A stretch of 64,000 bases of DNA from Ruegeria atlantica (GTDB lineage: Bacteria; Pseudomonadota; Alphaproteobacteria; Rhodobacterales; Rhodobacteraceae): the NCBI GenBank assembly GCA_013032095.1, contig WQBJ01000006.1:62001-126000 (forward strand), read 5' to 3'. The notes beneath the pieces are model-generated. The model made no database searches. It saw nothing but the letters and a program-made list of their open reading frames with translations, and had not been told where the DNA came from. The first letter of the stretch is position 1, and every line of letters begins with the position of its first letter. Positions 1 to 64,000 of this stretch are shown in pieces. Both the position numbers and the translations under genes were made by a program.

Positions 1-249
1 GCCTTCGCTGACCATGCGCGCGTCGCACAGGATCGGCGCGCCGTTTTCGAGCGCGGTACGGGCGGTTGTGACAAAACCGGGCGAGAAATGCACGAACTCT
101 TCCAGCCCGACCATGCCGGCGGCGTGGATCATCCGGACGGCGACCTGTTCTTCGTCGGCGTCAAACCGGGCGAGATCCGCCTCGGACCTGATGGTGGCAA
201 AGCTCTCCTTGTAGATCGCCGCACCGTCGGTTTCGTATTCATAGGGCAT
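1..249 (-). CDS. cobH: precorrin-8X methylmutase, partial
   Basis: Only the N-terminal 83 residues are present; the gene runs off the left edge. The readable part has the family pattern: a start MPYEYETDG, a segment rich in acidic residues, then HAAGMVGLEEFVHFSPG and a run ending in GAPILCDARMVSEG. The enzyme moves a methyl group from C-11 to C-12 of precorrin-8X to give hydrogenobyrinate in aerobic cobalamin synthesis. Its ATG shares one base with the TGA of cobG, so the two are translationally coupled in the minus-strand cob operon. Identification rests on recognised sequence and context. Confidence 0.9.
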   Translation of the reverse strand, partial: MPYEYETDGAAIYKESFATIRSEADLARFDADEEQVAVRMIHAAGMVGLEEFVHFSPGFVTTARTALENGAPILCDARMVSEG

Positions 250-1376
250 CAGGTGAAGTCCATGGTCATGAGTGTTTCTTGGGTCAGGCCGTGCTGGCAG
301 GGCTCATCCCCCGCGCGGCCGTGTTTGACAAGGTCAAATCGTCCATCACGACCGACCAAAGTTATATCCGCAGGCCCCATCCGAGCGCATCCCTTGGCGC
401 AGCCCGAGACATGCAAGCTGCCCGGGGCGCGCGGAGCCAGAGCGCGGGCAATCTCGCGGGTCTCCACCTGCGCCTGAGGGCAGAACGGCGCGCCGGGGCA
501 GGCGTCCGTGGTCATCAGAGGGTCGATGCCATCTGTGACAAAGGCCGAAGCGGGAATCGCTGCACCGCCTTCCAACAGGATCAGCCGCCACGGGGTCACA
601 CGCAGGGCCGACGCGCCGGTGTCTTCGATCAAGCCGATCAGGCGCCGTGCGGGCAGCTGCCCGAAAGCCGCGCCGTACAGTACGCCCAAATCGCAGGCAC
701 CGGGCTGAAGTGGGGCGCCGGTGGCATTCGCTGTGCTGCCCTGCCAGTCCTGTGGCAAGCCCTGCGCCGCAACCACTCGCGCCATGCGGCGTGTGTCGGG
801 TGTGAAATGCTCGGCGAACCACTTAGCCAGAGCAATTACCCGGTCGATGGCTTCCGCTTCTGACACGCGGCATCCGGTTTCACTCCCGTCGGCGCGCAGG
901 ATCAACCCTTCGGCATCGGTCTCAAGCCGTATATCTGCCGAGTCCCCGGCCAGAAGGCGTTTGGAAGCAGTATCGATGGCAAAGCCGAATTTCGCGGGCA
1001 GGGTAGGCAGCTCGCCCAGCCGATTGATCAACTCTTGTGCCAGCCGGGCCGTCAGATCGCCTGCTTCGTACAAGGGCGAAACAAGGATATTGCGCCGCAC
1101 TTCGATGCCGGGTTCGGCATCCAGCAGGTCCAGTGCCGCGAGCTCCGCAAGAAGGGGTTGATGGTCAGCTTCTTTCACCCCCCGCAATTGCAGGTTGGCG
1201 CGGTTGGTCAGGTCGATGGTGCCATTGCCGAACCGATCGGCCAGCTCGCACAGGCCAAGTGCCTGTGCGGAGCTCAGCCGGGCCAACCGTGGCCGTACCC
1301 GTACCACCAACCCATCACCCGACATCATCGGACGATGTGCTCCGGGGCACCAGCCTTGGACAACAGGGGTGCTCAT
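249..1376 (-). CDS. cobG: precorrin-3B synthase
   Basis: A 375-residue protein of the nitrite/sulfite reductase ferredoxin-like fold. It has an N-terminal half-domain with the GNGTIDLTNRANLQLRGV pattern and a C-terminal [4Fe-4S] site, with cysteines at about 293, 299, 326 and 330 (C-x5-C ... C-x3-C). CobG is the oxygen-dependent monooxygenase that makes precorrin-3B before ring contraction, so its presence marks the aerobic route. The start overlaps the end of cobN by 4 bases (ATGA) and the stop overlaps the cobH start by one base, so it sits inside one operon. The length is normal for the family. Confidence 0.93.
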   Translation of the reverse strand: MSTPVVQGWCPGAHRPMMSGDGLVVRVRPRLARLSSAQALGLCELADRFGNGTIDLTNRANLQLRGVKEADHQPLLAELAALDLLDAEPGIEVRRNILVSPLYEAGDLTARLAQELINRLGELPTLPAKFGFAIDTASKRLLAGDSADIRLETDAEGLILRADGSETGCRVSEAEAIDRVIALAKWFAEHFTPDTRRMARVVAAQGLPQDWQGSTANATGAPLQPGACDLGVLYGAAFGQLPARRLIGLIEDTGASALRVTPWRLILLEGGAAIPASAFVTDGIDPLMTTDACPGAPFCPQAQVETREIARALAPRAPGSLHVSGCAKGCARMGPADITLVGRDGRFDLVKHGRAGDEPCQHGLTQETLMTMDFT

Positions 1377-4300
1377 CTCAGACCCTCCAAGTCGGCGCGG
1401 ATCGAGTTGCGGCGCGTGTTCCAGAGCCCGGCTTCCAACAGCGCGCGGAACCGGTCCTGCATGGCCTGATGCGCCTGTGGGTTTGCCTCTTGCAGGAAGG
1501 CATCCACTTCTTCGTTGCCAAGGGTGGCATCGTGGTAAAGGTCGAACAGATGCGGTGCGACGGTGCCGGACAGATGCGCGAACGAGGCCATGTGATCCAG
1601 CGTGGCCGCGATCTCGGCCGCGCCCCGGAAACCGTGACGTTGCATCCCCGCGATCCAGCCCGGGTTGGCCGCGCGAGCATGGACCACGCGGCTGATTTCC
1701 TCGGGCAGGGTACGGGCGCGCGGATTCTCGGGGTTGGTGTTGTCCAGATGATAAAGCTGCGCGCTGCCGCCAGTGATTTTTTTGGCAGCGGCAAAGCCTG
1801 CCTCGTGCGTCGCATAGTCATTGGCCAGCAGCAGATCCGTCTCGGTCAGGTCTTGCAGGTGGACGAAACTGTCCGCGTTGGCGACGCGTTCCGTGATGCC
1901 GTCGACATCCTGCGCGATTTGCTCGCCTTCCAAAGCAAAGGAGCTGGCCTGAAGCCATGCTTCGCCAGCCTGCGACCGGGCCTCATCCGTGTAGGTCTCG
2001 GAAAGGTGGGTCATGTTCAGGCCATAGCTGCCGGGAGCGGGGCCAAAGACCCGCGCGGAAGGGGCGTGCCCCGCATAAGGGTTCCAATCCGATGCCTCAT
2101 CGCGGTCCGACAAGGCACGGATCGCCTGACCGAACAGTGCCGAGAGCGTCGGGAATACATCGCGGAACAGGCCCGAGACCCGCAGAGTCACGTCCAGGCG
2201 CGGGCGGCTAAGGTCGGTGATAGGTAACACTTCGATGCCGGAAACCCGCTCAGAGCCTTTGTCCCAAACGGGTTTGACACCCAACAGGTGCAACGCCATG
2301 GCAAACTCTTCCCCGGCTGTCCGCATGGTGGCGGACCCCCACAGGTCAACTATCAGCCCCTTGGGATAGTCGCCTTCTTCTTGCAGATGTCGCCGCACCA
2401 GTTCTTCGGCCAGTTTCACGCCTTGCGTATAAGCGGCGCGGGTCGGGACGGACCGTGGGTCGGTGGTGTAAAGGTTTCGCCCCGTGGGCAGCACATCCGA
2501 GCGGCCGCGGTAGGGTGAACCGGACGGCCCTGCCTCGATCCGCTTGCCCGCGAGCGCGTCGATTAAAGCACTGCGTTCAGCAAGCGCCGAAGGGGTCGGG
2601 TCGAAATTGCCGGTCACCTCAGGCACGCGACCAAAGATATGCAGACCGTCACCGAACTGGCTTTCCTTGATGTCGCAAACAAAGCGGTCGATGCGAGTAA
2701 TCGCCTCAGCAGTGCAGGTTGCCTGATCAAGACCCAGATCACTATCCAGCCCGATGGCCTGAGCTTCGTCGCGAATATCTTCCTGCAAACGGTCCCGGCG
2801 TTTGGGGTCTAGGCCATCAGCGTTCGAGAACTCATCCAGCAGCGATTCCAACCGGACCATCCGATCCGGGGTGCCGCTTTTCTTCAACGACGGCGGGATA
2901 TGGCCCAGCGTGACCGCGCCGATCCGGCGCTTGGCCTGCGCGGCTTCGCCGGGGTCGTTGACAATGAACGGATAGATCACAGGCAGATCGCGGATCAATG
3001 CCTCGGGCCAGCAGTCTTGGGACAGGGCGACGGATTTGCCGGGTAGCCATTCCAACGTGCCATGCGCGCCGATATGGATCAGCGCATCCGCACCGAGGCC
3101 CGTACGCAGCCAAAGATAGAAGGCCACATAGCTGTGGCGCGGGGTGCGCGACAGGTCGTGATAGTCGTCATCGCGCAGTTCGGGCGTGCCGCGTTCGGGT
3201 TGCAGCGCGACCAGTGCTTTTCCGCGTCTCAGGGCGGTAAACTGGAATGCGTCGTTTGCAAAGGTAGGATCGTCCTCGGGTCGACCCCAGACAGTATGCA
3301 GGTCCACGCGCAGTTGCTCTGGCAATTCCGCCAGAGCGGTCTGGTAGTCTTTCAGCGGCCAAGAAATTCGGGCATCCAATAGTGCCTCGGCAATTGGTTC
3401 GGTAGGCGCAGTGTCATAACCTTCGCCTTGTAGGTCGGACAGCATCGCCTCAGCCGAAGCCAGAGCATCCAAGCCTACTGCATGGGCCATCTGCCAGTCT
3501 TTGCCCGGATAAGTGGAGAGAACCAGCGCCGGAACCTGTTTGTCCTTTGGTTTGTCGTTCAAGCTCAGCCAGCCGGTCACACGGTCGATGATCGCGTCGA
3601 TCCGTTCGGGTTCAGCCCGGTGGGCAAAGCGCGAGTATTCGAGGTCAGGATCGCGCCTGCCAGGTTCTTTGAAGGACGCGACGCCCGCTGATATGCGCCC
3701 ATCCACTTCGGGCAGAACCACATGCATTGCAAGGTCGGCAGGCGATAGGCCGCGTTCCGCCTCGGTCCAGGCCTTGCGGCGTGACGTTGCGAGGGCGACC
3801 TGAAATACCGGCACATTGGCGGCGTCCAGCGGAGAGGTGCCCGACGCGCCTTTGCCCGAGAATGAAGTGGCGTTGATGATGGCCGACGGGGCTAGCGTCG
3901 CAACATGCTCGCGCAGCCAGTCGGCGGCGGCTGGGGCCTTCAGGGACGGGGCGAATATGCCAATGGCTTCGAACCCTCGGGCGCGCAGGCTTCGGATCAG
4001 CGCGGCGACCGGAGCGGTGTCGGCAGAAGTCAGATAGGCGCGGTAGAACGTAACCAGAATGCGTTTTGCGTCGTCAGAAAACGCCGTGTCGACCGGAATA
4101 ACGCCACGATCAGGGCACCAAGCGCCGTACTCCGGGAGGGTTTTGGCTCCCATCACCGGCCCGGCGTAAAGACCGGCCGCCAGCGCCATCTGTGCCAAAG
4201 CGGCCTGTGCGGCGACTTCGCCGCCGGTATCGCACAGATGCGCCAGTCGGCGCAGGGTCGAGACGGGCAGGGTAGAGTAGTCGTCCAGCCGCGTATCCTC

Positions 4301-4666
4301 GCGCCCGTCCGCAGGCAGCACCGCCAGCGCGATACCTTTGGCCTGCGCCAGTGCCAGAACCTGCTGCAAGCCATAGGACCAGTAGGGCACACCGCCAATC
4401 AGGCGGATCAGGATGCCCTTCGCGCCCTCCAGCGTCTGTTCGACATATGTGTCGACGGACAGAGGGTGCTTCAACGCCGTCAGGTTGGCCAGCCGCATCG
4501 TTGGCATACGACCCTCGGACCCGCCCCCGCGATGCCAGCCTGCCGCGAATGCGCCTAGGTCGCTGTCAGAGAACGACAGCACCACCAAATCCGCCGGGCT
4601 TTGGCCCAGATCGGTTGGGGTCTCTGTTTCCTCTAACCCGTGGCTCTCGCGGAAGACGACATGCAT
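1373..4666 (-). CDS. cobN: cobaltochelatase subunit CobN
   Basis: This 1097-residue protein is the large subunit of the ATP-dependent cobaltochelatase, which inserts cobalt into hydrogenobyrinate a,c-diamide together with CobS and CobT (neither is in this window). Recognisable stretches are the N-terminal LSFSDSDLGAFAAGWH, a central IHIGAHGTLEWLPGKSVALS carrying conserved His and Glu residues, and MRTAGEEFAMALHLLGVKPVW in the second half. It is shorter than the roughly 1270-residue Pseudomonas denitrificans protein but full-domain. The ATG lies 3 bases after the cobW stop, and its end overlaps cobG by 4 bases. Confidence 0.95.
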   Translation of the reverse strand: MHVVFRESHGLEETETPTDLGQSPADLVVLSFSDSDLGAFAAGWHRGGGSEGRMPTMRLANLTALKHPLSVDTYVEQTLEGAKGILIRLIGGVPYWSYGLQQVLALAQAKGIALAVLPADGREDTRLDDYSTLPVSTLRRLAHLCDTGGEVAAQAALAQMALAAGLYAGPVMGAKTLPEYGAWCPDRGVIPVDTAFSDDAKRILVTFYRAYLTSADTAPVAALIRSLRARGFEAIGIFAPSLKAPAAADWLREHVATLAPSAIINATSFSGKGASGTSPLDAANVPVFQVALATSRRKAWTEAERGLSPADLAMHVVLPEVDGRISAGVASFKEPGRRDPDLEYSRFAHRAEPERIDAIIDRVTGWLSLNDKPKDKQVPALVLSTYPGKDWQMAHAVGLDALASAEAMLSDLQGEGYDTAPTEPIAEALLDARISWPLKDYQTALAELPEQLRVDLHTVWGRPEDDPTFANDAFQFTALRRGKALVALQPERGTPELRDDDYHDLSRTPRHSYVAFYLWLRTGLGADALIHIGAHGTLEWLPGKSVALSQDCWPEALIRDLPVIYPFIVNDPGEAAQAKRRIGAVTLGHIPPSLKKSGTPDRMVRLESLLDEFSNADGLDPKRRDRLQEDIRDEAQAIGLDSDLGLDQATCTAEAITRIDRFVCDIKESQFGDGLHIFGRVPEVTGNFDPTPSALAERSALIDALAGKRIEAGPSGSPYRGRSDVLPTGRNLYTTDPRSVPTRAAYTQGVKLAEELVRRHLQEEGDYPKGLIVDLWGSATMRTAGEEFAMALHLLGVKPVWDKGSERVSGIEVLPITDLSRPRLDVTLRVSGLFRDVFPTLSALFGQAIRALSDRDEASDWNPYAGHAPSARVFGPAPGSYGLNMTHLSETYTDEARSQAGEAWLQASSFALEGEQIAQDVDGITERVANADSFVHLQDLTETDLLLANDYATHEAGFAAAKKITGGSAQLYHLDNTNPENPRARTLPEEISRVVHARAANPGWIAGMQRHGFRGAAEIAATLDHMASFAHLSGTVAPHLFDLYHDATLGNEEVDAFLQEANPQAHQAMQDRFRALLEAGLWNTRRNSIRADLEGLR

Positions 4667-4669
4667 GGC

Positions 4670-5725
4670 TTACTCTGCGGCCTCGGTCACACCAACAAGG
4701 ATATCACGGATTTCGGCCTCTTTGATATCGTCATGCTCGGCGATGACCACCAGACGCGAGCGGCGTTCTTCGCCGGGTTCCCACGGACGGTCGTACTGGT
4801 GACGGACGCGGGCACCTACGGCCTGGACCAGCAGGCGCATCGGTTTGCCGGCGACTGCCGCGTAGCCTTTGACGCGCAGGATGTTCAGCTCTTTAGCCAG
4901 ACGTTCAATTTTGGCAACCAGGTCGGCCGGGTCAGTCTGTTCCGGTAGCTCAACGATGATGCTTTCGAAATCGTCATGTTCGTGGTCGTGGTGGCCGTCG
5001 TGATGCGACGGGCGGGCGTCCATGTCATCCTCGGCGGCAGCCTCAAGACCCAGCACGACGCGCACATCCACGACACCCTCGGCAACCTCGACGACGGGCA
5101 GCGGGCGCGGCGCCTCGGCGGCGATGACTTCCTTCGCCTTGGCGACGCCTTCGGGGCCCGCCAAATCCGGCTTGGTCAGCAGAATGATGTCGGCGCAGGA
5201 GATCTGATCTTCGAATACTTCGGACAAGGGTGTTTCGTGGTCGATCGAGTCATCGGCCAGGCGCTGGGCGTCCACGGCCTCGACATTCGGCGCGAAACGA
5301 CCGGCTGCGACAGCCTCGGCGTCGGCCAGCGCGATCACACCATCGACAGTGATTTTAGACCGGATATCGGGCCAGTCGAATGCCTTCAGCAGCGGCTTGG
5401 GCAGGGCGAGACCGGACGTTTCAATCAGGATGTGATCCGGGCGCGGCTCCAATGCCATCAGTGCCTCGATGGTCGGAATGAAATCATCGGCTACGGTGCA
5501 GCAGATACAGCCGTTCGCCAGTTCCATGATGTTCTCCGCCGGGCAATCCGGAATGGCGCAGGATTTTAGGATATCGCCATCGACCCCGACATCGCCGAAT
5601 TCATTGACCACAACGGCCAACCGTTTGCCCTGTGGGTTCTGCATCAGGTGTTTCACCAGCGTTGTCTTGCCGGAGCCTAGAAAGCCAGTGATCACAGTGA
5701 TGGGGAGTTTTTCAAGGTTCGACAT
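4670..5725 (-). CDS. cobW: CobW-type metal-chaperone GTPase
   Basis: A 351-residue G3E-family GTPase. Residues 14-21 form the P-loop (GFLGSGKT), residues 73-76 the metal-binding C-x-C-C motif (CICC), and TKPD at 184-187 the guanine-specificity element. A histidine-rich loop at about 241-250 is typical of CobW proteins, and a CobW C-terminal domain follows. CobW is thought to deliver cobalt to the CobNST chelatase; this is family knowledge. The reading frame stays open further upstream, but the ATG at 5725 is chosen because MSNLEKLPITVITGF begins the fold and the extra sequence would overlap the preceding gene. Confidence 0.93.
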   Translation of the reverse strand: MSNLEKLPITVITGFLGSGKTTLVKHLMQNPQGKRLAVVVNEFGDVGVDGDILKSCAIPDCPAENIMELANGCICCTVADDFIPTIEALMALEPRPDHILIETSGLALPKPLLKAFDWPDIRSKITVDGVIALADAEAVAAGRFAPNVEAVDAQRLADDSIDHETPLSEVFEDQISCADIILLTKPDLAGPEGVAKAKEVIAAEAPRPLPVVEVAEGVVDVRVVLGLEAAAEDDMDARPSHHDGHHDHEHDDFESIIVELPEQTDPADLVAKIERLAKELNILRVKGYAAVAGKPMRLLVQAVGARVRHQYDRPWEPGEERRSRLVVIAEHDDIKEAEIRDILVGVTEAAE

Positions 5726-5729
5726 GATC

Positions 5730-6113
5730 TCAGGCTCCAATCGGGGGAATGCGCGAGGCGCAGTTTTTGCGAAAATGTTCGGGGCGCTCACGCCATTTGA
5801 CCAGACCATCTTCGGTGGCCAGATACTTGGTCGCGCCGTCGACGATGGTGTCGACATGATCGACCTCGTTCAGGTTCTCGTAGACAAAGGTCCAACGATC
5901 CGGGCCGCCGCGCAGCACGATGGAGCAGCCCTGATCGCAATTCGACAGACATTCGACGGCTTTCAGAGTGACACCGTCAGGCAATTCCGCCTGTTCCAGC
6001 GCTTTGTGAAGCAAGGTTCCGGGCCGCTGCGCGTCATCCTCTACGGGCAGGCCACGGCGGCAAGTGGTACAGACCAGCAGCTCGACGGGTGCGGTCTCGG
6101 TCATGTCTCTCAT
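5730..6113 (-). CDS. DUF1636 metal-binding protein, cobW partner
   Basis: A small cysteine-rich protein of 127 residues, with Cys15 and Cys18 (CTTC) and Cys55, Cys59 and Cys63 (CLSNCDQGC). This resembles thioredoxin-like [2Fe-2S] ferredoxins of the DUF1636 family, which are often found beside cobW. Its role is unproven; cobalt or iron-sulfur handling in B12 synthesis is an inference from position. It is the first gene after the cobalamin riboswitch and ends 4 bases before cobW. The ATG at 6113 is preferred because AGAGGA lies 9 bases upstream; a second ATG at 6104 is possible. Confidence 0.85.
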   Translation of the reverse strand: MRDMTETAPVELLVCTTCRRGLPVEDDAQRPGTLLHKALEQAELPDGVTLKAVECLSNCDQGCSIVLRGGPDRWTFVYENLNEVDHVDTIVDGATKYLATEDGLVKWRERPEHFRKNCASRIPPIGA

Positions 6114-6193
6114 CCCCCCAAATCCTCTTTTCGGGGGACGGGGTTTCATGCGGGCCACGTCTGCACATGGACCCGACACCGGATCACCCCGTC
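6114..6193 (-). promoter_or_regulatory. expression platform of the cobalamin riboswitch
   Basis: Two mutually exclusive pairings are visible between the B12 box and the first start codon, reading the minus strand. The segment at 6186-6193 (GACGGGGT) is perfectly complementary over 8 bases to 6137-6144 (ACCCCGTC). The run of five C at 6133-6137 can instead pair with the six G at 6114-6119, which touch the ATG. The Shine-Dalgarno AGAGGA (6123-6128) then lies inside a closed 13-base loop. The two pairings share base 6137. This fits translational control, with ligand binding favouring the ribosome-occluding hairpin; the switching direction is inferred. Confidence 0.6.
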
Positions 6194-6199
6194 CGGTTT

Positions 6200-6390
6200 G
6201 TTGTTTCGGGCGCTGGCAGGTCTCCCGGCTTGCGGATGTCAGGGCGTTTGCCCTGTCGGATGTCCCGCCTTCCCGGCCTTGCAGGCCAGTGGCTATGGGC
6301 ACCCTCTCCGGTCACGGTCGCGGGGGCGGCTGCGTTTGGCGGATGATCCGTTGACGCATTCCCTTTTCATCCATCAAGTGATGGACACCA
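6200..6390 (-). promoter_or_regulatory. cobalamin riboswitch
   Basis: On the minus strand, upstream of the DUF1636-cobW-cobN-cobG-cobH operon, the conserved core of a cobalamin aptamer is readable. The 5' element AAAAGGGAATGCG lies near 6355-6368, the central GCCGCCCCCGCGACCGTGA near 6311-6329, and the B12 box AGCCGGGAGACCTGCC at 6215-6230. A hairpin CAGGGCAAACGCCCTG lies between the central element and the B12 box. These elements in this order are diagnostic. The riboswitch fills most of the 366-base gap between the operon and the lysR gene. Confidence 0.96.
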
Positions 6391-6479
6391 ACGCAAGGGA
6401 CATGCGGCACGGGCAGGGGGCTTGTCAAGCACGAGACGCAAGGCGAAATCGCTCAGGTCAGAAAAGCGACCAGCCCATG

Positions 6480-7364
6480 TCAAACAACGGCATCCGACGC
6501 CAGCCGTTCCTTTAGCCAAGCGCAAAACAGCCCCGCAGCAGCAATCGGATGATCGGCCCCCTGAGCGCTGATCAGGTAATGCGATTGCGCAAAGGGAATC
6601 GCGGGGCCTGCGATTTCAATCGGTGCGCCTTGTTGGATCGCGTTTTTGGCAAAGCGTTCGAGGATCGTCGCATAACCGGCGCCTGCCATAACAAGCTGTA
6701 GCGCGGCCACCGAAGTGTCGACCGAATGGCGCGGCAACTTATCCGGTGGCGCCATGTCGTTGGCTTGAAAATACCGCGCCCAGTTATCCTCGTACCCAAG
6801 GATGTGAATGAGTGCGCCTGTCGTCATGCTGTGCAGGTCCGCTGAGCCGTCACCGGCGCGGCAAACCGGAACCAGTTTTTCGTCGGTCAGCTTTTCGGAC
6901 CGTACTCTGGGCCAGTCGCCATATCCCAGCCGGATCTCCACATCCACATCGCCGGGGGCGACACTGTCATTCCAAATATGCGAGATCAGTCGTACCGGGA
7001 TATCCGGGTGTCGAGCCGAAAAGTCAGGCAGTTCCGCCGCGACCCAATAAGTTGCAGTCGAAATCGCCGCTCGGATCGTCAGGGTCTGGCGCGAAGCAGG
7101 GCCGAACAGGCTGTTGGTGGACAGCGCGATGTCGGCCAATGCACGTCGCACCGTCAGAGAATAGGACTGCCCCAACTCGGTAAGCTCCAGTCGACGCGCG
7201 TTCCGGGTAAACAGTTTTTGCCCCAGTTCTGCCTCAAGCGAGCGGATATGCAGAGAGACGGCAGTCTGCGTCAGGCCAAGCTCACGCGCGGTGGTGGTAA
7301 AGTTCAGATGCCGAGCTGCGGATTCGAAGCTGCGCAACCATGCGGGATTTGGCAGACGGTCCAT
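6480..7364 (-). CDS. LysR-family transcriptional regulator
   Basis: A 294-residue LysR-type regulator with an N-terminal winged helix-turn-helix. The sequence NFTTTARELGLTQTAVSLHIRSLEAELG at residues 21-48 holds the recognition helix; it is followed by the usual LFTR...ELTELG linker and a LysR substrate-binding domain. It resembles the GcvA-like subgroup. It is divergent from the dehydrogenase at 7467 across 102 bases, the classic arrangement for a LysR regulator and its target. The effector is unknown. Confidence 0.9.
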   Translation of the reverse strand: MDRLPNPAWLRSFESAARHLNFTTTARELGLTQTAVSLHIRSLEAELGQKLFTRNARRLELTELGQSYSLTVRRALADIALSTNSLFGPASRQTLTIRAAISTATYWVAAELPDFSARHPDIPVRLISHIWNDSVAPGDVDVEIRLGYGDWPRVRSEKLTDEKLVPVCRAGDGSADLHSMTTGALIHILGYEDNWARYFQANDMAPPDKLPRHSVDTSVAALQLVMAGAGYATILERFAKNAIQQGAPIEIAGPAIPFAQSHYLISAQGADHPIAAAGLFCAWLKERLASDAVV

Positions 7365-7466
7365 TTATCACCAAATTATTTTGACCATTACGTGCTGTAT
7401 TATTCATTTTTGTTTCCGACAGGCAACAAGGATACTCGGCCAAATTGCGACCGTCAGGAGGGAAAT

Positions 7467-8423
7467 ATGAAAGTCGGATTTATCGGTTTGGGGAATGTTG
7501 GCGGCAAACTGTCGGGTTCGCTTTTGCGAAACGGCGTTAACCTGACGGTCCATGATCTGAACCCTGATCTGGTGGCCGAGTTCGTGGCCCAAGGCGCTAA
7601 GGCCGCTGAAAGCCCGGCACAGATAATGCGGGATTGCGACGCGGTCATCACCTGTCTGCCGTCACCCACAGCTTCGGACGCGGTGATGCAAGAGATGTTG
7701 CCCGAGGTCGGGCCGGGCAAAATCTGGATGGAGATGTCGACCACTGACGAAGCTGAAGCCAAACGCCTTGGTGCCATGGTTATCGAACGCGGAGGCGCGG
7801 CGGTCGACTGCCCCGTATCCGGGGGGTGCCATAGGGCGGCTACGGGCAACATCTCGATCTTCGCGGGATGCGACCGAGAGACCTTTGAGCAAATCCTGCC
7901 CTTCCTGACCACAATGGGTCGGCGCGTGCTCCATACCGGTGAGTTAGGCTCAGCGTCGGTTTTGAAGGTTCTGACGAACTATCTGGCTACCGCCAATCTG
8001 ATCACCTGCGCCGAAGCCCTAGTAACGGCCAAGGCCGCGGGTATGGACCTCAACACGACCTACGAGGCGATCAAGATTTCCTCAGGCACCTCGTTCGTGC
8101 ATGAGACCGAAAGCCAGGTTATTCTGAACGGCTCGCGGGATATCTCCTTTACGATGGATCTGGTGAAAAAGGACATTGGCCTGTTCCAAGAGGTCGCTGA
8201 CCGTGCCGGTGTAACGCTTGAAATCAACCCAGTAATGATCAAGATCTTCGACGATGGCATTGCCCGATACGGCGACCGAGAGCTATCTCCCAACATTATT
8301 AAGCGGTTGGAAGAAGCAACGGGCCTTGACATCACAGCGCCGGGTTTCCCGCCCGAGATGCTGGATGATGAACCGGAAGAGCCGGGCTACGAAGTGATCC
8401 CGCAAGGACGTGAGGCCGAATGA
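7467..8423 (+). CDS. beta-hydroxyacid dehydrogenase (3-HIBDH family)
   Basis: A 318-residue NAD(P)-dependent oxidoreductase. It has a Rossmann GLGNVG at residues 7-12, the substrate-binding DCPVSGG at 114-120, and the catalytic lysine in SVLKVLTNYL (Lys167, with Asn171). The family oxidises 3-hydroxyisobutyrate, tartronate semialdehyde, L-threonate and related beta-hydroxyacids; the substrate cannot be told from sequence. An acidic C-terminal tail of about 25 residues (DDEPEEPGYE) is longer than in classic members. The ATG at 7467 follows AGGAGGGAA. The divergent lysR suggests substrate-induced expression. Confidence 0.88.
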   Translation: MKVGFIGLGNVGGKLSGSLLRNGVNLTVHDLNPDLVAEFVAQGAKAAESPAQIMRDCDAVITCLPSPTASDAVMQEMLPEVGPGKIWMEMSTTDEAEAKRLGAMVIERGGAAVDCPVSGGCHRAATGNISIFAGCDRETFEQILPFLTTMGRRVLHTGELGSASVLKVLTNYLATANLITCAEALVTAKAAGMDLNTTYEAIKISSGTSFVHETESQVILNGSRDISFTMDLVKKDIGLFQEVADRAGVTLEINPVMIKIFDDGIARYGDRELSPNIIKRLEEATGLDITAPGFPPEMLDDEPEEPGYEVIPQGREAE

Positions 8424-8465
8424 CGCAACGAGCGCGCTTCTGAGTGTGAGTACAGATCGGAGGAG

Positions 8466-8539
8466 TGGAGGCGAGTACCGGAATCGAACCGGTGTACACG
8501 GATTTGCAATCCGCTGCGTCACCACTCCGCCAACTCGCC
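8466..8539 (-). tRNA. tRNA-Cys (GCA)
   Basis: Read on the minus strand, the 74-base sequence begins GGCGAGTTGGCGGAGTGG and ends CGGTACTCGCCTCCA. The acceptor stem is GGCGAGT/ACTCGCC, the anticodon loop is TTGCAAA with anticodon GCA, and the T arm carries GGTTCGATTCC. The discriminator base is T and CCA is encoded. All cloverleaf elements are present. Confidence 0.96.
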
Positions 8540-8769
8540 TTTTCAAGTAATATCAAATACTTGCCGTGGTGTGGGCGGCGTTTTAACACCTTTCGTCTGG
8601 GGCGTCCAGTGGGTAGGGTGCAAAAATCCAATTCCCTTTTTCTGGCATGCGGCGCAATGCCATCCCAAGATCTTGCTTTCCTTTAGAGCTTTCAGCGTTA
8701 CAGCCGTTGCCGGTTTAATCTGGATATGGCACAAACCGGGCATACTTGGGACTTAAAGTGAGCGATCCA

Positions 8770-9423
8770 ATGACAGATTTCGCAACCCGGCGCCGCACGA
8801 TGGTTGATACACAAGTTCGACCTTCCGATGTAACGAAATTTCCTATCATTGACGCTATGCTGACTGTCCAGCGCGAGAATTTCGTGCCCGATGCGCAGCG
8901 CGAAGCCGCCTATGCCGAAGGTGTGGTTGATCTTGGCGAAGGGCGCTGTCTGCTCGAGCCGCGTACGCTCGCCAAAATGCTCGACGTTTTGAATATCTCG
9001 AATGACGAGGTCGTTTTGGATGTCGCCCCGGGGCTGGGGTATTCCACGGCCGTTGCAGCGCGTATGGCGCAATTGGTGGTTGCTGTCGAAGAGGATGAAG
9101 CCCTTGCTTCCGAAGCTCAGGCAATCTTGATGGAGGCGGACGCAGATAACGCGATTGTGCATGTGGGTCCGCTTGAGCAGGGTGCGACCGAGCATGGTCC
9201 TTATGACGTCATCATGATTCAGGGTGGGGTTGAGCAGGTGCCTGATGCACTAATAGCACAATTGAAGGACCACGGCCGCATCGCCTGCCTGTTCGTCGAG
9301 GGCGAACTCGGCACGGTTCGGATCGGTCATAAATCTGGCGGCAAGTTGACCTGGCGTCACGCGTTCAATGCTAATGCCCCGATTTTGAAAGCATTTTACA
9401 CAGAGTGTGCATTTTCGCTATAG
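8770..9423 (+). CDS. pcm: protein-L-isoaspartate O-methyltransferase family
   Basis: A 217-residue PCMT-family methyltransferase. It has the alphaproteobacterial N-terminus TRRRTMVDTQVRPSDVTKFPI, then ENFVP, EPRTLAKML, and the SAM-binding LDVAPGLGYSTAVAA followed by an acidic VVAVEEDE. The family repairs isoaspartyl damage; in this short alphaproteobacterial subgroup the activity is less certain. The ATG at 8770 is chosen over in-frame TTG 8746 and GTG 8758 because the family starts MTDFA. It precedes a tolC-type gene and a PopZ-like gene, an order I recall as common in alphaproteobacteria. Confidence 0.85.
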   Translation: MTDFATRRRTMVDTQVRPSDVTKFPIIDAMLTVQRENFVPDAQREAAYAEGVVDLGEGRCLLEPRTLAKMLDVLNISNDEVVLDVAPGLGYSTAVAARMAQLVVAVEEDEALASEAQAILMEADADNAIVHVGPLEQGATEHGPYDVIMIQGGVEQVPDALIAQLKDHGRIACLFVEGELGTVRIGHKSGGKLTWRHAFNANAPILKAFYTECAFSL

Positions 9424-9519
9424 TTCTTGTGCATATTACAAAGCTGCCTTGATTAGTTGAACACATACGCGCAAACTGCGGTCAGGGCAGCGTAATTTTG
9501 ATTTGAGAAGGATTTCGTT

Positions 9520-10938
9520 ATGCGTGCAAGGACGGGGACGAAGTTTGTGAAGGCTTTGGCACTAACAGCGGGTATAGCGCTGAGTGCTATTCCAGGGCGT
9601 GCGGTTTGGGCGGATAACCTGACCGATGCCTTTATCGGGGCTTATAACACCAGCGGTTTGCTGGAGCAGAACCGGGCGCTGTTGCGTGCGGCCGACGAAG
9701 ATGTTGCGATCGCGCTGTCGGCGCTGCGACCGATCATCAACTGGGCGGTGGAAGTCAGTCAGGATTATACGCGCAATTCTACAGACTTGGGCGTCGTCAG
9801 AAATGAGCCTACCAGCTTTTTTACGGGACTCACGCTGAGCCAACTGATCTATGATGGCGGCTTCTCGGTTTTGGGCAAGCAGTCGGCGCAGGAAACGGTG
9901 CTGGCGACGCGGCAGTCCCTTCTTGATGTCGAGCAGCAGGTTCTGTTCCGTGGCCTGAACGCCTATTTGGGGGTCTTGCTGCAGGAAGAAACAGTGCAGA
10001 TTCGTTTGAACAACGTCGATGTATCGGCTGAAGAACTGCGCGCATCTCAGGACCGCTTTGACGTGGGCGAAGTGACCCGAACGGACGTCGCGCTGTCCGA
10101 AGCGCAGCTGGCCAGCTCACAAGCGGATCTTGCAGTTGCACGTGGTAACTTGAGCATTGCGCAGGCGGAATACGTCAACGCCGTGGGGAAACAGCCCGGG
10201 CGCACAGCCGGTCAACCGAGCCTGCCGAATCTGCCTCGGTCCGAAGCTGAGGCCGTCAGCCTGGCGCAGCGCAATCATCCGGCGATCCTGTCGGCGCAGC
10301 ACCAGGTGCGTGCGCTGGATCTGGTGGTTCAGCAAGAACGTGCCAACCTTGGTCCGAATGTCAGCCTGAACGCAGATGCAGGCATCCGCGAAAGCTATGA
10401 CAACGATGACAGCCTCGAAGATGCGACCATCGCGCTGCGTTTCAACCAGCCGATCTATGCCGGTGGCCGTCTGGCAGCCAGTGTCCGTCGGGCCATGGCA
10501 ACGCGGGACGCATCGCGCGCCAACCTTTTAAACGTGCAGAAGGACATCACCCAAGGGGTTGCGGATGCTTATGCGGCATTTCAGGCCGCCAGTGCCAGCC
10601 TGCGGGCGTCGACCGAACGCGTACGTGCATCGCAGGTTGCTTTTGACGGTATCCGCGAGGAAGCAACTCTGGGTGCGCGGACCACTCTGGACGTTCTGAA
10701 CGCGCAGCAAGATTTGCTGGACGCTCAATTGGCCGAAGTTGCATCGCGTACTGAACGTTCCCGGGCAGCGTATCAATTGCTGCAGGCGCAAGGTATTTTG
10801 ACGGCTGAACGTCTGGGTTTGGCAGTGCAAATTTATGACCCGACCCTCTACTACAACCTGGTCAAGAACGCACCGGCACAGGTCAGCAAGCAAAGCAGGG
10901 ATCTGGACCGCGTCCTCAAAGCGTTGCGTCGGGATTAA
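9520..10938 (+). CDS. tolC: TolC-family outer-membrane efflux protein
   Basis: A 472-residue outer-membrane channel protein with a signal peptide of about 31 residues (hydrophobic ALALTAGIALSAIPG, cleavage near VWA-DN). Two OEP repeats follow, each with long alpha-helical hairpins (ELRASQDRFDVGEVTRTDVAL and DGIREEATLGARTTLDVLNAQQD) and beta strands (TLSQLIYDGG, RFNQPIYAGG). It forms the exit duct for RND efflux or type I secretion. No inner-membrane partner is encoded nearby, so it is probably a shared component. A 96-base gap separates it from pcm. Confidence 0.93.
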   Translation: MRARTGTKFVKALALTAGIALSAIPGRAVWADNLTDAFIGAYNTSGLLEQNRALLRAADEDVAIALSALRPIINWAVEVSQDYTRNSTDLGVVRNEPTSFFTGLTLSQLIYDGGFSVLGKQSAQETVLATRQSLLDVEQQVLFRGLNAYLGVLLQEETVQIRLNNVDVSAEELRASQDRFDVGEVTRTDVALSEAQLASSQADLAVARGNLSIAQAEYVNAVGKQPGRTAGQPSLPNLPRSEAEAVSLAQRNHPAILSAQHQVRALDLVVQQERANLGPNVSLNADAGIRESYDNDDSLEDATIALRFNQPIYAGGRLAASVRRAMATRDASRANLLNVQKDITQGVADAYAAFQAASASLRASTERVRASQVAFDGIREEATLGARTTLDVLNAQQDLLDAQLAEVASRTERSRAAYQLLQAQGILTAERLGLAVQIYDPTLYYNLVKNAPAQVSKQSRDLDRVLKALRRD

Positions 10939-11013
10939 TGCTCCAACACTACCTGTTGTGAGGTCCGCCTTGTTTGGCTACACTCGCTCTTGAGGATAGA
11001 GCGGTAGAGAACA

Positions 11014-11793
11014 ATGACGGATAAAGTCGTACGAACGGGAATCGAGGACGTCTTGTCCTCGATCAAGCGTTTGGTTAACGAAGAAGGCCGAAAATCTAAG
11101 GCCGTGCAATCGACAACCATAACACGAAAACCCGGCAGGTTGGTTTTGACCGACGCATTGCGGGTCGGCGAGGATGCGGGTGTTGAAGACCCGACGCATT
11201 TCCCCAAGGAAGAAGCGCCATACCGGGTGGAAGACTCGGTTAAGCCGATGATTCTGAGGGCCTGCGACATTGTTCAGCACGCGGAGCCAGCCGACGCACA
11301 GCAACCTCACCCCGCGCCGAAGAGTGACCCGGTCGGAAGCCTGAGTGCAAAAATTGAGGCTTTGGAAACCGCAATCGCGAAAACCGAAGATCAGTGGGAG
11401 CCGGACGGCGACAGTGACGACGAATATGCTGGAACGCCGAACGCAACGTTGGTTTGGGGCGCCGAGGAAGAATTTGCCCTAATCGACTCTAAACCCCCGG
11501 TCGCTACAGATTCGACGGTCGAAAAAAAATCGGTGCAAGAGGAGCCCGAACCTGCCCCCATTGCGACATTTGTCAGAAGACCTCGGCAAGCATCTGCCGA
11601 GGAACCAAAACCCGATGAGGGCAAGGTGAATACGGCCTCTTTGACTTTGGACGAGGATATGTTGCGCAGTCTGATTGCTCAGGTCGTACGGGAAGAATTG
11701 CAAGGTGTGCTGGGTCAACGTATCACCCGGAACGTCCGCAAGATGGTGAGACGCGAGATTTATCGGGCATTGGCCGAGCAGAAACTGGATTAA
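11014..11793 (+). CDS. PopZ-like (DUF2497) polar organising protein, candidate
   Basis: A 259-residue protein with only its ends conserved. The N-terminus carries IEDVLSSIKRLVNEE (residues 9-23), resembling the short helix of PopZ that binds partner proteins. The last 49 residues (LDEDMLRSLIAQVVREELQ then RNVRKMVRREIYRALAEQ) resemble the PopZ oligomerisation helices. The middle, about 180 residues, is acidic, proline-rich and low in order, as in PopZ scaffolds. Its place after tolC supports the call. In Caulobacter PopZ forms the pole-organising condensate; that role here is inference. Confidence 0.6.
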   Translation: MTDKVVRTGIEDVLSSIKRLVNEEGRKSKAVQSTTITRKPGRLVLTDALRVGEDAGVEDPTHFPKEEAPYRVEDSVKPMILRACDIVQHAEPADAQQPHPAPKSDPVGSLSAKIEALETAIAKTEDQWEPDGDSDDEYAGTPNATLVWGAEEEFALIDSKPPVATDSTVEKKSVQEEPEPAPIATFVRRPRQASAEEPKPDEGKVNTASLTLDEDMLRSLIAQVVREELQGVLGQRITRNVRKMVRREIYRALAEQKLD

Positions 11794-11796
11794 GCC

Positions 11797-13254
11797 TTAC
11801 GTTCGTTTAGGAGCTTGGGCCAGTTCCAGTAGTTGATCCAGATCCATATGCTGTTCCAGATGGTCGGCCAGAGCGTCAAGCGTGTCCTCGACGCCGCCCT
11901 CATAGGACAAATCCGAAACGGCACCCAGCTGCTTCAGATAGCGGGCGCGGAATACGTCGGATGAGAAGATTCCATGCAGGTAGCTGCCGAGAATCCGTCC
12001 GGTCTGATCGGCGGCTCCTTCGGGGCGATTTTCAATCTCAAGCCATGCGCGGCTGCAATCCGGCCCTTCTGTGCGACCCATGTGAATTTCGTAGCCTGTC
12101 ACCGGATCGTTGTCCGGAACGGTACGAGCCGTGCGAAGGGTAACCTTCTTTTCACCAGCCATGACGGTGGTTACATCCAACAGCCCAAGCCCCTGGACCG
12201 TGCCGGGGTGACCATCGACGCCCTCGGGGTCGCAGATGGATTTGCCCAACATTTGAAAACCACCGCACAGGCCCAGCACATGACCGCCCCTGCGAACATG
12301 AGCGTACAGGTCGACATCCCAACCCTGCGCCCGGAAATAGGCCAGATCACCGATCGTGGATTTGCTGCCTGGCAACAGGACGAGATCGGCATCGCCAGGA
12401 AGGGGGCGTCCGGCGGGGATGATCTCGACCGTAACACCGGGTTCGGCTGACAGCGGGTCCAGATCGTCGAAATTGGCCATCCGCTCGAGTTGCGGCACAA
12501 CGACCTTACATGCACCGCCGCTGTGTGAGCGGATATCCATCATGTCCTCGGCGGGCAGTTTCCACGCGTCATGGAACCACGGCACAACGCCCAGACAGGG
12601 CCAGCCAGTGCGCGCAGCAATGTCGTCGCGCCCCTCGTCGAACAAGGATACATCGCCCTTGAACCGGTTCACGGCAAAGCCCTTGATCATCTCTAGATCG
12701 CCCGCGTCCAACACGGCCTGGGTTCCTACGATCTGAGCGATCACGCCACCGCGGTGTATGTCTCCGACCAGAACCACAGGCACTTCGGCAGCGCAGGCAA
12801 ACCCCATATTGGCGATGTCACCCTTGCGCAGGTTGGTCTCAGCCGGGCTGCCCGCGCCTTCGATCAACACAAGATCGGCATCGCCGCACAGGCGGTCAAA
12901 GCTCTCCAGCGCGGCCCCCAGAAGTTTGGACTTATCCTTGCGATAGTCACCCGCCTTCATTGTGCCCGCGCGTTGGCCCTGAACAATAATCTGGGCACCA
13001 GTGTCAGTTTCCGGTTTCAGCAGAATCGGGTTCATATCCGTGTGAGTGGAGCGCTTCGCCGCGCGGGCCTGCAGAGCCTGAGCGCGACCGATCTCGCCGC
13101 CGTTTTCGGTCACGGCCGCGTTGTTCGACATGTTCTGTGGCTTGAACGGTGCAACCTTCAGCCCCCGCCGCGTATAGGCGCGCGCCAGTCCGGCCACTAA
13201 AACCGATTTTCCGACATTGCTGCCGGTACCCTGAATCATGATGGCGCGAACCAT
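11797..13254 (-). CDS. cobQ: cobyric acid synthase
   Basis: This 485-residue glutamine-dependent amidotransferase amidates four peripheral carboxylates of adenosylcobyrinate a,c-diamide. The N-terminal dethiobiotin-synthetase-like domain has the P-loop GTGSNVGKS at residues 9-17 and KPQNMSNNA. The C-terminal class I GATase domain has the nucleophile Cys330 in [10 protein letters not shown] and a C-terminal YLHGIF. It lies about 7 kb from the main cob operon with no riboswitch of its own visible. It is convergent with the PopZ-like gene, 3 bases apart. Confidence 0.95.
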
Positions 13255-13315
13255 GGCCGTCTCCTATACGTTGACGCGCACATGACCTGATTTGAGGCCA
13301 AAGGGAAAGCCCCGG

Positions 13316-13885
13316 ATGAACACGCCCTCGCATCTTTTGATCGGTGCCGCGGCATTTGCGCGGCCTGCACGGGGAGCAATTCTCTGGGCTGCGATGCTTG
13401 GATCGTTGCTGCCTGACTTGTCACTGTTTGTCATGGTCGGGGTATCCCTGTTCATTCTACGCATCCCGCCGCAGGTAGTTTTTGACGAACTTTATTTTTC
13501 CTCCGCCTGGCAAACGGTGTTTGCAATCGACAATTCTTTTATTTTGTGGGGGGGGGCACTGGCGTTTGGGCTTTGGCGCGGATGGCGGTTTCTGACGGTG
13601 GCCGCGTCCGCTGGCCTGTTGCATCTGGCGATGGATTTCGCGGTGCATGCGGACGACGGTCGGCCGCAGTTTTGGCCACTGAGCGATTGGGTCTTTCACA
13701 GCCCGGTCAGCTATTGGAACAGCGCACACCACGCGTTTTTTGTGGTGCCGGTATCAGTCGCGATCTGCGTGGGGTCTTATGCGGTGCTGTGGAACAGAGG
13801 GCTGTCGGTGGCCGCAAAGCTGTTCTTTGCCTTGCTTCTGGCGGTCGAATTATGGGTCGCCCGCCAATGGCTTTTGTTTTTCTGA
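13316..13885 (+). CDS. conserved integral membrane protein next to cobQ
   Basis: A 189-residue polytopic membrane protein. It starts MNTPSHLLIGAAAFARP and shows about four or five hydrophobic segments. Histidine and aspartate residues recur in the pattern HLLIG, LLPDLSL, HLAMDFAVHADD and SAHHAFF, reminiscent of the LexA-binding/metal-dependent YdjM-YfhO-like membrane hydrolase fold (HxD motifs). Such genes are often mislabelled as cobalamin proteins only because they adjoin cobQ. I make no functional claim. The ATG at 13316 is used because AAGGGA lies 10 bases upstream; it diverges from cobQ across 61 bases. Confidence 0.6.
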   Translation: MNTPSHLLIGAAAFARPARGAILWAAMLGSLLPDLSLFVMVGVSLFILRIPPQVVFDELYFSSAWQTVFAIDNSFILWGGALAFGLWRGWRFLTVAASAGLLHLAMDFAVHADDGRPQFWPLSDWVFHSPVSYWNSAHHAFFVVPVSVAICVGSYAVLWNRGLSVAAKLFFALLLAVELWVARQWLLFF

Positions 13886-13897
13886 CCGGCCCAAAAG

Positions 13898-13932
13898 AAA
13901 AGCGCGCCCCGGTGTACGGGAGCGCGCTTTTT
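13898..13932. terminator. bidirectional intrinsic terminator
   Basis: AAAAGCGCGC (13898-13907) pairs perfectly with GCGCGCTTTT (13922-13931). An inner CCCG/CGGG extends the hairpin, and T or A tracts lie on the outer sides. It ends the membrane-protein gene on the plus strand and the convergent 106-residue gene on the minus strand. Confidence 0.9.
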
Positions 13933-13952
13933 CCGTCAGAGGTCGCCTTGGG

Positions 13953-14273
13953 TCAGGCGGCTTCGGCTTGCTGAGCAGCGTTGCGACGCTCGCTTTCTTC
14001 ACGCGACAGTGCGACCGAGGTACGCACGCCACGACCAACGAACTCCATCAGTCCGCTGACAACCCGTTCGTTCGGGTCGATACCCGCACAGGACAGCACT
14101 TCGCGACCATCGCGTGAGCGCGCCCAACGGGCGATTTGTTCAGGGCCATTGCCGTATTTCTTGTCATCGGCGATAGCATCATCCAATGCAGCCAGCACAA
14201 CGGCCGCGAAAAGTTTGCGTGCACGATTGCCTTGCTCATTGTTAAAGGCAGTGCCGTCAACGAAATCTCTCAT
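13953..14273 (-). CDS. conserved hypothetical protein (DUF6280-like)
   Basis: A soluble protein of 106 residues, MRDFVDGTAFNNEQGNRARK..., with a conserved-looking core GNGPEQIARWARSRDGREVL and a single cysteine. I recognise it as a small family widespread in Rhodobacterales (DUF6280 by memory, not checked). There is no signal peptide or membrane segment. The C-terminus is Glu/Ala-rich and helical. It ends at a bidirectional terminator, so it is probably monocistronic. Function unknown. Confidence 0.65.
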   Translation of the reverse strand: MRDFVDGTAFNNEQGNRARKLFAAVVLAALDDAIADDKKYGNGPEQIARWARSRDGREVLSCAGIDPNERVVSGLMEFVGRGVRTSVALSREESERRNAAQQAEAA

Positions 14274-14491
14274 CTCGTCTTCCTTGTTGTTCTTGCTCTT
14301 GCATTTTCGGCGTGACGGTCCTTATGACCTATTCGGCGTGATTCGGATACAGCTAAAATGCATAGTTGCGTTGCGTCATGTGCATGGCTTGCTGCAAGTG
14401 CAGCACTAGGTCTCGTTGTCTTGTCAGGTGGTGTCCTGCCAGATATAGGGACGGGAACTGACGCATCAACCGTTTGTGAAGGATTTATGGT

Positions 14492-15055
14492 ATGCCCAAG
14501 ATAAATGGGAACGAAATTCGCCCCGGCAATGTGCTTGAGCATAACGACGGGCTGTGGGCGGCTGTTAAAGTTGACCATGTAAAGCCCGGTAAAGGCGGTG
14601 CTTTTGCGCAGGTCGAACTGCGCAACCTGCGCAATGGCTCGAAATTGAACGAACGGTTCCGTTCGGCGGACAAAGTCGAGCGCGTGCGCCTAGAACAGAA
14701 AGATCAGCAATTCCTGTACGAATCTGATGGCATGCTGGTGTTCATGGACTCTGAGACCTACGAGCAGATCGAACTGCCCGCTGAACTGCTGGGCGAGCGC
14801 CGCCCATTTCTGCAGGACGGCATGACAATTGTTGTCGAATTTTACGAATCCGAAGCGCTGAACGCCACGCTGCCGCAAAAAGTGACCTGCAAGATCGTCG
14901 AGACAGAGCCGGTCGTCAAAGGCCAGACCGCTGCGAACTCGTTTAAGCCGGCGATCCTGGACAATGGTGTTAAGGTCATGGTGCCGCCCTTCATTGGTCA
15001 GGATGAAATGATCGTGGTGAACACCGAAACCATGGAATATTCCGAGCGCGCATAA
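14492..15055 (+). CDS. efp: translation elongation factor P
   Basis: At 187 residues this is standard EF-P length. It has the N-terminal KOW-like domain ([20 protein letters not shown]), Lys34 in the loop KPGKGGAF (the site that is beta-lysylated in many bacteria), and a C-terminal domain ending [26 protein letters not shown] relieves ribosome stalling at polyproline. It stands alone, 218 bases downstream of the divergent small gene, and is closed by a strong terminator. Confidence 0.97.
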
Positions 15056-15079
15056 GCCCACGTTCGGTTGAACTATCCT

Positions 15080-15113
15080 AAGACCGCGACGGCGCGAGCC
15101 GCGCGGTCTTTTT
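15080..15113 (+). terminator. intrinsic terminator after efp
   Basis: AAGACCGCG (15080-15088) and CGCGGTCTT (15102-15110) form a 9-bp stem, followed by a T run to 15113. The TAA stop of the convergent gene (complement of 15112-15114) lies inside this T run, so the two genes share the structure. Confidence 0.9.
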
Positions 15114-16056
15114 AATGCCGGCCCTTCAAATACCGATAGCGTTCCGGATTGGGGCCAAAGAGCTCCAGCATCAGCTCATATTTAATGCGGTTGGCGCTGA
15201 CCTGCCGATAGAACGCGATCAGAAAGGCGGTTGGCCCTTGAATTCGGCCGAGGCCGCTGACCGCAGCTACCACGGTGCCGACATCCGTGCGTCCCTGCAA
15301 AACCAGCCAGCCGCCCAACATCAGAACGCCGACGGTGCCCGCGCCGTTGATGACGCTCAGCAGAAATTTGGCGGACAGTTTCCACAGAAACATACGTCGG
15401 CGGGTTTCGTAGATATCGTCAAATTGGGTTTCGACATCGCGTGCCACATCGTTGATGTCTTCAATCGTCAGCTTATCGGTGGCGCTACGCAAAATTCGAA
15501 CGCGCTCGGCCACAAAGATGTTCACCTTGCGCTGTGAGATCAGCACGATGACGATCTGCGGGACAATCATCGAAAAAGCAATCATGCCCAAGCCTGGCTG
15601 TGTTGACGAGATATAACCGATTACGCTGATCAGCGTGCCGATCTGTACAACGGGGTCCGAGAACGCCCCCCCGGCGAACTTACCCAGCTCCTCAGCCTCG
15701 GCCGAGATGGCGGTGGTCATGGTGCCCTTGCGCACCGTTTCTCCGGTCTCACGGATATCGGCGGCGCGCGCCAAAAGCCGCTGGCGGATCAGGCGGACTA
15801 TATCCTCGCCAAGCGTGCCTGCGCGAAAGCCCAGCAGCCATTTCAAGGCGAGGCTCAGTAGGACGACTGACATCATGCCTGTGCCCAGATAGATCAACCG
15901 ATCTGTGCTGACGTCGTCAGCGGTTAGGTGGTTGATGATATCGCGCTGAAACTCCAACGGCACCGCCGCCAGGGCGGCGATGGCAATCGACAAAACAATA
16001 AGGATGACCTGCCGCCCGGCGCTGGCGCGCCAGATCGCGCTGTATAACCTCAACAT
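15112..16056 (-). CDS. ABC-transporter membrane domain without ATPase domain
   Basis: A protein of 314 residues that matches the six-helix ABC_membrane fold of exporter half-transporters (LRLYSAIW start, then a helix pair, VRLIRQRLLARAADIRETGETVRKG, DPVVQIGTLISVIGYISSTQPGLG, and a final helix pair ending in YRQVSANRIKYELM). It stops where the nucleotide-binding domain should begin: no Walker A, signature or Walker B sequence is present, and no ABC ATPase gene lies within several kilobases. It is a stand-alone family form or a truncated transporter; the clean end at a terminator argues for the former. Confidence 0.7.
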   Translation of the reverse strand: MLRLYSAIWRASAGRQVILIVLSIAIAALAAVPLEFQRDIINHLTADDVSTDRLIYLGTGMMSVVLLSLALKWLLGFRAGTLGEDIVRLIRQRLLARAADIRETGETVRKGTMTTAISAEAEELGKFAGGAFSDPVVQIGTLISVIGYISSTQPGLGMIAFSMIVPQIVIVLISQRKVNIFVAERVRILRSATDKLTIEDINDVARDVETQFDDIYETRRRMFLWKLSAKFLLSVINGAGTVGVLMLGGWLVLQGRTDVGTVVAAVSGLGRIQGPTAFLIAFYRQVSANRIKYELMLELFGPNPERYRYLKGRH

Positions 16057-16159
16057 ATACGCATCCGTTCAGTGAACTGGCGCCACTTTGGCAGCGACGC
16101 TGGCTGCGTACAAACCGTACCGGTGCAGTCAGGGGGCAGCCGTGCCGGATTGGCAACAT

Positions 16160-16897
16160 CTAAGCCTGAAGAGTGACCGTGGCGTCGGCGGCTTGCATGT
16201 CGCCAGTAGCACGGTCAAAGCGTAGATAGGCAATCCCAAGACCGTTGGATTGTGTAAATAGCGTGCCTGCCGGTTTGCCACCGAATGTAATTTCGGTTCC
16301 GACAGGGGCTGAGCCGTCAACCCGCACGCTGCGCAGGCCTTTGCGTAGTTCGGTCTTGTGCTTCATCCGCGCAGTGACTTCCTGCCCAACATAACAGCCC
16401 TTTTTGAAATCCACGCCATTCAGAGCTTCGAACCCGGATTCGAGGATATAGCTGTCGGGAGTGAGCTCAATGCCTGTTTCGGGGATGCAGTGCTGCACGC
16501 GGATGGCGTCCCAGTCGGTGCCGTCGTCGCCTTCGGGTTCCTGGGTATAGGCGCGCCAGCCCATATCTGTGTGGCGCGGGTCGGGCAGAGCGCCTTCGGG
16601 CGCCGGGCCGGTTCCGCGTTGCATGTTTAGACCGCTGTCTTCAATCGCAACATCGGCGCGCAGTTTGTACATGCTCAACCTTTTGACGAAGCCGTCCGCG
16701 ATTTCTTCGGCCACGTCCAGCAAGACCGTCTCGCCGTCGCGTTTCAGAAAGAAATCCGCGAGATACTTGCCCTGCGGGGTAAGCAAGGCCGCGTAGACCA
16801 GCCCGTTGTCCAACCCGGCAGTATCATTGGTCACCAGCCCCTGAAGAAAGCTGTCTGTGTCCGAGCCACTCAGGCGCAGAATACGGCGATTGGGCAT
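16160..16897 (-). CDS. ygfZ: tRNA-modifying/Fe-S maturation protein YgfZ (GcvT-like)
   Basis: This 245-residue folate-binding GcvT-like protein carries the YgfZ signature KGCYVGQE at residues 166-173 with the key Cys168. The N-terminus is RILRLSGSDTDSFLQGLVTND. YgfZ/IBA57 proteins assist maturation or repair of some [4Fe-4S] enzymes, such as MiaB. The ATG at 16897 is used since MPNRRILRLSG starts the fold; the frame continues upstream without conserved sequence. It is divergent from the glycosyltransferase. Confidence 0.88.
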   Translation of the reverse strand: MPNRRILRLSGSDTDSFLQGLVTNDTAGLDNGLVYAALLTPQGKYLADFFLKRDGETVLLDVAEEIADGFVKRLSMYKLRADVAIEDSGLNMQRGTGPAPEGALPDPRHTDMGWRAYTQEPEGDDGTDWDAIRVQHCIPETGIELTPDSYILESGFEALNGVDFKKGCYVGQEVTARMKHKTELRKGLRSVRVDGSAPVGTEITFGGKPAGTLFTQSNGLGIAYLRFDRATGDMQAADATVTLQA

Positions 16898-16969
16898 GGG
16901 CGGTCCTCGTCTTTTCCCTTGGCCCCGTGATATAGGAGATCGCGCCGCCATGACTAGAGGGTATCCGCC

Positions 16970-17644
16970 TTGCCAGCACCGATCAGCATCGTAATTCCAA
17001 CCCTGAACGCGGGTGAAGCCCTCTCAGCGTCGTTGGCCGCCCTGATGGAGGGGCTGCACGCCGGGTTGATCCGAGAGTTGATCGTGACCGATGGTGGTTC
17101 CACCGACCCGACCGTTGAAATTGCGGATGAGGCCGGGGCAGAGATCGTGGCCGGCGCGCCTTCTCGCGGGGGGCAGTTGCGGCGCGGCTGTGCGGTGGCC
17201 AAGGGCGAGTGGTTGTTGATCCTGCATGCCGACACCTTGTTGCAGGAAGGGTGGAGCAAAGAGGTAGGAGAGCATCTGTCCTCGGGTAAACCCGCCGCTT
17301 TTCGTTTGGCATTTCGGGCGAAAGGGTTCTGGCCGAATTGGGTCGCGGGCTGGGCCAATCTACGCAGTCGGTTTTTGGGGCTTCCCTACGGCGATCAGGG
17401 GTTGCTGGTGCCACGTCGTGTCTATGACAAAGCCGGAGGCTACCCGGACCAACCTTTGATGGAAGATGTCGCTCTGGTGCGTCGCTTGCCGCGCCTCAAG
17501 TTGCTGAACACCCGAGCTTTTACGAGTGCGGACCGCTATGCGCAGGTGGGGTGGCTGCGTCGGGGCGCACGGAACCTGTGGACTCTGACGCGGTATTTTC
17601 TGGGGGCTGATCCGGAACGGTTGGCTCAGGCGTATCGGCGATGA
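16970..17644 (+). CDS. TIGR04283-type glycosyltransferase
   Basis: A 224-residue family 2 (GT-A) glycosyltransferase. It has ISIVIPTLNAG at the start, TDGGSTDPT around residue 40, the acidic HADT metal-binding motif near 84, and the PYGDQGLLVPRRVYDKAGGYPD block. The pattern fits TIGR04283, linked by annotation to arsenosugar synthesis, but no arsenic gene is adjacent and the usual DUF2064 partner is absent here. The start is TTG, supported by GAGG about 10 bases upstream. Its last 125 bases overlap the convergent membrane-protein gene. Confidence 0.8.
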   Translation: MPAPISIVIPTLNAGEALSASLAALMEGLHAGLIRELIVTDGGSTDPTVEIADEAGAEIVAGAPSRGGQLRRGCAVAKGEWLLILHADTLLQEGWSKEVGEHLSSGKPAAFRLAFRAKGFWPNWVAGWANLRSRFLGLPYGDQGLLVPRRVYDKAGGYPDQPLMEDVALVRRLPRLKLLNTRAFTSADRYAQVGWLRRGARNLWTLTRYFLGADPERLAQAYRR

Positions 17645-18398
17645 GGGTCGTTCGCAGTTCGACAATGGATTTGCCCAGACGGAAGGGCGCTGCAAAGCTG
17701 ACCAGACATAGCGCGATGATCTGCAATACCAGAATATGTGCGTTGGCTTGCAGGTATTCCCATTCATCCTTCAGCTTGCCGACCTGCTCGATCAGGTCGT
17801 CATAGCTCTGGGCGAGAATCAGGTAATCTCCGGCGATGGCGGGCACCTTGCGGCGCATACTGTCAATGGCGGTCCGGGTCGCGTCGTCCAGTGTGGTAAA
17901 GACCAGAAACTGGTCGATATCGAATGCGTCGGCCTTGGCGGCCATCTGGTCCATCTCGTCCTTTTCCTGCCGCCCGAACAGGAAATGCAACCCTTGCAGC
18001 GGGGCGACCTCATTGGTCACGGCGATGAACAAAGGCAGGTCGGCATTGCTGGCGGTGGAGGCGGACAGGAATTCGACCTTGTCGCACAGAACAGCGGTGT
18101 CCGGATCATAGGCCGGTTCGCAGAAGCGTAACCGGAACCGCGCTGCATCACGATCAAAGGCCAGTGACGCGGCGTAGGCGACGTCGATCTGCCGGTCCAG
18201 ACGCGAACTGTCAGCGGTGTAAAGCCCGGCCATAACTGCCACCAGTGCGCCTATGCCGCCAAGAACGACCCACACCAAGTCGGCCAGTTTCCACGCCCGG
18301 TGTCCGGCCGGTTTACGAAACAGAAATGCGGTGCCGACGGATCCAAGAACAAAGAACAGGATCAGCAGCGGCAACTGGTTTTCGGTCACAAATGTCAT
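17520..18398 (-). CDS. hypothetical membrane protein overlapping the glycosyltransferase
   Basis: This 292-residue protein has two N-terminal membrane helices (about residues 9-26 and 40-60), a roughly 170-residue region likely facing the periplasm, with two cysteines (RFCEPAYDPDTAVLCDK), and a third helix near 235-255 (HILVLQIIALCLVSFAA). A Pro/Ser/Thr-rich tail follows. That tail is antisense to the conserved end of the glycosyltransferase, so the overlap probably arose by loss of an earlier stop. The ATG at 18398 is preferred. I do not recognise the family. Confidence 0.55.
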   Translation of the reverse strand: MTFVTENQLPLLILFFVLGSVGTAFLFRKPAGHRAWKLADLVWVVLGGIGALVAVMAGLYTADSSRLDRQIDVAYAASLAFDRDAARFRLRFCEPAYDPDTAVLCDKVEFLSASTASNADLPLFIAVTNEVAPLQGLHFLFGRQEKDEMDQMAAKADAFDIDQFLVFTTLDDATRTAIDSMRRKVPAIAGDYLILAQSYDDLIEQVGKLKDEWEYLQANAHILVLQIIALCLVSFAAPFRLGKSIVELRTTLIADTPEPTVPDQPPENTASESTGSVRPDAATPPAHSGPHS

Positions 18399-18465
18399 GA
18401 CACCAAAGTGACCGCGCGCCTTCACGCTGGCAACACTCCTCACGGTCAGTTGTAGAGGTGCAGAC

Positions 18466-19335
18466 CTAAGATCCTGAGCTTTGGCCGAATTTCCGGAACA
18501 GCCTGGTGCGGTCAAAGGCTTGTTCCAGCTCGTCGGTACGCTCTTTGACCGAATCCCACAGGCGTTCCTGAACCTCGGCGATCACACATTCCATGAGCAT
18601 CAGAATGGCGGCCATCGAGTCCCAGGCAGAAGGCGCAGCGATCCGAGCAGCAAAGGTGTGTTTGGCTAGCCGGTGAATGGGCGAGCGCCACTGATCGGTG
18701 AACAGAACGATTTCGGCCTCGCGTTCCTGACACAGCTGCCCGATCAGCATGGTAGAGTTCTCATAGCGTCGAACATCCAGCGCGATCAGCACGTCGCCTT
18801 TGCGCACATCCAGCAGATCATGCGTCCACGATGCCGCAAAGGGAAGCAGCCGGACATCCGGGCGGATCATCTGCAGATGCAGGTAAAGGTATTGCGCCAG
18901 CGTACCGGTAATGCGTCCGCCGGTAATGAAAATACGCCGGTCAGGGTCGCTGAGCAGGCTACAGAAACTGTCAAACTCTGCGGGATCAACTTCATCAATC
19001 GTGCGTTTCTGGTTGGCCAGCGCTTGTTGGGAATATCGGTTCAGGATGTGCTCTTCGGGCAGGTCGTTCTGCCAGACGTCACGCTTGGCGACTGGCCCCG
19101 ATATCATCTCCTTCACCTCACCGCGCAGAGCGGCCTGGAACTGCGGATAGCCGCCAAAGCCTGTTTTCTGCAGCATCCGCGCCACGGTGGTGGTGGAAAC
19201 AGAGGCAGCGCTGGCCAACTCGGTAATGCTGCCTAGGCCTGCCATCGGGTAGTCGTCCAACAGGACGCTGATCAATTGCCTCTCAGACGGGGTCATTGCG
19301 TCCCGATGGGCCAGCAGCCTGTCCGTCACCCGCAC
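18466..19335 (-). CDS. MurR/RpiR-family transcriptional regulator
   Basis: Length 289 residues. It has an N-terminal RpiR helix-turn-helix (MTPSERQLISVLLDDYP..., SITELASAASVSTTTVARMLQKTGF) and a C-terminal SIS domain (RIFITGGRITGTLAQYLYLHL, then GDVLIALDVRRYENST). RpiR regulators usually sense phosphosugars, but related forms control amino-compound catabolism. The start is taken as GTG 19335 because AGGAGGA sits 8 bases upstream; the in-frame ATG at 19353 has no ribosome site. It faces the amidohydrolase/TRAP run and a palindrome lies between them. Confidence 0.87.
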   Translation of the reverse strand: MRVTDRLLAHRDAMTPSERQLISVLLDDYPMAGLGSITELASAASVSTTTVARMLQKTGFGGYPQFQAALRGEVKEMISGPVAKRDVWQNDLPEEHILNRYSQQALANQKRTIDEVDPAEFDSFCSLLSDPDRRIFITGGRITGTLAQYLYLHLQMIRPDVRLLPFAASWTHDLLDVRKGDVLIALDVRRYENSTMLIGQLCQEREAEIVLFTDQWRSPIHRLAKHTFAARIAAPSAWDSMAAILMLMECVIAEVQERLWDSVKERTDELEQAFDRTRLFRKFGQSSGS

Positions 19336-19423
19336 GTGTGAGTCCTCCTGCATTAGTTTTACGCGTCTGTGTGAAGAATTTTTCAGCACAATCTTGTCTG
19401 TTTCGATTTGTACAGGAAAATTA

Positions 19424-19453
19424 TTGACAGGTGAATGCGTCATGTGGAAATTT
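19424..19453 (+). promoter_or_regulatory. candidate sigma-70 promoter of the TRAP/GS run
   Basis: A consensus TTGACA -35 at 19424-19429 is followed after 17-18 bases by an AT-rich -10 region (GAAATT or AAATTT, 19447-19453). The -10 is weak, which would suit a regulated promoter. Its position implies that transcription starts near 19460, which excludes the in-frame ATG at 19435 as the start of the next gene. Confidence 0.5.
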
Positions 19454-19460
19454 TTCCACA
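19443..19460. promoter_or_regulatory. 18-bp palindrome, probable RpiR operator
   Basis: TGTGGAAA-TT-TTTCCACA has perfect 8-base arms around two T. It lies in the regulator/operon intergenic region over the candidate -10 element. This is the usual geometry for a repressor site; the binding protein is inferred from adjacency. Confidence 0.6.
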
Positions 19461-19491
19461 AACCTATTTTTCGGAATCACAGGGTGGTGTT

Positions 19492-20247
19492 TTGGACTTC
19501 GGAACTGTTGTTCACACAGATACAGCGGACGGAACGCCTGAGGTGTTGTTGGTATGCGAGCATGCCTCGAACCGCATTCCGGAGTTTCTGGGCGATATGG
19601 GGCTGACCGCCGCGGCGCGGGAAAGCCACATTGCCTGGGATCCCGGCGCGCTGGGTGTGGCGCAGCATATGGCAGAGCGAATGTCCGCGCCCTTGATCCA
19701 CGGCGGTGTTTCTCGTCTGGTCTACGACTGCAATCGCCCACCCGAAGCCCCAGGGGCCATGCCGACTAAAAGCGAGGAGTATGAAATCCCTGCCAACGTG
19801 TCGATGACACCGAAAGAGCGGCAAGCACGGATTGAGAACGTTTATGTTCCGTTTTCTGACGCCCTGTCGGCGCAGATTGCGCAAAATCGCTCCTCGCTAA
19901 AGTTGATGGTGACGGTTCATAGTTTCACTCCGGTCTACCACGGGCAGCAGAGAGATGTTGAGCTGGGCCTGTTGCACGGGCGCGACGACCGGTTTGCAGT
20001 GGCGATGATGGAAGCGGCCCAACCGAACGCACCATTTGTAACACGCCTGAACGAGCCCTATTCGGCCACCGACGGGGTGGCGCATACTCTGGACGCGCAC
20101 GCCAATGCGAACGCGCTTCCCAACGTGATGATCGAGATACGCAACGATCTGATCCGTACACCCGATCAGCAACGCGCGATGGCGGATTATCTGGTGCCGT
20201 GGATCAATCGGATTTTGGCTGAGTTTCCAGAGGGTGGCGCGACGTGA
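19492..20247 (+). CDS. N-formylglutamate amidohydrolase-like protein
   Basis: A 251-residue FGase-fold protein of the COG3931 type. Visible motifs are VCEHASNRIP (22-30), SHIAWDPGA, SRLVYDCNRPP, a VTVHSFTPVYHG block and MIEIRNDLI; the His, Glu and Asp residues resemble the zinc site of HutG-type amidohydrolases. No hut genes are nearby, so the substrate may be another N-acyl or gamma-glutamyl amide. The TTG at 19492 is chosen because AGGGTGG precedes it and because the promoter lies downstream of the alternative ATG (19435). Its stop overlaps the next GTG start by 4 bases. Confidence 0.75.
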   Translation: MDFGTVVHTDTADGTPEVLLVCEHASNRIPEFLGDMGLTAAARESHIAWDPGALGVAQHMAERMSAPLIHGGVSRLVYDCNRPPEAPGAMPTKSEEYEIPANVSMTPKERQARIENVYVPFSDALSAQIAQNRSSLKLMVTVHSFTPVYHGQQRDVELGLLHGRDDRFAVAMMEAAQPNAPFVTRLNEPYSATDGVAHTLDAHANANALPNVMIEIRNDLIRTPDQQRAMADYLVPWINRILAEFPEGGAT

Positions 20248-20828
20248 TCCGGGCGATGGCGGCATATGTTCGAGTTGTCGATGCGGTCAACTACCGGATC
20301 GGCCGAGTGATGATGTGGGGCCTGTTCGTGATGATGGGTATCCTGCTGTGGTCCTCGATTTCGAAGACGTTTTTTCTGCCTTCGTTGTGGACGCTGGAAA
20401 TGGCGCAGTTCGCTATGGTGACCTATTACATCGTGGGCGGGCCGTATTCTATCCAACTGGGATCGAATGTGCGGATGGACCTGTTCTATCACAATTGGAG
20501 CCCACGCAAGAAAGCCTGGTTCGATGCCTTCACTGTCATCATGCTGATCCTGTATCTGGGCGTGTTGTTTTATGGCGGGCTTGGCTCGACTGCCTATAGC
20601 CTTGGATATTGGGGCGATGAGCCTTTGTCCTATTTCATCGGCCTGATCACGGGCAGCGAGGAGATCGGGCGGCTGGAACGCTCCTCCACCGCATGGCGGC
20701 CCTATATCTGGCCGGTCAAAGCCATCATGGTGTTCGGCTTTTTCCTGATGCTGCTGCAAGCGATATCGGAATTCTTCAAAGACATAGCCCGGATCAACGG
20801 GCAGGAAATCGGGGTGGCACGGGCATGA
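20244..20828 (+). CDS. TRAP transporter small permease (DctQ)
   Basis: A 194-residue integral membrane protein with four predicted helices (RVMMWGLFVMMGILLWSSI; ALEMAQFAMVTYYIVGG-like; FTVIMLILYLGVLFYGG; AIMVFGFFLMLLQAI). It has the DctQ features of a helix-2 region TLEMAQFA and GSNVRMDLFY. It couples the binding protein to the large permease. The GTG start overlaps the amidohydrolase stop (GTGA), and its end overlaps the DctM start by 4 bases. Confidence 0.92.
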   Translation: MIRAMAAYVRVVDAVNYRIGRVMMWGLFVMMGILLWSSISKTFFLPSLWTLEMAQFAMVTYYIVGGPYSIQLGSNVRMDLFYHNWSPRKKAWFDAFTVIMLILYLGVLFYGGLGSTAYSLGYWGDEPLSYFIGLITGSEEIGRLERSSTAWRPYIWPVKAIMVFGFFLMLLQAISEFFKDIARINGQEIGVARA

Positions 20829-22144
20829 GCCAGGAATTTATTGCCATCTTCATGTTCGCGCTGATGATGCTGATGCTGTTCACTGGGCAGCGCGTTTTTG
20901 GCGCGATCGGGGCAGTGGCCACTATCGCCGCATTGGCGCTTTGGGGGACTGGGGGACAGGATATCCCTTTCTCGGCCGCTATGAAGCTAATGAAATGGTA
21001 CCCGCTACTGACGCTGCCGATGTTCATCTTCATGGGCTATGTGCTGTCCGAGAGCCGCCTGGCCGATGACCTGTATCGAATGTTCCATGTGTGGATGGGG
21101 CCGGTAAATGGCGGGTTGGCGATTGGGACGATCGGCCTGATGGTACTGGTTTCGGCCATGAACGGGCTCAGTGTAGCGGGCATGGCGATCGGCGCGACCA
21201 TTGCGCTGCCGGAACTGTTGCGGCGCGGCTATGACAAGACGATGGTGACCGGTGTCATTCAGGCGGGGTCCAGTCTGGGTATCCTCGTGCCGCCTTCGGT
21301 GGTGCTGGTACTCTACGCCATGATCGCGCGACAACCGGTTGGGCAGCTGTGGTTGGCTGGTATCGTGCCAGGCTTGCTGATGGCCGGTTTGTTCATCCTG
21401 TACATCTGGATCCGCTGCCGCATTCAGCCGCATCTCGGCCCTGCGATGGAAGATGCACACGAGGTGCCGTGGTCCGAGAAAATCCGGTTGCTGGGGGCAG
21501 GGGCCCTGCCGCTGATCATCTTTGCCGCCATGATGGTGCCGTTTGTGAACGGCTGGACCTCGTTGGTGGAAAGCTCGGCCATCGGGGCGCTGACGGCGCT
21601 GGTTGTGTCGGTTGTTAAACGTCGGATGACGTGGAAGATTTTCGAGGATTGCACCAAGCAAACGCTAGCGATCTCGTGCATGTTCATGTGGATCATCCTC
21701 GCCGCGTTAGGTTTCGGAGCTGTGTTCGACGGGTTGGGCGCTGTGAAGGCCATCGAGAATCTGTTCACCGAGCAATTGGGCCTGTCGCCCTGGATGATCC
21801 TGATCCTGATGCAGCTCAGCTTTATCGTCATGGGCACGTTCCTGGACGACACGGCCATGCTGGTGATCGTGGCCCCGCTTTACGTACCGTTGGTCGGTGC
21901 GCTGGGTTTCGATCTGATCTGGTACGGGGTGCTGTACACGATCACCACCCAGATCGCCTATATGACGCCCCCCTTCGGCTATAACCTGTTTCTGATGCGT
22001 GCAATGGCGCCGCCCGAGATCGGGCTGAAGGACATTTACCGCTCGATCATTCCCTTTGTCGGCGTGATGGTGCTGGCCCTGATTATTATAATGGCATTCC
22101 CGGAGATCGCACTTTGGTTGCCCGGCTATATCTATGGAAATTAA
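20825..22144 (+). CDS. TRAP transporter large permease (DctM)
   Basis: A protein of 439 residues with about 12 hydrophobic helices. DctM patterns include TLPMFIFMGYVLSESRLADDLY, GGLAIGTIGLMVLVSAMNGLSVA, GSSLGILVPPSVVLVLY and LDDTAMLVIVAPLYVPLV near the end, with YMTPPFGYNLF. It carries the Na+-coupled transport pathway. The ATG at 20825 overlaps the DctQ stop (ATGA). Confidence 0.94.
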   Translation: MSQEFIAIFMFALMMLMLFTGQRVFGAIGAVATIAALALWGTGGQDIPFSAAMKLMKWYPLLTLPMFIFMGYVLSESRLADDLYRMFHVWMGPVNGGLAIGTIGLMVLVSAMNGLSVAGMAIGATIALPELLRRGYDKTMVTGVIQAGSSLGILVPPSVVLVLYAMIARQPVGQLWLAGIVPGLLMAGLFILYIWIRCRIQPHLGPAMEDAHEVPWSEKIRLLGAGALPLIIFAAMMVPFVNGWTSLVESSAIGALTALVVSVVKRRMTWKIFEDCTKQTLAISCMFMWIILAALGFGAVFDGLGAVKAIENLFTEQLGLSPWMILILMQLSFIVMGTFLDDTAMLVIVAPLYVPLVGALGFDLIWYGVLYTITTQIAYMTPPFGYNLFLMRAMAPPEIGLKDIYRSIIPFVGVMVLALIIIMAFPEIALWLPGYIYGN

Positions 22145-22195
22145 TAAGAATGCCCGACGAATGGGCACGGAAAACTTCAACGGAGAGGAATTGAC

Positions 22196-23230
22196 ATGAC
22201 TACGAGACGTAAGTTCTTACAAACCGCTGGGGTGGGCGTTGCCGCTGCACCTTTGGCCGCACCTGCGTTGGCGCAAAGCACTATCACTTGGCGAATGCAG
22301 ACCTACGCCGGTCCCGCGCTTGCCGAGCACGTAATCGACCCGGCCATCAAGATGTTCAACCAGATCGCCGGCGACCGGATGCAGATCGAGCTGTTCTATG
22401 CCGATCAACTTGTTCCAACCGGAGAGCTATTCCGTGCCATGCAGAAAGGCACCATCGACGCGGTGCAATCGGACGATGACTCGATGGCCTCGCCGACCGA
22501 AGTCACTGTGTTCGGCGGCTATTTCCCATTTGCGTCGCGTTATTCGTTGGACGTGCCTGTGTTGTTCAACCAATGGGGCCTGAACGAAATCTGGGACGAA
22601 GAATATTCCAAGGTCGGCGTCAAACACATCAGCGCCGGTGCATGGGATCCGTGCCACTTTGCCACTAAAGACCCTATCAACAGCTTGGCCGACCTGCAGG
22701 GCAAGCGCGTCTTTACCTTCCCAACAGCGGGCCGGTTCCTTTCGCAGTTCGGCGTGGTGCCCGTCACCCTGCCATGGGAAGATATCGAGGTCGCGGTTCA
22801 AACCGGCGAGTTGGACGGCATTGCATGGTCGGGCATCACCGAGGACTACACCGTCGGTTGGGCTGATGTGACCAATTATTTCCTGACCAACAACATCTCG
22901 GGCGCTTGGGCGGGGCACTTCTTTGCCAATATGGACCGTTGGAACGAGTTGCCTGAGGATCTGCAAACTCTGTTCAAGGTTTGCTGTGATCAGTCGCACT
23001 ACTATCGTCAGTGGTGGTATTGGGGCGGCGAAGCCAACCTGCGTGTGAACGGCACCAAGATGCAGTTGACTACTATCCCGGATGAGGAATGGGCAACCGT
23101 GGAAGAAGCCGCCGTGAAGTTCTGGGATGAGATCGCAGCGGAGTCCGAAACCAAGGCAAAGGTTGTCGACATATTCAAGCGTTACAACGCTGAGATGCTC
23201 AAGGCCGGTCGCCCCTATCGCTATACTTAA
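22196..23230 (+). CDS. TRAP transporter substrate-binding protein (DctP)
   Basis: A 344-residue periplasmic binding protein with a twin-arginine signal (TRRKFLQTAGVGVAAAPLAAPALAQ without interruption; cleavage near residue 26). The mature part has the DctP pattern WRMQTYAGPALAEHV, LFRAMQKGTIDAVQ, DLQGKRVFTF and ELDGIAWSG. In DctP proteins an Arg in the equivalent of GKR binds carboxylates; here an aromatic-rich region (YYRQWWYWGGEANL) hints at a cationic or alcohol-type ligand, but this is only inference. It follows DctM by 51 bases. Confidence 0.93.
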   Translation: MTTRRKFLQTAGVGVAAAPLAAPALAQSTITWRMQTYAGPALAEHVIDPAIKMFNQIAGDRMQIELFYADQLVPTGELFRAMQKGTIDAVQSDDDSMASPTEVTVFGGYFPFASRYSLDVPVLFNQWGLNEIWDEEYSKVGVKHISAGAWDPCHFATKDPINSLADLQGKRVFTFPTAGRFLSQFGVVPVTLPWEDIEVAVQTGELDGIAWSGITEDYTVGWADVTNYFLTNNISGAWAGHFFANMDRWNELPEDLQTLFKVCCDQSHYYRQWWYWGGEANLRVNGTKMQLTTIPDEEWATVEEAAVKFWDEIAAESETKAKVVDIFKRYNAEMLKAGRPYRYT

Positions 23231-23239
23231 ATCCAATGT

Positions 23240-23269
23240 CCCGACGCGCGTGAGAGACCGCGCGTCGGG
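23240..23269. repeat. 11-bp inverted repeat after dctP
   Basis: CCCGACGCGCG and CGCGCGTCGGG are perfect arms around an 8-base loop. No T run follows, so this is more likely an mRNA-stabilising or partially attenuating stem between dctP and the Na/Pi-type transporter than a full terminator. Confidence 0.7.
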
Positions 23270-23375
23270 ATTGAACAAACGGAAATGAAGCCTCGTATGC
23301 TAACTCTCATTTCGAGAACAGAAAACGGATACTGTGGCCGCAGTGACGCGACCCGGTGCGGCGAGGTGTGAAAAT

Positions 23376-25061
23376 ATGGCTATTGCTGGCTTTTTGATCG
23401 AGATTTTCGCGGCGACCATGTTGCTGCTGTTTGCCGTGCGGCTGGTGCGCACCGGCATCGAGCGGCGCTTTGGCGCGCTGTTTCAGTCGATCCTGACGCG
23501 CCACTCCAATACCTTCGTTGCGGGTGGAGCTGGAATGGTTCTGGCCACGATCCTGCAAAGCTCGGCTGCGGTTACGGTTTTGCTGACCGGCTTTGCGGCG
23601 GCGGGAATGGTGAGTTTTGGCCTCGCGTTGGCCGGTGTCCTAGGGGCCGATCTGGGAGCGGCGCTGGTCATTCAGGTGCTGTCCTATGATCTGGGATGGC
23701 TGCAGCCGGTCTTACTGGCGCTTGGCGGATGGCTGTACCTAAAATCCGAGCGGGCGAACGTGCGGTTGATCGGGCGGATCGTTCTGGGTATCGCCTTCAT
23801 CCTTATCTCGCTTCAGTTTCTGCGCGATGCGGTCGACCCGATCCGCGAAAGCGCCTTTCTACCGGCTATCGCCGGGTACTTGGAGAGTGACTATTTCAGC
23901 GCCTTCATCGTGGGCGCGGTGCTGGCCTTTGTCATGCACAGCTCGGTCGCGACGATCTTGATGTGCGTGACACTGGTGCAGATCGGCGCGATTCCATTTG
24001 CAGCCGGACTCTCGCTGGTGCTCGGGGCCAACTTGGGGTCGGCCTTCATCCCGATTTGGCTGACGCGGGACCTGACCGTTTCAGCCCGCCGTATCCCACT
24101 TGCAAACTTGCTGTTGCGGGGCAGTGCGGCACTGGTGATGCTGATGGTGGTAAATGTGACCGGCGCGCATGAGGCGCTGATGGTCGCGGGGGCAGGACAG
24201 TCTCTCATCCTAGCGCATATCGGTTTTAATCTCGCCGTCTTTGTGCTGGCGACCGGCTTTGTGAACTGGCTGGAAAGACCAATGAGCGTTTTGCTGCCGG
24301 AGCCCAAGACCGAGACAAATGTGATGGATCAGTTCTCGGACGCGCTCAGCCCGCTTGGCGATCCCAGCGCATCGGGGGCGAATGTGGCTATGTCCTCGGT
24401 CCGGCATGAGCTGTTGCAGATGGTGACGCAGGTCGAACGCATGTTCCGCCCGGTGCTGGACATTTACGAACAGGACGATAGCGATGCCATTTCGGCCCTG
24501 TGGCAGCAGGATGAGAGGGTGAACGCGCAACTGACGGACATACGGCGCTTTGTCGCTCGGATGCCGCGCCAGAATATGAGCAAGGCACAGATTAAAGCTG
24601 CACGCGGACTGGTTGAATACGCCATCCGGTTAGAGGCGGCGGGCGATGTGGTCTCGAACCGTATGACACGCACGGCGCAGATCAAACACACCGAGCGGAC
24701 CGAGTTTTCGACGCAGGGCTGGAAAGAGTTGAAGGATCTGCACGCAACCATTCTGGAGAGCTTCTCGCTGGCGCGTCACGTGCTGCTGGTCGACGACATG
24801 GATTGCGCGCGTCGCCTGGTGTTGGACAAGGCCGAGGTCAAACGATTGTCGCGCCACAGCCGTAAGGCGCATCTGAAACGGCTGGAACGCGGGCAGACGG
24901 AAAGTTTCCGGTCCAGCGATCTGCATCTTGAGACATTGCGGGCCATGCGTGACCTGCACGGGCACATCGCCGCCATCGCCTATCCGATCCTATACAAGAG
25001 CGGGCAGGTTCTGGAAACGCGACTGGTCATGGAAATGGAAAAGAACACGGCCGACGATTAA
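23376..25061 (+). CDS. Na/Pi cotransporter family protein with PhoU-like tail
   Basis: A 561-residue protein with two PNaS repeats. The first carries the QSS motif at residues 61-63 (LQSSAAVTVLL). The second has His in place of Gln (MHSSVATIL, about 187-193). About eight membrane helices are followed by a soluble PhoU-like helical region of some 220 residues (HELLQMVTQVERMFRPVLD... ending MEMEKNTADD). Family members move sodium with phosphate or other anions. ATG 23376 follows GAGGTG. It sits between the TRAP genes and the GS-like gene, so it may belong to the same regulon. Confidence 0.85.
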   Translation: MAIAGFLIEIFAATMLLLFAVRLVRTGIERRFGALFQSILTRHSNTFVAGGAGMVLATILQSSAAVTVLLTGFAAAGMVSFGLALAGVLGADLGAALVIQVLSYDLGWLQPVLLALGGWLYLKSERANVRLIGRIVLGIAFILISLQFLRDAVDPIRESAFLPAIAGYLESDYFSAFIVGAVLAFVMHSSVATILMCVTLVQIGAIPFAAGLSLVLGANLGSAFIPIWLTRDLTVSARRIPLANLLLRGSAALVMLMVVNVTGAHEALMVAGAGQSLILAHIGFNLAVFVLATGFVNWLERPMSVLLPEPKTETNVMDQFSDALSPLGDPSASGANVAMSSVRHELLQMVTQVERMFRPVLDIYEQDDSDAISALWQQDERVNAQLTDIRRFVARMPRQNMSKAQIKAARGLVEYAIRLEAAGDVVSNRMTRTAQIKHTERTEFSTQGWKELKDLHATILESFSLARHVLLVDDMDCARRLVLDKAEVKRLSRHSRKAHLKRLERGQTESFRSSDLHLETLRAMRDLHGHIAAIAYPILYKSGQVLETRLVMEMEKNTADD

Positions 25062-25109
25062 CGGTTGGGAACGCAAGCGAGAGACCAAGGGCTCTTTGAG
25101 TGACAAAGG

Positions 25110-26480
25110 ATGAACAGTATGGGCAATGAAGCACGTTTGGACGACCTGAAAGCCAAGGTCGATACCGGTGAGGTCGATACCGTGCTGGTTTGTATGGTTG
25201 ATATGCAGGGTCGTTTGATGGGCAAGCGGTTTCATGCGGGTCACTTTATTGCCGGAGCGTGGCAGGAGACGCATTGCTGCAACTATCTGCTGGCGACCGA
25301 TCTTGAGATGGGAACCCCGGACGGATATGCCTCGACCAGTTGGGAGAGGGGCTATGGCGATTATGTCATGAAGCCGGACCTGAACACTCTGCGTCCAGTG
25401 CCATGGCTTGAGGGCACGGTGATGGTGATGTGCGATGTGCTGGATCATCACACCCACGAAGAGGTGCCGCATGCGCCCCGATCGGTCCTGAAAAAGCAGG
25501 TCAACCGCCTGAAGGCCATGGGATATGAGGCCATGTGCGCGACCGAACTGGAGTTCTTCCTGTTCGAAAAAAGCTTTGATCAGATTCGTAAGGAAGGGTT
25601 CCGCGATCTGGAACCGATCTCGGGCTATAACGAAGATTATCACATCCTCCAGACCACCAAGGAAGAGCATGTGATGCGCCCGATCCGCAACCATCTGTGG
25701 AATGCGGGGATTCCGGTCGAGAACTCGAAGGGTGAGGCCGAGACCGGGCAGGAAGAACTGAACATCAAATACGCGCCCGCGATGGACACGGCAGAATATC
25801 ACTCGATTGCGAAGAATGCCGTTAAGGAGATCGCGTGGCAGCACGGCCATGCGGCGACGTTCCTGCCGAAATGGCATCACGACAAGGTTGGAAGTTCCTC
25901 GCATGTTCATCAGTCGCTCTGGGCCGACGGTCAGCCTGCGTTCTATGACAAGGCGGATGGGCTGGGCATGTCGGCGCTGATGAAAAGCTACATGGCTGGT
26001 TTGTTGAAATACGCCCCCGACTACACGTATTTCATGGCGCCTTACATCAACAGCTACAAGCGATTCATGAAGGGGACCTTCGCGCCCACGCGGATCATCT
26101 GGTCGGTGGATAACCGCACCGCCGGCTTCCGCCTGTGCGGCGATGGCACCAAGGCGGTTCGGGTTGAGTGCCGTATTCCCGGCTCGGACATGAACCCGTA
26201 TCTGGCGATGGCCGGTATGCTGGCTGCCGGGATTGCGGGCATTGAAGAAGGACTGGAGTTGCAGCCCGCCGCCACGGGCGACGTCTATCAGGGTGATACG
26301 GGAATGATCCCGGGCAACTTGCGCGCGGCGCGGGACGCGCTGCACGGGTCAGAGATGCTGCGCGGGGCCATGGGGGACGAGGTGGTCGACCACTATGCCC
26401 GCGCGGCGGAAGTCGAGATCGAGGAATTCGAGCGTGTGGTGACAGATTGGGAAGTGGCCCGCGGGTTCGAGCGAGCATAA
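25110..26480 (+). CDS. glutamine-synthetase-like gamma-glutamyl-amine ligase
   Basis: A 456-residue protein with both glutamine-synthetase domains: an N-terminal beta-grasp (DTVLVCMVDMQGRLMGKRF) and a catalytic domain with metal/glutamate motifs ATELEFFLF, GEAETGQEELNIKYAPA, KWHHDKVGSSSHVHQSLW and RVECRIPGSDMNPYLA. It lacks the C-terminal adenylylation-loop NLYDL pattern of GlnA. The sequence type is that of PuuA/IpuC/GlnA4-like ligases, which join glutamate to polyamines, isopropylamine or ethanolamine. Next come an aldehyde and an alcohol dehydrogenase, which fits gamma-glutamylation of an amino alcohol or amine. Confidence 0.85.
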   Translation: MNSMGNEARLDDLKAKVDTGEVDTVLVCMVDMQGRLMGKRFHAGHFIAGAWQETHCCNYLLATDLEMGTPDGYASTSWERGYGDYVMKPDLNTLRPVPWLEGTVMVMCDVLDHHTHEEVPHAPRSVLKKQVNRLKAMGYEAMCATELEFFLFEKSFDQIRKEGFRDLEPISGYNEDYHILQTTKEEHVMRPIRNHLWNAGIPVENSKGEAETGQEELNIKYAPAMDTAEYHSIAKNAVKEIAWQHGHAATFLPKWHHDKVGSSSHVHQSLWADGQPAFYDKADGLGMSALMKSYMAGLLKYAPDYTYFMAPYINSYKRFMKGTFAPTRIIWSVDNRTAGFRLCGDGTKAVRVECRIPGSDMNPYLAMAGMLAAGIAGIEEGLELQPAATGDVYQGDTGMIPGNLRAARDALHGSEMLRGAMGDEVVDHYARAAEVEIEEFERVVTDWEVARGFERA

Positions 26481-26569
26481 CGGGCAGCGTGGGAGGTCAA
26501 CCTCTCGCACCACCGATATTTGGGAATGAGGAAGCAGGGCGCACATGCCCTCTATGTGGAGTTGATGGC

Positions 26570-27952
26570 ATGGGCCAGACACTGAAATGCATCTCGCCGG
26601 TCGATGGATCGGTTTTTGCCGAGCGCGAAGTTTTGTCGCGTGATGCGGCGTTTGAGGTTGCCGCACGGGCGCGGGCGGCGCAGGCGGATTGGGCGGCGCG
26701 ACCGTTGCAAGAGCGGATAGATCTTGTCATGGCCGGCGTGGCCGCAGTGGGTGCGATGAATGATGAGATCGTGCCCGAACTGGCGCATATGATGGGCCGC
26801 CCGGTGCGCTATGGCGGTGAGTTTGGCGGCTTCAATGAACGCGCCAGCTATATGGCGGAGATTGCCGAAACCTCTCTGGCCGATATCGCCGTGGGTGAGG
26901 ATGAAACGTTCAAGCGCTATATCAAACGCATCCCGCATGGGGTGGTCTTTGTGGTGGCGCCCTGGAACTACCCCTATATGACAGCGATCAATACGGTGGC
27001 TCCGGCGCTGATCGCAGGCAATACGGTGATCCTGAAACACGCGACGCAGACTCTGCTGGTCGGGGAGCGTATGGCGCAGGCCTTTCATGCGGCTGGTGTG
27101 CCCGAGGATGTGTTCCAGAACGTATTTCTGAGCCATGATGTGACCAACGACCTGATCGCGGGCAACGCCTTTGATTTTGTGAACTTCACCGGATCGGTTG
27201 GCGGTGGTCAGGCGATGGAACGCGCGGCGGCGGGCACCTTCACGGGTGTCGGCACCGAGCTGGGCGGCAAGGACCCCGGTTATGTCATGGAGGACGCCGA
27301 TCTGGACGCCGCCGTGGACACGCTGATCGACGGCGCGATGTTCAATGCGGGCCAGTGCTGCTGCGGGATTGAACGGATTTACGTGCACGAAAGCCTCTAC
27401 GATGACTTTGTCGCAAAGGCGGTTGAGATCGTGAAGGACTACAAGCTGGGTAACCCGTTGGACGCAGAGACAACCATCGGCCCGATGGCCAATGTGCGCT
27501 TTGCCGATGAGGTGCGCGCGCAGATTGCCGAGGCCGTGGCCGATGGCGCTGTGGCCCATATCGAGACCTTCCCCGAGGATGATGGCGGCGCCTATCTGAC
27601 GCCACAGATCCTGACAAATGTGACCCACGACATGCGGGTGATGCGGGATGAAAGCTTTGGCCCCGTCGTAGGTATTGTGAAGGTGTCCTCGGACGAAGAA
27701 GCCATCGCGCTGATGAATGACAGCGAGTTTGGCCTGACCGCCAGCCTCTGGACCCGCGACGTTGATCGTGCGGCACGTGTTGGCGACCAGATTGAGACCG
27801 GCACCGTGTTCATGAACCGGGCCGATTATCTGGACCCAGGCCTGTGCTGGACCGGCTGCAAGAATACCGGGCGGGGCGGTGGGTTGTCCGTCATCGGCTA
27901 CCACAACCTGACCCGCCCGAAATCCTATCACCTGAAAAAGGTGACCGGCTGA
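26570..27952 (+). CDS. NAD(P)-dependent aldehyde dehydrogenase
   Basis: A 460-residue ALDH. The catalytic residues are visible: Asn133 in PWNYP, Lys156 in ILKHATQTL, Glu230 in TELGGKDPG and the nucleophile among Cys263-265 in NAGQCCCG; the FTGSVGGGQ nucleotide loop is near 207. The AATP motif usual after Asn-Lys is changed to HATQ. The start at 26570 is set by GGAG upstream and by the family N-terminus (LKCISPVDGSVFAER). It follows the GS-like gene by 89 bases and likely oxidises the aldehyde formed from the gamma-glutamylated substrate; the substrate is inferred. Confidence 0.92.
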   Translation: MGQTLKCISPVDGSVFAEREVLSRDAAFEVAARARAAQADWAARPLQERIDLVMAGVAAVGAMNDEIVPELAHMMGRPVRYGGEFGGFNERASYMAEIAETSLADIAVGEDETFKRYIKRIPHGVVFVVAPWNYPYMTAINTVAPALIAGNTVILKHATQTLLVGERMAQAFHAAGVPEDVFQNVFLSHDVTNDLIAGNAFDFVNFTGSVGGGQAMERAAAGTFTGVGTELGGKDPGYVMEDADLDAAVDTLIDGAMFNAGQCCCGIERIYVHESLYDDFVAKAVEIVKDYKLGNPLDAETTIGPMANVRFADEVRAQIAEAVADGAVAHIETFPEDDGGAYLTPQILTNVTHDMRVMRDESFGPVVGIVKVSSDEEAIALMNDSEFGLTASLWTRDVDRAARVGDQIETGTVFMNRADYLDPGLCWTGCKNTGRGGGLSVIGYHNLTRPKSYHLKKVTG

Positions 27953-28017
27953 AATGACTTGCCTACCCTGATTGTTCCCTCCCCGGGGTGGGCCCCTGCT
28001 TTGAAGGAAACTCTGAC

Positions 28018-29163
28018 ATGAGCCTTGTTGGAAACTGGTCCTATCCGACCGCAATCAAATTTGGTGCCGGACGCATCAGGGAATTGCCCGAAGCTTGCGC
28101 CGCAGCGGGCATGAAAAAGCCTTTGTTGGTCACCGACAAGGGATTGGCTAATCTGCCGATCACCACCGCGACGCTGGATATCCTGGAGGCCGCTGGCCTG
28201 GGCCGCGGTCTGTTCGCTGAGGTGGACCCGAACCCGAATGAGAAAAACCTCGACGCCGGTGTTGCGGCCTATAATGCGGGCGGCCATGACGGTGTAATCG
28301 CATTCGGCGGCGGCTCGGGTCTGGATCTGGGCAAGATGGTGGCCTTCATGGCCGGTCAGACGCGCCCCGTGTGGGATTTTGAGGATATCGGCGATTGGTG
28401 GACCCGCGCGGATACCGATGCCATCGCGCCGATCATCGCGGTGCCAACTACAGCGGGTACCGGGTCCGAGGTAGGTCGTGCCAGCGTCATCACCAATTCC
28501 GAGACGCACGCCAAGAAGATCATCTTCCACCCCAAGGTGCTGCCGACGGTGGTGATCTGTGACCCGGAACTGACCGTGGGCATGCCGAAATTTATCACTG
28601 CAGGTACTGGTCTGGACGCCTTTGCCCATTGCGTCGAGGCGTTCTCCAGCCCGCATTATCACCCGATGAGCCAGGGTATCGCCTTGGAAGGCATGCGACT
28701 GGTCAAAGAGTATCTGCCCCGCGCCTATGCCGACGGCAGCGATATCGAAGCCCGCGCCCAGATGATGAGCGCTGCCGCCATGGGGGCCACCGCTTTCCAG
28801 AAGGGCCTCGGCGCAATCCACGCCATGAGCCACCCCGTCGGCGCCGTGTTCAACACGCATCACGGAACCACCAACGCCGTTTGCATGCCCAGCGTTCTGG
28901 AGATCAATGCGCCCGCCATCGCCGATCGGTTCCAGTCAGCCGCTGCCTATCTGGGCATCGATGGCGGTTTCGACGGCTTCCGTACCTTCGTGCAGGACTT
29001 CAACGACAGTCTCGGCATCCCCCGCAAACTGTCCGAACTCGGCGTTACCGAAGCATCGATCCCTGAATTGGTGCAAGGGGCGATCATCGACCCCTCATGC
29101 GGTGGTAACCCCATCGAACTCACTGAAAACAACCTGACAGAGTTGTTCAGAACTGCGTTGTGA
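28018..29163 (+). CDS. iron-containing alcohol dehydrogenase
   Basis: At 381 residues it is a group III (iron) alcohol dehydrogenase. It has the NAD-binding GGGSGLD (97-103) and TAGTGSE (145-151), and probable metal ligands Asp200, His204, His268 and His282 (DAFAH; IHAMSHP; NTHHGTTNA). The start at 28018 has AAGGAAA upstream. In this run it could convert the alcohol group of a gamma-glutamyl amino alcohol to the aldehyde used by the preceding ALDH. The gene is closed by a terminator. Confidence 0.93.
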   Translation: MSLVGNWSYPTAIKFGAGRIRELPEACAAAGMKKPLLVTDKGLANLPITTATLDILEAAGLGRGLFAEVDPNPNEKNLDAGVAAYNAGGHDGVIAFGGGSGLDLGKMVAFMAGQTRPVWDFEDIGDWWTRADTDAIAPIIAVPTTAGTGSEVGRASVITNSETHAKKIIFHPKVLPTVVICDPELTVGMPKFITAGTGLDAFAHCVEAFSSPHYHPMSQGIALEGMRLVKEYLPRAYADGSDIEARAQMMSAAAMGATAFQKGLGAIHAMSHPVGAVFNTHHGTTNAVCMPSVLEINAPAIADRFQSAAAYLGIDGGFDGFRTFVQDFNDSLGIPRKLSELGVTEASIPELVQGAIIDPSCGGNPIELTENNLTELFRTAL

Positions 29164-29189
29164 TCCGCCTCTAAATGGGACAATAGAAC

Positions 29190-29215
29190 ACCGGCCTGAT
29201 CTGCGGGCCGGTTTT
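29190..29215 (+). terminator. intrinsic terminator after iron ADH
   Basis: ACCGGCC (29190-29196) pairs with GGCCGGT (29206-29212) over a 9-base loop, followed by TTT. It separates the GS-ALDH-ADH genes from the EamA gene. Confidence 0.8.
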
Positions 29216-29231
29216 CACGAAAGGTTCGGAC

Positions 29232-30071
29232 GTGACCCCGTTTGTCATTGCCATCATTCTGACGGCTGCATTGTTGCATGCCGTGTGGAACGCAATCGTA
29301 AAATCCGCCGCGGATCGAACGACGACGATGGGGTTGGTGGCACTAGGTCATGTCATTCCCGGGGCCATCATGGTTCTGACCTTGCCGCTGCCCAACGCCG
29401 AGAGCTTTCCCTACATCCTGATCTCGACTGTCGTGCATTTCGGCTACTATTTCATGCTGGGCAAGGCCTACCAGCATGGCGACCTGAGCGTCGTGTACCC
29501 TATCGCACGGGGTATCGTACCGGCGCTGGTGTCGCTTTGGGCGATGCTATTGGTGGGAGAAGTGCTGCCAATACAGGCCTGGATCGGGATTACTCTGATC
29601 GCGGTGGGGATTCAGCTAAGCAACTGGAAAGCGCTTCGGTCGGGCGTAGGACGGTCGGCCCTGCTGTTTGCGTTGGGTACGGGAATATGTATTTCGATCT
29701 ACTCCGTGTTTGACGGCATCGGGGTGCGCCTGTCCGGAAATACGCTCAGCTATTGGGCCTGGGGGGCGTTTTTGCACCTGTTTATTGCAGGGTTCGTCGG
29801 TATCCGCAGGCGCAATACCCTGGCAGAGCTTCCTCTCAAAGTGTGGGTGGTTGGCCTGCTGGGCGGTTTGGTTTCGATGGCGGCCTATGGGCTGGTGCTC
29901 CATGCCAAGAACTTTGCCCCACTGGGCGCGGTGTCGGCTTTGCGGGAAACTTCGGTGATCTTCGCGGCACTGATTGGCTTCATCTTCTTGAAAGAGGGCA
30001 ACTGGATACGGCGACTCGGCGCTGCGATCCTGATGGCCTTTGGCGTGGCCTTGATCGGGCTGGCTGTCTAA
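29232..30071 (+). CDS. EamA-family (DMT) permease
   Basis: A 279-residue membrane protein with ten predicted helices in two EamA repeats, each ending in the usual acidic-containing helix (GEVLPIQAWIGITLIAVGI; LKEGNWIRRLGAAILMAFGV). It starts with GTG; GAAAGG lies upstream. Members export or import amino acids, amines and other metabolites. It follows the terminator of the iron-ADH gene, so it may be separately transcribed, though its orientation fits with the catabolic run. Confidence 0.88.
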   Translation: MTPFVIAIILTAALLHAVWNAIVKSAADRTTTMGLVALGHVIPGAIMVLTLPLPNAESFPYILISTVVHFGYYFMLGKAYQHGDLSVVYPIARGIVPALVSLWAMLLVGEVLPIQAWIGITLIAVGIQLSNWKALRSGVGRSALLFALGTGICISIYSVFDGIGVRLSGNTLSYWAWGAFLHLFIAGFVGIRRRNTLAELPLKVWVVGLLGGLVSMAAYGLVLHAKNFAPLGAVSALRETSVIFAALIGFIFLKEGNWIRRLGAAILMAFGVALIGLAV

Positions 30072-30137
30072 ACCCAAGACAGCCTTGCTGAATACGTCCC
30101 CGATCTCTCATACTGGCAAGAGATAGGGAGCGTTTTA

Positions 30138-30908
30138 ATGACCAAAGAGATTGTTCTGATCCACGGGGCTTTTGCCGGGCCGTGGTGCATGCAGGATTAC
30201 GCCGGGTTTTTTCGGGATCGAGGCTGGACCGCGCACACCCCCGCGCTGCGCTATCATGGCGGCGATCCCAAGGCCGAGCCCGATCCGCGCCTGACCGATA
30301 CCAGCGTGATCGACTATGCGGATGACATTGCTGCGTTCGTGCAGGGGCGGGACACCAAACCGGTCATACTGGGCCACGCCATCGCGGGTGTTGTGGCGCA
30401 GCAGGTGGCCTCTAGTGGCTTGGCCAGCGCCATCGTTCTGATCAACCCGAATGCGCCGTGGGGTACTTTGCCCGAAACCGATGACGAACGCGCCATCCCG
30501 CGGGCGCTGATGGAAGGCGGGGCGTTCTGGAAACAGCCCATGCGGGTGGAGTTCGGCCTGATGGCCCCCTTTGCGCTGAACAAGATGCCCGAGGCGCAGC
30601 AGCGTGAGGTGTTTGACCAATTGGGTGCCGAAAGCGGGCGGGTGATGTTCGAGATGTTCTTCTGGATGTTCGACGACCATCACGCGATGAAGGTGGATAT
30701 GGACAAGGTCGACTGCCCGGTGCTGGTCGTCTCGGGCACGGAGGATCGGGCCGTGAACCCCAACACCTGCCGCGTCTTGGCCAAGCGCTACGGGGACCGC
30801 GCGACCTTTATGCCCGTGGAAGACCACGCACATTTCCTGTTCATGGAGCCCGGCTGGGAGAAACCCGCCGGACAGATCGCGGACTGGCTGGACCAGAAGC
30901 TGAGCTGA
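30138..30908 (+). CDS. alpha/beta-hydrolase-fold protein lacking the nucleophile Ser
   Basis: A 256-residue single-domain alpha/beta hydrolase: LIHGAFAGPW oxyanion region (7-16), then the nucleophile elbow at residues 79-84 reads G-H-A-I-A-G, with Ala81 where Ser, Cys or Asp is expected. The acid (Asp203 in SGTEDRAV) and base (His232 in EDHAHFLF) positions remain. It therefore cannot be a standard serine hydrolase; binding, lyase-like or scaffolding roles are open. ATG 30138 follows GATAGGGAGCG. Confidence 0.85.
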   Translation: MTKEIVLIHGAFAGPWCMQDYAGFFRDRGWTAHTPALRYHGGDPKAEPDPRLTDTSVIDYADDIAAFVQGRDTKPVILGHAIAGVVAQQVASSGLASAIVLINPNAPWGTLPETDDERAIPRALMEGGAFWKQPMRVEFGLMAPFALNKMPEAQQREVFDQLGAESGRVMFEMFFWMFDDHHAMKVDMDKVDCPVLVVSGTEDRAVNPNTCRVLAKRYGDRATFMPVEDHAHFLFMEPGWEKPAGQIADWLDQKLS

Positions 30909-30922
30909 GACGCCCTGAGCGT

Positions 30923-31204
30923 TCAGTTATTGGTCGAGAAGGTGCTCTGCGGTTTCCATTTCAGGGTGCCGTCCCCTTCGCGATGGCAACGCAGCAGGCG
31001 TTCCTGAATCGTGCTGACCGTTTCCGTGACGGTGTTGTCGCCGGTCAGCAGGACAAAGGCGTCTTGCGAATAGGCCATGCCGTCGTAATAGCAGAACCGC
31101 GACTCTGCGCCGTCTGGAATGGGCGATGCGGTGCTGAGCATCTGCTGTGCGCTGGCTTGGCTGGCCAGCAGGGCTAGGGCCAGCCCGAGTGTTAATGTTT
31201 TCAT
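30923..31204 (-). CDS. small secreted protein, DUF1496-like
   Basis: A 93-residue protein with a signal peptide (MKTLTLGLALALLASQASA; cleavage near residue 19-20). The mature part holds SRFCYYDGMAYSQDAFVLL and a later Cys (LLRCHREGDGTLKW). The C-Y-Y-x-G-x-x-Y-S pattern resembles DUF1496 (YnjH-type) proteins. The two cysteines could form a disulfide in the periplasm. ATG 31204 has GGGAGGA upstream. Function unknown; convergent with the hydrolase gene. Confidence 0.6.
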   Translation of the reverse strand: MKTLTLGLALALLASQASAQQMLSTASPIPDGAESRFCYYDGMAYSQDAFVLLTGDNTVTETVSTIQERLLRCHREGDGTLKWKPQSTFSTNN

Positions 31205-31584
31205 GTCGTCCTCCCGTTCGGATATCCGTTTTTCAAATTGGGCCTTGGACGCTCGGAACCTCAAATGTCGTTCTTGAATGACGGTTTGAGAGTAAGTGTG
31301 AACGAGATCAACGGGTTAGGCAAGGGGAGTGTTTGTAATCTGCATGTGGGGACGTTACGACCTATCTGACCAATGCTTGATGCAAAGCATCAAGCACACG
31401 TTCGACCCTCCGATATAGCCGGGAGCGAGGCTCATTGGGGAGCTATCAAAGTGACAACCATCACTTCTACATTTGATTTGTCCTACACAGGCCTATTGGA
31501 GGTGGGGGAAACCCTACTTTGTTAAAGTTGGTAATTGGGTCAACTTCTTAAAGAGCTAGTTTGCAGCCAAGGGCTTTAGGTAGA
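31205..31584. other. 380-base AT-richer intergenic region
   Basis: This stretch between two divergent secreted-protein genes is visibly less GC-rich than its flanks, and no convincing gene is seen in it. It contains a perfect 10-bp inverted repeat at 31374-31396 and an AT-rich end (31445-31560) that could hold the promoter of the orphan gene at 31585. No known RNA motif was recognised. Confidence 0.5.
31374..31396. repeat. perfect 23-bp palindrome
   Basis: TGCTTGATGC-AAA-GCATCAAGCA has ten-base perfect arms with a 3-base centre. It may be an operator, as the arm size suits a dimeric regulator, or a hairpin; a 3-base loop and the lack of a T run argue against a terminator. Confidence 0.75.
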
Positions 31585-32235
31585 ATGTGGCGAAATTCAG
31601 CTATTGGAAGATTGATGATTGCAGGTGCAATTCTTGTCGCCTTAAAACCTGCGGCGGCGGAGGAGGCCGAGGTGGATATTTGGGCGGCCTGCAGACAGAC
31701 CGATACATGTGTGATCGAATATGATCATCTTTCCGAGCAAACCACAGAGCCGTTTCTATTCTTAGGTTACGTTATGGATGGTGAACAGGCGCGGTGGAAA
31801 CAGTACAGAAAAGCTATTCGCAACTATCCAGATGTACAAAGTTGTTTGACCGAAGAAGAACGGGCTAAAGAAAACCCAAACCTACTCAAGCTTGATTGGG
31901 AAAGAGTCGGCTACTGGAGTGGTGCGGAGGTTTGTATCTTTCGAATTTCACGTAGTCTCGCCGATCTGGAACGAATTAAAAGCTGGTTGAGTTTTCACGA
32001 CTTTCGGGTGACAGGATACAACCGGTACAGAAGTGATGACTTTGTACCCACGAGAAACAATCAGCCCGTAGGGTACGTCTCAGGCTCCTGGTCTGTGCAA
32101 CAATATCGGGAAAAGAATCCCACGTTGCTATGGCGACTTTTTGAATTTGACTTGATTTATGGTTACGGAATTTCCTTGAGCATATCAGAGGAGTTCCAAG
32201 TTGTTGGAGCCTATATCAACGCCTCAACAAAATAG
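31585..32235 (+). CDS. orphan secreted protein in AT-richer segment
   Basis: A 216-residue protein with a signal-like N-terminus (IGRLMIAGAILVALKPAAAEE; cleavage after Ala). The mature part has four cysteines (ACRQTDTCVIEY, SCLTEEER, EVCIFRISR), many aromatic residues and no motif I know. Base and codon use (AAA, ATT, TTT) differ from neighbours, pointing to recent acquisition or weak expression. Start could also be TTG 31561 or ATG 31612. It faces parE tail to tail. Function unknown. Confidence 0.55.
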   Translation: MWRNSAIGRLMIAGAILVALKPAAAEEAEVDIWAACRQTDTCVIEYDHLSEQTTEPFLFLGYVMDGEQARWKQYRKAIRNYPDVQSCLTEEERAKENPNLLKLDWERVGYWSGAEVCIFRISRSLADLERIKSWLSFHDFRVTGYNRYRSDDFVPTRNNQPVGYVSGSWSVQQYREKNPTLLWRLFEFDLIYGYGISLSISEEFQVVGAYINASTK

Positions 32236-32298
32236 ACTTACTCAGAACGCTTTATCCAATTTCCAGACTAAGAACTAGAGTGTTCAAAGTTCATTAAA

Positions 32299-34257
32299 TC
32301 AAACATCCAACTCCTCCACAAACCGCGCGTTCTCCTGAATGTACTGGAACCGCAGTTCGGGTTTTTTGCCCATCAGGCGCTCGACAAGGTCGCCGGTCTC
32401 GCCGGGTTCGTCCTCGTCTATGGTGACCCGGATCAGTTTCCGGGAGGCCGGGTCCATCGTGGTCTCTTTCAGGTCCTTGGCGTCCATCTCGCCCAGACCC
32501 TTGAAGCGGGAAACGTCGATCTTGCCCTTGCCGCCCAGACCTTTCTCTAGCCACTCATCGCGCTCGGCCTCGTCCAGACAATAGACGCGTTTGGCCCCTT
32601 GCGTCAGTCGGTACAAAGGCGGGCAGGCGAGGTAGAGGTGGCCTGCGTCGATCATCGGGCGCATCTGGGTGAAGAAGAACGTCATCAGCAGCGAGGCGAT
32701 ATGCGCCCCGTCCACATCCGCGTCGGTCATGATGATGATCTTGTCATAGCGCAGGTCGTCAACGTTGAACTTGGTGCCAAGCCCCACGCCCAGCGCTTGG
32801 GTCAGGTCGTTGATCTCGGCATTGGTGCCCAGTTTCGAACTGGCCGCGCCCAGCACGTTCAGGATTTTGCCGCGCAGGGGCAGCAGGGCCTGTGTTTTGC
32901 GGTCACGGCCCATTTTTGCGGAACCGCCCGCTGAGTCGCCCTCGACGATGAATAATTCGGTGCCGTCGCGTGTTGAACTACTACAGTCCACCAGCTTGCC
33001 GGGAAGACGAAGTTTCTTAGTGGCGGACTTGCGTTGTGTTTCCTTCTCGGCCCGTCGGCGTAGACGTTCTTCGGCTCTCAGAATGAGGAAGTCGAGAATG
33101 GCGCCGGCGGATTTCGTATCGGCGGCCAGCCAGTTGTCGAAATGGTCGCGGACCGAGTTTTCGACCAGCCGCTGAGCCTCGACCGTGGCCAGACGGTCTT
33201 TGGTCTGGCCGACGAATTCCGGTTCGCTGATGAAACAGGACACCAGTGCGCAACCGCCGGTGATCAGGTCGTCACGGGTGATCTGCGCGGCCTTCTTGTT
33301 GTTGATCAGTTCCCCGTAAGCCTTGATCCCCTTGAGGACCGCCGCCCAGAACCCCGCTACATGGGTGCCGCCTTCGGGCGTGGGGACAGTGTTACAGTAG
33401 GATTGGATGAACCCGTCGCGCGAAGGCGTCCAGTTGATCGCCCATTCGACCTTGCCGGGGGTGCCGAACTTTTCCCGAAAGTCCACTGTGCCGGCAAAGG
33501 GCTGCTCGGCATAGGTGGACGAGCCGTTCATCGTCTCTTTCAGATAATCCGAAAGGCCGCCCGGGAAGTGGAAGCTGGCCTCGGTTGGGGTCTCGCCGTC
33601 GTCGATGGCGGACTTCCAGCGGATTTCCACGCCCGAGAACAGGTAAGCCTTGGAGCGGATGGATTTGAACAGCCGTGCCGGTTTGAACCGGTGGTGGCCG
33701 AAGATTTCCTCATCCGCATGGAAGGTCACCATGGTGCCGCGCCGGTTGGGGGCCGCGCCGACCTTTTCGACTGGACCCAGAGGAATGCCGCGCGAGAAGC
33801 GTTGTTCAAAGAGCGTCTTGTCGCGGGCCACCTGCACAACCATCGAATCCGACAGCGCGTTGACCACCGAGGCACCGACACCATGCAGACCGCCCGAGGT
33901 CTGGTACGCTTTACCCGAGAATTTACCGCCTGCGTGCAAGGTGCACAGGATCACCTCCAGCGCCGATTTATCCGGGAACTTTGGGTGGGGATCAATCGGA
34001 ATCCCGCGCCCGTTGTCGCGCACCGTCAGGGCGTAATCTGCGTGCAGCTCGACCTCGATCCGGTTGGCGTGACCGGCGACGGCCTCGTCCATTGAGTTGT
34101 CGAGGATCTCGGCGACCATATGGTGCAAAGCGCGCTCATCCGTGCCGCCGATATACATGCCGGGGCGTTTTCGGACCGGCTCCAACCCTTCAAGCACCTC
34201 GATCGAGGAGGCGTCGTAGGTGGCGGTCGCGCTGGGCGTCAACAGATCGTCGGGCAT
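32299..34257 (-). CDS. parE: DNA topoisomerase IV subunit B
   Basis: A 652-residue type II topoisomerase subunit. It has the GHKL ATPase site (EILDNSMDEAVAG, DNGRGIPIDPH, GGLHGVGASVVNALS), a transducer domain, and a Toprim domain with EGDSAGGSAKMG and the DADVDGAHI metal motif; it ends QYIQENARFVEELDV. These features together with the TOPO IV-like length (E. coli ParE has 630 residues) separate it from GyrB, which is about 800. With ParC it decatenates chromosomes. The ATG at 34257 (MPDDLL) is preferred over ATG 34290. Confidence 0.94.
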   Translation of the reverse strand: MPDDLLTPSATATYDASSIEVLEGLEPVRKRPGMYIGGTDERALHHMVAEILDNSMDEAVAGHANRIEVELHADYALTVRDNGRGIPIDPHPKFPDKSALEVILCTLHAGGKFSGKAYQTSGGLHGVGASVVNALSDSMVVQVARDKTLFEQRFSRGIPLGPVEKVGAAPNRRGTMVTFHADEEIFGHHRFKPARLFKSIRSKAYLFSGVEIRWKSAIDDGETPTEASFHFPGGLSDYLKETMNGSSTYAEQPFAGTVDFREKFGTPGKVEWAINWTPSRDGFIQSYCNTVPTPEGGTHVAGFWAAVLKGIKAYGELINNKKAAQITRDDLITGGCALVSCFISEPEFVGQTKDRLATVEAQRLVENSVRDHFDNWLAADTKSAGAILDFLILRAEERLRRRAEKETQRKSATKKLRLPGKLVDCSSSTRDGTELFIVEGDSAGGSAKMGRDRKTQALLPLRGKILNVLGAASSKLGTNAEINDLTQALGVGLGTKFNVDDLRYDKIIIMTDADVDGAHIASLLMTFFFTQMRPMIDAGHLYLACPPLYRLTQGAKRVYCLDEAERDEWLEKGLGGKGKIDVSRFKGLGEMDAKDLKETTMDPASRKLIRVTIDEDEPGETGDLVERLMGKKPELRFQYIQENARFVEELDV

Positions 34258-34417
34258 CGGTGCTGCTCTTGTTTTTAGGTTGGAGCCCATTATGGCAGGT
34301 GATGTGGTCCGGGGGAAGAGGGGCGCGAGGTCTTGTGGGCGATTGGCTGCAAACCGTTCCAGAAAGATGCGCACCTTTCGCGCGCATCAATGCGCAGATT
34401 CTGCGATCAGGCGAGAG

Positions 34418-35257
34418 TTATTGAGGTTTTTCTGCTGCCAAGCGAACGCCTCCGATCCTTCGTTGTTGTACGTCGCTCACGAATTGCGCGTACATCTTAA
34501 GGAATTCATCTCCTTTGGAGGGGTTTCCGGCGCGTTCCGCTTCGGCGTCCAACGTCTGATACATGCTGAGCCGCCGGGCCAGTATTTCGCCCCAGGATGC
34601 AGTTACATCGTCGGCTGAGACTACTTTGAAGCCTGTCTGTTCCAACTTGGCTTGGTATTCGGGAATGCTCAGCAAAGACTGGCAGGCGAAACGCTGGCTG
34701 TATTGCTCCATCTCGTCTTCGGATAGAGAGGAGTGCATCACCCAGTCGGTAAAGGCAAAGCGGCCACCGGGGCGCAGAACGCGAAACACTTCGGACAGGG
34801 CTTTGGCCTTGTCGGGAATGTGCAGGAAGGACTCCTGGCTGACCGCCGCATCGAACTTGTTATCGTCAAACGGCATGTCCATTGCGCTGCCCAAAATCGG
34901 GTGTATCTGGTCCTGCATGCCGACAAGCGCGTTCAGTTCCTTGGCGCCATCGACCCGGTTGGGGCTGATATCGATTCCCGTTACGTCAACGCCGCGTTCG
35001 GTGACGTACCAGCGCGCAGGTCCACACAACCCGGCGCAAACATCAAGAACGTGGTCACCGGGCTTCATCTGTGTCTTGTCCGCCAGTCGAGCATTTGCGT
35101 TGAGCCCGTCATAATGATCCTGATCGTAGGGGTAGAGTTCCTGCGGCGTCACATCCTTTGTAGAACCACGGAGGTTCGTCAATTTCGTCAATATATGCGG
35201 CGCTGAGATTGGATGATTGGCATACCATTCCGCGACAGTCTTTTCTGCCATTTCCAT
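34418..35257 (-). CDS. SAM-dependent class I methyltransferase
   Basis: Length 279 residues. Motif I is VLDVCAGLCGPARWYVTERG (about 70-89), with VTGIDISPNRV after it, then DMPFDDNKFDAAVSQESFLHIPD and LRPGGRFAFTDW. These are typical of small-molecule methyltransferases near the glycine/sarcosine and UbiE groups; the first Gly-rich motif is modified (AGLCGPA for GxGxG). The substrate is unknown. GGGAGGGAG precedes the ATG at 35257. It is divergent from the peroxidase-family gene. Confidence 0.83.
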   Translation of the reverse strand: MEMAEKTVAEWYANHPISAPHILTKLTNLRGSTKDVTPQELYPYDQDHYDGLNANARLADKTQMKPGDHVLDVCAGLCGPARWYVTERGVDVTGIDISPNRVDGAKELNALVGMQDQIHPILGSAMDMPFDDNKFDAAVSQESFLHIPDKAKALSEVFRVLRPGGRFAFTDWVMHSSLSEDEMEQYSQRFACQSLLSIPEYQAKLEQTGFKVVSADDVTASWGEILARRLSMYQTLDAEAERAGNPSKGDEFLKMYAQFVSDVQQRRIGGVRLAAEKPQ

Positions 35258-35374
35258 TAGTTACTCCCTCCCTTGCATTTGGTCAGCCTAGCCTGACATG
35301 GTGTGTTGATCCAGTTCCGCGGCAATTTGAGATGTGTGAGGCTGGGGCGGTTAAGAAAACAAGGCGGGAACCGA

Positions 35375-35983
35375 ATGAGTTGGATTAAGACTATTCCGTT
35401 TGACGAAGCCACCGGCAAGCTAAGGAAGCTGTACGAGCGTGTGACGGGACCGGGCAATAATGTGGACAACATCATGATGGTGCATTCGCTGCGACCGCAT
35501 TCGATGGAAGGCCATATGGCGCTGTACAAGAACGTTCTGCACCATTCCGCCAACAAAGTTCCCAAATGGTTTCTTGAAGTCCTGGGGGTCTGGGTCAGTT
35601 CGCTGAACCAGTGCGGGTATTGTGTTGAACATCATTTCAGCGGGCTGCAACGCTTGCTGAAAGATACGGCTCGGGGCGATGCGATCCGCACCGCGATTGA
35701 GGCGGAAACGCTGAGCACCGCTCCGTTGGATGAGGCGCAGATCGCGGCGATGCAATATGCACGCAAGCTTACTGAAGCTCCTGCAGAAATGGTTCGGGCG
35801 GATGTGCAGACCCTGCGGGATGCGGGCTGGGACGATGGCGAGATTCTCGAGATCAATCAGGTCTGCGCCTACTTCTCATACGCGAACCGGACCGTCCTCG
35901 GTCTGGGATGTTCGACCGACGGTGATATTCTGGGGCTGTCCCCGAACAACTCGGACGATCCTGCGGATTGGGGGCATCGCTAA
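35375..35983 (+). CDS. AhpD-like peroxidase-related (CMD) protein
   Basis: A 202-residue all-helical carboxymuconolactone-decarboxylase/AhpD-like protein. The redox motif CGYCVEHH (Cys and Cys three apart, plus His) sits near residue 80 after VWVSSLNQ, and a C-terminal region reads YFSYANRTVLGLG. The uncharacterised peroxidase-related subgroup matches this layout. It likely acts in alkylhydroperoxide or thiol redox chemistry. GGCGGGAA precedes the ATG at 35375. Its stop overlaps that of the convergent hydrolase by two bases. Confidence 0.8.
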   Translation: MSWIKTIPFDEATGKLRKLYERVTGPGNNVDNIMMVHSLRPHSMEGHMALYKNVLHHSANKVPKWFLEVLGVWVSSLNQCGYCVEHHFSGLQRLLKDTARGDAIRTAIEAETLSTAPLDEAQIAAMQYARKLTEAPAEMVRADVQTLRDAGWDDGEILEINQVCAYFSYANRTVLGLGCSTDGDILGLSPNNSDDPADWGHR

Positions 35984-36858
35984 GCGGTCGTGATCCAGTC
36001 CAGAATAGCTTGCGCTACGACCTCGGGGCGTTGGTGATGCAGCCAATGGTCCGTGTCGGGGATGTCGACACGGGTCAGGCAGGGAGCGAAAGTCTCGAGT
36101 CCTTCAGTTGCTTCAGGCAGCAGCGCTTTGTCGTTCGGCCCCCAAATCAGCAGATGCGGGCAGCGGATTATCAGGCGCTCTGGCGGAAGGTGGGGCAGGT
36201 CGGTGCGGGGTTCGCCAGGGTTTGCCACGACCAGCGGGGAGGCTCGGTACCAGTTCAGCATCGCCTCAAGTCGGCCAGGGCGGGCCCATTCGGTGCGGTA
36301 ATCTTTAATACGAGGCTCAGACAGCCAATCGACGCCCATGCCGTGGCGAAAGAAGAATTCTAGCTTTGTAAAATTGTCTTCGGACAATAGGGCCGTCGCG
36401 TTCTGGGCACGCAAAGAGTTGATGTACTGCGAAGCTTTGGATTGTGCGCCGCCGGCGGCCATGGCGCGTTGGAAGGGTACCGGATGGACGCCATTTGCAA
36501 TGATCAGATGGCTGACCAGATCGGGTCGGAGCATGGCCAGCCCATAAGCCACTGAAGCACCCCAATCATGACCCAAAACGGTGATCGGACCGTCAAATCT
36601 CTCGACCAGCGCGACCATGTCAGAAACCAGTTTTGAAAGCGAGTAATTCCCAACACCGTCCGGGCACCAGCTTCGCCCATACCCGCGTTGATCCGGGGCG
36701 AGGCAGTGAAAGTGGTCGTAAAGGTGCGGAGCCAGATCGCTCCATGCTCCGCCATATTCGGGAAAACCGTGCAGCATCAGAAGAGGGGGAAGCTCGAGTG
36801 ATCCCCAACTGCGCAGAAAGAAGGTTTGGCCGTTCAGCTTGATGAATTCCGTGTTCAT
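35980..36858 (-). CDS. epoxide-hydrolase-like alpha/beta hydrolase
   Basis: A 292-residue alpha/beta hydrolase with HGFPE (30-34), DQRGYGRS, and Asp98 as nucleophile in GHDWGA. A cap domain follows, then the acid region (LIWGPNDKALLPE) and catalytic His in DTDHWLHHQ. The Asp nucleophile with HGFPE is typical of soluble epoxide hydrolases and haloalkane dehalogenases; the pattern favours an epoxide hydrolase. AGGAGG stands before the ATG at 36858. It is divergent from ppk2. Confidence 0.87.
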   Translation of the reverse strand: MNTEFIKLNGQTFFLRSWGSLELPPLLMLHGFPEYGGAWSDLAPHLYDHFHCLAPDQRGYGRSWCPDGVGNYSLSKLVSDMVALVERFDGPITVLGHDWGASVAYGLAMLRPDLVSHLIIANGVHPVPFQRAMAAGGAQSKASQYINSLRAQNATALLSEDNFTKLEFFFRHGMGVDWLSEPRIKDYRTEWARPGRLEAMLNWYRASPLVVANPGEPRTDLPHLPPERLIIRCPHLLIWGPNDKALLPEATEGLETFAPCLTRVDIPDTDHWLHHQRPEVVAQAILDWITTA

Positions 36859-36980
36859 GGTCTGACCTCCTACACCCAGCATTTTCCGCGGTTTTTGGGT
36901 TGTCAAATTGACCCGTATCAAAGCGCGAAATCGTGTTTTTTGCTAGGCGTTCATGCGGATAGTGAAAAAGGAAAAATTGA

Positions 36981-37904
36981 ATGGAAGCTGCGGCACAAAT
37001 CGAACAAAAACAACCCTCTGTCAGAATCGTTCCCACCCCGAAGCCCGAGCCGTCACAGCCCAGCCCCGAGCGTATTCGGCAGGCGTTTGAAAGCGGCAAA
37101 TATCCCTATGGTCGCAAGATGGCGCGCAGCACCTATGAGGCGCAGAAAGCCCAGTTACAGGCTGAATTACTGAAGGTTCAGCTTTGGGCGCAAGAGACGG
37201 GACAGCGGTTCGTTTTGCTGTTCGAAGGCCGCGATGCCGCAGGCAAGGGCGGCACGATCAAGCGGTTCATGGAACACCTGAACCCCCGGCAAGCCCGCGT
37301 TGTGGCATTGAACAAGCCGACCTGGGAAGAGAAGGGTCAGTGGTACTATCAGCGTTATGTTCAGGAGCTGCCGACGGTCGGCGAAATGGTGTTCTACGAC
37401 CGCTCCTGGTACAACCGCGCAGGCGTTGAGCGGGTCATGGGGTTCTGTTCCCCCAACGAGTATCTTGAATTCATGCGGCAAACGCCCGAGTTGGAGCGGA
37501 TGTTGGTACGTTCGGGGATTCAGCTCTACAAGTATTGGTTCTCTGTCACACAGACAGAACAGCAACGTCGGTTTAAAAGCCGTGAGACTGATCCACTGAA
37601 GCAATGGAAGTTGTCGCCGATTGACAAGGCCAGCCTTGATAAATGGGATGACTACACCGAAGCCAAGGAGGCGATGTTCTTCTACACCGACACGGCCGAT
37701 GCACCTTGGACGATCGTGAAATCAAACGACAAGAAACGTGCCCGCCTGAATACCATGCGTCACTTCCTGTCGACTTTGGATTACCCTGACAAGGACCACG
37801 ATATCGTGGGGGAGCCTGATCCCCTGATCGTGGGGCAGGCGCATCACGTGATCCACCGGTCCGAGCATATCCTGGGCAATTCTCTGCACCCGGACGCGCG
37901 GTAA
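36981..37904 (+). CDS. ppk2: polyphosphate kinase 2
   Basis: A 307-residue PPK2-family kinase. It has Walker A EGRDAAGKGG around residues 82-91, a lid-type NKPTWEEKGQWYYQRYV, Walker B region FYDRSWYNRAGVE, and the family segments LVRSGIQLYKYWFSV, RFKSRETDPLKQWKLSP and SNDKKRARLN. It transfers phosphate between polyphosphate and nucleotides; single-domain members of this length usually act on ADP or GDP. A Pro-rich N-terminal extension of about 35 residues precedes the domain. Confidence 0.94.
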   Translation: MEAAAQIEQKQPSVRIVPTPKPEPSQPSPERIRQAFESGKYPYGRKMARSTYEAQKAQLQAELLKVQLWAQETGQRFVLLFEGRDAAGKGGTIKRFMEHLNPRQARVVALNKPTWEEKGQWYYQRYVQELPTVGEMVFYDRSWYNRAGVERVMGFCSPNEYLEFMRQTPELERMLVRSGIQLYKYWFSVTQTEQQRRFKSRETDPLKQWKLSPIDKASLDKWDDYTEAKEAMFFYTDTADAPWTIVKSNDKKRARLNTMRHFLSTLDYPDKDHDIVGEPDPLIVGQAHHVIHRSEHILGNSLHPDAR

Positions 37905-37965
37905 ACGGGCGGCTATCTAATCGCGTGATTGGTGTCATCTTGAAATTTCATTGATCGCCTCTTGT

Positions 37966-37982
37966 CCCGGCCTCAGGCCGGG
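37966..37982 (+). repeat. short GC hairpin just before the MATE start
   Basis: CCCGGCC-TCA-GGCCGGG is a perfect 7-bp stem with a 3-base loop, ending 3 bases before the ATG at 37986, where a ribosome site would be expected. No T run follows. It may limit translation from that ATG or end ppk2 transcription. Confidence 0.6.
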
Positions 37983-37985
37983 CAT

Positions 37986-39362
37986 ATGGCTGGTGCAATG
38001 AACAAGGTGATGACATATCGCGGCCATTTCCGGGCCATCGCTGTGCTGGGTCTGCCGCTGATTGGCGGACACCTGGCACAATTTGCCATTGGTCTGACCG
38101 ACACGATCATGCTGGGTTGGTATGGGGTCGAGGCGCTGGCCGCCGTGACGCTGGCCAGTAGCTTTTACTTTGTGCTGTTCCTGTTTGGCGGCGGTTTTGG
38201 TCTTGCGGTGATGCCCATGGTGGCGACTGCAGCTGCCGAAGAGGATGAGACCAGCATTCGCCGCTCGACCCGCATGGGGTTGTGGCTGTCCTTGCTGTAT
38301 GCCGTGCTGGTTATGCCTTTGCTGTGGTGGTCCCACCCGATTTTAATTGCCGCTGGACAAGACCCGCAGGTGGCTGAAACCGCGTCGCAATATTTGCGTG
38401 TCGCAGGATGGGGACTGTTCCCGGCGCTGGTGGTTATGGTGCTGAAATCCTATCTGGCGGCGTTGGAGCGAACGCAGATCGTCTTGTGGATCACCGTGAC
38501 GGCCGCGGTCGTCAACGCGCTGACCAACTATGCGCTGATCTTCGGCAATTGGGGCGCGCCTGAACTGGGCGTGATGGGGGCGGCGATTGCCTCGGTGGTG
38601 ACGCAGATGGTGTCGCTGATTGCGGTCGTGGTCTACGCCGTGCGCGTTTTGCCCGAACACAACCTATTCCAGCGGTTCTGGCGCCCGGATTGGGAGATGC
38701 TGTACAGCGTGCTGCGGCTGGGCATTCCCATTGGATTTACATTGCTTGCCGAAGTGTCGCTGTTCGCCATGTCGGCATTCATGATGGGTTGGATTGGACC
38801 GGTGCCGCTGGCAGCGCACGGGATTGCGCTGAACTTGGCTTCGGCCACATTCATGGTGCATTTGGGTCTCTCCAATGCGGCCACGATCCGCGCCGGGAAC
38901 GCCCTAGGGCGCAAAGATCGCCCGCATCTGGAAAAAGGCGCAAAAGCGGTGACCGTGATGTCCCTGCTGGTATCTGTCCTGACGATCACTCTTTTCGTGA
39001 CCTGTGCCGAGCCGCTGATTTCCATATTCGTGGAACCCGACGATCCGCAACGTCCTCAGATTCTGGCCATCGGTACCGGGCTGCTGGCCATGGCCGCCTT
39101 GTTCCAGTTGGTCGACGGGGCGCAGGTGATTGCGCTGGGCCTGTTGCGCGGATTGCAGGATGCCAAGGTACCGATGGTCATGGCAGGGCTCAGCTATTGG
39201 GTGGTCGGAATTCCGGCGTCCTATTACTTTGGCTTTGTGCAGGGAATGGACGGGATCGGCATTTGGCTGGGCCTTGTCCTGGGGCTTGCCTGCGCGGCTG
39301 TCTTGTTGATGGCGCGGTTCTGGGCGCGCTCAGTTCAAACCGTTGGGGTGCCTGCGGAATAG
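37986..39362 (+). CDS. MATE-family multidrug/metabolite efflux pump
   Basis: A 458-residue protein with twelve hydrophobic helices in two MatE repeats. It starts near MAGAMNKVMTYRG, then AIAVLGLPLIGGHLAQFAIGLTDTIMLG (first repeat) and the second repeat from LRLGIPIGFTLLAEVSLFAMSAFMMG. NorM-type MATE proteins export cationic compounds using Na+ or H+. Start is uncertain: ATG 37986, 37998 and 38010 are in frame and none has a strong ribosome site. Confidence 0.88.
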   Translation: MAGAMNKVMTYRGHFRAIAVLGLPLIGGHLAQFAIGLTDTIMLGWYGVEALAAVTLASSFYFVLFLFGGGFGLAVMPMVATAAAEEDETSIRRSTRMGLWLSLLYAVLVMPLLWWSHPILIAAGQDPQVAETASQYLRVAGWGLFPALVVMVLKSYLAALERTQIVLWITVTAAVVNALTNYALIFGNWGAPELGVMGAAIASVVTQMVSLIAVVVYAVRVLPEHNLFQRFWRPDWEMLYSVLRLGIPIGFTLLAEVSLFAMSAFMMGWIGPVPLAAHGIALNLASATFMVHLGLSNAATIRAGNALGRKDRPHLEKGAKAVTVMSLLVSVLTITLFVTCAEPLISIFVEPDDPQRPQILAIGTGLLAMAALFQLVDGAQVIALGLLRGLQDAKVPMVMAGLSYWVVGIPASYYFGFVQGMDGIGIWLGLVLGLACAAVLLMARFWARSVQTVGVPAE

Positions 39363-39370
39363 CCGAGCCT

Positions 39371-39772
39371 TTAGCCCTTGTTCAGTCGGTCCGCCTTTTT
39401 GCGCACCAGAACGGTGCGCAAATCGTGCATCGCCAGTAGCAAACGATCAGTGACGTCCTCAAGCTGATCGTCCGATGCCTTTGACTGCGCCCATTGGGTG
39501 GTCAGGTTCAGATAGTCGACCGCGCGGTGGATATCGTCGATATCGCGCTGCGCCAGCACGGCTTTACGATCTTCTATCCAGCGTGCGATTTCCGCGTGGT
39601 CAGCCTCGGTCAGAGTGCGCTGGCCCTGCGGTTTGACCTCGCCATTGCGGATGTTGATAACCGCGATCTGATCCATCTCGATCCGCCGCTGGCGGTTTTC
39701 AGTGTCGATTCTGAAAACCGCGGCGCCATTCTCGCGGACTCGAAAATAGTATTCGGGCAGTTCTGCGGTCAT
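39371..39772 (-). CDS. conserved hypothetical protein
   Basis: A 133-residue soluble protein. It begins ELPEYYFRVRENGAAVFRIDTENRQRRIEMDQIAVINIRNGE, a beta-rich part, followed by charged helices (EADHAEIARWIEDRKAVL, DQLEDVTDRLLLAMHDLRTVL). No cysteine, signal or membrane segment is seen. It ends 8 bases from the convergent MATE gene and begins 13 bases after the aminotransferase stop, so it probably shares that gene's transcript. No family recognised. Confidence 0.6.
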   Translation of the reverse strand: MTAELPEYYFRVRENGAAVFRIDTENRQRRIEMDQIAVINIRNGEVKPQGQRTLTEADHAEIARWIEDRKAVLAQRDIDDIHRAVDYLNLTTQWAQSKASDDQLEDVTDRLLLAMHDLRTVLVRKKADRLNKG

Positions 39773-39785
39773 CGTTCACTCCGGA

Positions 39786-41009
<1,224 letters not shown>

Positions 41010-41079
41010 TCAACCTGTCTGTCATAGGGTGCGCCCGAATGACGATCAAGCCGTATGAATTGAAGAATTGGAGACCCCG

Positions 41080-41472
41080 ATGAACGACGAAAACGACTGG
41101 TTCGGGCCAGAGGCAGCAACCTTCGGGGACCGTTTGGCAGGCGCGCGTGAGGCGGCCGGGATGACACAGGCCCAACTCGCGCGGCGGCTCGGGATCAAAA
41201 AGGCAACGATCGCAGCGTGGGAAAACGATCTCTCTGAACCGCGCGCCAACCGGTTGTCGATGATGGCCGGGATGATCAACGTGTCTATCATGTGGCTGCT
41301 GACTGGCGAGGGCGAGGGCATGGAAGCCCCCACTGAGGAAGGCGAAGCCAATCTGGAGCTGGCGGATGCTGTAGCTGAATTGCGTGCTATCCGCGGTGAG
41401 ATGCGCGCCAGTGCTGAACGAGCTGCACGGCTTGAGAAAAAATTGCGTTTGATGTTGGAGCAGCAAAAGTGA
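41080..41472 (+). CDS. XRE-family transcriptional regulator
   Basis: A 130-residue protein: helix-turn-helix at about residues 16-70 (RLAGAREAAGMTQAQLARRLG, KKATIAAWENDLSEPRANRL), then MINVSIMWLLTGEGEGME, and a helical coiled-coil-like C-terminus of about 45 residues (ELADAVAELRAIRGEMR...). TTGGAGA stands before the ATG at 41080. Its stop overlaps the sdhE GTG by 4 bases, so regulator and SdhE are cotranslated. Confidence 0.88.
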   Translation: MNDENDWFGPEAATFGDRLAGAREAAGMTQAQLARRLGIKKATIAAWENDLSEPRANRLSMMAGMINVSIMWLLTGEGEGMEAPTEEGEANLELADAVAELRAIRGEMRASAERAARLEKKLRLMLEQQK

Positions 41473-41726
41473 CCGAGACACGGGACGTCAGGATCAAACG
41501 CATGCAGATGCGGTCGATGCGCCGTGGGATCAAAGAAATGGATTTGATCCTGTCCGCCTATGCCGAACGCAATCTGGCGGCCATGGATACAGCCGGTCTG
41601 GATCTATATGACGCGCTGCTGCATGAAAACGATCAGGACCTATATCAGTGGGTCACGGGACAAGCTCAGCCGCCAGAGGTGTTCGGCGCTTTGATCGCGG
41701 ATATCGCGCAGACCTTTCAAAAATAA
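41469..41726 (+). CDS. sdhE: succinate dehydrogenase assembly factor SdhE
   Basis: At 85 residues this fits the SdhE/Sdh5/YgfY family. The key R-G-x-x-E is at residues 19-23 within MRRGIKEMDLILSAY; the ending QDLYQWVTGQAQPPEVF is also typical (D-x-D-L-Y-x-W). SdhE promotes covalent attachment of FAD to the succinate dehydrogenase flavoprotein. It starts with GTG inside the end of the XRE regulator gene. No sdh genes are in the window. Confidence 0.92.
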   Translation: MTETRDVRIKRMQMRSMRRGIKEMDLILSAYAERNLAAMDTAGLDLYDALLHENDQDLYQWVTGQAQPPEVFGALIADIAQTFQK

Positions 41727-41804
41727 TGGAAAATCCAGCTTAACCGATTCTTCGGGATTTAGATTCATGCTGCCTGAAACAGCGCGACTGAATCGGAGGG
41801 TCGG

Positions 41805-42302
41805 ATGAGTATGGAAATGCAGGTCTCCGCGCCGGAAACCAAAGGGTTTATGACCAGCTATCTTGAGGCGCTTGCGCTGGTTGAGCGGCTGCACCGCCTA
41901 TTACTGGACGTGATCAAGGACGAATTTGAGCGCGTGGGCGTGCTTGAAATCAACGCGGTACAGGCCTTGTTGCTATTCAATATCGGCGATCATGAAGTAA
42001 CGGCGGGTGAGTTGAAAAGCCGTGGGTACTACCAAGGCAGCAATGTCAGCTACAACCTCAAAAAGCTGGTGGAAATGGGTTACATGCATCACCAGCGGTG
42101 CGAGATCGACCGACGCTCAGTCCGGGTACGATTAACGCCACGTGGGCGGGAAATACGCGATACAGTCGCTGAGCTTTTCTCGCGGCACGCTCTAGGGTTG
42201 CAGACCCGTGGCGTGTTGGGGTTGGAAGGGATCGACGACATCACGACCTCTCTGCGCCGGGTAGAACGGTACTGGACCGATCAAATCCGGTATATCTACT
42301 GA
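41805..42302 (+). CDS. MarR-type winged-helix regulator (LdtR/PetP-like)
   Basis: A 165-residue winged-helix protein: a dimerisation helix (YLEALALVERLHRLLLDVIKDEF), DNA-binding part with AGELKSRGYYQGSNVSYNLKKLVEMGY, and a wing CEIDRRSVRVRLTPRGR. The YYQGSNVSYNLKKL recognition helix marks an alphaproteobacterial MarR subgroup that I associate with LdtR and PetP; this is recall, not a search. Its TGA and the convergent DUF1194 stop together make the palindrome TGATCA (42300-42305). Confidence 0.83.
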   Translation: MSMEMQVSAPETKGFMTSYLEALALVERLHRLLLDVIKDEFERVGVLEINAVQALLLFNIGDHEVTAGELKSRGYYQGSNVSYNLKKLVEMGYMHHQRCEIDRRSVRVRLTPRGREIRDTVAELFSRHALGLQTRGVLGLEGIDDITTSLRRVERYWTDQIRYIY

Positions 42303-43016
42303 TCAGGGGCGCGCGTCAGACAAAACCAGCCCTTGAAGCTCCCGGATCAGCTTTCGGGTCATGGCGTCCTCATAGGCTTCAAAACCCAGGGCAACCTCAA
42401 CGAATGCGTCCACACCTAGAATGACCCACGCATTGTAGTAGGCGGACAATTCACCAACCTGAACATAGCGCTTGTCGCCGTGGGTTGGGTCGTCCGCGCC
42501 AATAACCAGTCCGTTGATGGTGATGCCTGAGGCTTGCAAAGCATCCTTGGCTTCACGCGGATGGGTGCCGAGATTGTGTTTGCCATCACCAGATAGATCC
42601 AGCGTGCGTTTCCAACATTCTGATTGCTGTGACAGTAAATCCGCCCCGAATAGCATAGCTGATCCAACGGCGGTGCCCTGCGGCGCTGTGCTGCGCGTTG
42701 TGCTGTTCAAAAGCGCTGCGATGCCTTCAAGGTCATTGGCGGATCGTATGGGCGTCCAGTCCAACAGCAGTCTTTGGTGGCCGGGTTCGCTCCACTCAAA
42801 TATCGCCAGGCGTACTGGTGCGGTTATGTCGGACAGCACCAGTTGAGTGACTTCTGGCTGTTGCAAGGCCGCTGCTAAGCCATCCAATTGCAGACGGTAT
42901 TCGCTGCCGTCTACTGACCCGGACACGTCTATCCCCAGTGCCAGCGCCTGGCGACACTCGGCCGCGACCGAACCTGCAACCATTGAGAGTACTGTCGCCA
43001 GAAGCCGCATCATCAC
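42303..43016 (-). CDS. DUF1194 von Willebrand A-like secreted protein (second copy)
   Basis: Length 237 residues. It has a signal peptide (MMMRLLATVLSMVAGSVAAE) followed directly by a vWA-type domain with the MIDAS motif D-x-S-x-S at residues 30-34 (DVSGS). Later blocks are LAIFEWSEPGHQRLLLDW, GTAVGSAMLFGADLL and TLDLSGDGKHNLG. DUF1194 proteins are predicted periplasmic metal-dependent adhesion or chaperone modules; no activity is known to me. Its ATG overlaps the stop of a paralogue upstream by 4 bases. Confidence 0.85.
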   Translation of the reverse strand: MMMRLLATVLSMVAGSVAAECRQALALGIDVSGSVDGSEYRLQLDGLAAALQQPEVTQLVLSDITAPVRLAIFEWSEPGHQRLLLDWTPIRSANDLEGIAALLNSTTRSTAPQGTAVGSAMLFGADLLSQQSECWKRTLDLSGDGKHNLGTHPREAKDALQASGITINGLVIGADDPTHGDKRYVQVGELSAYYNAWVILGVDAFVEVALGFEAYEDAMTRKLIRELQGLVLSDARP

Positions 43017-43714
43017 TGAACGTCCTCTGGAAGCGAACCGATTTGCAAGCTGGTTAGCTCTCGTTCCAGTTTGCGCCGCATTGCGCGTTCGAAGTCCTTA
43101 AAGCCTTGTGCGACTTCTAGAAACGCGCCAGGGCCGTGGAGAACGTTGTTTTCGAAGAAGGGGATCAGGTACAGTTCACCCTCGAAATCGGCGGCATTGA
43201 TGACCAGCCCGTTGACCACGATGTCCTGAAAGGGGAAGTGCCGGTATGCGGACTCAGGTCCATATCCGTCATTGTTCGTTCCATCCCCGGACAGATCGAT
43301 GGTTTGGAACAGACAGGATGGCGCCTGCTGCATCAGCTTCGACCCAAAGGCGAGCGCGTGGCCCATAGCCGTTGCAGACCCTCTGTCGGACCGGATCGAG
43401 TGCTGCACTGCCGACGACGCTGCAAGCAGGTCGGATCGCGTGCGGATCATCGTCCAATTCAGAATGATGCGCTGAGAGGAGCGGCCGCTCCATTCGTACA
43501 CGGCCAGGGCTACGGGCATTGGCGAAGAGAAGAACGCCTCGGCCACGTCGGGCGCGGACAACGCAGCGGCCAGTCCTTGCCGCTGCAATGCGTCTTCGGT
43601 TCTGTCCACTGAAGTTGAAATGTCCATGGCCAGTGCCAGAGCCAGGCGGCAGGTTTCGGCCCGTAGCGGGCTGGCCATCCCAGCCAACCCCAATGCTGTC
43701 AGCCAGCGGATCAC
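43013..43714 (-). CDS. DUF1194 von Willebrand A-like secreted protein (first copy)
   Basis: A 233-residue paralogue of the following gene: signal peptide (MIRWLTALGLAGMASPLRAE), MIDAS D-x-S-x-S at 31-35 (DISTS), VALAVYEWSGRSSQRIILNW, GSATAMGHALAFGSKLM and TIDLSGDGTNNDG. The two copies share layout throughout but have clearly diverged, which suggests an old tandem duplication with retained roles, perhaps a heterodimer. It is coupled by 4-base overlaps to gloA before and the second copy after. Confidence 0.85.
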   Translation of the reverse strand: MIRWLTALGLAGMASPLRAETCRLALALAMDISTSVDRTEDALQRQGLAAALSAPDVAEAFFSSPMPVALAVYEWSGRSSQRIILNWTMIRTRSDLLAASSAVQHSIRSDRGSATAMGHALAFGSKLMQQAPSCLFQTIDLSGDGTNNDGYGPESAYRHFPFQDIVVNGLVINAADFEGELYLIPFFENNVLHGPGAFLEVAQGFKDFERAMRRKLERELTSLQIGSLPEDVQ

Positions 43715-44139
43715 CAGTGGCCAGTACTTTCCATGCTGGCCCAGGGCTCGGCAGGCGCCAGCGCGTCCCCGTTCTGCAGCAGTTCGACCGAGATATTGTC
43801 CGGCGAGCGCACAAATGCCATGCGGCCGTCACGTGGCGGGCGGTTGATAACTACCCCGTTGTCCTGAAGGTGCTGGCAGATCTCGTAGATGTTGTCGACG
43901 CCGTAGGCAAGATGCCCGAAATGACGGCTGTCGCTGGGTAGGGCGTCGTCGCCGTCCCAATTATGGGTTAGTTCGATCGGCCGATCCTCTTGCCCCGGAG
44001 GCGCCATGAAGATCAGCGAAAAACGCCCTTCCTTACTGTCATAGCGGCGGGTTTCCTTCAGGCCCAACAGCTCATAAAACGCTATCGACTTCTCCAGATC
44101 CTTCACGCGGATCATGGTGTGAAGATATCTCAGCCCCAT
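43711..44139 (-). CDS. gloA: lactoylglutathione lyase (glyoxalase I)
   Basis: A 142-residue glyoxalase with two beta-alpha-beta-beta-beta units. Metal-ligand positions match GloA: His7 (LHTMIRV), Glu56 (IELTHNWD), His76 (HFGHLAYGV) and Glu119 (ISVELLQ). It converts the methylglyoxal-glutathione hemithioacetal into S-lactoylglutathione. Its stop overlaps the first DUF1194 start (ATGA), forming a three-gene operon that links detoxification with two exported vWA proteins by position only. Confidence 0.93.
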   Translation of the reverse strand: MGLRYLHTMIRVKDLEKSIAFYELLGLKETRRYDSKEGRFSLIFMAPPGQEDRPIELTHNWDGDDALPSDSRHFGHLAYGVDNIYEICQHLQDNGVVINRPPRDGRMAFVRSPDNISVELLQNGDALAPAEPWASMESTGHW

Positions 44140-44315
44140 TGTGGCTTCCTTTCTGTTCAGGTGATGTTCAGCACCTTAGCGCGCGGGCATTACGTGTCGA
44201 GGGGGCAGCAGGGACACATTTTGGAATAAGAAGAAATGAGCGCACATATCGCGGTTCCGGTCAGGGAATTGCCGAGATATAGTGGTGGGCGACTCATTGC
44301 TGGAAAGGAAATTTC

Positions 44316-45227
44316 ATGCCGCTGTCCTCTGACCAACTGGCCGAGATCGAAGCGCAACGGGCGCAGTCGCATCCAACACGCCGCGTTGTGGCCGCGGGGA
44401 TGGAAGAGCATCTGTACACCGCTCATCAGGTTCTGGACCACGGATTTGTACGCGTGATCGACTATATGGGCGATGACGCTGCGATTTGTCAGGCGGCGCG
44501 GGTCTCTTATGGCAAAGGCACCAAGTCGGTACAGAACGACGAAGGTCTGATCCGCTATCTGATGCGTCACTGGCACTCGACCCCGTTCGAGATGTGCGAG
44601 ATCAAGCTGCACGTCAAACTGCCCGTATTCGTGGCTCGGCAATGGATTCGCCATCGCACCGCGAACGTGAACGAATACTCAGCGCGTTATTCGATTCTTG
44701 ATCGTGAGTTTTATATCCCAGCGCCTGATCACGTGGCTGCTCAGTCCGAGGTCAACAATCAGGGACGAGGCGATGCCCTTCAAGGTGAAGAGGCCGCCCG
44801 AGTTCTGGAGATGCTCAAGGCCGACAGCGCGCGTTGCTATGACAACTATGAAGCAATGATCAGCCAGGACGGTCAGCAGGGGCTGGCCCGGGAGCTGGCG
44901 CGGATGAACCTGCCTGCGAATATCTACACGCAATGGTACTGGAAAGTGGATCTGCACAACCTGTTCCACTTCCTGCGTTTGCGCGCCGATCCGCATGCCC
45001 AATACGAAATCCGTGTCTACGCAGATACCATGTGCAAGATCGTCGCCGATTGGGTGCCCTTCGCCTATAAAGCGTTCGAGGACTATCGTCTGGGTGCCGT
45101 GAACCTGTCGGCACAAATGGTTGATAGCCTGCGTCGTATGCTGGCGGGTGAAAACGTGACGCAGGAGAACTCGGGCATGACGGCTCGGGAATGGCGGGAG
45201 TTTGAAGCCGTCATTCGCGAAGGCTGA
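44316..45227 (+). CDS. thyX: flavin-dependent thymidylate synthase
   Basis: This 303-residue ThyX has the signature R-H-R-T...S-x-R-Y at residues 112-126 ([15 protein letters not shown]), preceded by the conserved [11 protein letters not shown] (85-95). It also has [25 protein letters not shown] and a C-terminal coil. It makes dTMP from dUMP with FAD and methylene-tetrahydrofolate, in place of ThyA. A strong terminator follows. Confidence 0.96.
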
Positions 45228-45255
45228 TTTTGCATATCACTTGTCTATACGGAGT

Positions 45256-45290
45256 GTCATGAAGCTGTTACAGTTGCTTCATGACTTTTT
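45256..45290 (+). terminator. intrinsic terminator after thyX
   Basis: GTCATGAAGC (45256-45265) and GCTTCATGAC (45276-45285) form a perfect 10-bp stem with an inner CTG/CAG, followed by TTTTT (45286-45290). The ATG assigned to the next gene (45281) falls inside the 3' arm. Confidence 0.88.
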
Positions 45291-45589
45291 CTGTGGTTGC
45301 CCGAATTTTTTGTCTTTGCTTGGCGTTGACTTCACCAGCGGTCGCCAAGTCTCCGATTGCTGAAGTGATTTGCGAGCCGACGTCGCGCATGCACCAAAAA
45401 CTTGAACTGCAGTTCGGTTCGGAGCGTGTGGCAACCGGCATCCGCGGGCCAGAGCAGGTGATGGAGGTCTGGACCAGCAAGTCGGGCGACTGGACGATGG
45501 TAGTTACCTACGCCACAGGCACGTCGTGTATTGTGGCAATGGGCCAAGACTGGTTCACTCATGCCAAGGACGACCCGGCGCGAGGGTAA
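45281..45589 (+). CDS. small secreted hypothetical protein
   Basis: A 102-residue protein with a signal peptide (VVARIFCLCLALTSPAVA; cleavage near residue 22). The mature domain has two cysteines (EVICEPTS and GTSCIVAMG) and a GDWTMVVTYATG strand pattern that I recall in many small Rhodobacterales exported proteins. Function unknown. The ATG lies within the thyX terminator and has no ribosome site; GTG 45293 is an alternative, also without one. Expression may depend on read-through. Confidence 0.65.
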   Translation: MTFSVVARIFCLCLALTSPAVAKSPIAEVICEPTSRMHQKLELQFGSERVATGIRGPEQVMEVWTSKSGDWTMVVTYATGTSCIVAMGQDWFTHAKDDPARG

Positions 45590-45611
45590 GGTTTTCTAAC
45601 CTTTGGAAATC

Positions 45612-45647
45612 GGTCAACGGCCTGAAATTGGCCGTTGGCCTGTTTTG
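45612..45647 (+). terminator. intrinsic terminator between secreted protein gene and csp
   Basis: GGTCAACGGCC (45612-45622) and GGCCGTTGGCC (45630-45640) pair over 11 bases with one wobble, loop 7, then TGTTTTGAT. A smaller CCCGC/GCGGG hairpin at 45652-45666 may serve the convergent csp gene. Confidence 0.72.
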
Positions 45648-45672
45648 ATATCCCGCTAAATGCGGGGCTGTA

Positions 45673-45879
45673 TTACAGCGGCTTCAAATCAGAGGCCATT
45701 TGGCGGCCGTCACGTCCGTCTTGCAGCTCATACGAGACTTTCTGATTGTCAGCGAGCCCGGTCAGACCGGACCGTTCAACGGCCGAGATATGAACAAATA
45801 CGTCCTTGCCGCCTTCATCGGGGGCAATAAACCCGTAGCCTTTCGTGGTATTAAACCATTTCACGGTGCCAGTTGGCAT
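45673..45879 (-). CDS. csp: cold-shock-domain protein
   Basis: A 68-residue CspA-family RNA chaperone. RNP1 is KGYGFI (13-18) and RNP2 is VFVHI (27-31), within a five-strand OB fold beginning TGTVKWFN. It binds single-stranded RNA/DNA and unwinds RNA structure. The 216-base gap to the divergent ArsC-like gene leaves room for a long 5' leader, as usual for csp genes. Whether it is cold-induced cannot be told. Confidence 0.95.
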   Translation of the reverse strand: MPTGTVKWFNTTKGYGFIAPDEGGKDVFVHISAVERSGLTGLADNQKVSYELQDGRDGRQMASDLKPL

Positions 45880-46095
45880 TTCCCGTGTCTCCTTCTACTT
45901 ACACGTTGTCCCACTAAATTGGTGGGGGCAGTGATTGACGCCGCCGCAATGCATCACCGTATCGCCCACACGGTACAGCCCGAATTGCGTGTTTCGTCTT
46001 TTTCAACATTGCACGGTGAAGTAAAAAATCAAGAAATACCGGAACACGCAGGCAAATTTGCCAAAAATTGAACCAGATACAGGAGAACCCCTTAA

Positions 46096-46413
46096 ATGCG
46101 TCTATATGGCTTGAAAGCCTGTGATACATGTCGCAAAGCATTGAAATCACTGACGGATGTCGAATTTGTCGATGTCCGGGCAGACGGCGTGCCGGATTCT
46201 GTGTTGTCACAGGCTTTTGAGGATTTCGGCGGGGCTTTGCTCAACACTCGGTCGACAACCTGGCGTGGATTGGACGAAGCGCAGCGCGCGCAACCTGCGC
46301 TGGAGTTGCTGAAAGAGCACCCCACTTTGATGAAGCGGCCTCTGATCGACCAAAATGGCACGCTGTATCTGGGCTGGACGGCCGAAACGAAGGCAGGGCT
46401 TGGCGTTACGTGA
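46096..46413 (+). CDS. ArsC/Spx-family (YffB-like) protein
   Basis: A 105-residue thioredoxin-fold protein with Cys9 and Cys12 (ACDTCRKAL), the family segments NTRSTTWRGLDEAQR and PTLMKRPLID, and LGWTAE near the end. YffB/ArsC-like proteins are glutathione-dependent reductases of unclear substrate; true arsenate reductase activity is not implied. ATG 46096 follows AGGAGAA. Function beyond redox is unknown. Confidence 0.88.
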   Translation: MRLYGLKACDTCRKALKSLTDVEFVDVRADGVPDSVLSQAFEDFGGALLNTRSTTWRGLDEAQRAQPALELLKEHPTLMKRPLIDQNGTLYLGWTAETKAGLGVT

Positions 46414-46454
46414 GTGGGTGACTATCTCAATTGACGCAAGTTAGAGGGTTTTGA

Positions 46455-46823
46455 ATGCGCAACGCAGCTATGATTTTGGGCGTTATTGCCGGTTTGATCG
46501 GCATGATCGTGGGTTTCTTCGGCTATGGTTATGTCGAGCTGATTGACCGGTTTGGCGAGATCGAAGGACTGGCCGAGCAAGTAGATAATGCTGAAGTCAT
46601 TCAAATAGCCTCGATCATTGCACCTCTGCTGGCGATTGCGGGTGGTGCGATGGCACATTCGCGTGCCTTGGTCGGAGGAATGTTATTGCTGGTCTCAGCA
46701 GCCGGGATGTATTACGCCTTTGGCTTCAACGTATTCACCATGTTCCCGGTAGCGTTTGCGGCCGTGGCAGGCCTCCTTGGGCTGGCCGCGGGTAAACCAG
46801 ACGAGCCCAAGGCGCACTTCTAA
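46455..46823 (+). CDS. small integral membrane protein
   Basis: A 122-residue protein with three to four membrane helices (AAMILGVIAGLIGMIVGFFGYGYVEL uninterrupted as helix 1; IASIIAPLLAIAGGAMA; ALVGGMLLLVSAAGMYYAFG; FPVAFAAVAGLLGLAAG) and an acidic loop between helices 1 and 2. No family recognised with certainty. It is convergent with the DoxX gene of the bufferin-type operon, whose stop lies 1 base away. Confidence 0.65.
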   Translation: MRNAAMILGVIAGLIGMIVGFFGYGYVELIDRFGEIEGLAEQVDNAEVIQIASIIAPLLAIAGGAMAHSRALVGGMLLLVSAAGMYYAFGFNVFTMFPVAFAAVAGLLGLAAGKPDEPKAHF

Positions 46824-46824
46824 T

Positions 46825-47352
46825 TCACTTGATGCGCAGGATGCGGTCCAACGACAGTGGGCCTGCGCCGTTGATTACGATAACCAAAAATAAGAAGCAC
46901 CAAAGCGTCCGATCATCCAGCAAGCTGACGGCGTTGGTAAAGTAGCTGCCCAGCTCAGTGCCGTGCCCATTAACGTCCACGATCGTCTGGACCCAGACAA
47001 AAATGGCCATACCCATGGCAGCTACACGTGACAGCAACCCGACAACGATCATAGCGGGCAGAATAAACTCGGCCCATGTGCCTACCATGGCGATTAGCCA
47101 GTATATGAAACCCAGTTGCGAGCTGTCATAGCTGACGGCTTCCATCGCTTTAGGGAAAATTTGCACATAGGCACCATCGGACGGGGACAAGAACCCAAAG
47201 AAACCGCTGCCCAGTTTGGTCTTGGCCGAGTTCCAGTAATACACCAGCAACGTTGCCGCAAAGACCAGCCGGGCCAGGGTCGGTGTCAACCAGCCGGAGG
47301 TCATTTCCAGCCGTCCCAGGGTGTTGTTGTGCAATGAGATCAGGGCAGTCAT
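46825..47352 (-). CDS. DoxX-family membrane protein of the bufferin operon
   Basis: A 175-residue DoxX protein with four membrane helices (LARLVFAATLLVYYWNSAKTK; GFIYWLIAMVGTWAEFILPAMIVVGLLSR; MAIFVWVQTIV; LWCFLFLVIVING). DoxX proteins end many DUF692/DUF2063 operons and are presumed to handle electrons or quinones in the membrane. Its ATG overlaps the DUF2063 stop by 4 bases, so it is the last gene of the four-gene unit. Confidence 0.88.
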   Translation of the reverse strand: MTALISLHNNTLGRLEMTSGWLTPTLARLVFAATLLVYYWNSAKTKLGSGFFGFLSPSDGAYVQIFPKAMEAVSYDSSQLGFIYWLIAMVGTWAEFILPAMIVVGLLSRVAAMGMAIFVWVQTIVDVNGHGTELGSYFTNAVSLLDDRTLWCFLFLVIVINGAGPLSLDRILRIK

Positions 47353-48110
47353 GTCGCCAGCCTTTCGATAGTCACAGAGGTTATTGCGCCGCCCTGCAAA
47401 AGCAGCGCCAGAGTGGCCCCAAGGTCAAATTCGGGGAATTCAGTTGCGGTTTTTTCAAACGCGCTGCCAATGGTTTGCCCAGCCTGAAGGCCAGCAATCC
47501 AATGTGCGCCGCCGGTGGGCAGCAGTTGCGGTGCGGGATCATAATCTGGTCGGGTAATCAGAACATCTTCGGCACCGGCGGTGGGTTTGGGCGCGCCGTC
47601 TTCGTTGTTGAAACGCCAGATGGAATAGATCGGCCAGTCCGATTGCAACATCTGCATCGACGGGGCCAATCCCAGTCGCGCCTGCATGATATCCTCGGGA
47701 GGAATGGCAAGTGCGTCGGCCGGAGCGGCCTGAGTGTCGGCGGCGTGGTAAGAGCGGCGCAGCGCCAGTTCCAGCCGTGCCACGTCGGGCAGGTAGCCCA
47801 GATGCGAAAGCTGCTCCATTCCGGCCAGAAAGTCGGGGAAGTCTCCTCCGTAAAACATCATCAGGGGTGATGACGGTGGATGCTTGCGCAGGAAAATCCC
47901 TGACAGCCCATCCATGTTCTGGGGGCCAAGCAGTTTGGTGATGACCGGAAAGGCCTGATGCATCGCTTCGGTCAGGGAAACGGCGACGTTGTTGCGGTAC
48001 ACGCTAAACCGACGTCCAGCGGGCTGAGCGTCTGCGTCCAATAACCCCTCGGGGATATCTGCCGTAGGGTCCAGCAGAGCTGTGTGGAAGGTGGTTTGCG
48101 AAACGCTCAT
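47349..48110 (-). CDS. DUF2063 protein, partner of the MNIO enzyme (BufC/HvfC-like)
   Basis: A 253-residue protein whose N-terminal half matches the DUF2063 'putative DNA-binding' domain (FHTALLDPTADIPEGLL, RRFSVYRNNVAVSLTEAMHQAFPVI, KLLGPQNMDGL, FLAGMEQLSHLGYLPDVARLE). In known MNIO systems this partner presents the precursor peptide to the DUF692 enzyme, so a DNA-binding role is unlikely. ATG 48110 overlaps the DUF692 stop by 4 bases. The frame continues upstream without conserved sequence. Confidence 0.87.
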   Translation of the reverse strand: MSVSQTTFHTALLDPTADIPEGLLDADAQPAGRRFSVYRNNVAVSLTEAMHQAFPVITKLLGPQNMDGLSGIFLRKHPPSSPLMMFYGGDFPDFLAGMEQLSHLGYLPDVARLELALRRSYHAADTQAAPADALAIPPEDIMQARLGLAPSMQMLQSDWPIYSIWRFNNEDGAPKPTAGAEDVLITRPDYDPAPQLLPTGGAHWIAGLQAGQTIGSAFEKTATEFPEFDLGATLALLLQGGAITSVTIERLAT

Positions 48111-48964
48111 GCCGGGACGCGGTCCAGAGCCGCTTGTGCGCGGTCGGCCTCGGCCCGCAAAATGGGCCAGTCGGGCACGTCTGTGTCCCATTCAATGAGC
48201 AGCGGCTTCGGTCCCGCTTTATCCAGCACATAATCCAGCAGCGCCCAGACCGGGTCGACAACCTCACGTCCGTGGCTGTCGATCAGCAGCGGGTGGCCGT
48301 GATCGTCCTCATCCTCGTCATGGCCGCCAAGGTGAATCTCGCCTACCTCGTCCAGCGGATAAGCGTCTATATAGCCCCGTGGGGAGAAATCCAGATTGGT
48401 GGCCGAGACAAAAACATTGTTCACATCCAGCAGCAGGCCGCAGCCTGTTCGGCGCGCGATCTCGCGCAGGAAATCTGGTTCGGACCACGTGCTTTCTTCG
48501 AACGCCAGATAGCTGGAGGGGTTTTCCAGCAGCATTTCGCGCCCGACGGTTTCCTGCACCAAATCAATATGCTCGCAAATGCGGGTCAGTGTGGTGTCGG
48601 TATAGGGCAGGGGCAGCAGGTCGTTCAGGAAGTGGCTGTCATGGGTCGACCAAGCAAGATGCTCGGAAAAGCTGGCGGGGTTCAGCCAGCCGACCAGATG
48701 TTTTAGCCGGGCAAGATGGTCAGGGTCCAGCGGGCCTTCGCCGCCGATGGACAAGCCAACACCGTGGACCGAGATCGGGAATTGTTCTGAGAGATGGCGC
48801 AACTGGGCCAACGGACGGCCGCCATCACCCATGTAGTTCTCGGCGTGAATCTCAAGCCAGGAAACTGGGTGCGCATTGTCCAGAATCTGCGCAAAGTGCT
48901 GGGGTTTGTAACCGACGCCCGGTGCGGCTGGCAATTTGTTCGGTCTGGTCGTGTTATCCAACAT
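48107..48964 (-). CDS. DUF692/MNIO multinuclear iron enzyme (BufB/HvfB-like)
   Basis: A 285-residue TIM-barrel enzyme of the DUF692 (MNIO) family. Ligand-bearing motifs are visible in order: GVGYKPQHF, LEIHAENYMG, SVHGVGLSIGG, SEHLAWS, LLENPSSY, LLDVNNVFVSATN and EIHLGGHDEDEDDHG, supplying His, Glu, Asp and Asn ligands for two or three irons. MNIO enzymes such as MbnB and TglH remodel cysteine residues of peptides. The natural substrate is presumably the four-cysteine peptide encoded just upstream. GGGGAG precedes the ATG. Confidence 0.93.
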   Translation of the reverse strand: MLDNTTRPNKLPAAPGVGYKPQHFAQILDNAHPVSWLEIHAENYMGDGGRPLAQLRHLSEQFPISVHGVGLSIGGEGPLDPDHLARLKHLVGWLNPASFSEHLAWSTHDSHFLNDLLPLPYTDTTLTRICEHIDLVQETVGREMLLENPSSYLAFEESTWSEPDFLREIARRTGCGLLLDVNNVFVSATNLDFSPRGYIDAYPLDEVGEIHLGGHDEDEDDHGHPLLIDSHGREVVDPVWALLDYVLDKAGPKPLLIEWDTDVPDWPILRAEADRAQAALDRVPA

Positions 48965-48985
48965 GTGTGTGCTCCCCAGTCACAA

Positions 48986-49017
48986 CGAAGAGGCGGGCGA
49001 TATGGCCCGCCCCTTCG
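48986..49017 (-). repeat. stable hairpin between precursor and enzyme genes
   Basis: A 13-bp stem (48986-48998 with 49005-49017, one G-U pair in the RNA) closes a 6-base loop in the 71-base gap between the precursor-peptide gene and the DUF692 gene. No U run follows, so it likely protects the upstream message or attenuates, giving more precursor than enzyme. Confidence 0.75.
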
Positions 49018-49035
49018 GTTTTCGAAAGCTCGGGC

Positions 49036-49323
49036 TTATGCCGGCAGATCGCGGTCCAGTGGTTCCAGCGAGCCTTTGCGGTTGTCGGGCAGTTCGATAT
49101 CGGCGCAGGTGCCGGCATCGACCAGAGTCCACGCGTTGCCCTGATAGTCTACGGTCGAGGTACCCGCGCAGGTAGTACCGGGGCCAGCGGCACAGTCGTT
49201 CTGACCGGCCAGCGATACGCCATAGCATTTCTCTTTGGCTTGTGCGGTGGCAGTAGTTGCTGCGCCTGAAACGGCAGCTGCGACTGCGCTTGCGATGACC
49301 AGTGTTTTTGCGGTGTTCGACAT
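49036..49323 (-). CDS. bufferin-type (DUF2282) exported precursor peptide
   Basis: A 95-residue peptide: signal sequence of about 29 residues ([18 protein letters not shown]), then a small domain with four cysteines at 33, 44, 52 and 73 ([39 protein letters not shown]). This is the DUF2282/BufA1 layout. In recently described bufferins, cysteines of such peptides are converted by the MNIO enzyme to thiooxazole-type copper ligands; here that is family knowledge applied by homology. AAGGGA precedes the ATG. It is the first gene of the operon. Confidence 0.9.
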
Positions 49324-49496
49324 CTCGGTAATCCCTTTTGATGACTGCGTATGTCTTCTTGTGACAATGACAAAGGTAGTACTTGCGGGGCTGCACTTGA
49401 ATTCACGAGCCCGTGTCTCACAACCCCGTCAGGACATGACATGCCCTCTTGAAGGTTAACAAATTGTTTTTGAAAAGAAAAAGATAAATTGTTTCA

Positions 49497-49522
49497 ATCC
49501 GGCCCCAAAATCGGGGCCGGAT
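49497..49522 (-). terminator. hairpin after thrS
   Basis: ATCCGGCCCC (49497-49506) and GGGGCCGGAT (49513-49522) form a perfect 10-bp stem with a 6-base loop, 24 bases beyond the thrS stop. The downstream sequence is AT-rich but lacks a clean T run, so termination may be partial and could feed the bufferin operon. Confidence 0.65.
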
Positions 49523-49545
49523 TTCCGGCAATTTGGCGCCGAATG

Positions 49546-51504
49546 TTACAGCAGATCGGGAGGGGTGGCCGCCTGCGAAAGCTCTTTTGTTACAACGTCA
49601 AGCGGTTGTACCTGCGTCTGTTTTTCGCCCAGACGCCGGACACTGACGGTGCGCTCCTCGACCTCGCGGTGGCCGACAGCCAGAATGACCGGCACCTTGC
49701 CGACCGAGTGCTCGCGCACTTTGTAGTTGATCTTCTCATTGCGGATGTCGGCCTCGGCACGGACACCAGCGGCTTTGAGCGTCTCGACCACTTCGTTCAC
49801 GTAGTCATCAGCCTCAGAGGTGATCGAGGCGACAACGACCTGACGCGGGGCCAGCCAGAACGGCAGTTTGCCAGCGTGTTCTTCGATCAGGATACCGATG
49901 AAACGTTCGAACGAACCGAGCGTCGCCCGATGCAGCATGAACGGGCGGTGCTTGGCACCGTCGGCACCGATAAAGCTGGCGTCCAGCCGCTCGGGCAGGT
50001 TGGGATCAACCTGCAGAGTGCCGCATTGCCATGTCCGACCGATTGCGTCGGTCAGGGTGAACTCCAATTTGGGGCCGTAGAATGCGCCTTCGCCTTCGAG
50101 CACTTCATAGTCGTACCCGGCGGCCTTACAGGCATCGCCTAGAGCCTTCTCGACCAGATCCCAGCTTTCATCCGAGCCGATCCGCTTTTCCGGGCGGGTG
50201 GACAGCTTGATGGTCCAGTCGTGGAATCCGAGGTCGGCATAGACTTTGGACAGGAAGGCGATGAACTTGGCGGTTTCAGATTCGATCTGATCTTCGGCGC
50301 AGAAGATGTGGCCATCGTCTTGGGTAAAGCCGCGCACCCGCATGATCCCGTGCAGCGCGCCCGAAGGTTCGTAACGCGCGCACGATCCGAACTCGGCCAT
50401 ACGCAGCGGTAGGTCGCGATAGGATTTCAAACCTTGATTGAACACCTGCACGTGGCAGGGACAGTTCATCGGCTTCAGCGCGTTGATCGCCTTTTCGCGG
50501 GCATGTTCCTCGTCCACTTCGACGATGAACATATTTTCCTGGTACTTGTCCCAGTGGCCCGAGGCCTCCCACAGTTTGCGGTCAACGACCTGCGGAGTGT
50601 TGACCTCTACATAGCCGTCGCGTTCCTGCATCCGGCGCATATAGTCCTGCAGGGTGGTGTAGATTTTCCAGCCGTTCGGATGCCAGAAAATCTGGCCCGG
50701 AGCCTCTTCCTGCATGTGGAACAGGTTCATCTCGCGGCCCAGTTTGCGGTGGTCACGCTTGGCGGCCTCTTCCAGCATGTGCAGGTGAGCTTTGAGCTTT
50801 TCCTTGCCGGTGAAAGCCACGCCGTAGATACGCTGCAGCATCGCGCGGTCACTGTCGCCGCGCCAATAAGCGCCGGCGATGGACATCAGTTTGAACGCGT
50901 CACCTGGAACTTGACCGGTGTGCTGCAGGTGCGGTCCGCGGCACAGGTCCTGCCAGTCGCCGTGCCAGTACATGCGCAGCGGCTCGTCGCCGGGAATGGC
51001 TTCGATCAGTTCGACCTTATAGGGCTCGTTGTTCTGGGTGTAGAAATCAATCGCGCGCTGTCGGTCCCAGACCTCGGTGGTCACGGGGTCGCGCTTGTTG
51101 ATGATTTCTTTCATCTTTTTCTCGATCAGGCCGAGATCTTCGGGCGTGAACGGTTCCGCCCGGTCAAAGTCATAGTACCAGCCGTTTTCGATGACGGGTC
51201 CGATGGTGACTTTGGTGTCAGGCCAGATTTCCTGCACCGCACGCGCCATGATATGCGCCAGATCGTGGCGGATCAGCTCATTGGCTTGCTCTTCATCCTT
51301 CATGGTGTGGATGGCGATGTCGGAATCGGATTCGATGGGCCACTGAAGGTCCCAATGCTGGCCGTTTACCGTGGCCGAGATGGCCTTTTTCGCCAGCGAG
51401 GTTGAGATATCGGCAGCCACCTGCGCGGGCGTTACGCCTGCGTCATAAGAACGTGCATTGCCATCAGGAAAGGTGAGTGAGACGGATTTTGCATCCAAGG
51501 CCAT
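49546..51504 (-). CDS. thrS: threonyl-tRNA synthetase
   Basis: A 652-residue class II synthetase. It has the TGS domain (residues 1-65), the editing domain with [15 protein letters not shown] and [10 protein letters not shown], catalytic motifs ([26 protein letters not shown] with a zinc Cys; [33 protein letters not shown]), and the C-terminal anticodon domain. ATG 51504 is used because GAGGAGAG precedes it. It charges tRNA-Thr. It is divergent from the alpha/beta hydrolase at 51698. Confidence 0.97.
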
Positions 51505-51697
51505 ATCGGCTCTCCTCGTCGGTTTGGCGCCCACTGAACGCCCGGTTGCGGGTTATGGTATTGGGCTGATTTGGCAGGTGCAGCATAACCTGTCAAGAGC
51601 GGAACGGTGGGACATTGACGCTGCTGGACGATGGAATTCGGGAATTGCGACCTCTGTTCTGCCGTGCATGATGCTACGCAAACAGAAAGAGGGTTTC

Positions 51698-52447
51698 ATG
51701 GCAGCGACGGAATTTCTTGAAACGGCGCAGGGGCGGCGGTTGGCCTATCACAAGAGCGAGGGCAGGGGCCCAACCATCGTTTTTCTGGGCGGGTTGAAAT
51801 CGGATATGGAGGGCACCAAGGCTGTGCACCTTGAGGCTTGGGCACAGGCGCGAGGGCAGGCGTTTCTGCGCTTTGATTATTCCGGGCATGGAGAAAGTTC
51901 CGAAGCCTTTACCGATGGCTGCATCGGGGATTGGCATGAGGATACGGTAGCAGCGGTGACAGCTCTGACCGATGGACCTCTCATCGTTGTCGGTTCGTCC
52001 ATGGGCGGGTGGCAGGCTCTGCTGCTGGCCAAGGCGATGCCAGAACGGATCGCGGGCATGGTCACCATCGCCGCCGCGCCGGACTTTACCGAGGATGGCT
52101 ATTGGGCATCGTTCAGCGACGAACAGAAGGCTGCATTAGACAGTGTTGGTCACGTAGAACTGCCCTCGGATTATATGGAGCCTTACATCATCACGAAGCG
52201 GATGATCGAGGATGGACGGCAGCGTTTGGTTCTGCGGGACCCGCTGGACCTGCCATTCCCGGTTCGCAGCTTGCAAGGCACTGCAGACACGGCGGTATCG
52301 ACAGACACTGCCGTGCGTCTGCTGGAGCATGCCACCGGGCCGGACATGCGCCTGTTATTGGTCAAGGACGCTGATCATCGTTTCTCGGACGGTCCCTGTC
52401 TGGGGCTGATCGAGAACGCAGTTCTTGAGGTGATGGGGAGCAGCTAA
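51698..52447 (+). CDS. alpha/beta hydrolase (serine)
   Basis: A 249-residue hydrolase with oxyanion LGGLKSDMEGTK (30-41), DYSGHGESS, nucleophile Ser101 in GSSMGG, acid in GTADTAVS and His in DADHRFSD. The GGLKSDM... start is shared with alphaproteobacterial carboxylesterase/palmitoyl-thioesterase-like (ABHD10-type) proteins. AGAAAGAGGG precedes ATG 51698. The stop TAA shares one base with the ATG of the next hydrolase gene, so the two are coupled. Confidence 0.87.
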   Translation: MAATEFLETAQGRRLAYHKSEGRGPTIVFLGGLKSDMEGTKAVHLEAWAQARGQAFLRFDYSGHGESSEAFTDGCIGDWHEDTVAAVTALTDGPLIVVGSSMGGWQALLLAKAMPERIAGMVTIAAAPDFTEDGYWASFSDEQKAALDSVGHVELPSDYMEPYIITKRMIEDGRQRLVLRDPLDLPFPVRSLQGTADTAVSTDTAVRLLEHATGPDMRLLLVKDADHRFSDGPCLGLIENAVLEVMGSS

Positions 52448-53439
52448 TGCGGCGTTTCGGTTGGGTACTGGGGCGCCTGCTTTTGGCGCTGATTTTCATC
52501 GGCGGCCTGATCTATTGGTTCGGGCCACGCGAAGAGGTCAACCTGCATCCGCGCTTTGATCCGCGTAAATTCGGCGAGGGGGTTCAAGTTTATTTTGAAA
52601 GTACCGAGTCCGCCTATGACGATATCGTACCGGGCGTTGAAAAACGGGTGATCTGGCAGGACGGGTTCAAGGAACAACGCACTCCGATTTCCGTCCTTTA
52701 TGTCCACGGCTTCTCGGCCTCGTCCGAGGAAATCCGTCCGGTGCCCGACATGGTGGCCGACGCGCTGGGGGCAAATCTGGTCTACACGCGGCTGAAGGGG
52801 CACGGGCGGGAAGGAAGCGCAATGGCCGAAGGGACGGCATCGGGTTGGATGCAGGACATGGCCGAAGGCTTGGCGGCGGCGCGGGCGGTTGGTGACAAGG
52901 TCGTTGTCATTTCAACCTCAACCGGCGGAACGCTAGCCGCAGCTGCCGCGCTGGATGAAGAGCTGAGCAGGGATGTTGCGGGGATTGTCTTTGTTTCTCC
53001 AAACTTTGGAGTGAACACACCCGGCGCATGGATTCCCGGTCTGCCCTGGGCGCGGACCTGGCTGCCTCTGGTGATGGGAGAGGAGCGCGACGTCTCTGGT
53101 CCCGACCCGGAACTGAACAAATACTGGTCGGCGGTCTATCCGTGGGAGGCCGTGGTGCCGATGACAGTGCTGGTCGAGACCATTTATGCGCTGGATTTCT
53201 CGGGTGCGCAGGTACCGGCACTGTTCTGGTTTTCCGATGACGATCAGGTGGTGCGGCCCGATCTGACACACAAGGTGGCCGACGCCTGGGGCGGGCCTGC
53301 TACGGTAGAACTGGTGACGATGGGGCCGGGCGATGATCCCATGTCGCATGTGATTGCGGGGCGTTTGATGTCTCCGGGGCAGACCGACGCAACCGTGACA
53401 GGTATTCTAGACTGGCTCAAAGGGATCGAAGTGGAATAG
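52447..53439 (+). CDS. membrane-anchored alpha/beta hydrolase/esterase
   Basis: A 330-residue protein with one N-terminal membrane helix (VLGRLLLALIFIGGLIYWFG, 7-26) and a lipase-like domain: YVHGFSASSEEIRPV, RLKGHGREG, nucleophile Ser158 in S-T-S-T-G-G (Ser for the usual first Gly), acid in SDDDQVV and His in DPMSHVIAG. It probably faces the periplasm and acts on lipids or acyl esters. Its ATG overlaps the preceding stop by one base. Confidence 0.85.
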   Translation: MRRFGWVLGRLLLALIFIGGLIYWFGPREEVNLHPRFDPRKFGEGVQVYFESTESAYDDIVPGVEKRVIWQDGFKEQRTPISVLYVHGFSASSEEIRPVPDMVADALGANLVYTRLKGHGREGSAMAEGTASGWMQDMAEGLAAARAVGDKVVVISTSTGGTLAAAAALDEELSRDVAGIVFVSPNFGVNTPGAWIPGLPWARTWLPLVMGEERDVSGPDPELNKYWSAVYPWEAVVPMTVLVETIYALDFSGAQVPALFWFSDDDQVVRPDLTHKVADAWGGPATVELVTMGPGDDPMSHVIAGRLMSPGQTDATVTGILDWLKGIEVE

Positions 53440-53441
53440 CG

Positions 53442-54074
53442 ATGCGCAAGCCGGGCAGTATGTGGAGCCTTGAAACGCTTGGTCGCGTGCGCTTGTCCCG
53501 GCATTTCTTCATGCGGGATTTCCTGTATTCGGAAATCGGGAATTTCCATGAGAAACAAAATCTTCCCGACAATCCCGATCTTGCTATCGAAACCGGCCGC
53601 GCATTTTGCCAGACCCTGCTTGATCCACTTGAGGAGACCTTTGGGCGGGTCGCTGTTCGTTCCGGGTATCGCTCGCCTTCGTTGAACCAGTTCGGGAATG
53701 AAAACCGCCTGAATTGTGCCCGGAATGACAACCCGTTGGAGTGCCACATTTGGGATCGAGCGGAAGGGGATGCGCGCATTGCAGGCGCCTCGGTTGTCCT
53801 TCCGTGGTTTGCCGATCAGCACCAATCCGGGCGGGATTGGCGCGATCTTGCGTGGTGGATGCACGACCACCTGGACTATTCTGAAATCTGGTTTTTCCCT
53901 AAGCTGTGCGCCTTCAATCTGGTCTGGCGGCCCAAACCCCATCGCCGGATCGATAGCTACATCGCACCACGAGGCTGCTTGTTGCACCCCGGAGACGAGC
54001 CGGCCGAAGACCTCAATACCCGCCGTGCAAGGTATGCTGATTTTCCGACCTTCCGGGGCATAAATTATCCCTGA
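53442..54074 (+). CDS. peptidase M15-like hypothetical protein
   Basis: A 210-residue protein without a signal peptide, starting 2 bases after the esterase stop. The central RSGYRSPSLNQFGNE block resembles the M15 D-Ala-D-Ala carboxypeptidase core (S-G-Y-R-S-P-x-x-N), with CHIWDR, DWRDLAWWMHDHLDY and EIWFFPKLCAFNL further on. The canonical zinc His-x6-Asp is not clean, and His residues (CHIWD; HDHLDY) might substitute. Catalytic activity is uncertain. In an operon with the two hydrolases. Confidence 0.55.
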   Translation: MRKPGSMWSLETLGRVRLSRHFFMRDFLYSEIGNFHEKQNLPDNPDLAIETGRAFCQTLLDPLEETFGRVAVRSGYRSPSLNQFGNENRLNCARNDNPLECHIWDRAEGDARIAGASVVLPWFADQHQSGRDWRDLAWWMHDHLDYSEIWFFPKLCAFNLVWRPKPHRRIDSYIAPRGCLLHPGDEPAEDLNTRRARYADFPTFRGINYP

Positions 54075-54159
54075 AGTTTAACTTGCCCGAGCTCGTAAAA
54101 CCTCCCATCCTGTTTGGTAGAACGACCGATTTAAAAGTTGAAGTGTTGCGAGGCCCCGC

Positions 54160-54876
54160 GTGATCGAGCCGCTGGTTTTACTACCTGAAATGATGTGCGA
54201 TGCACGGCTTTTTGAGCCTCAAATCAGTTGTCTGTCTCGTCAACGCGCGGTCACTGTTGCGCCGCTGTCGTTGGGTGAACGCATTGAAGAGATTGCGTCG
54301 GCCTTACTGGATCAGCTACCGCATCGGTTCGCGCTGGGCGGACTGGGCATGGGGGGCGTGGTCGCACTTGAGATCATTCGCCGGGCACCCGACCGGGTGT
54401 TGCGCCTTTGTCTGATGGCAACTGATGCGCAGGCCGATACGCCGCAGTTGGCGGCGGCGCGTGAAGAACATTTGGTGGGCGCAAAAACTGGGCGGCTGGA
54501 TGACGTGATGCGCAGGATTGTCGGGTCGGAAGCGCTGGCACCGGGTCCGAAGCGCATTCCGATCTTGAATGGCCTAGTTGAGATGGCATTGGACCAGGGG
54601 CCGGAAGTGTTCGAGCGCCAGATTCGTGCGCTGCAACGGAGACCGGATCAGCAAGGAGAGTTGCGACGCATCAAAGTGCCAACGCTGGTCCTGTGCGGTG
54701 CGCATGACACGCTGACGCCGGTCCGCAAACATGCCTTTATGGCTGACCTGATTCCAGGCGCAGAGCTTCAAGTTGTTGAAGAGGCCGGTCATCTGCCAAC
54801 GCTTGAAACACCTCAACTTGTGACTGACGCCCTGACAGATTGGCTAAGTACGCCTGCCCGTGTGGCTTATGTGTAA
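54160..54876 (+). CDS. alpha/beta-hydrolase-fold protein with Gly at the nucleophile
   Basis: A 238-residue small alpha/beta hydrolase: LLPEMMCDARLF at the start, then the elbow G-L-G-M-G-G at residues 61-66, with Gly63 where Ser is expected. Asp183 (CGAHDTLTP) and His211 (EEAGHLPTLE) keep the other triad positions. It is otherwise close to the MenH/BioH-like fold. Start is GTG. It overlaps the convergent DUF6151 gene by 10 bases. Lack of the nucleophile suggests a non-hydrolytic role. Confidence 0.8.
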   Translation: MIEPLVLLPEMMCDARLFEPQISCLSRQRAVTVAPLSLGERIEEIASALLDQLPHRFALGGLGMGGVVALEIIRRAPDRVLRLCLMATDAQADTPQLAAAREEHLVGAKTGRLDDVMRRIVGSEALAPGPKRIPILNGLVEMALDQGPEVFERQIRALQRRPDQQGELRRIKVPTLVLCGAHDTLTPVRKHAFMADLIPGAELQVVEEAGHLPTLETPQLVTDALTDWLSTPARVAYV

Positions 54877-55451
54877 AACGCCGCGCGCTCAGCCTTACTG
54901 AGGATCGTGGGTATCGCTACGGGATCGCCGCTGCTCGCGTCAAAGAAGGGCGTTTTTTTCCAACTGCCGGACAGCCACGACTTCATAAGACGCTTTAGAA
55001 GCCCAACTGCTGCGTAACGTACTTTTTCGTGTGATTGCTTGCCGTCCGGTTGGGGAATGAACCCTCGCGTTGTGATTGGGCCTAGTTGGCTTGGGTCAGC
55101 AATACGTCTGACGATGAACCCGGCGAACGGAACCTTCGCCGTCCGCGGTGTCGTCGCCAGCGGTGCATTGCAACACTTGGCGTACCACCGCAGCATCCCT
55201 TTTGGGCTTAGCTGCATCAGTGCAAGTTGTTCTACGCCGCCGTCGAAACGGATCTCTTCCGGGCTCATTTGCAGAATGTCAACGGGGCCGGGGGCTGGGT
55301 CTGGTTGCCTAAAGTAAAGCTGAGCCGCACGGCAGTCGTTGCAGAAACAACTGACATGGGTGCCCGAATGTACTCCGGCAGCGGTAATGTGTCCGTGTAA
55401 CGTACCGCAATTGCAGGAGAAGGGCGTATCTTGCGCCGTTCTCCTGCCCAT
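54867..55451 (-). CDS. DUF6151/GFA-like zinc-binding protein
   Basis: A 194-residue protein with zinc-type cysteines: SCNCGTLHG (C-x-C), HVSCFCNDCRAAQLYF (CFCxxC) and a later KCCNAP pair, as in glutathione-dependent formaldehyde-activating (GFA) folds and DUF6151. The C-terminus is basic. No substrate is known. It ends 10 bases inside the convergent hydrolase gene and begins just 4 bases beyond the phaZ stop (downstream, same strand). Confidence 0.78.
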   Translation of the reverse strand: MGRRTAQDTPFSCNCGTLHGHITAAGVHSGTHVSCFCNDCRAAQLYFRQPDPAPGPVDILQMSPEEIRFDGGVEQLALMQLSPKGMLRWYAKCCNAPLATTPRTAKVPFAGFIVRRIADPSQLGPITTRGFIPQPDGKQSHEKVRYAAVGLLKRLMKSWLSGSWKKTPFFDASSGDPVAIPTILSKAERAAFYT

Positions 55452-55455
55452 TGCG

Positions 55456-56727
55456 TCAGGCGACCTTGTTGTTGTTGGCGGCCCGCCGCTGCGATTTTCG
55501 TGAGTTTGCGTTCATGAAGTCGATCACCAGCGGCCGGATATTGTCGCGCCAGCTGCGCCCGGCGAAGATACCATAGTGACCGGCACCCGGCTCAACATGG
55601 CTGGCCTTTTTCGCGTCTGGCAGACCGGTACATAGATCAAGCGCCGCGATACACTGGCCAGGGGCTGAGATGTCGTCATTCGAGCCTTCGACTGTCTTGA
55701 CCGCCACATCGGTGATCTTGCCGATATCGACCTTGTGGCCTGCGACCACGAATTCATTCCGGGCGATCTCGCGGTTCTTGAACACACGCTCGACCGTGGA
55801 CAGATAGAACTCGGCGGTCATGTCCATGACGGCCAGATATTCGTCGTAGAACCGGTTGTGCGCATCCAGTTCCGAGGCCTCACCCCGCATGACGCGGTGA
55901 ATCTGATCCGAGAACGCCTTGGAGTGGCGATCCGCGTTCATCGACATGAACGAAGCTAGTTGCAACAGGCCAGGATAAACCATTCGGCCCACACCTTTAT
56001 ATTTGAATCCGACTCGCTGGATCATGGTTTCTTCCAGCTGCCCCATCGTTACACGGCGGCCGAAATCGGTCACGTCGGTTGGGGTGGCGTCGGGGTCAAC
56101 CGGGCCACCAATCAGCGTAAGAGTGCTGGGCTGCGCCTTGGGCTCGAGCTCTGCCAGATAGGCGGTGGCGGCCAGAGTTAGCGGCGCGGGCTGGCAAACC
56201 GCCACGACATGAGTGTCTGGGCCAAGCTCTTTCATAAAATCGACAAGATAGAGGGTATAATCCTCGACATCGAACTTGCCTTCAGACACGGGAATATCGC
56301 GCGCATTATGCCAGTCGGTAACGTAGACTTCACAATTCACCAGCAGGCTTTTAACCGTGGACCGCAGCAGCGTGGCATAGTGACCGGACATCGGCGCCAC
56401 CAGCAAAACCTTGCGCGGTTGTTCTTGCCGACCATTGACCCGGAAATGCACCAGATCGCCAAAGGGGCGTTCCAGCACGGTTGTGATATCAACCAAATGG
56501 TCCTTGCCATCTTCGCAGGTAAAGGTACGAATACCCCAATCCGGTTTGACAACCATGCGCTGAAACGTACGCTCGGTCACCTCGCCCCATGCGGCCATCG
56601 CGCTGAAGGCAGGGTTCGGTATCATCGAGAAGATCGGGTAGGATGCGACCGCGCTAGCCGTTGCGCCCATCCATTGGTTGGTGTTGCGCATTGTTTCCAT
56701 CAAGTCGTAGGTGATCATGTAGCGCAT
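55456..56727 (-). CDS. phaZ: intracellular PHA depolymerase
   Basis: A 423-residue intracellular polyhydroxyalkanoate depolymerase. It has YMITYDLMETMRNTNQWMG at the N-terminus (typical), a DWHNARDIP block, the VVAVCQPAPLTLAA lipase-like box with Cys as nucleophile, and HVEPGAGHYGIFAGRSWRDNI carrying the catalytic His near the C-terminus. It mobilises stored PHB. Divergent from phaC across 113 bases holding a CTGC-N3-GCAG site. Confidence 0.95.
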   Translation of the reverse strand: MRYMITYDLMETMRNTNQWMGATASAVASYPIFSMIPNPAFSAMAAWGEVTERTFQRMVVKPDWGIRTFTCEDGKDHLVDITTVLERPFGDLVHFRVNGRQEQPRKVLLVAPMSGHYATLLRSTVKSLLVNCEVYVTDWHNARDIPVSEGKFDVEDYTLYLVDFMKELGPDTHVVAVCQPAPLTLAATAYLAELEPKAQPSTLTLIGGPVDPDATPTDVTDFGRRVTMGQLEETMIQRVGFKYKGVGRMVYPGLLQLASFMSMNADRHSKAFSDQIHRVMRGEASELDAHNRFYDEYLAVMDMTAEFYLSTVERVFKNREIARNEFVVAGHKVDIGKITDVAVKTVEGSNDDISAPGQCIAALDLCTGLPDAKKASHVEPGAGHYGIFAGRSWRDNIRPLVIDFMNANSRKSQRRAANNNKVA

Positions 56728-56805
56728 GGAAAAGGGGCCTCCTAAGTGTCAGCCTGAGAGTTCGGACCATTCGCCGCTTTGCCCCCCGACACCCACGACG
56801 TTATT

Positions 56806-56816
56806 CTGCATAGCAG
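56806..56816. promoter_or_regulatory. candidate PhaR operator upstream of phaC
   Basis: CTGC-ATA-GCAG is an exact match to the CTGC-N3/4-GCAG motif known for Paracoccus denitrificans PhaR. It lies 24 bases before the phaC ATG, in the phaZ/phaC divergent region. Confidence 0.7.
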
Positions 56817-56840
56817 AAAGGTTAGGGGGGAATTGTTAAA

Positions 56841-58643
56841 ATGACAACAAGTGAAGATCAGATGCCTGAAGCTACCGAAGAAAACATTGAACGACTTAAA
56901 GAAAATATGGAAAAGGTCGAGGCGCTTTCGAAGCGGCTGGTCGAGGTTATGGCGGGGAAAAAGTCGCACACCCCTGCTTTGGACGCCCCGAATCAAGAGC
57001 TTTTCGCACGAGCAGCAACGGCATATTGGTCCGAAGCATGGCAGAATCCCGCTAAGCTGCTTGAACAGCAGATCGAATACTGGGGCAAATCCGTTCTGAA
57101 CTTTGCCGAAGCCCAGCAGGCGATGACGACGGGCGAGGTTGAAGAGGAAGACCATAAACCTCGTGACAAGCGGTTTTCCAACCCCCTGTGGGAAACCAAT
57201 CCCTATTTTCGCCTGATCCGCCAGCAATACCAAACCAACTCTGACGCGATCGCTCAGGCCGTTGCTTCAGTCGATGATCTGGACGCCAAGGACAAGCGCC
57301 GTCTGCGGTATTTCTCGCAGCAGATTGTCGACATGATGGCGCCGACGAACTTTCTGGCGACCAATCCAGACGCGCTGCAGAAGGCCGTTGAGACCGAGGG
57401 GCAGTCGCTGATCCAAGGGCTTGAGAACCTCGTGTCAGATCTTGAAGCCAACGATGGTGAGCTGGTGGTCAAGCTGGCCGATGAGAGCGCGTTCGAGGTC
57501 GGCGGCAATCTGGCGACGTCGCCAGGCGATGTAATATACCGTAACCGGATGATGGAACTGATCCAGTACAAGCCCGCGACCGAGACAGTTCATGAGACGC
57601 CCATTGTCCTGTTCCCGCCTTGGATCAACAAGTTCTACATCCTCGATCTGAAGGCGCAGAACAGCCTTATCAAATGGATCACCGAGCAGGGCTATACCCT
57701 GTTTGTCGTTAGCTGGGTCAACCCGGACGAAAGCTATGCCGACACCGGGATGGAGGACTATATCCAGGACGGTTTTCTGACCGCGATCGAAGAGGCCAAG
57801 AAGATTTGCAAGGTCAAGCAGGTCAACGCGATCGGCTATTGCATCGCGGGCACGACGTTGAGCCTGACGCTAGCTCTGATGAAGCAACGCGGAGACAAAT
57901 CGATCAAGTCAGCTACCTTGTTTACCGCGCTGACGGACTTCTCGGAGCAGGGGGAGTTCACGCCCTTCCTGCAGAACGACTTCATCGACGGGGTCGAAGA
58001 AGAAGTGACCAAAGAGGGCATCCTGCGGTCGTGGATCATGGCGCGTACTATGTCGTTCCTGCGCTCGCGCGATCTGGTCTACGGTCCGGCCATTCGCAGC
58101 TATATGATGGGAGAGGTGCCGCCCGCTTTTGATTTGCTGTTCTGGAATGGCGACGGCGCCAACCTTCCGGCCAAGATGACAGTGCAGTACCTGCGCGGTC
58201 TCTGCCAACGCAATGAGTTCGCAGCAGACGGGTTCGAGTTGTTGGGCCACAAGCTCAAGCTCAGCGATGTGGATGTGCCGCTAATGGCGATTACCTGTGA
58301 GACTGACCATATAGCCGCCTGGAAAGACTGCTATCGCGGTGTGCAGAAGATGGGGTCAAAGTCCAAGACCTTTGTGGTTTCGGAATCCGGCCATATTGCA
58401 GGCATCGTCAATCCGCCCAGCAAGAAGAAATATGGTCACTACACCAACCCCGATCTGAAAGCCGATGCCGACACCTGGTTGAAAGAGGCCGATTTCCATG
58501 AAGGGTCATGGTGGCCCCTGTGGGAGGCTTGGCTGAAGAAGCGCTCGGGCAAACAGGTTCCCGCCCGCGATACCGGCGATTCGGAGCATCCCCGGCTGGC
58601 GCCGGCCCCAGGCACCTATGTTGTAGCCAACCCAAACGGTTGA
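56841..58643 (+). CDS. phaC: class I poly(3-hydroxyalkanoate) synthase
   Basis: A 600-residue PhaC. Conserved features: the PhaC N-terminal domain with YWSEAWQNPAKLLEQQIEYWG, the INKFYILDLKAQNS block, nucleophile Cys334 in the box G-Y-C-I-A-G, the acid in CETDHIAAW and His in SESGHIAGIVNPP. It polymerises 3-hydroxyacyl-CoA on granule surfaces. An N-terminal acidic, helical extension of about 45 residues precedes the domain. A candidate PhaR site lies just upstream. Confidence 0.97.
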   Translation: MTTSEDQMPEATEENIERLKENMEKVEALSKRLVEVMAGKKSHTPALDAPNQELFARAATAYWSEAWQNPAKLLEQQIEYWGKSVLNFAEAQQAMTTGEVEEEDHKPRDKRFSNPLWETNPYFRLIRQQYQTNSDAIAQAVASVDDLDAKDKRRLRYFSQQIVDMMAPTNFLATNPDALQKAVETEGQSLIQGLENLVSDLEANDGELVVKLADESAFEVGGNLATSPGDVIYRNRMMELIQYKPATETVHETPIVLFPPWINKFYILDLKAQNSLIKWITEQGYTLFVVSWVNPDESYADTGMEDYIQDGFLTAIEEAKKICKVKQVNAIGYCIAGTTLSLTLALMKQRGDKSIKSATLFTALTDFSEQGEFTPFLQNDFIDGVEEEVTKEGILRSWIMARTMSFLRSRDLVYGPAIRSYMMGEVPPAFDLLFWNGDGANLPAKMTVQYLRGLCQRNEFAADGFELLGHKLKLSDVDVPLMAITCETDHIAAWKDCYRGVQKMGSKSKTFVVSESGHIAGIVNPPSKKKYGHYTNPDLKADADTWLKEADFHEGSWWPLWEAWLKKRSGKQVPARDTGDSEHPRLAPAPGTYVVANPNG

Positions 58644-58667
58644 TTTCATTTTGAAACTAAAAGTTTT

Positions 58668-58678
58668 CTGCGACGCAG
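58668..58678. promoter_or_regulatory. PhaR operator 1 upstream of phasin gene
   Basis: CTGC-GAC-GCAG, an exact CTGC-N3-GCAG palindrome. It is centred 30 bp (about three helical turns) from the second site, so two PhaR oligomers could bind on one DNA face. The two sites are also complementary over 12 bases and could form a hairpin after phaC. Confidence 0.8.
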
Positions 58679-58697
58679 CGAGAAAAAACTTGCAATG

Positions 58698-58708
58698 CTG
58701 CGTCGCAG
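58698..58708. promoter_or_regulatory. PhaR operator 2 upstream of phasin gene
   Basis: CTGC-GTC-GCAG, extended to the perfect 13-bp palindrome GCTGCGTCGCAGC (58697-58709). It lies 65 bases before the phaP ATG, over or near the expected promoter. It pairs with operator 1 as described there. Confidence 0.8.
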
Positions 58709-58773
58709 CAATCATATTGTCCTCAAGCTGATGAAAGCCGGGGTGGGCCCGGTTCGGCAAAAGGATTAGGACA

Positions 58774-59220
58774 ATGGCAAAGACTCAAGACTTTACCGCG
58801 ACCCTGAAAGAAATGATGGGCGCATTCCCCGTTGACACCACCGCTCTGGAAGGTGCCTTCAAATCGACCGCTTCGCTGAACGAAAAGCTGTCGGGCGTTG
58901 CTCTGGAAGCAGCTGAAAAATCGGCAGAAATCTCGAACAAATGGACCAAAGACACTCTGGCCAAATTGACCGAGATGTCGAAAGCCAAGGCAGAGCCGGC
59001 CGATTACGCAAAAGCCGCAACCGACTTCGCAAGCGCGTCGGCTGAAGTTGCCGCTGAAAACATGGCTGCCTTCGCAGAGATCGCGAAGAAACTGCAGACC
59101 GAAACTGTCGAGCTGCTGATGGCTGCTGGCAAAGAAGCTGCTGAAGACGCAACTGCTGCCGTCAAGAAAGCAACCAACGACGTGACAGCTGCTGCCAAGA
59201 AAGCTGCAACTGCTAAGTAA
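58774..59220 (+). CDS. phaP: phasin
   Basis: A 148-residue granule-coat protein, almost wholly alpha-helical and rich in Ala, Lys and Glu: FTATLKEMMGAFPVDTTAL start, then amphipathic repeats (EAAEKSAEISNKWTKDTLAKL) and a lysine/alanine-rich C-terminus like PhaF histone-type tails but short. No cysteine. It coats PHB granules and limits coalescence. Two PhaR operators upstream and a strong terminator after the gene indicate an independently repressed unit. GGATTAGGA precedes the ATG. Confidence 0.93.
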   Translation: MAKTQDFTATLKEMMGAFPVDTTALEGAFKSTASLNEKLSGVALEAAEKSAEISNKWTKDTLAKLTEMSKAKAEPADYAKAATDFASASAEVAAENMAAFAEIAKKLQTETVELLMAAGKEAAEDATAAVKKATNDVTAAAKKAATAK

Positions 59221-59268
59221 GAAAGACCGCGACACGCACCCGTTCCTCCCATCTGGTGCAATCGCGTT

Positions 59269-59299
59269 GGGCAGGTCGAATGACCTGCCCTTTCTTTTT
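59269..59299 (+). terminator. intrinsic terminator after phaP
   Basis: GGGCAGGTC-GAAT-GACCTGCCC is a perfect 9-bp stem with a 4-base loop, followed by TTTCTTTTT. It is the strongest terminator in the window and separates phaP from phaR. Confidence 0.95.
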
Positions 59300-59302
59300 G
59301 TT

Positions 59303-59333
59303 CTGCAGTCGCATAATCTCTGCTGCAACGCAT
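59303..59333. promoter_or_regulatory. two imperfect PhaR sites upstream of phaR
   Basis: CTGC-AGTC-GCAT (59303-59314) and CTGC-AAC-GCAT (59323-59333) each differ from CTGC-N3/4-GCAG in the last base, and their centres are about 20 bp apart. They lie just before the phaR start and suggest weaker autoregulation. Confidence 0.55.
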
Positions 59334-59353
59334 CATCCTGGGGAGGGTAACAG

Positions 59354-59905
59354 GTGGCAGAACAAGAAAAACCGCTGTTGATCAAACGATACGCCAGCCG
59401 TCGGCTGTATAACACCGAGACCAGCGACTATGTCACGCTCGAAGACATCGCGGCCTTTATTCGCGACGGGCGTGAAGTACAGATCATCGACCTGAAAACC
59501 GGAGACGATCTGACACGTCAATATCTGCTTCAGATCATTGCCGAACATGAAAGCCGGGGCGAGAATGTGCTGCCGGTGAATGTGCTGAACGATCTGGTGC
59601 GCAGTTACATGATCCCCGGTGGTGGGATGATGCCGCAATTCCTGCAAAGCTCGTTCGAGATGCTGCGCGAAAGCCAGAACAAGATGATGGAAAACATGAA
59701 CGCCATGAACCCGATGTCTCAGATGCCGGGGTTTGAGGCGCTGCAGGCGCAACAGCAGGCGTTCCTCAAGGCGATGACTGGCGGTCTGTCCAGCGGATGG
59801 TCCGGACCGGACAAAGACGAAGAGCAGACGGAATCCAAAGAAGATCTGGATGACATCAAAAAGCAACTGGCTGAGTTGCAGAAGAAGCTCTCCAAGCTGA
59901 ACTGA
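59354..59905 (+). CDS. phaR: PHA synthesis repressor PhaR
   Basis: A 183-residue regulator: N-terminal PHB/PHA accumulation regulator DNA-binding domain (LIKRYASRRLYNTETSDYVTLEDIAAF, IIDLKTGDDLTRQ), then a second domain (NVLNDLVRSYMIPGGGMMPQF) and an acidic C-terminal coiled coil (SKEDLDDIKKQLAELQKKLSKL). PhaR binds PHB granules and leaves DNA when granules grow, allowing phasin expression. The start is GTG; GGGGAGG precedes it. Confidence 0.95.
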   Translation: MAEQEKPLLIKRYASRRLYNTETSDYVTLEDIAAFIRDGREVQIIDLKTGDDLTRQYLLQIIAEHESRGENVLPVNVLNDLVRSYMIPGGGMMPQFLQSSFEMLRESQNKMMENMNAMNPMSQMPGFEALQAQQQAFLKAMTGGLSSGWSGPDKDEEQTESKEDLDDIKKQLAELQKKLSKLN

Positions 59906-59916
59906 CGGTATCAGCG

Positions 59917-60678
59917 ATGCGCTGGATGGTCCTGACTGTCGCAATGTTGTGGACTCATCCGGCGCTGTCCGAAGGGCGCTTTTCCCAGGTATGGTCACCG
60001 ATCTGTTCTTTGGGCAGCCAATCAGATTCCGGGTGTGATGAAATTCGCGCACGGGAAATCCTGAATGCAGACGAATTTCCTTGGCGCGCGATCGGCCGGG
60101 TCAATTTTGCCAGCCGTGATCAGCGTTCCCATTGCACCGGCGTTCTGGTGTCGGAGCGGCAGGTTCTGACCGCCGCCCATTGTTTATACAACACTGCCCG
60201 ACAGAGCTGGATACCCCCGAGCAGTATCCGTTTTGCCGCAGGATATCAGCGCGGAGAAGCTGCCGCGGTCTCGACCGTCGTCGCATATTCGTTGCACCAC
60301 GAGCAGGGAAAAATTGGGGTTTTCAACAACCGAGCTGATTTGGATTGGGCAATACTGGAGCTTGAAAACCCTCTCGGTCAGGAGGTCGGCGTACTGTCAG
60401 TCGGGAATACTGGTCCGGCGGAACCTTTTGTTGCAGGGTATCCCGGCCTTCGGCCGCATGTCCTCAGCCGCACTGCAACCTGCGACCCGCGTCGAATGGA
60501 GGGCGGGGTGTTGCTAGCGATTTGTCCTTTGATGATGGGGGATTCCGGTGCGCCGCTTTTGGAGCAGACGCCAAACGGCTTGCAGGTTGTCGGAATCGTG
60601 TCCCGCGTCGCTGCAACCCCCGAGGGGATTACAGCGCTGTTTCTTTCAACTGATCTGTTTGATCTAAACTTGGACTGA
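59917..60678 (+). CDS. secreted trypsin-like serine protease
   Basis: A 253-residue protein with a signal peptide (VLTVAMLWTHPALS; cleavage near residue 18) and a chymotrypsin-fold domain. The catalytic triad is visible: His88 in LTAAHC, Asp143 in DLDWAIL and Ser210 in GDSGAP. Cysteines at 73/89 could form the His-loop disulfide. Acts outside the cytoplasm. It starts 11 bases after phaR, yet has no evident tie to PHA metabolism. Confidence 0.9.
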   Translation: MRWMVLTVAMLWTHPALSEGRFSQVWSPICSLGSQSDSGCDEIRAREILNADEFPWRAIGRVNFASRDQRSHCTGVLVSERQVLTAAHCLYNTARQSWIPPSSIRFAAGYQRGEAAAVSTVVAYSLHHEQGKIGVFNNRADLDWAILELENPLGQEVGVLSVGNTGPAEPFVAGYPGLRPHVLSRTATCDPRRMEGGVLLAICPLMMGDSGAPLLEQTPNGLQVVGIVSRVAATPEGITALFLSTDLFDLNLD

Positions 60679-60681
60679 TAC

Positions 60682-61896
60682 TCAGGTGCCGTAGACGGGA
60701 ACCGGGCCGGTCACTTCACCCACCGAGGCCAGCAGGATATCGGCGATCACGTCCAACTCGTCTTTCGTTAGACGAACCGGCAGGCGGACGTCGCACGCCT
60801 TCATCAACATGTCCCGCGTTTGAGGTAGCTCGAACTTCTCGGGCAGGAACTGCCAGTTCCAGAAGGCGCGGGCATTGTCCTCGCTGAGGCCAAAGACCTG
60901 CACCTTCACGCCGCGCGCTTCTGAAGCGGCAGCAAAAGCGCGGATTTCGGCTTCGTCCATCCCAACCAGATTAAACTGGATCGAGTCTGGTGCCCGCCGC
61001 TCGGGAGCCAAGGGAGGCGGGACTGCGATATTGGGCGAACTGTTCAACCGCTCGGCCACATAGTCATGGTTCGACAGGCCATCTCGCACTCGACGCGCCA
61101 GTTTCGGGATTTGCGGGCGGATCACGGCGGCACTCAGGTTGCTCATGCGCAAGTTATACAGCGGCAATTTGTTCTGCCAGCGGGCAAAAGCTTCTTCCAG
61201 TTCGGGAGAGTTGTCGCCGTGGGGACCTTTGTGCTTCTTCCAGTTGTGCTCATAGGCGCCTGACATGATCACGGCGCGGGCCACCAGATCGGCGTCGTCG
61301 GTGATCAGAATACCACCTTCACCCGCGTTGATCATTTTGTAGGACTGGAATGAGAAGCAACCCACCTTGCCGATAGTACCGATATTCTGACCGTGCCAAG
61401 TTGTGCCCAGCGAATGAGCCGCGTCCTCGATCACCGGGATGTCGCGTTCGTTGCACAGGGCCATGATCGCGTCCATGTCAGATGTGTGGCCGCGCATATG
61501 GCTTATGATAACCGCCTGCACGCTGTCCAACTTGGCGGCGAAGTCTTCCATATTAATGCGATAGTTCTCACCCACTTCGCACAGAACCGGGATGCAATCC
61601 GCATGTACGACCGAAGAAGGCACGGCGGCGAAGGTAAAGCCCGGGATCAAAACCCGCGCGTCTCGAGGCAGGCCCAATGCCTTAAGCGAAAGGAACAAAG
61701 CGGCTGAACAGGACGAGACTGCTAACGCGTATTTCGTGCCCAGCAATTCAGCGAATTCCGCCTCAAGCAGGGCCACCGGGGCATCGTGTGGCGCAGTATA
61801 GCGAAACAGGTCGCCTGACTGCATCAGGGCGTCGATGGCTTCTTTGGCGGCTGCGGGGATAGGTTCGGCGTCATGAACATTCGGAGGAAGCGTCAT
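60682..61896 (-). CDS. DegT/DnrJ/EryC1/StrS aminotransferase family protein
   Basis: A 404-residue fold-type I PLP enzyme of the sugar-aminotransferase family. It has the SSCSAALFLSLKALGL PLP-phosphate loop (61-76), FTFAAVPSSVVHADCIPVLCEV, EDAAHSLG (157-164) and the PLP Lys187 in SFQSYKMINAGEGG. Its C-terminus differs from typical polysaccharide enzymes. No glycan genes adjoin. ATG 61896 (after GGGAAAA) is preferred to the in-frame TTG at 61911. Convergent with the protease, 3 bases apart. Confidence 0.87.
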   Translation of the reverse strand: MTLPPNVHDAEPIPAAAKEAIDALMQSGDLFRYTAPHDAPVALLEAEFAELLGTKYALAVSSCSAALFLSLKALGLPRDARVLIPGFTFAAVPSSVVHADCIPVLCEVGENYRINMEDFAAKLDSVQAVIISHMRGHTSDMDAIMALCNERDIPVIEDAAHSLGTTWHGQNIGTIGKVGCFSFQSYKMINAGEGGILITDDADLVARAVIMSGAYEHNWKKHKGPHGDNSPELEEAFARWQNKLPLYNLRMSNLSAAVIRPQIPKLARRVRDGLSNHDYVAERLNSSPNIAVPPPLAPERRAPDSIQFNLVGMDEAEIRAFAAASEARGVKVQVFGLSEDNARAFWNWQFLPEKFELPQTRDMLMKACDVRLPVRLTKDELDVIADILLASVGEVTGPVPVYGT

Positions 61897-62073
61897 ATTT
61901 GATTTTCCCAAATTCTAACTTTGGTAAACGTAAAGCTATTCGTGGGGTAATCCAACCCCTCAATCGCTGTGTGGGCGAAATTTCACCAATCCGTCACAAT
62001 CAGGGGGGGCACTGTTTGGCTTGCTGCAAACTTCAAAAGTTTGTTTTGAACCTGCAACTGTCGGGAAGGTGAG

Positions 62074-63090
62074 GTGGCATTACACCAACTCTATAAGTTC
62101 TTTTTTTTTAAGCCGGATTGGATCACTGTTTTGACGATCACACGTTTCGCAGGCCCGTTGATACTTGCGATTTTCGCGACAACTTCACACGCCCAATACG
62201 TTTTGTCCGACGGCACGGAAGTTGCTCCGCTTGAAATGTTTAAGGAATGCGAGGTTTGCCCTGAGATGATTGTCTTGCCCTTGGGGCATTTTCTGATGGG
62301 AACTCCTCCGGGTGAAGCAAAACGCAACTTCCACTGGGATGAAAAAGGCTGGCGGCTGGCAACACCGGAAGAGCCGTACATCGCGTTTCATGAAGGGCCG
62401 GTACACCCAGTGACAATAGATATAGCTGTTGCCATGGGGCGAAACGAGGTCACCCACGATCAATGGATGGCCTGCGTCAATGATGGGGGGTGCGGAGGGT
62501 ATCTGCCGAGAGATTGTATTCCGCAACCGAATGGCAAGTGTATCCAAATTATCGGTAACCATCCGGTTGTCGATGTGTCCTACTTTGATGCCTTGTCCTA
62601 TGCGGACTGGCTAAACACTAAAGTAGGGGCTGATGTTTACCGCCTGCCGACGGAGGCCGAGTGGGAGTACGCCGCGCGGGCAGGGACGCAAACTCCGTTT
62701 GCGCAAGGTGAGGAAGTTCACACGGATCAGGTGAATTTTCACGGCAAACCGACTGAAGAGTTGCTTGGGGTGAAGCGGCCCGACCTGGCGAGACGCGGCC
62801 ATCCGGTTCCAGTCGACACGCTCGACGCGGCCAATGGCTGGGGGTTGCGTCATATGTCTGGGAACGTCGGAGAACGAACCATGTCCTGTTGGACTGAGAC
62901 GCATCAGAATTGGAAAACATCAAGTGCTTACTTGAAAGTCGCGTTGGAACTGGAATGTGAGTATAGAGTTGGGCGCGGCGGAACATATTGGACTGGAATG
63001 GACTTTTCACGCGTAGCCACGCGCGGCCCAGCAAGATCCGCTGCCAGATCTACGTCCAGCGGCTTCCGCGTCTTGAGAGATTTAAGGTAA
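62074..63090 (+). CDS. formylglycine-generating-enzyme-like (SUMF1) secreted protein
   Basis: A 338-residue protein. N-terminal hydrophobic segment (residues 17-40, ending SHAQ) serves as signal or anchor. The SUMF1 domain begins near IVLPLGHFLMGTPPGEA, then PVHPVTIDIAVAMGRNEVTHDQW, VVDVSYFDALSYADWLN, YRLPTEAEWEYAARAG and GLRHMSGNVGE, ending GFRVLRDL. The usual GNV-W-EW is GNV-G-ER. Start is GTG, or TTG 62131 after a nine-T run at 62101-62109. Substrate unknown; catalytic Cys pair of FGE not evident. Confidence 0.75.
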   Translation: MALHQLYKFFFFKPDWITVLTITRFAGPLILAIFATTSHAQYVLSDGTEVAPLEMFKECEVCPEMIVLPLGHFLMGTPPGEAKRNFHWDEKGWRLATPEEPYIAFHEGPVHPVTIDIAVAMGRNEVTHDQWMACVNDGGCGGYLPRDCIPQPNGKCIQIIGNHPVVDVSYFDALSYADWLNTKVGADVYRLPTEAEWEYAARAGTQTPFAQGEEVHTDQVNFHGKPTEELLGVKRPDLARRGHPVPVDTLDAANGWGLRHMSGNVGERTMSCWTETHQNWKTSSAYLKVALELECEYRVGRGGTYWTGMDFSRVATRGPARSAARSTSSGFRVLRDLR

Positions 63091-63109
63091 TCAGTTCAAG
63101 GCTCGACGG

Positions 63110-64000
63110 TTACGCACCCAACCGATCCCGCAGCGCGAACCAGGTCATCGCCAGCACCAGAAGGGGGCTGCGCAAGGTAGGGCCTCCGGGGAAGGGGAGG
63201 GCGGGGACGCGGGCCATTGTGTCAAAGCCTTCGGCTTGTACCTGAATGGCCGGTGCCATCAATTGCCCGGCATGGGTGGCTTTGCCGACCAGTGGCCGGA
63301 ATAGCCCGAAGTCGACAGAATATTCGGTGCGAACCGCGCAAGATAGGGCATTCGCCGCATTGTGGTGGCCAGAGTGCCGCCCCAAGCGTAATCGATTTCC
63401 ACATCCCACAGATGCGGGAAGAATTCAGTTATGGGTTTGCGGACCTTGGCGGCGATGTTGGCGGGGAAGCGATAACCACAGCTTTGGCCGCCACCAAATA
63501 ACCGCCCATCCGCGCTGAGGTGGAATTAGTTAACCACGAACTTCGTATCGCCGACGGCCACTTCGCGAGTCAGGACAGGGGTGGCATCTACGCCCAAGGG
63601 TTCGGTTGCAGCGATGAAGTTATTGAGGGGCATGACCCGTGCCGCCACTTTTGGGTTTAGGTCACCCAAGTAGCCGTTGCAGGCCAGAAAGACGTGGTTG
63701 GCGTTAACCGCACCATCGACTAAGCGCACTTTGACGGCGTGGCCTTTCTCTAATTCTGTGACTTCGGTGCAATCATGGATGCTTACCCCGGCTTTTGCCG
63801 CTGCCTGTGCCAGCCCCAACGTAAAATGGAGCGAGTGCAGATGGGTACGCCCATATCCAGGTATCCAACTTTATAGGCGGGCGAGGGGCACAAGGCGTGC
63901 CCGGTTGCCGCATCCAATAGCTCGACTTGATCATAGTCATAACGGTTCGACAAATGGGCCGCGTGCTCATACATCTGTTTTTGGTCAGAGGCCGATAGAG
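63110..64000 (-). pseudogene. decayed FAD-dependent amine oxidase (PuuB/DAO-like), partial
   Basis: The minus strand encodes the C-terminal part of a DAO-type flavoenzyme, resembling gamma-glutamylputrescine oxidase, but in pieces. The start lies beyond the right edge. Moving 3' on the minus strand: a -1 shift near 63860 separates YLDMG from HLHSLHFTLGLAQAAAKAG; a stop near 63526-63530 (TAA where a Tyr codon is expected after KFVVN) precedes FHLSADGRLFGGG; another shift near 63310-63320 breaks SGYSGH from VGKATHAG. The end ...LAMTWFALRDRL is intact. All pieces are in the same order, so one ancestral gene is clear. Confidence 0.85.

Follow-up and report, generated by a model that had tools for sequence, protein, structure and literature searches.

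A Buf1-type bufferin operon of Ruegeria atlantica with a conserved tandem-dyad site upstream of bufA as the candidate target of a regulator

The closest described counterpart of the locus analyzed here is the Buf1 operon CC3254–CC3257 of Caulobacter, a member of the SigF regulon that encodes DUF2282, DUF692, DUF2063, and DoxX proteins in this order (PMC3511200, in the accessible part of the text). According to the available sections of PMC12452194, the Buf1 precursor has four conserved cysteines, of which the central pair is modified and the outer pair is joined by a disulphide, and DUF2063 proteins are partners of MNIO enzymes in precursor modification. The window, a stretch of 64,000 nucleotides from Ruegeria atlantica, has counterparts of these four genes in matching order, that of doxX by a weak family match, and its BufA likewise has four cysteines (Cys33/44/52/73). 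Judged from its encoded proteins, the locus is a genuine Buf1 (DUF2282) bufferin operon.

The operon runs on the minus strand from 49323 to 46825 in the order bufA-bufB-bufC-doxX (Table 1). A preliminary description had located all four genes where we find them, but its span of 45900–49323 is corrected to 46825–49323, as two plus-strand genes at 46096–46823 lie outside the operon. It had also described every gene join as a 4-base overlap, which is true of two of the three joins (bufB/bufC and bufC/doxX) and not of bufA/bufB, where a 71-nt spacer with a 13-bp hairpin intervenes. The context, described earlier as unusual, is the common one: in 79 of 80 near relatives the four genes follow thrS (identified by Pfam) in the same orientation, with bufC and doxX kept in all 80, and thrS lies within ~1.5 kb of bufA in 68 of 110 loci across the family.

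Table 1 Features of the bufferin operon and its upstream region (positions are those of the window).
Feature	Coordinates	Strand	Details
bufA, Buf1 bufferin precursor, 95 aa	49036..49323	-	PF10048 (DUF2282), residues 30-78, 87.3 bits (cut-off 22.4), E 6.5e-25
bufB, MNIO bufferin maturase, 285 aa	48107..48964	-	PF05114 342.4 bits, E 2e-102
bufC, DUF2063 partner protein, 253 aa	47349..48110	-	PF09836 (DUF2063) 81 bits (cut-off 27.2), E 8.1e-23; start within 4-base bufB overlap
doxX-like membrane protein, 175 aa	46825..47352	-	PF07681 20.1 bits, below cut-off 23.6; start within 4-base bufC overlap
Tandem-dyad site	49403..49431	-	dyad 1 49431-49418, dyad 2 49416-49403
Predicted -10 box TACCTT	49373..49378	-	starts 24 nt past tandem site
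13-bp stem-loop, bufA-bufB spacer	48986..49017	-	71-nt spacer -35.2 kcal/mol
12-bp GC-rich hairpin 3' of thrS	49496..49523	-	fold of 76-nt region

The bufferin assignment made earlier is borne out by profile searches. The DUF2282 search, proposed in the preliminary description as a check on itself, returned a match to a peptide with the claimed length and cysteine positions; BufB matches DUF692, exceeds the NCBIfam cut-off for MNIO_BufB (NF050167, 370.2 vs. 310 bits), and aligns to PDB 3bww (E 5.1e-44); and BufC matches DUF2063, although it stays under the cut-off for HvfC (NF050145, 46 vs. 142 bits). Sequence searches for solved structures gave none for BufA or BufC. For DoxX the family match is weak, both to Pfam (Table 1) and to HvfX (NF050144, 20.2 bits, below the cut-off of 80), although all 80 related loci have a homologue of the gene in the same orientation. 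BufA begins with a Sec signal peptide with predicted cleavage after AQA at residue 29, both judged by eye, and ends in the tail RDLPA; the mature part of the bufA proteins contains four cysteines in all 80 examined, the window's included. By analogy with the family, BufA may bind copper and carry thiooxazoles, but the modification of all four cysteines envisaged earlier is at odds with the Buf1 chemistry given in the available text of PMC12452194, in which the central two are modified and the outer two are joined as a disulphide.

The interval between thrS and bufA, on which the preliminary description was silent, holds a GC-rich hairpin followed by a promoter-like unit. This unit consists of two dyads 15 bp apart (TNACR-N4-YGTGA / NCACR-N4-YGTGA) and, 24 nt further on, a TANNNT box. 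A matrix built from 80 upstream regions of relatives gave at least 27 bits in 79 of these 80 training regions, and in an exact search of the 6.14-Mb genome the bufA site was the sole match; a search of this genome for a second site with such a geometry gave none. The strict pattern occurs exactly once per genome in 19 of 19 sampled members of the genus, including the window's (backward control: one match in all 19 together), and in 99 of 248 family genomes (backward control: 11 of 248). TANNNT, a pattern picked post hoc by inspection and then counted in a targeted manner, lies at offset 24 or 25 from the site in 65 of 79 loci, compared with a single-offset maximum of 8 in 200 shuffles. An expectation-maximization motif search downstream of the operator gave a GTCA-like word first and no -10 element, and the sigma70 -35/-10 consensus had no match within 48900–49700. 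An RNA hairpin was considered for the dyads and rejected: they are read as a DNA site because columns 2 and 13 of the first dyad form a Watson-Crick pair in just 7 of 79 loci and because the -10 box comes after the site. The tandem site is likely to be the target of a regulator.

The preliminary description had placed control elsewhere or in read-through from thrS. Because the tandem-dyad site and the -10-like box sit between the post-thrS hairpin and bufA, the operon is probably transcribed from a promoter of its own, which refines that proposal and leaves room for some read-through. Transcription mainly from thrS, or from a weak constitutive promoter with dyads that bind a repressor or nothing specific, would agree with the conserved position of thrS and with the absence of a canonical T-run directly 3' of the post-thrS hairpin, which a terminator scan did not call. 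This alternative appears improbable, however, given the 12-bp hairpin that separates the two genes, the fixed distance from the conserved site to the -10-like box, and a site score of at least 20 in nine loci without thrS within ~1.5 kb, although in five of these nine thrS is a few kilobases off. The 76-nt post-thrS region folds into two hairpins at -32 kcal/mol (z -4.26), and the 12-bp hairpin is a possible terminator. The spacer between bufA and bufB folds more strongly than its shuffles (z -4.69, none of 200 as good), and 70-nt stretches 3' of bufA in 80 loci, folded without a shuffle control, range from -19.7 to -46.1 kcal/mol; this stem-loop is predicted to be a leaky attenuator or an mRNA stabilizer.

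As the preliminary description noted, the operon has no neighboring sigma factor gene, yet the NrsF-less state is common in the family. NrsF (PF06532) has no match in the whole genome, given as 99.99% complete, whereas the control Caulobacter vibrioides was matched; across 248 family genomes, NrsF is found at E ≤ 0.001 in 40 and DUF2282 in 178. Among 110 sampled bufA loci, 88 come from genomes without an NrsF match over the cut-off and 22 from genomes with NrsF. With a gap-aware score of at least 12, the tandem site is present in 75 of the 88 and in 1 of the 22, where some of the scored genomes belong to the same species as training loci of the matrix and scores of 12 to 16 are not proof, because the shuffled regions have a 99.9% point of 13.0 and a maximum of 16.2. 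Conversely, a SigF-type promoter pattern occurs in 20 of the 22 NrsF-bearing loci, in most cases shortly preceded by a single dyad of this kind; the best dyad ends 4–6 nt (16 of 20) or 15–16 nt (4 of 20) before the GTAA, and only in 15 of 20 does it score above the 99% point of the corresponding shuffles. This contrast between NrsF and the tandem site is mostly a clade split: it tracks phylogeny and is statistically non-independent, with two (starred branches) to six (all branches) independent pairs on the BufB tree and a sign test that is not significant.

In the window itself a SigF-type promoter was looked for and not found; the tandem dyad stands before bufA in its place. An ECF sigma factor of the SigF type, paired with an anti-sigma factor that has diverged beyond recognition, would follow the precedent of Caulobacter, where two bufferin operons are under SigF (PMC3511200, accessible part); also in favor of such control are the 13 of 88 NrsF-less loci with tandem scores below 12 and a looser SigF pattern in 16 of these 88 against 4.1 expected from shuffles. 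We nevertheless consider it very unlikely, in view of the lack of NrsF matches in the genome, the strict pattern GTAAC-N15-17-CGWA in 1 of the 88 NrsF-less loci vs. 14 of the 22 NrsF-bearing ones, and the form GTAACC-N15-17-CGAA, which is not enriched genome-wide (26 hits vs. 56 backward) and has no hit near the operon. That BufC doubles as an operator-binding feedback regulator is very unlikely too, for although one strict site per genome in the genus suggests a dedicated regulator, BufC is the operon's own candidate, and Pfam describes DUF2063 as a putative DNA-binding domain, the family is described as MNIO partners in precursor modification (PMC12452194, available text) and a strict site in one genome (G154) precedes another operon while its bufA scores only -4.8.

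The regulator was sought in the wider neighborhoods of 20 of the 23 loci without thrS within ~1.5 kb, where small genes may be missed because genes were called by a simple script. By the ungapped matrix, nine of these loci had the site, three a weak site, and eight none, but three of the eight (G007, G146, G093) have a form of the tandem site with 16-bp spacing. No recurrent regulator was found next to bufA in the 20 loci. Single cases, identified with Pfam, comprise a WYL-domain HTH regulator between thrS and a bufA with the tandem site (L244) and an Lrp/AsnC regulator upstream of a site-less bufA (L254); a LysR-type regulator lies on the far side of doxX in 2 of 20 loci (L244, L253). Literature listings showed no report joining DUF692 or DUF2282 with a Rhodobacterales operator; PMC8273931 was the single listed hit with DUF692.

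Second targets were sought among nine strict sites of other genomes, picked as seemingly unrelated to bufA. Two turned out to be bufA sites (L291, L294), another two fall within probable genes (L287, L290), the placement of one is ambiguous (L286), and four precede other genes. These encode a methionine sulfoxide reductase (L289, where the same bases are readable as coding in a longer frame), a YkuD protein (L292), a 464-aa open reading frame without Pfam match (L288), and a Met-rich, probably exported protein with cytochrome b561 and a molybdopterin oxidoreductase (L293/L295). The cytochrome b561 of the latter operon is present in 8 of 248 genomes, the window's not among them, and of the other seven loci only L300 scored above 5 (10.6); the operon is a lead for a second target of the tandem-site regulator.

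Overall, we regard it as quite probable that this is a Buf1-type operon whose peptide likely buffers periplasmic copper and whose own promoter is predicted to be switched on by an unlinked regulator acting on the conserved tandem dyad. Transcription would start near 49366, ~40 nt upstream of bufA, from the TANNNT box, which has no recognizable -35, helped by a protein that may bind the two dyads spaced at about -43 and -58 in response to a presumed signal. At the strong hairpin 3' of bufA most transcripts would stop or be protected, yielding more peptide than enzyme. BufA would be made with its Sec signal peptide, and the iron enzyme BufB, with BufC as its guide, would in the cytoplasm convert C44 and C52 into 5-thiooxazoles, with C33 and C73 forming a disulphide, as the Buf1 literature suggests. 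Mature BufA would then be exported and chelate excess copper, with DoxX presumably in a supporting role.

One unlinked activator is likely common to both promoter types. More tentatively, bufferin operons of Rhodobacteraceae may be run by an undescribed activator on TCACG-N4-CGTGA, which in SigF-bearing genera would sit as one dimer next to the SigF promoter and in the NrsF-less majority as two dimers on the tandem site, there combined with a sigma70-like promoter. If so, the dyad would stay constant while the sigma factor is exchanged, and therefore an as yet undescribed sensor would govern copper buffering in most Roseobacters. Genomes with no NrsF match over the cut-off supply most of the bufA loci sampled. 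In the marine Ruegeria-like host, the tandem site stands where some related operons have a SigF-like promoter; its conservation makes the control of bufferins directly approachable and may point the way to a sensor of metals or oxidants that is new for marine bacteria.

Among more distant systems, Buf2 bufferins, oxazolin/HvfA, and other captophorins resemble the locus in an MNIO with a DUF2063-type partner, a cysteine-containing peptide, and a link to copper (PMC12668002, available part). By contrast, the window's proteins score below the NCBIfam cut-offs for BufA2 (18.5 vs. 60) and HvfB (220.9 vs. 360), and the precursor is a DUF2282 four-cysteine protein. Methanobactin MbnB belongs to the same MNIO superfamily, and its chains align to BufB (E 2e-11 to 2.6e-7), but BufB reaches 50.9 bits, far under the MbnB cut-off of 325. 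The GIG operon of Legionella and Cupriavidus is metal-responsive, and the accessible text of its description contains DUF2282 (PMC5413113); it responds to gold and copper. Finally, according to the accessible part of PMC3511200, the Caulobacter operon depends on the ECF sigma factor SigF with NrsF and on GTAACC-N16-CGAA, whereas the window's genome gives no NrsF match and its bufA is preceded by the tandem dyad and the TANNNT box.

The bufferin operon is ordinary in its gene content: its four genes also form the core of bufferin clusters in passages of a published survey (PMC12452194). HMM searches bore out the DUF2282 and DUF692 (MNIO) assignments of the preliminary description, and NCBIfam identifies bufB as a bufferin maturase (370.2 bits against a cut-off of 310), while the operon proteins all fell under the cut-offs of the HvfB, MbnB, ApyH, ChrH, BufA2, HvfC and HvfX models. 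The MNIO enzyme aligned PDB 3bww at E 5.1e-44 and MbnB chains more weakly, and genome searches returned a single DUF2282 match and a single MNIO match in the window's genome. The operon is shorter than first described (45900..49323), as 45900-46823 lies outside it and carries the plus-strand ArsC-family and 122-aa genes. Four-base overlaps, proposed for all downstream joins, hold for bufB/bufC and bufC/doxX but not for bufA and bufB, which are separated by 71 nt. The fold of this spacer, a stem-loop of 13 bp at -35.2 kcal/mol (z -4.69; equalled by 0/200 shuffles), could serve as a device for making more peptide than enzyme; the 70-nt stretches 3' of bufA at 80 loci span -19.7 to -46.1 kcal/mol (mean -29.1, values without shuffle comparison).

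Features of the operon, its surroundings and loci of other genomes
Feature	Position	Strand	Size	Match or content
Four-gene operon	49323 to 46825	minus		bufA, bufB, bufC, DoxX-like gene
bufA		minus	95 aa	Pfam DUF2282, 87.3 bits
bufA C-terminal tail	49036-49080	minus		ends in RD[LIMR]-type motif, outside Pfam domain
bufB		minus	285 aa	Pfam MbnB_TglH_ChrH, 342.4 bits
bufC		minus	253 aa	Pfam DUF2063, 81 bits
DoxX-like gene		minus	175 aa	Pfam DoxX, 20.1 bits, under cut-off 23.6
ArsC-family protein and 122-aa protein	46096-46823	plus		ArsC-family protein: PF03960, 55.5 bits, under NCBIfam cut-offs; 122-aa protein: no family match
Two adjacent DUF1194 proteins	42303-43714	minus		226 bits each
Tandem site	49403..49431	minus		two dyads upstream of bufA
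L244 (genome G097)	6521-7246			WYL-domain HTH regulator
L289 (genome G191)	1996-2062			about four head-to-tail dyad copies directly 5' of msrA
L295 (genome G154)	300-2523			Met/Asp-rich probably exported protein, cytochrome b561, molybdopterin oxidoreductase (Pfam)

The gene context, previously regarded as unusual, recurs in near relatives, here the best 80 of 568 that were scan-confirmed, named and fetched with BufB (nearest among them: Ruegeria atlantica, 94% identity). Since thrS (by Pfam domains) is present at 79/80 of their loci, bufC and doxX at 80/80, and the flanking genes at 64 to 74 (opposite-strand ArsC-family gene 74/80, opposite-strand 122-aa gene 64/80), the neighbourhood is ordinary for this group. 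A cold-shock gene occurs at 74/80 loci, and the 122-aa protein had no family match. Across the 248 Rhodobacteraceae genomes DUF2282 was found in 178 and the anti-sigma factor NrsF in 40 at E <= 0.001 (35 over the cut-off), with no NrsF match in the window's genome.

The chemistry and function of the peptide are inferred from the bufferin family. 5-Thiooxazoles were assigned to bufferin 1 (passages of PMC12668002), and because Buf1 carries its modifications on the two central cysteines and a bond between the outer two (passages of PMC12452194), C44 and C52 would be the expected targets rather than all four cysteines, as had been proposed. The RD[LIMR]-type tail is found in 80/80 bufA proteins (window and relatives' loci L045-L124), is missing from several of NrsF-bearing genomes, and may be the part that BufB/BufC recognise.

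The control region is a variant, and its conserved tandem site is our strongest new claim. Bufferin literature passages, including those of PMC12452194, hold no description of it; the main text of that survey names sigma factors and NrsF without the words 'promoter', 'operator' or 'Rhodobacter'. On a 34-bp matrix seeded from the window's site, 79/80 upstream regions (window and 79/80 loci; L104 was cut off) reach at least 27 bits, with the consensus TNACR-N4-YGTGA-N-NCACR-N4-YGTGA. The exception, locus L115 (-7), is a variant with one extra base between the dyads, scoring 13.4 against a shuffle maximum of 1.6 (20 shuffles). The one exact strict-pattern match in the window's genome is the site before bufA; allowing up to two mismatches gives 11 places, compared with 8 for the reversed pattern. 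With a slightly looser pattern, each of 19 Ruegeria genomes, including the window's, has exactly one match (backward control total 1). Of 12 other-family genomes, one has 2 strict matches, located within or next to genes with no relation to bufA, and the others have none. A TANNNT box begins 24 or 25 nt past the site in 65/79, a spacing at which the two dyads would lie near -43 and -58, as for a class II activator; a sigma70 consensus scan of 48900-49700 gave no match. Of the two sources of control suggested earlier, elsewhere or thrS read-through, the latter is possible but unlikely given the conserved promoter-like site before bufA and, between thrS and the tandem site, a 12-bp hairpin that lacks a canonical T-run in the window's species.

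The tandem site was compared with the SigF-type promoter at 110 bufA loci from 110 family genomes, i.e., 110/178 DUF2282 genomes weighted toward high scorers: the 30 best and 80 in listing order (nine genomes skipped, the window's own and others mostly near contig ends; G039 included out of order for bearing NrsF). Some test genomes are of the same species as training loci. A gap-aware tandem score of at least 12 was reached in 75/88 genomes without NrsF over the cut-off (three have sub-cut-off matches) vs 1/22 with it, and at thresholds 15 and 20 in 72/88 and 59/88, each vs 1/22; in 2200 shuffles the 99.9% point was 13.0 and the maximum 16.2. Dyad spacing is 15 bp in 71 scoring loci and 16 bp in 5. 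Locus L160 (G007) has a tandem pair of DUF2282 genes, with a 16-bp-spaced site upstream of the first only. Conversely, the strict SigF pattern GTAAC-N15-17-CGWA occurs in 14/22 NrsF-bearing genomes vs 1/88 others (shuffles 0.06 and 0.38), and a looser pattern in 20/22 vs 16/88 (0.6 and 4.1). At these 20 NrsF-bearing loci the best single dyad of the tandem-site consensus stops 4-6 nt short of GTAA at 16 loci and 15-16 nt short at 4; in 15/20 it scores above the 99% point of shuffles of its region. Among 26 usable of 30 class-level loci, tandem scores above 4 were confined to two, the window's genome and a family member; the looser SigF pattern occurs in 11/26, and 3 of these 11 have a dyad above the 99% shuffle point (two at 4 nt, one at 42 nt). 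The dyad thus seems characteristic of Rhodobacteraceae and perhaps some kin. A BufB tree built from 110 rows by a quick method shows at least 6 NrsF changes and 13 site changes; only 2 to 6 independent pairs were available and the sign test was not significant, so the NrsF/site contrast describes clades and does not count as independent evidence.

No recurrent regulator was found beside bufA in the wider neighbourhoods of 20 loci. In a single case, L244, a WYL-domain HTH protein encoded between thrS and a bufA with the tandem site is a candidate regulator. Single dyads occur at 15 places in the window's genome vs 11 in the backward control, and 0/15 are flanked on either side by TANNNT at a distance of 24 or 25 nt. 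Strict sites in other genomes precede msrA (L289, where a longer frame would also allow the dyad copies to be read as coding sequence) and the L295 genes, whose genome has a bufA without the tandem site. The L295 set resembles a methionine-rich hypochlorite scavenger system. According to passages of PMC3511200, Caulobacter SigF controls a YedY gene in addition to two bufferin operons, which makes an oxidant or metal signal plausible, though the L295 cytochrome is rare (8/248 genomes) and absent from the window's genome.
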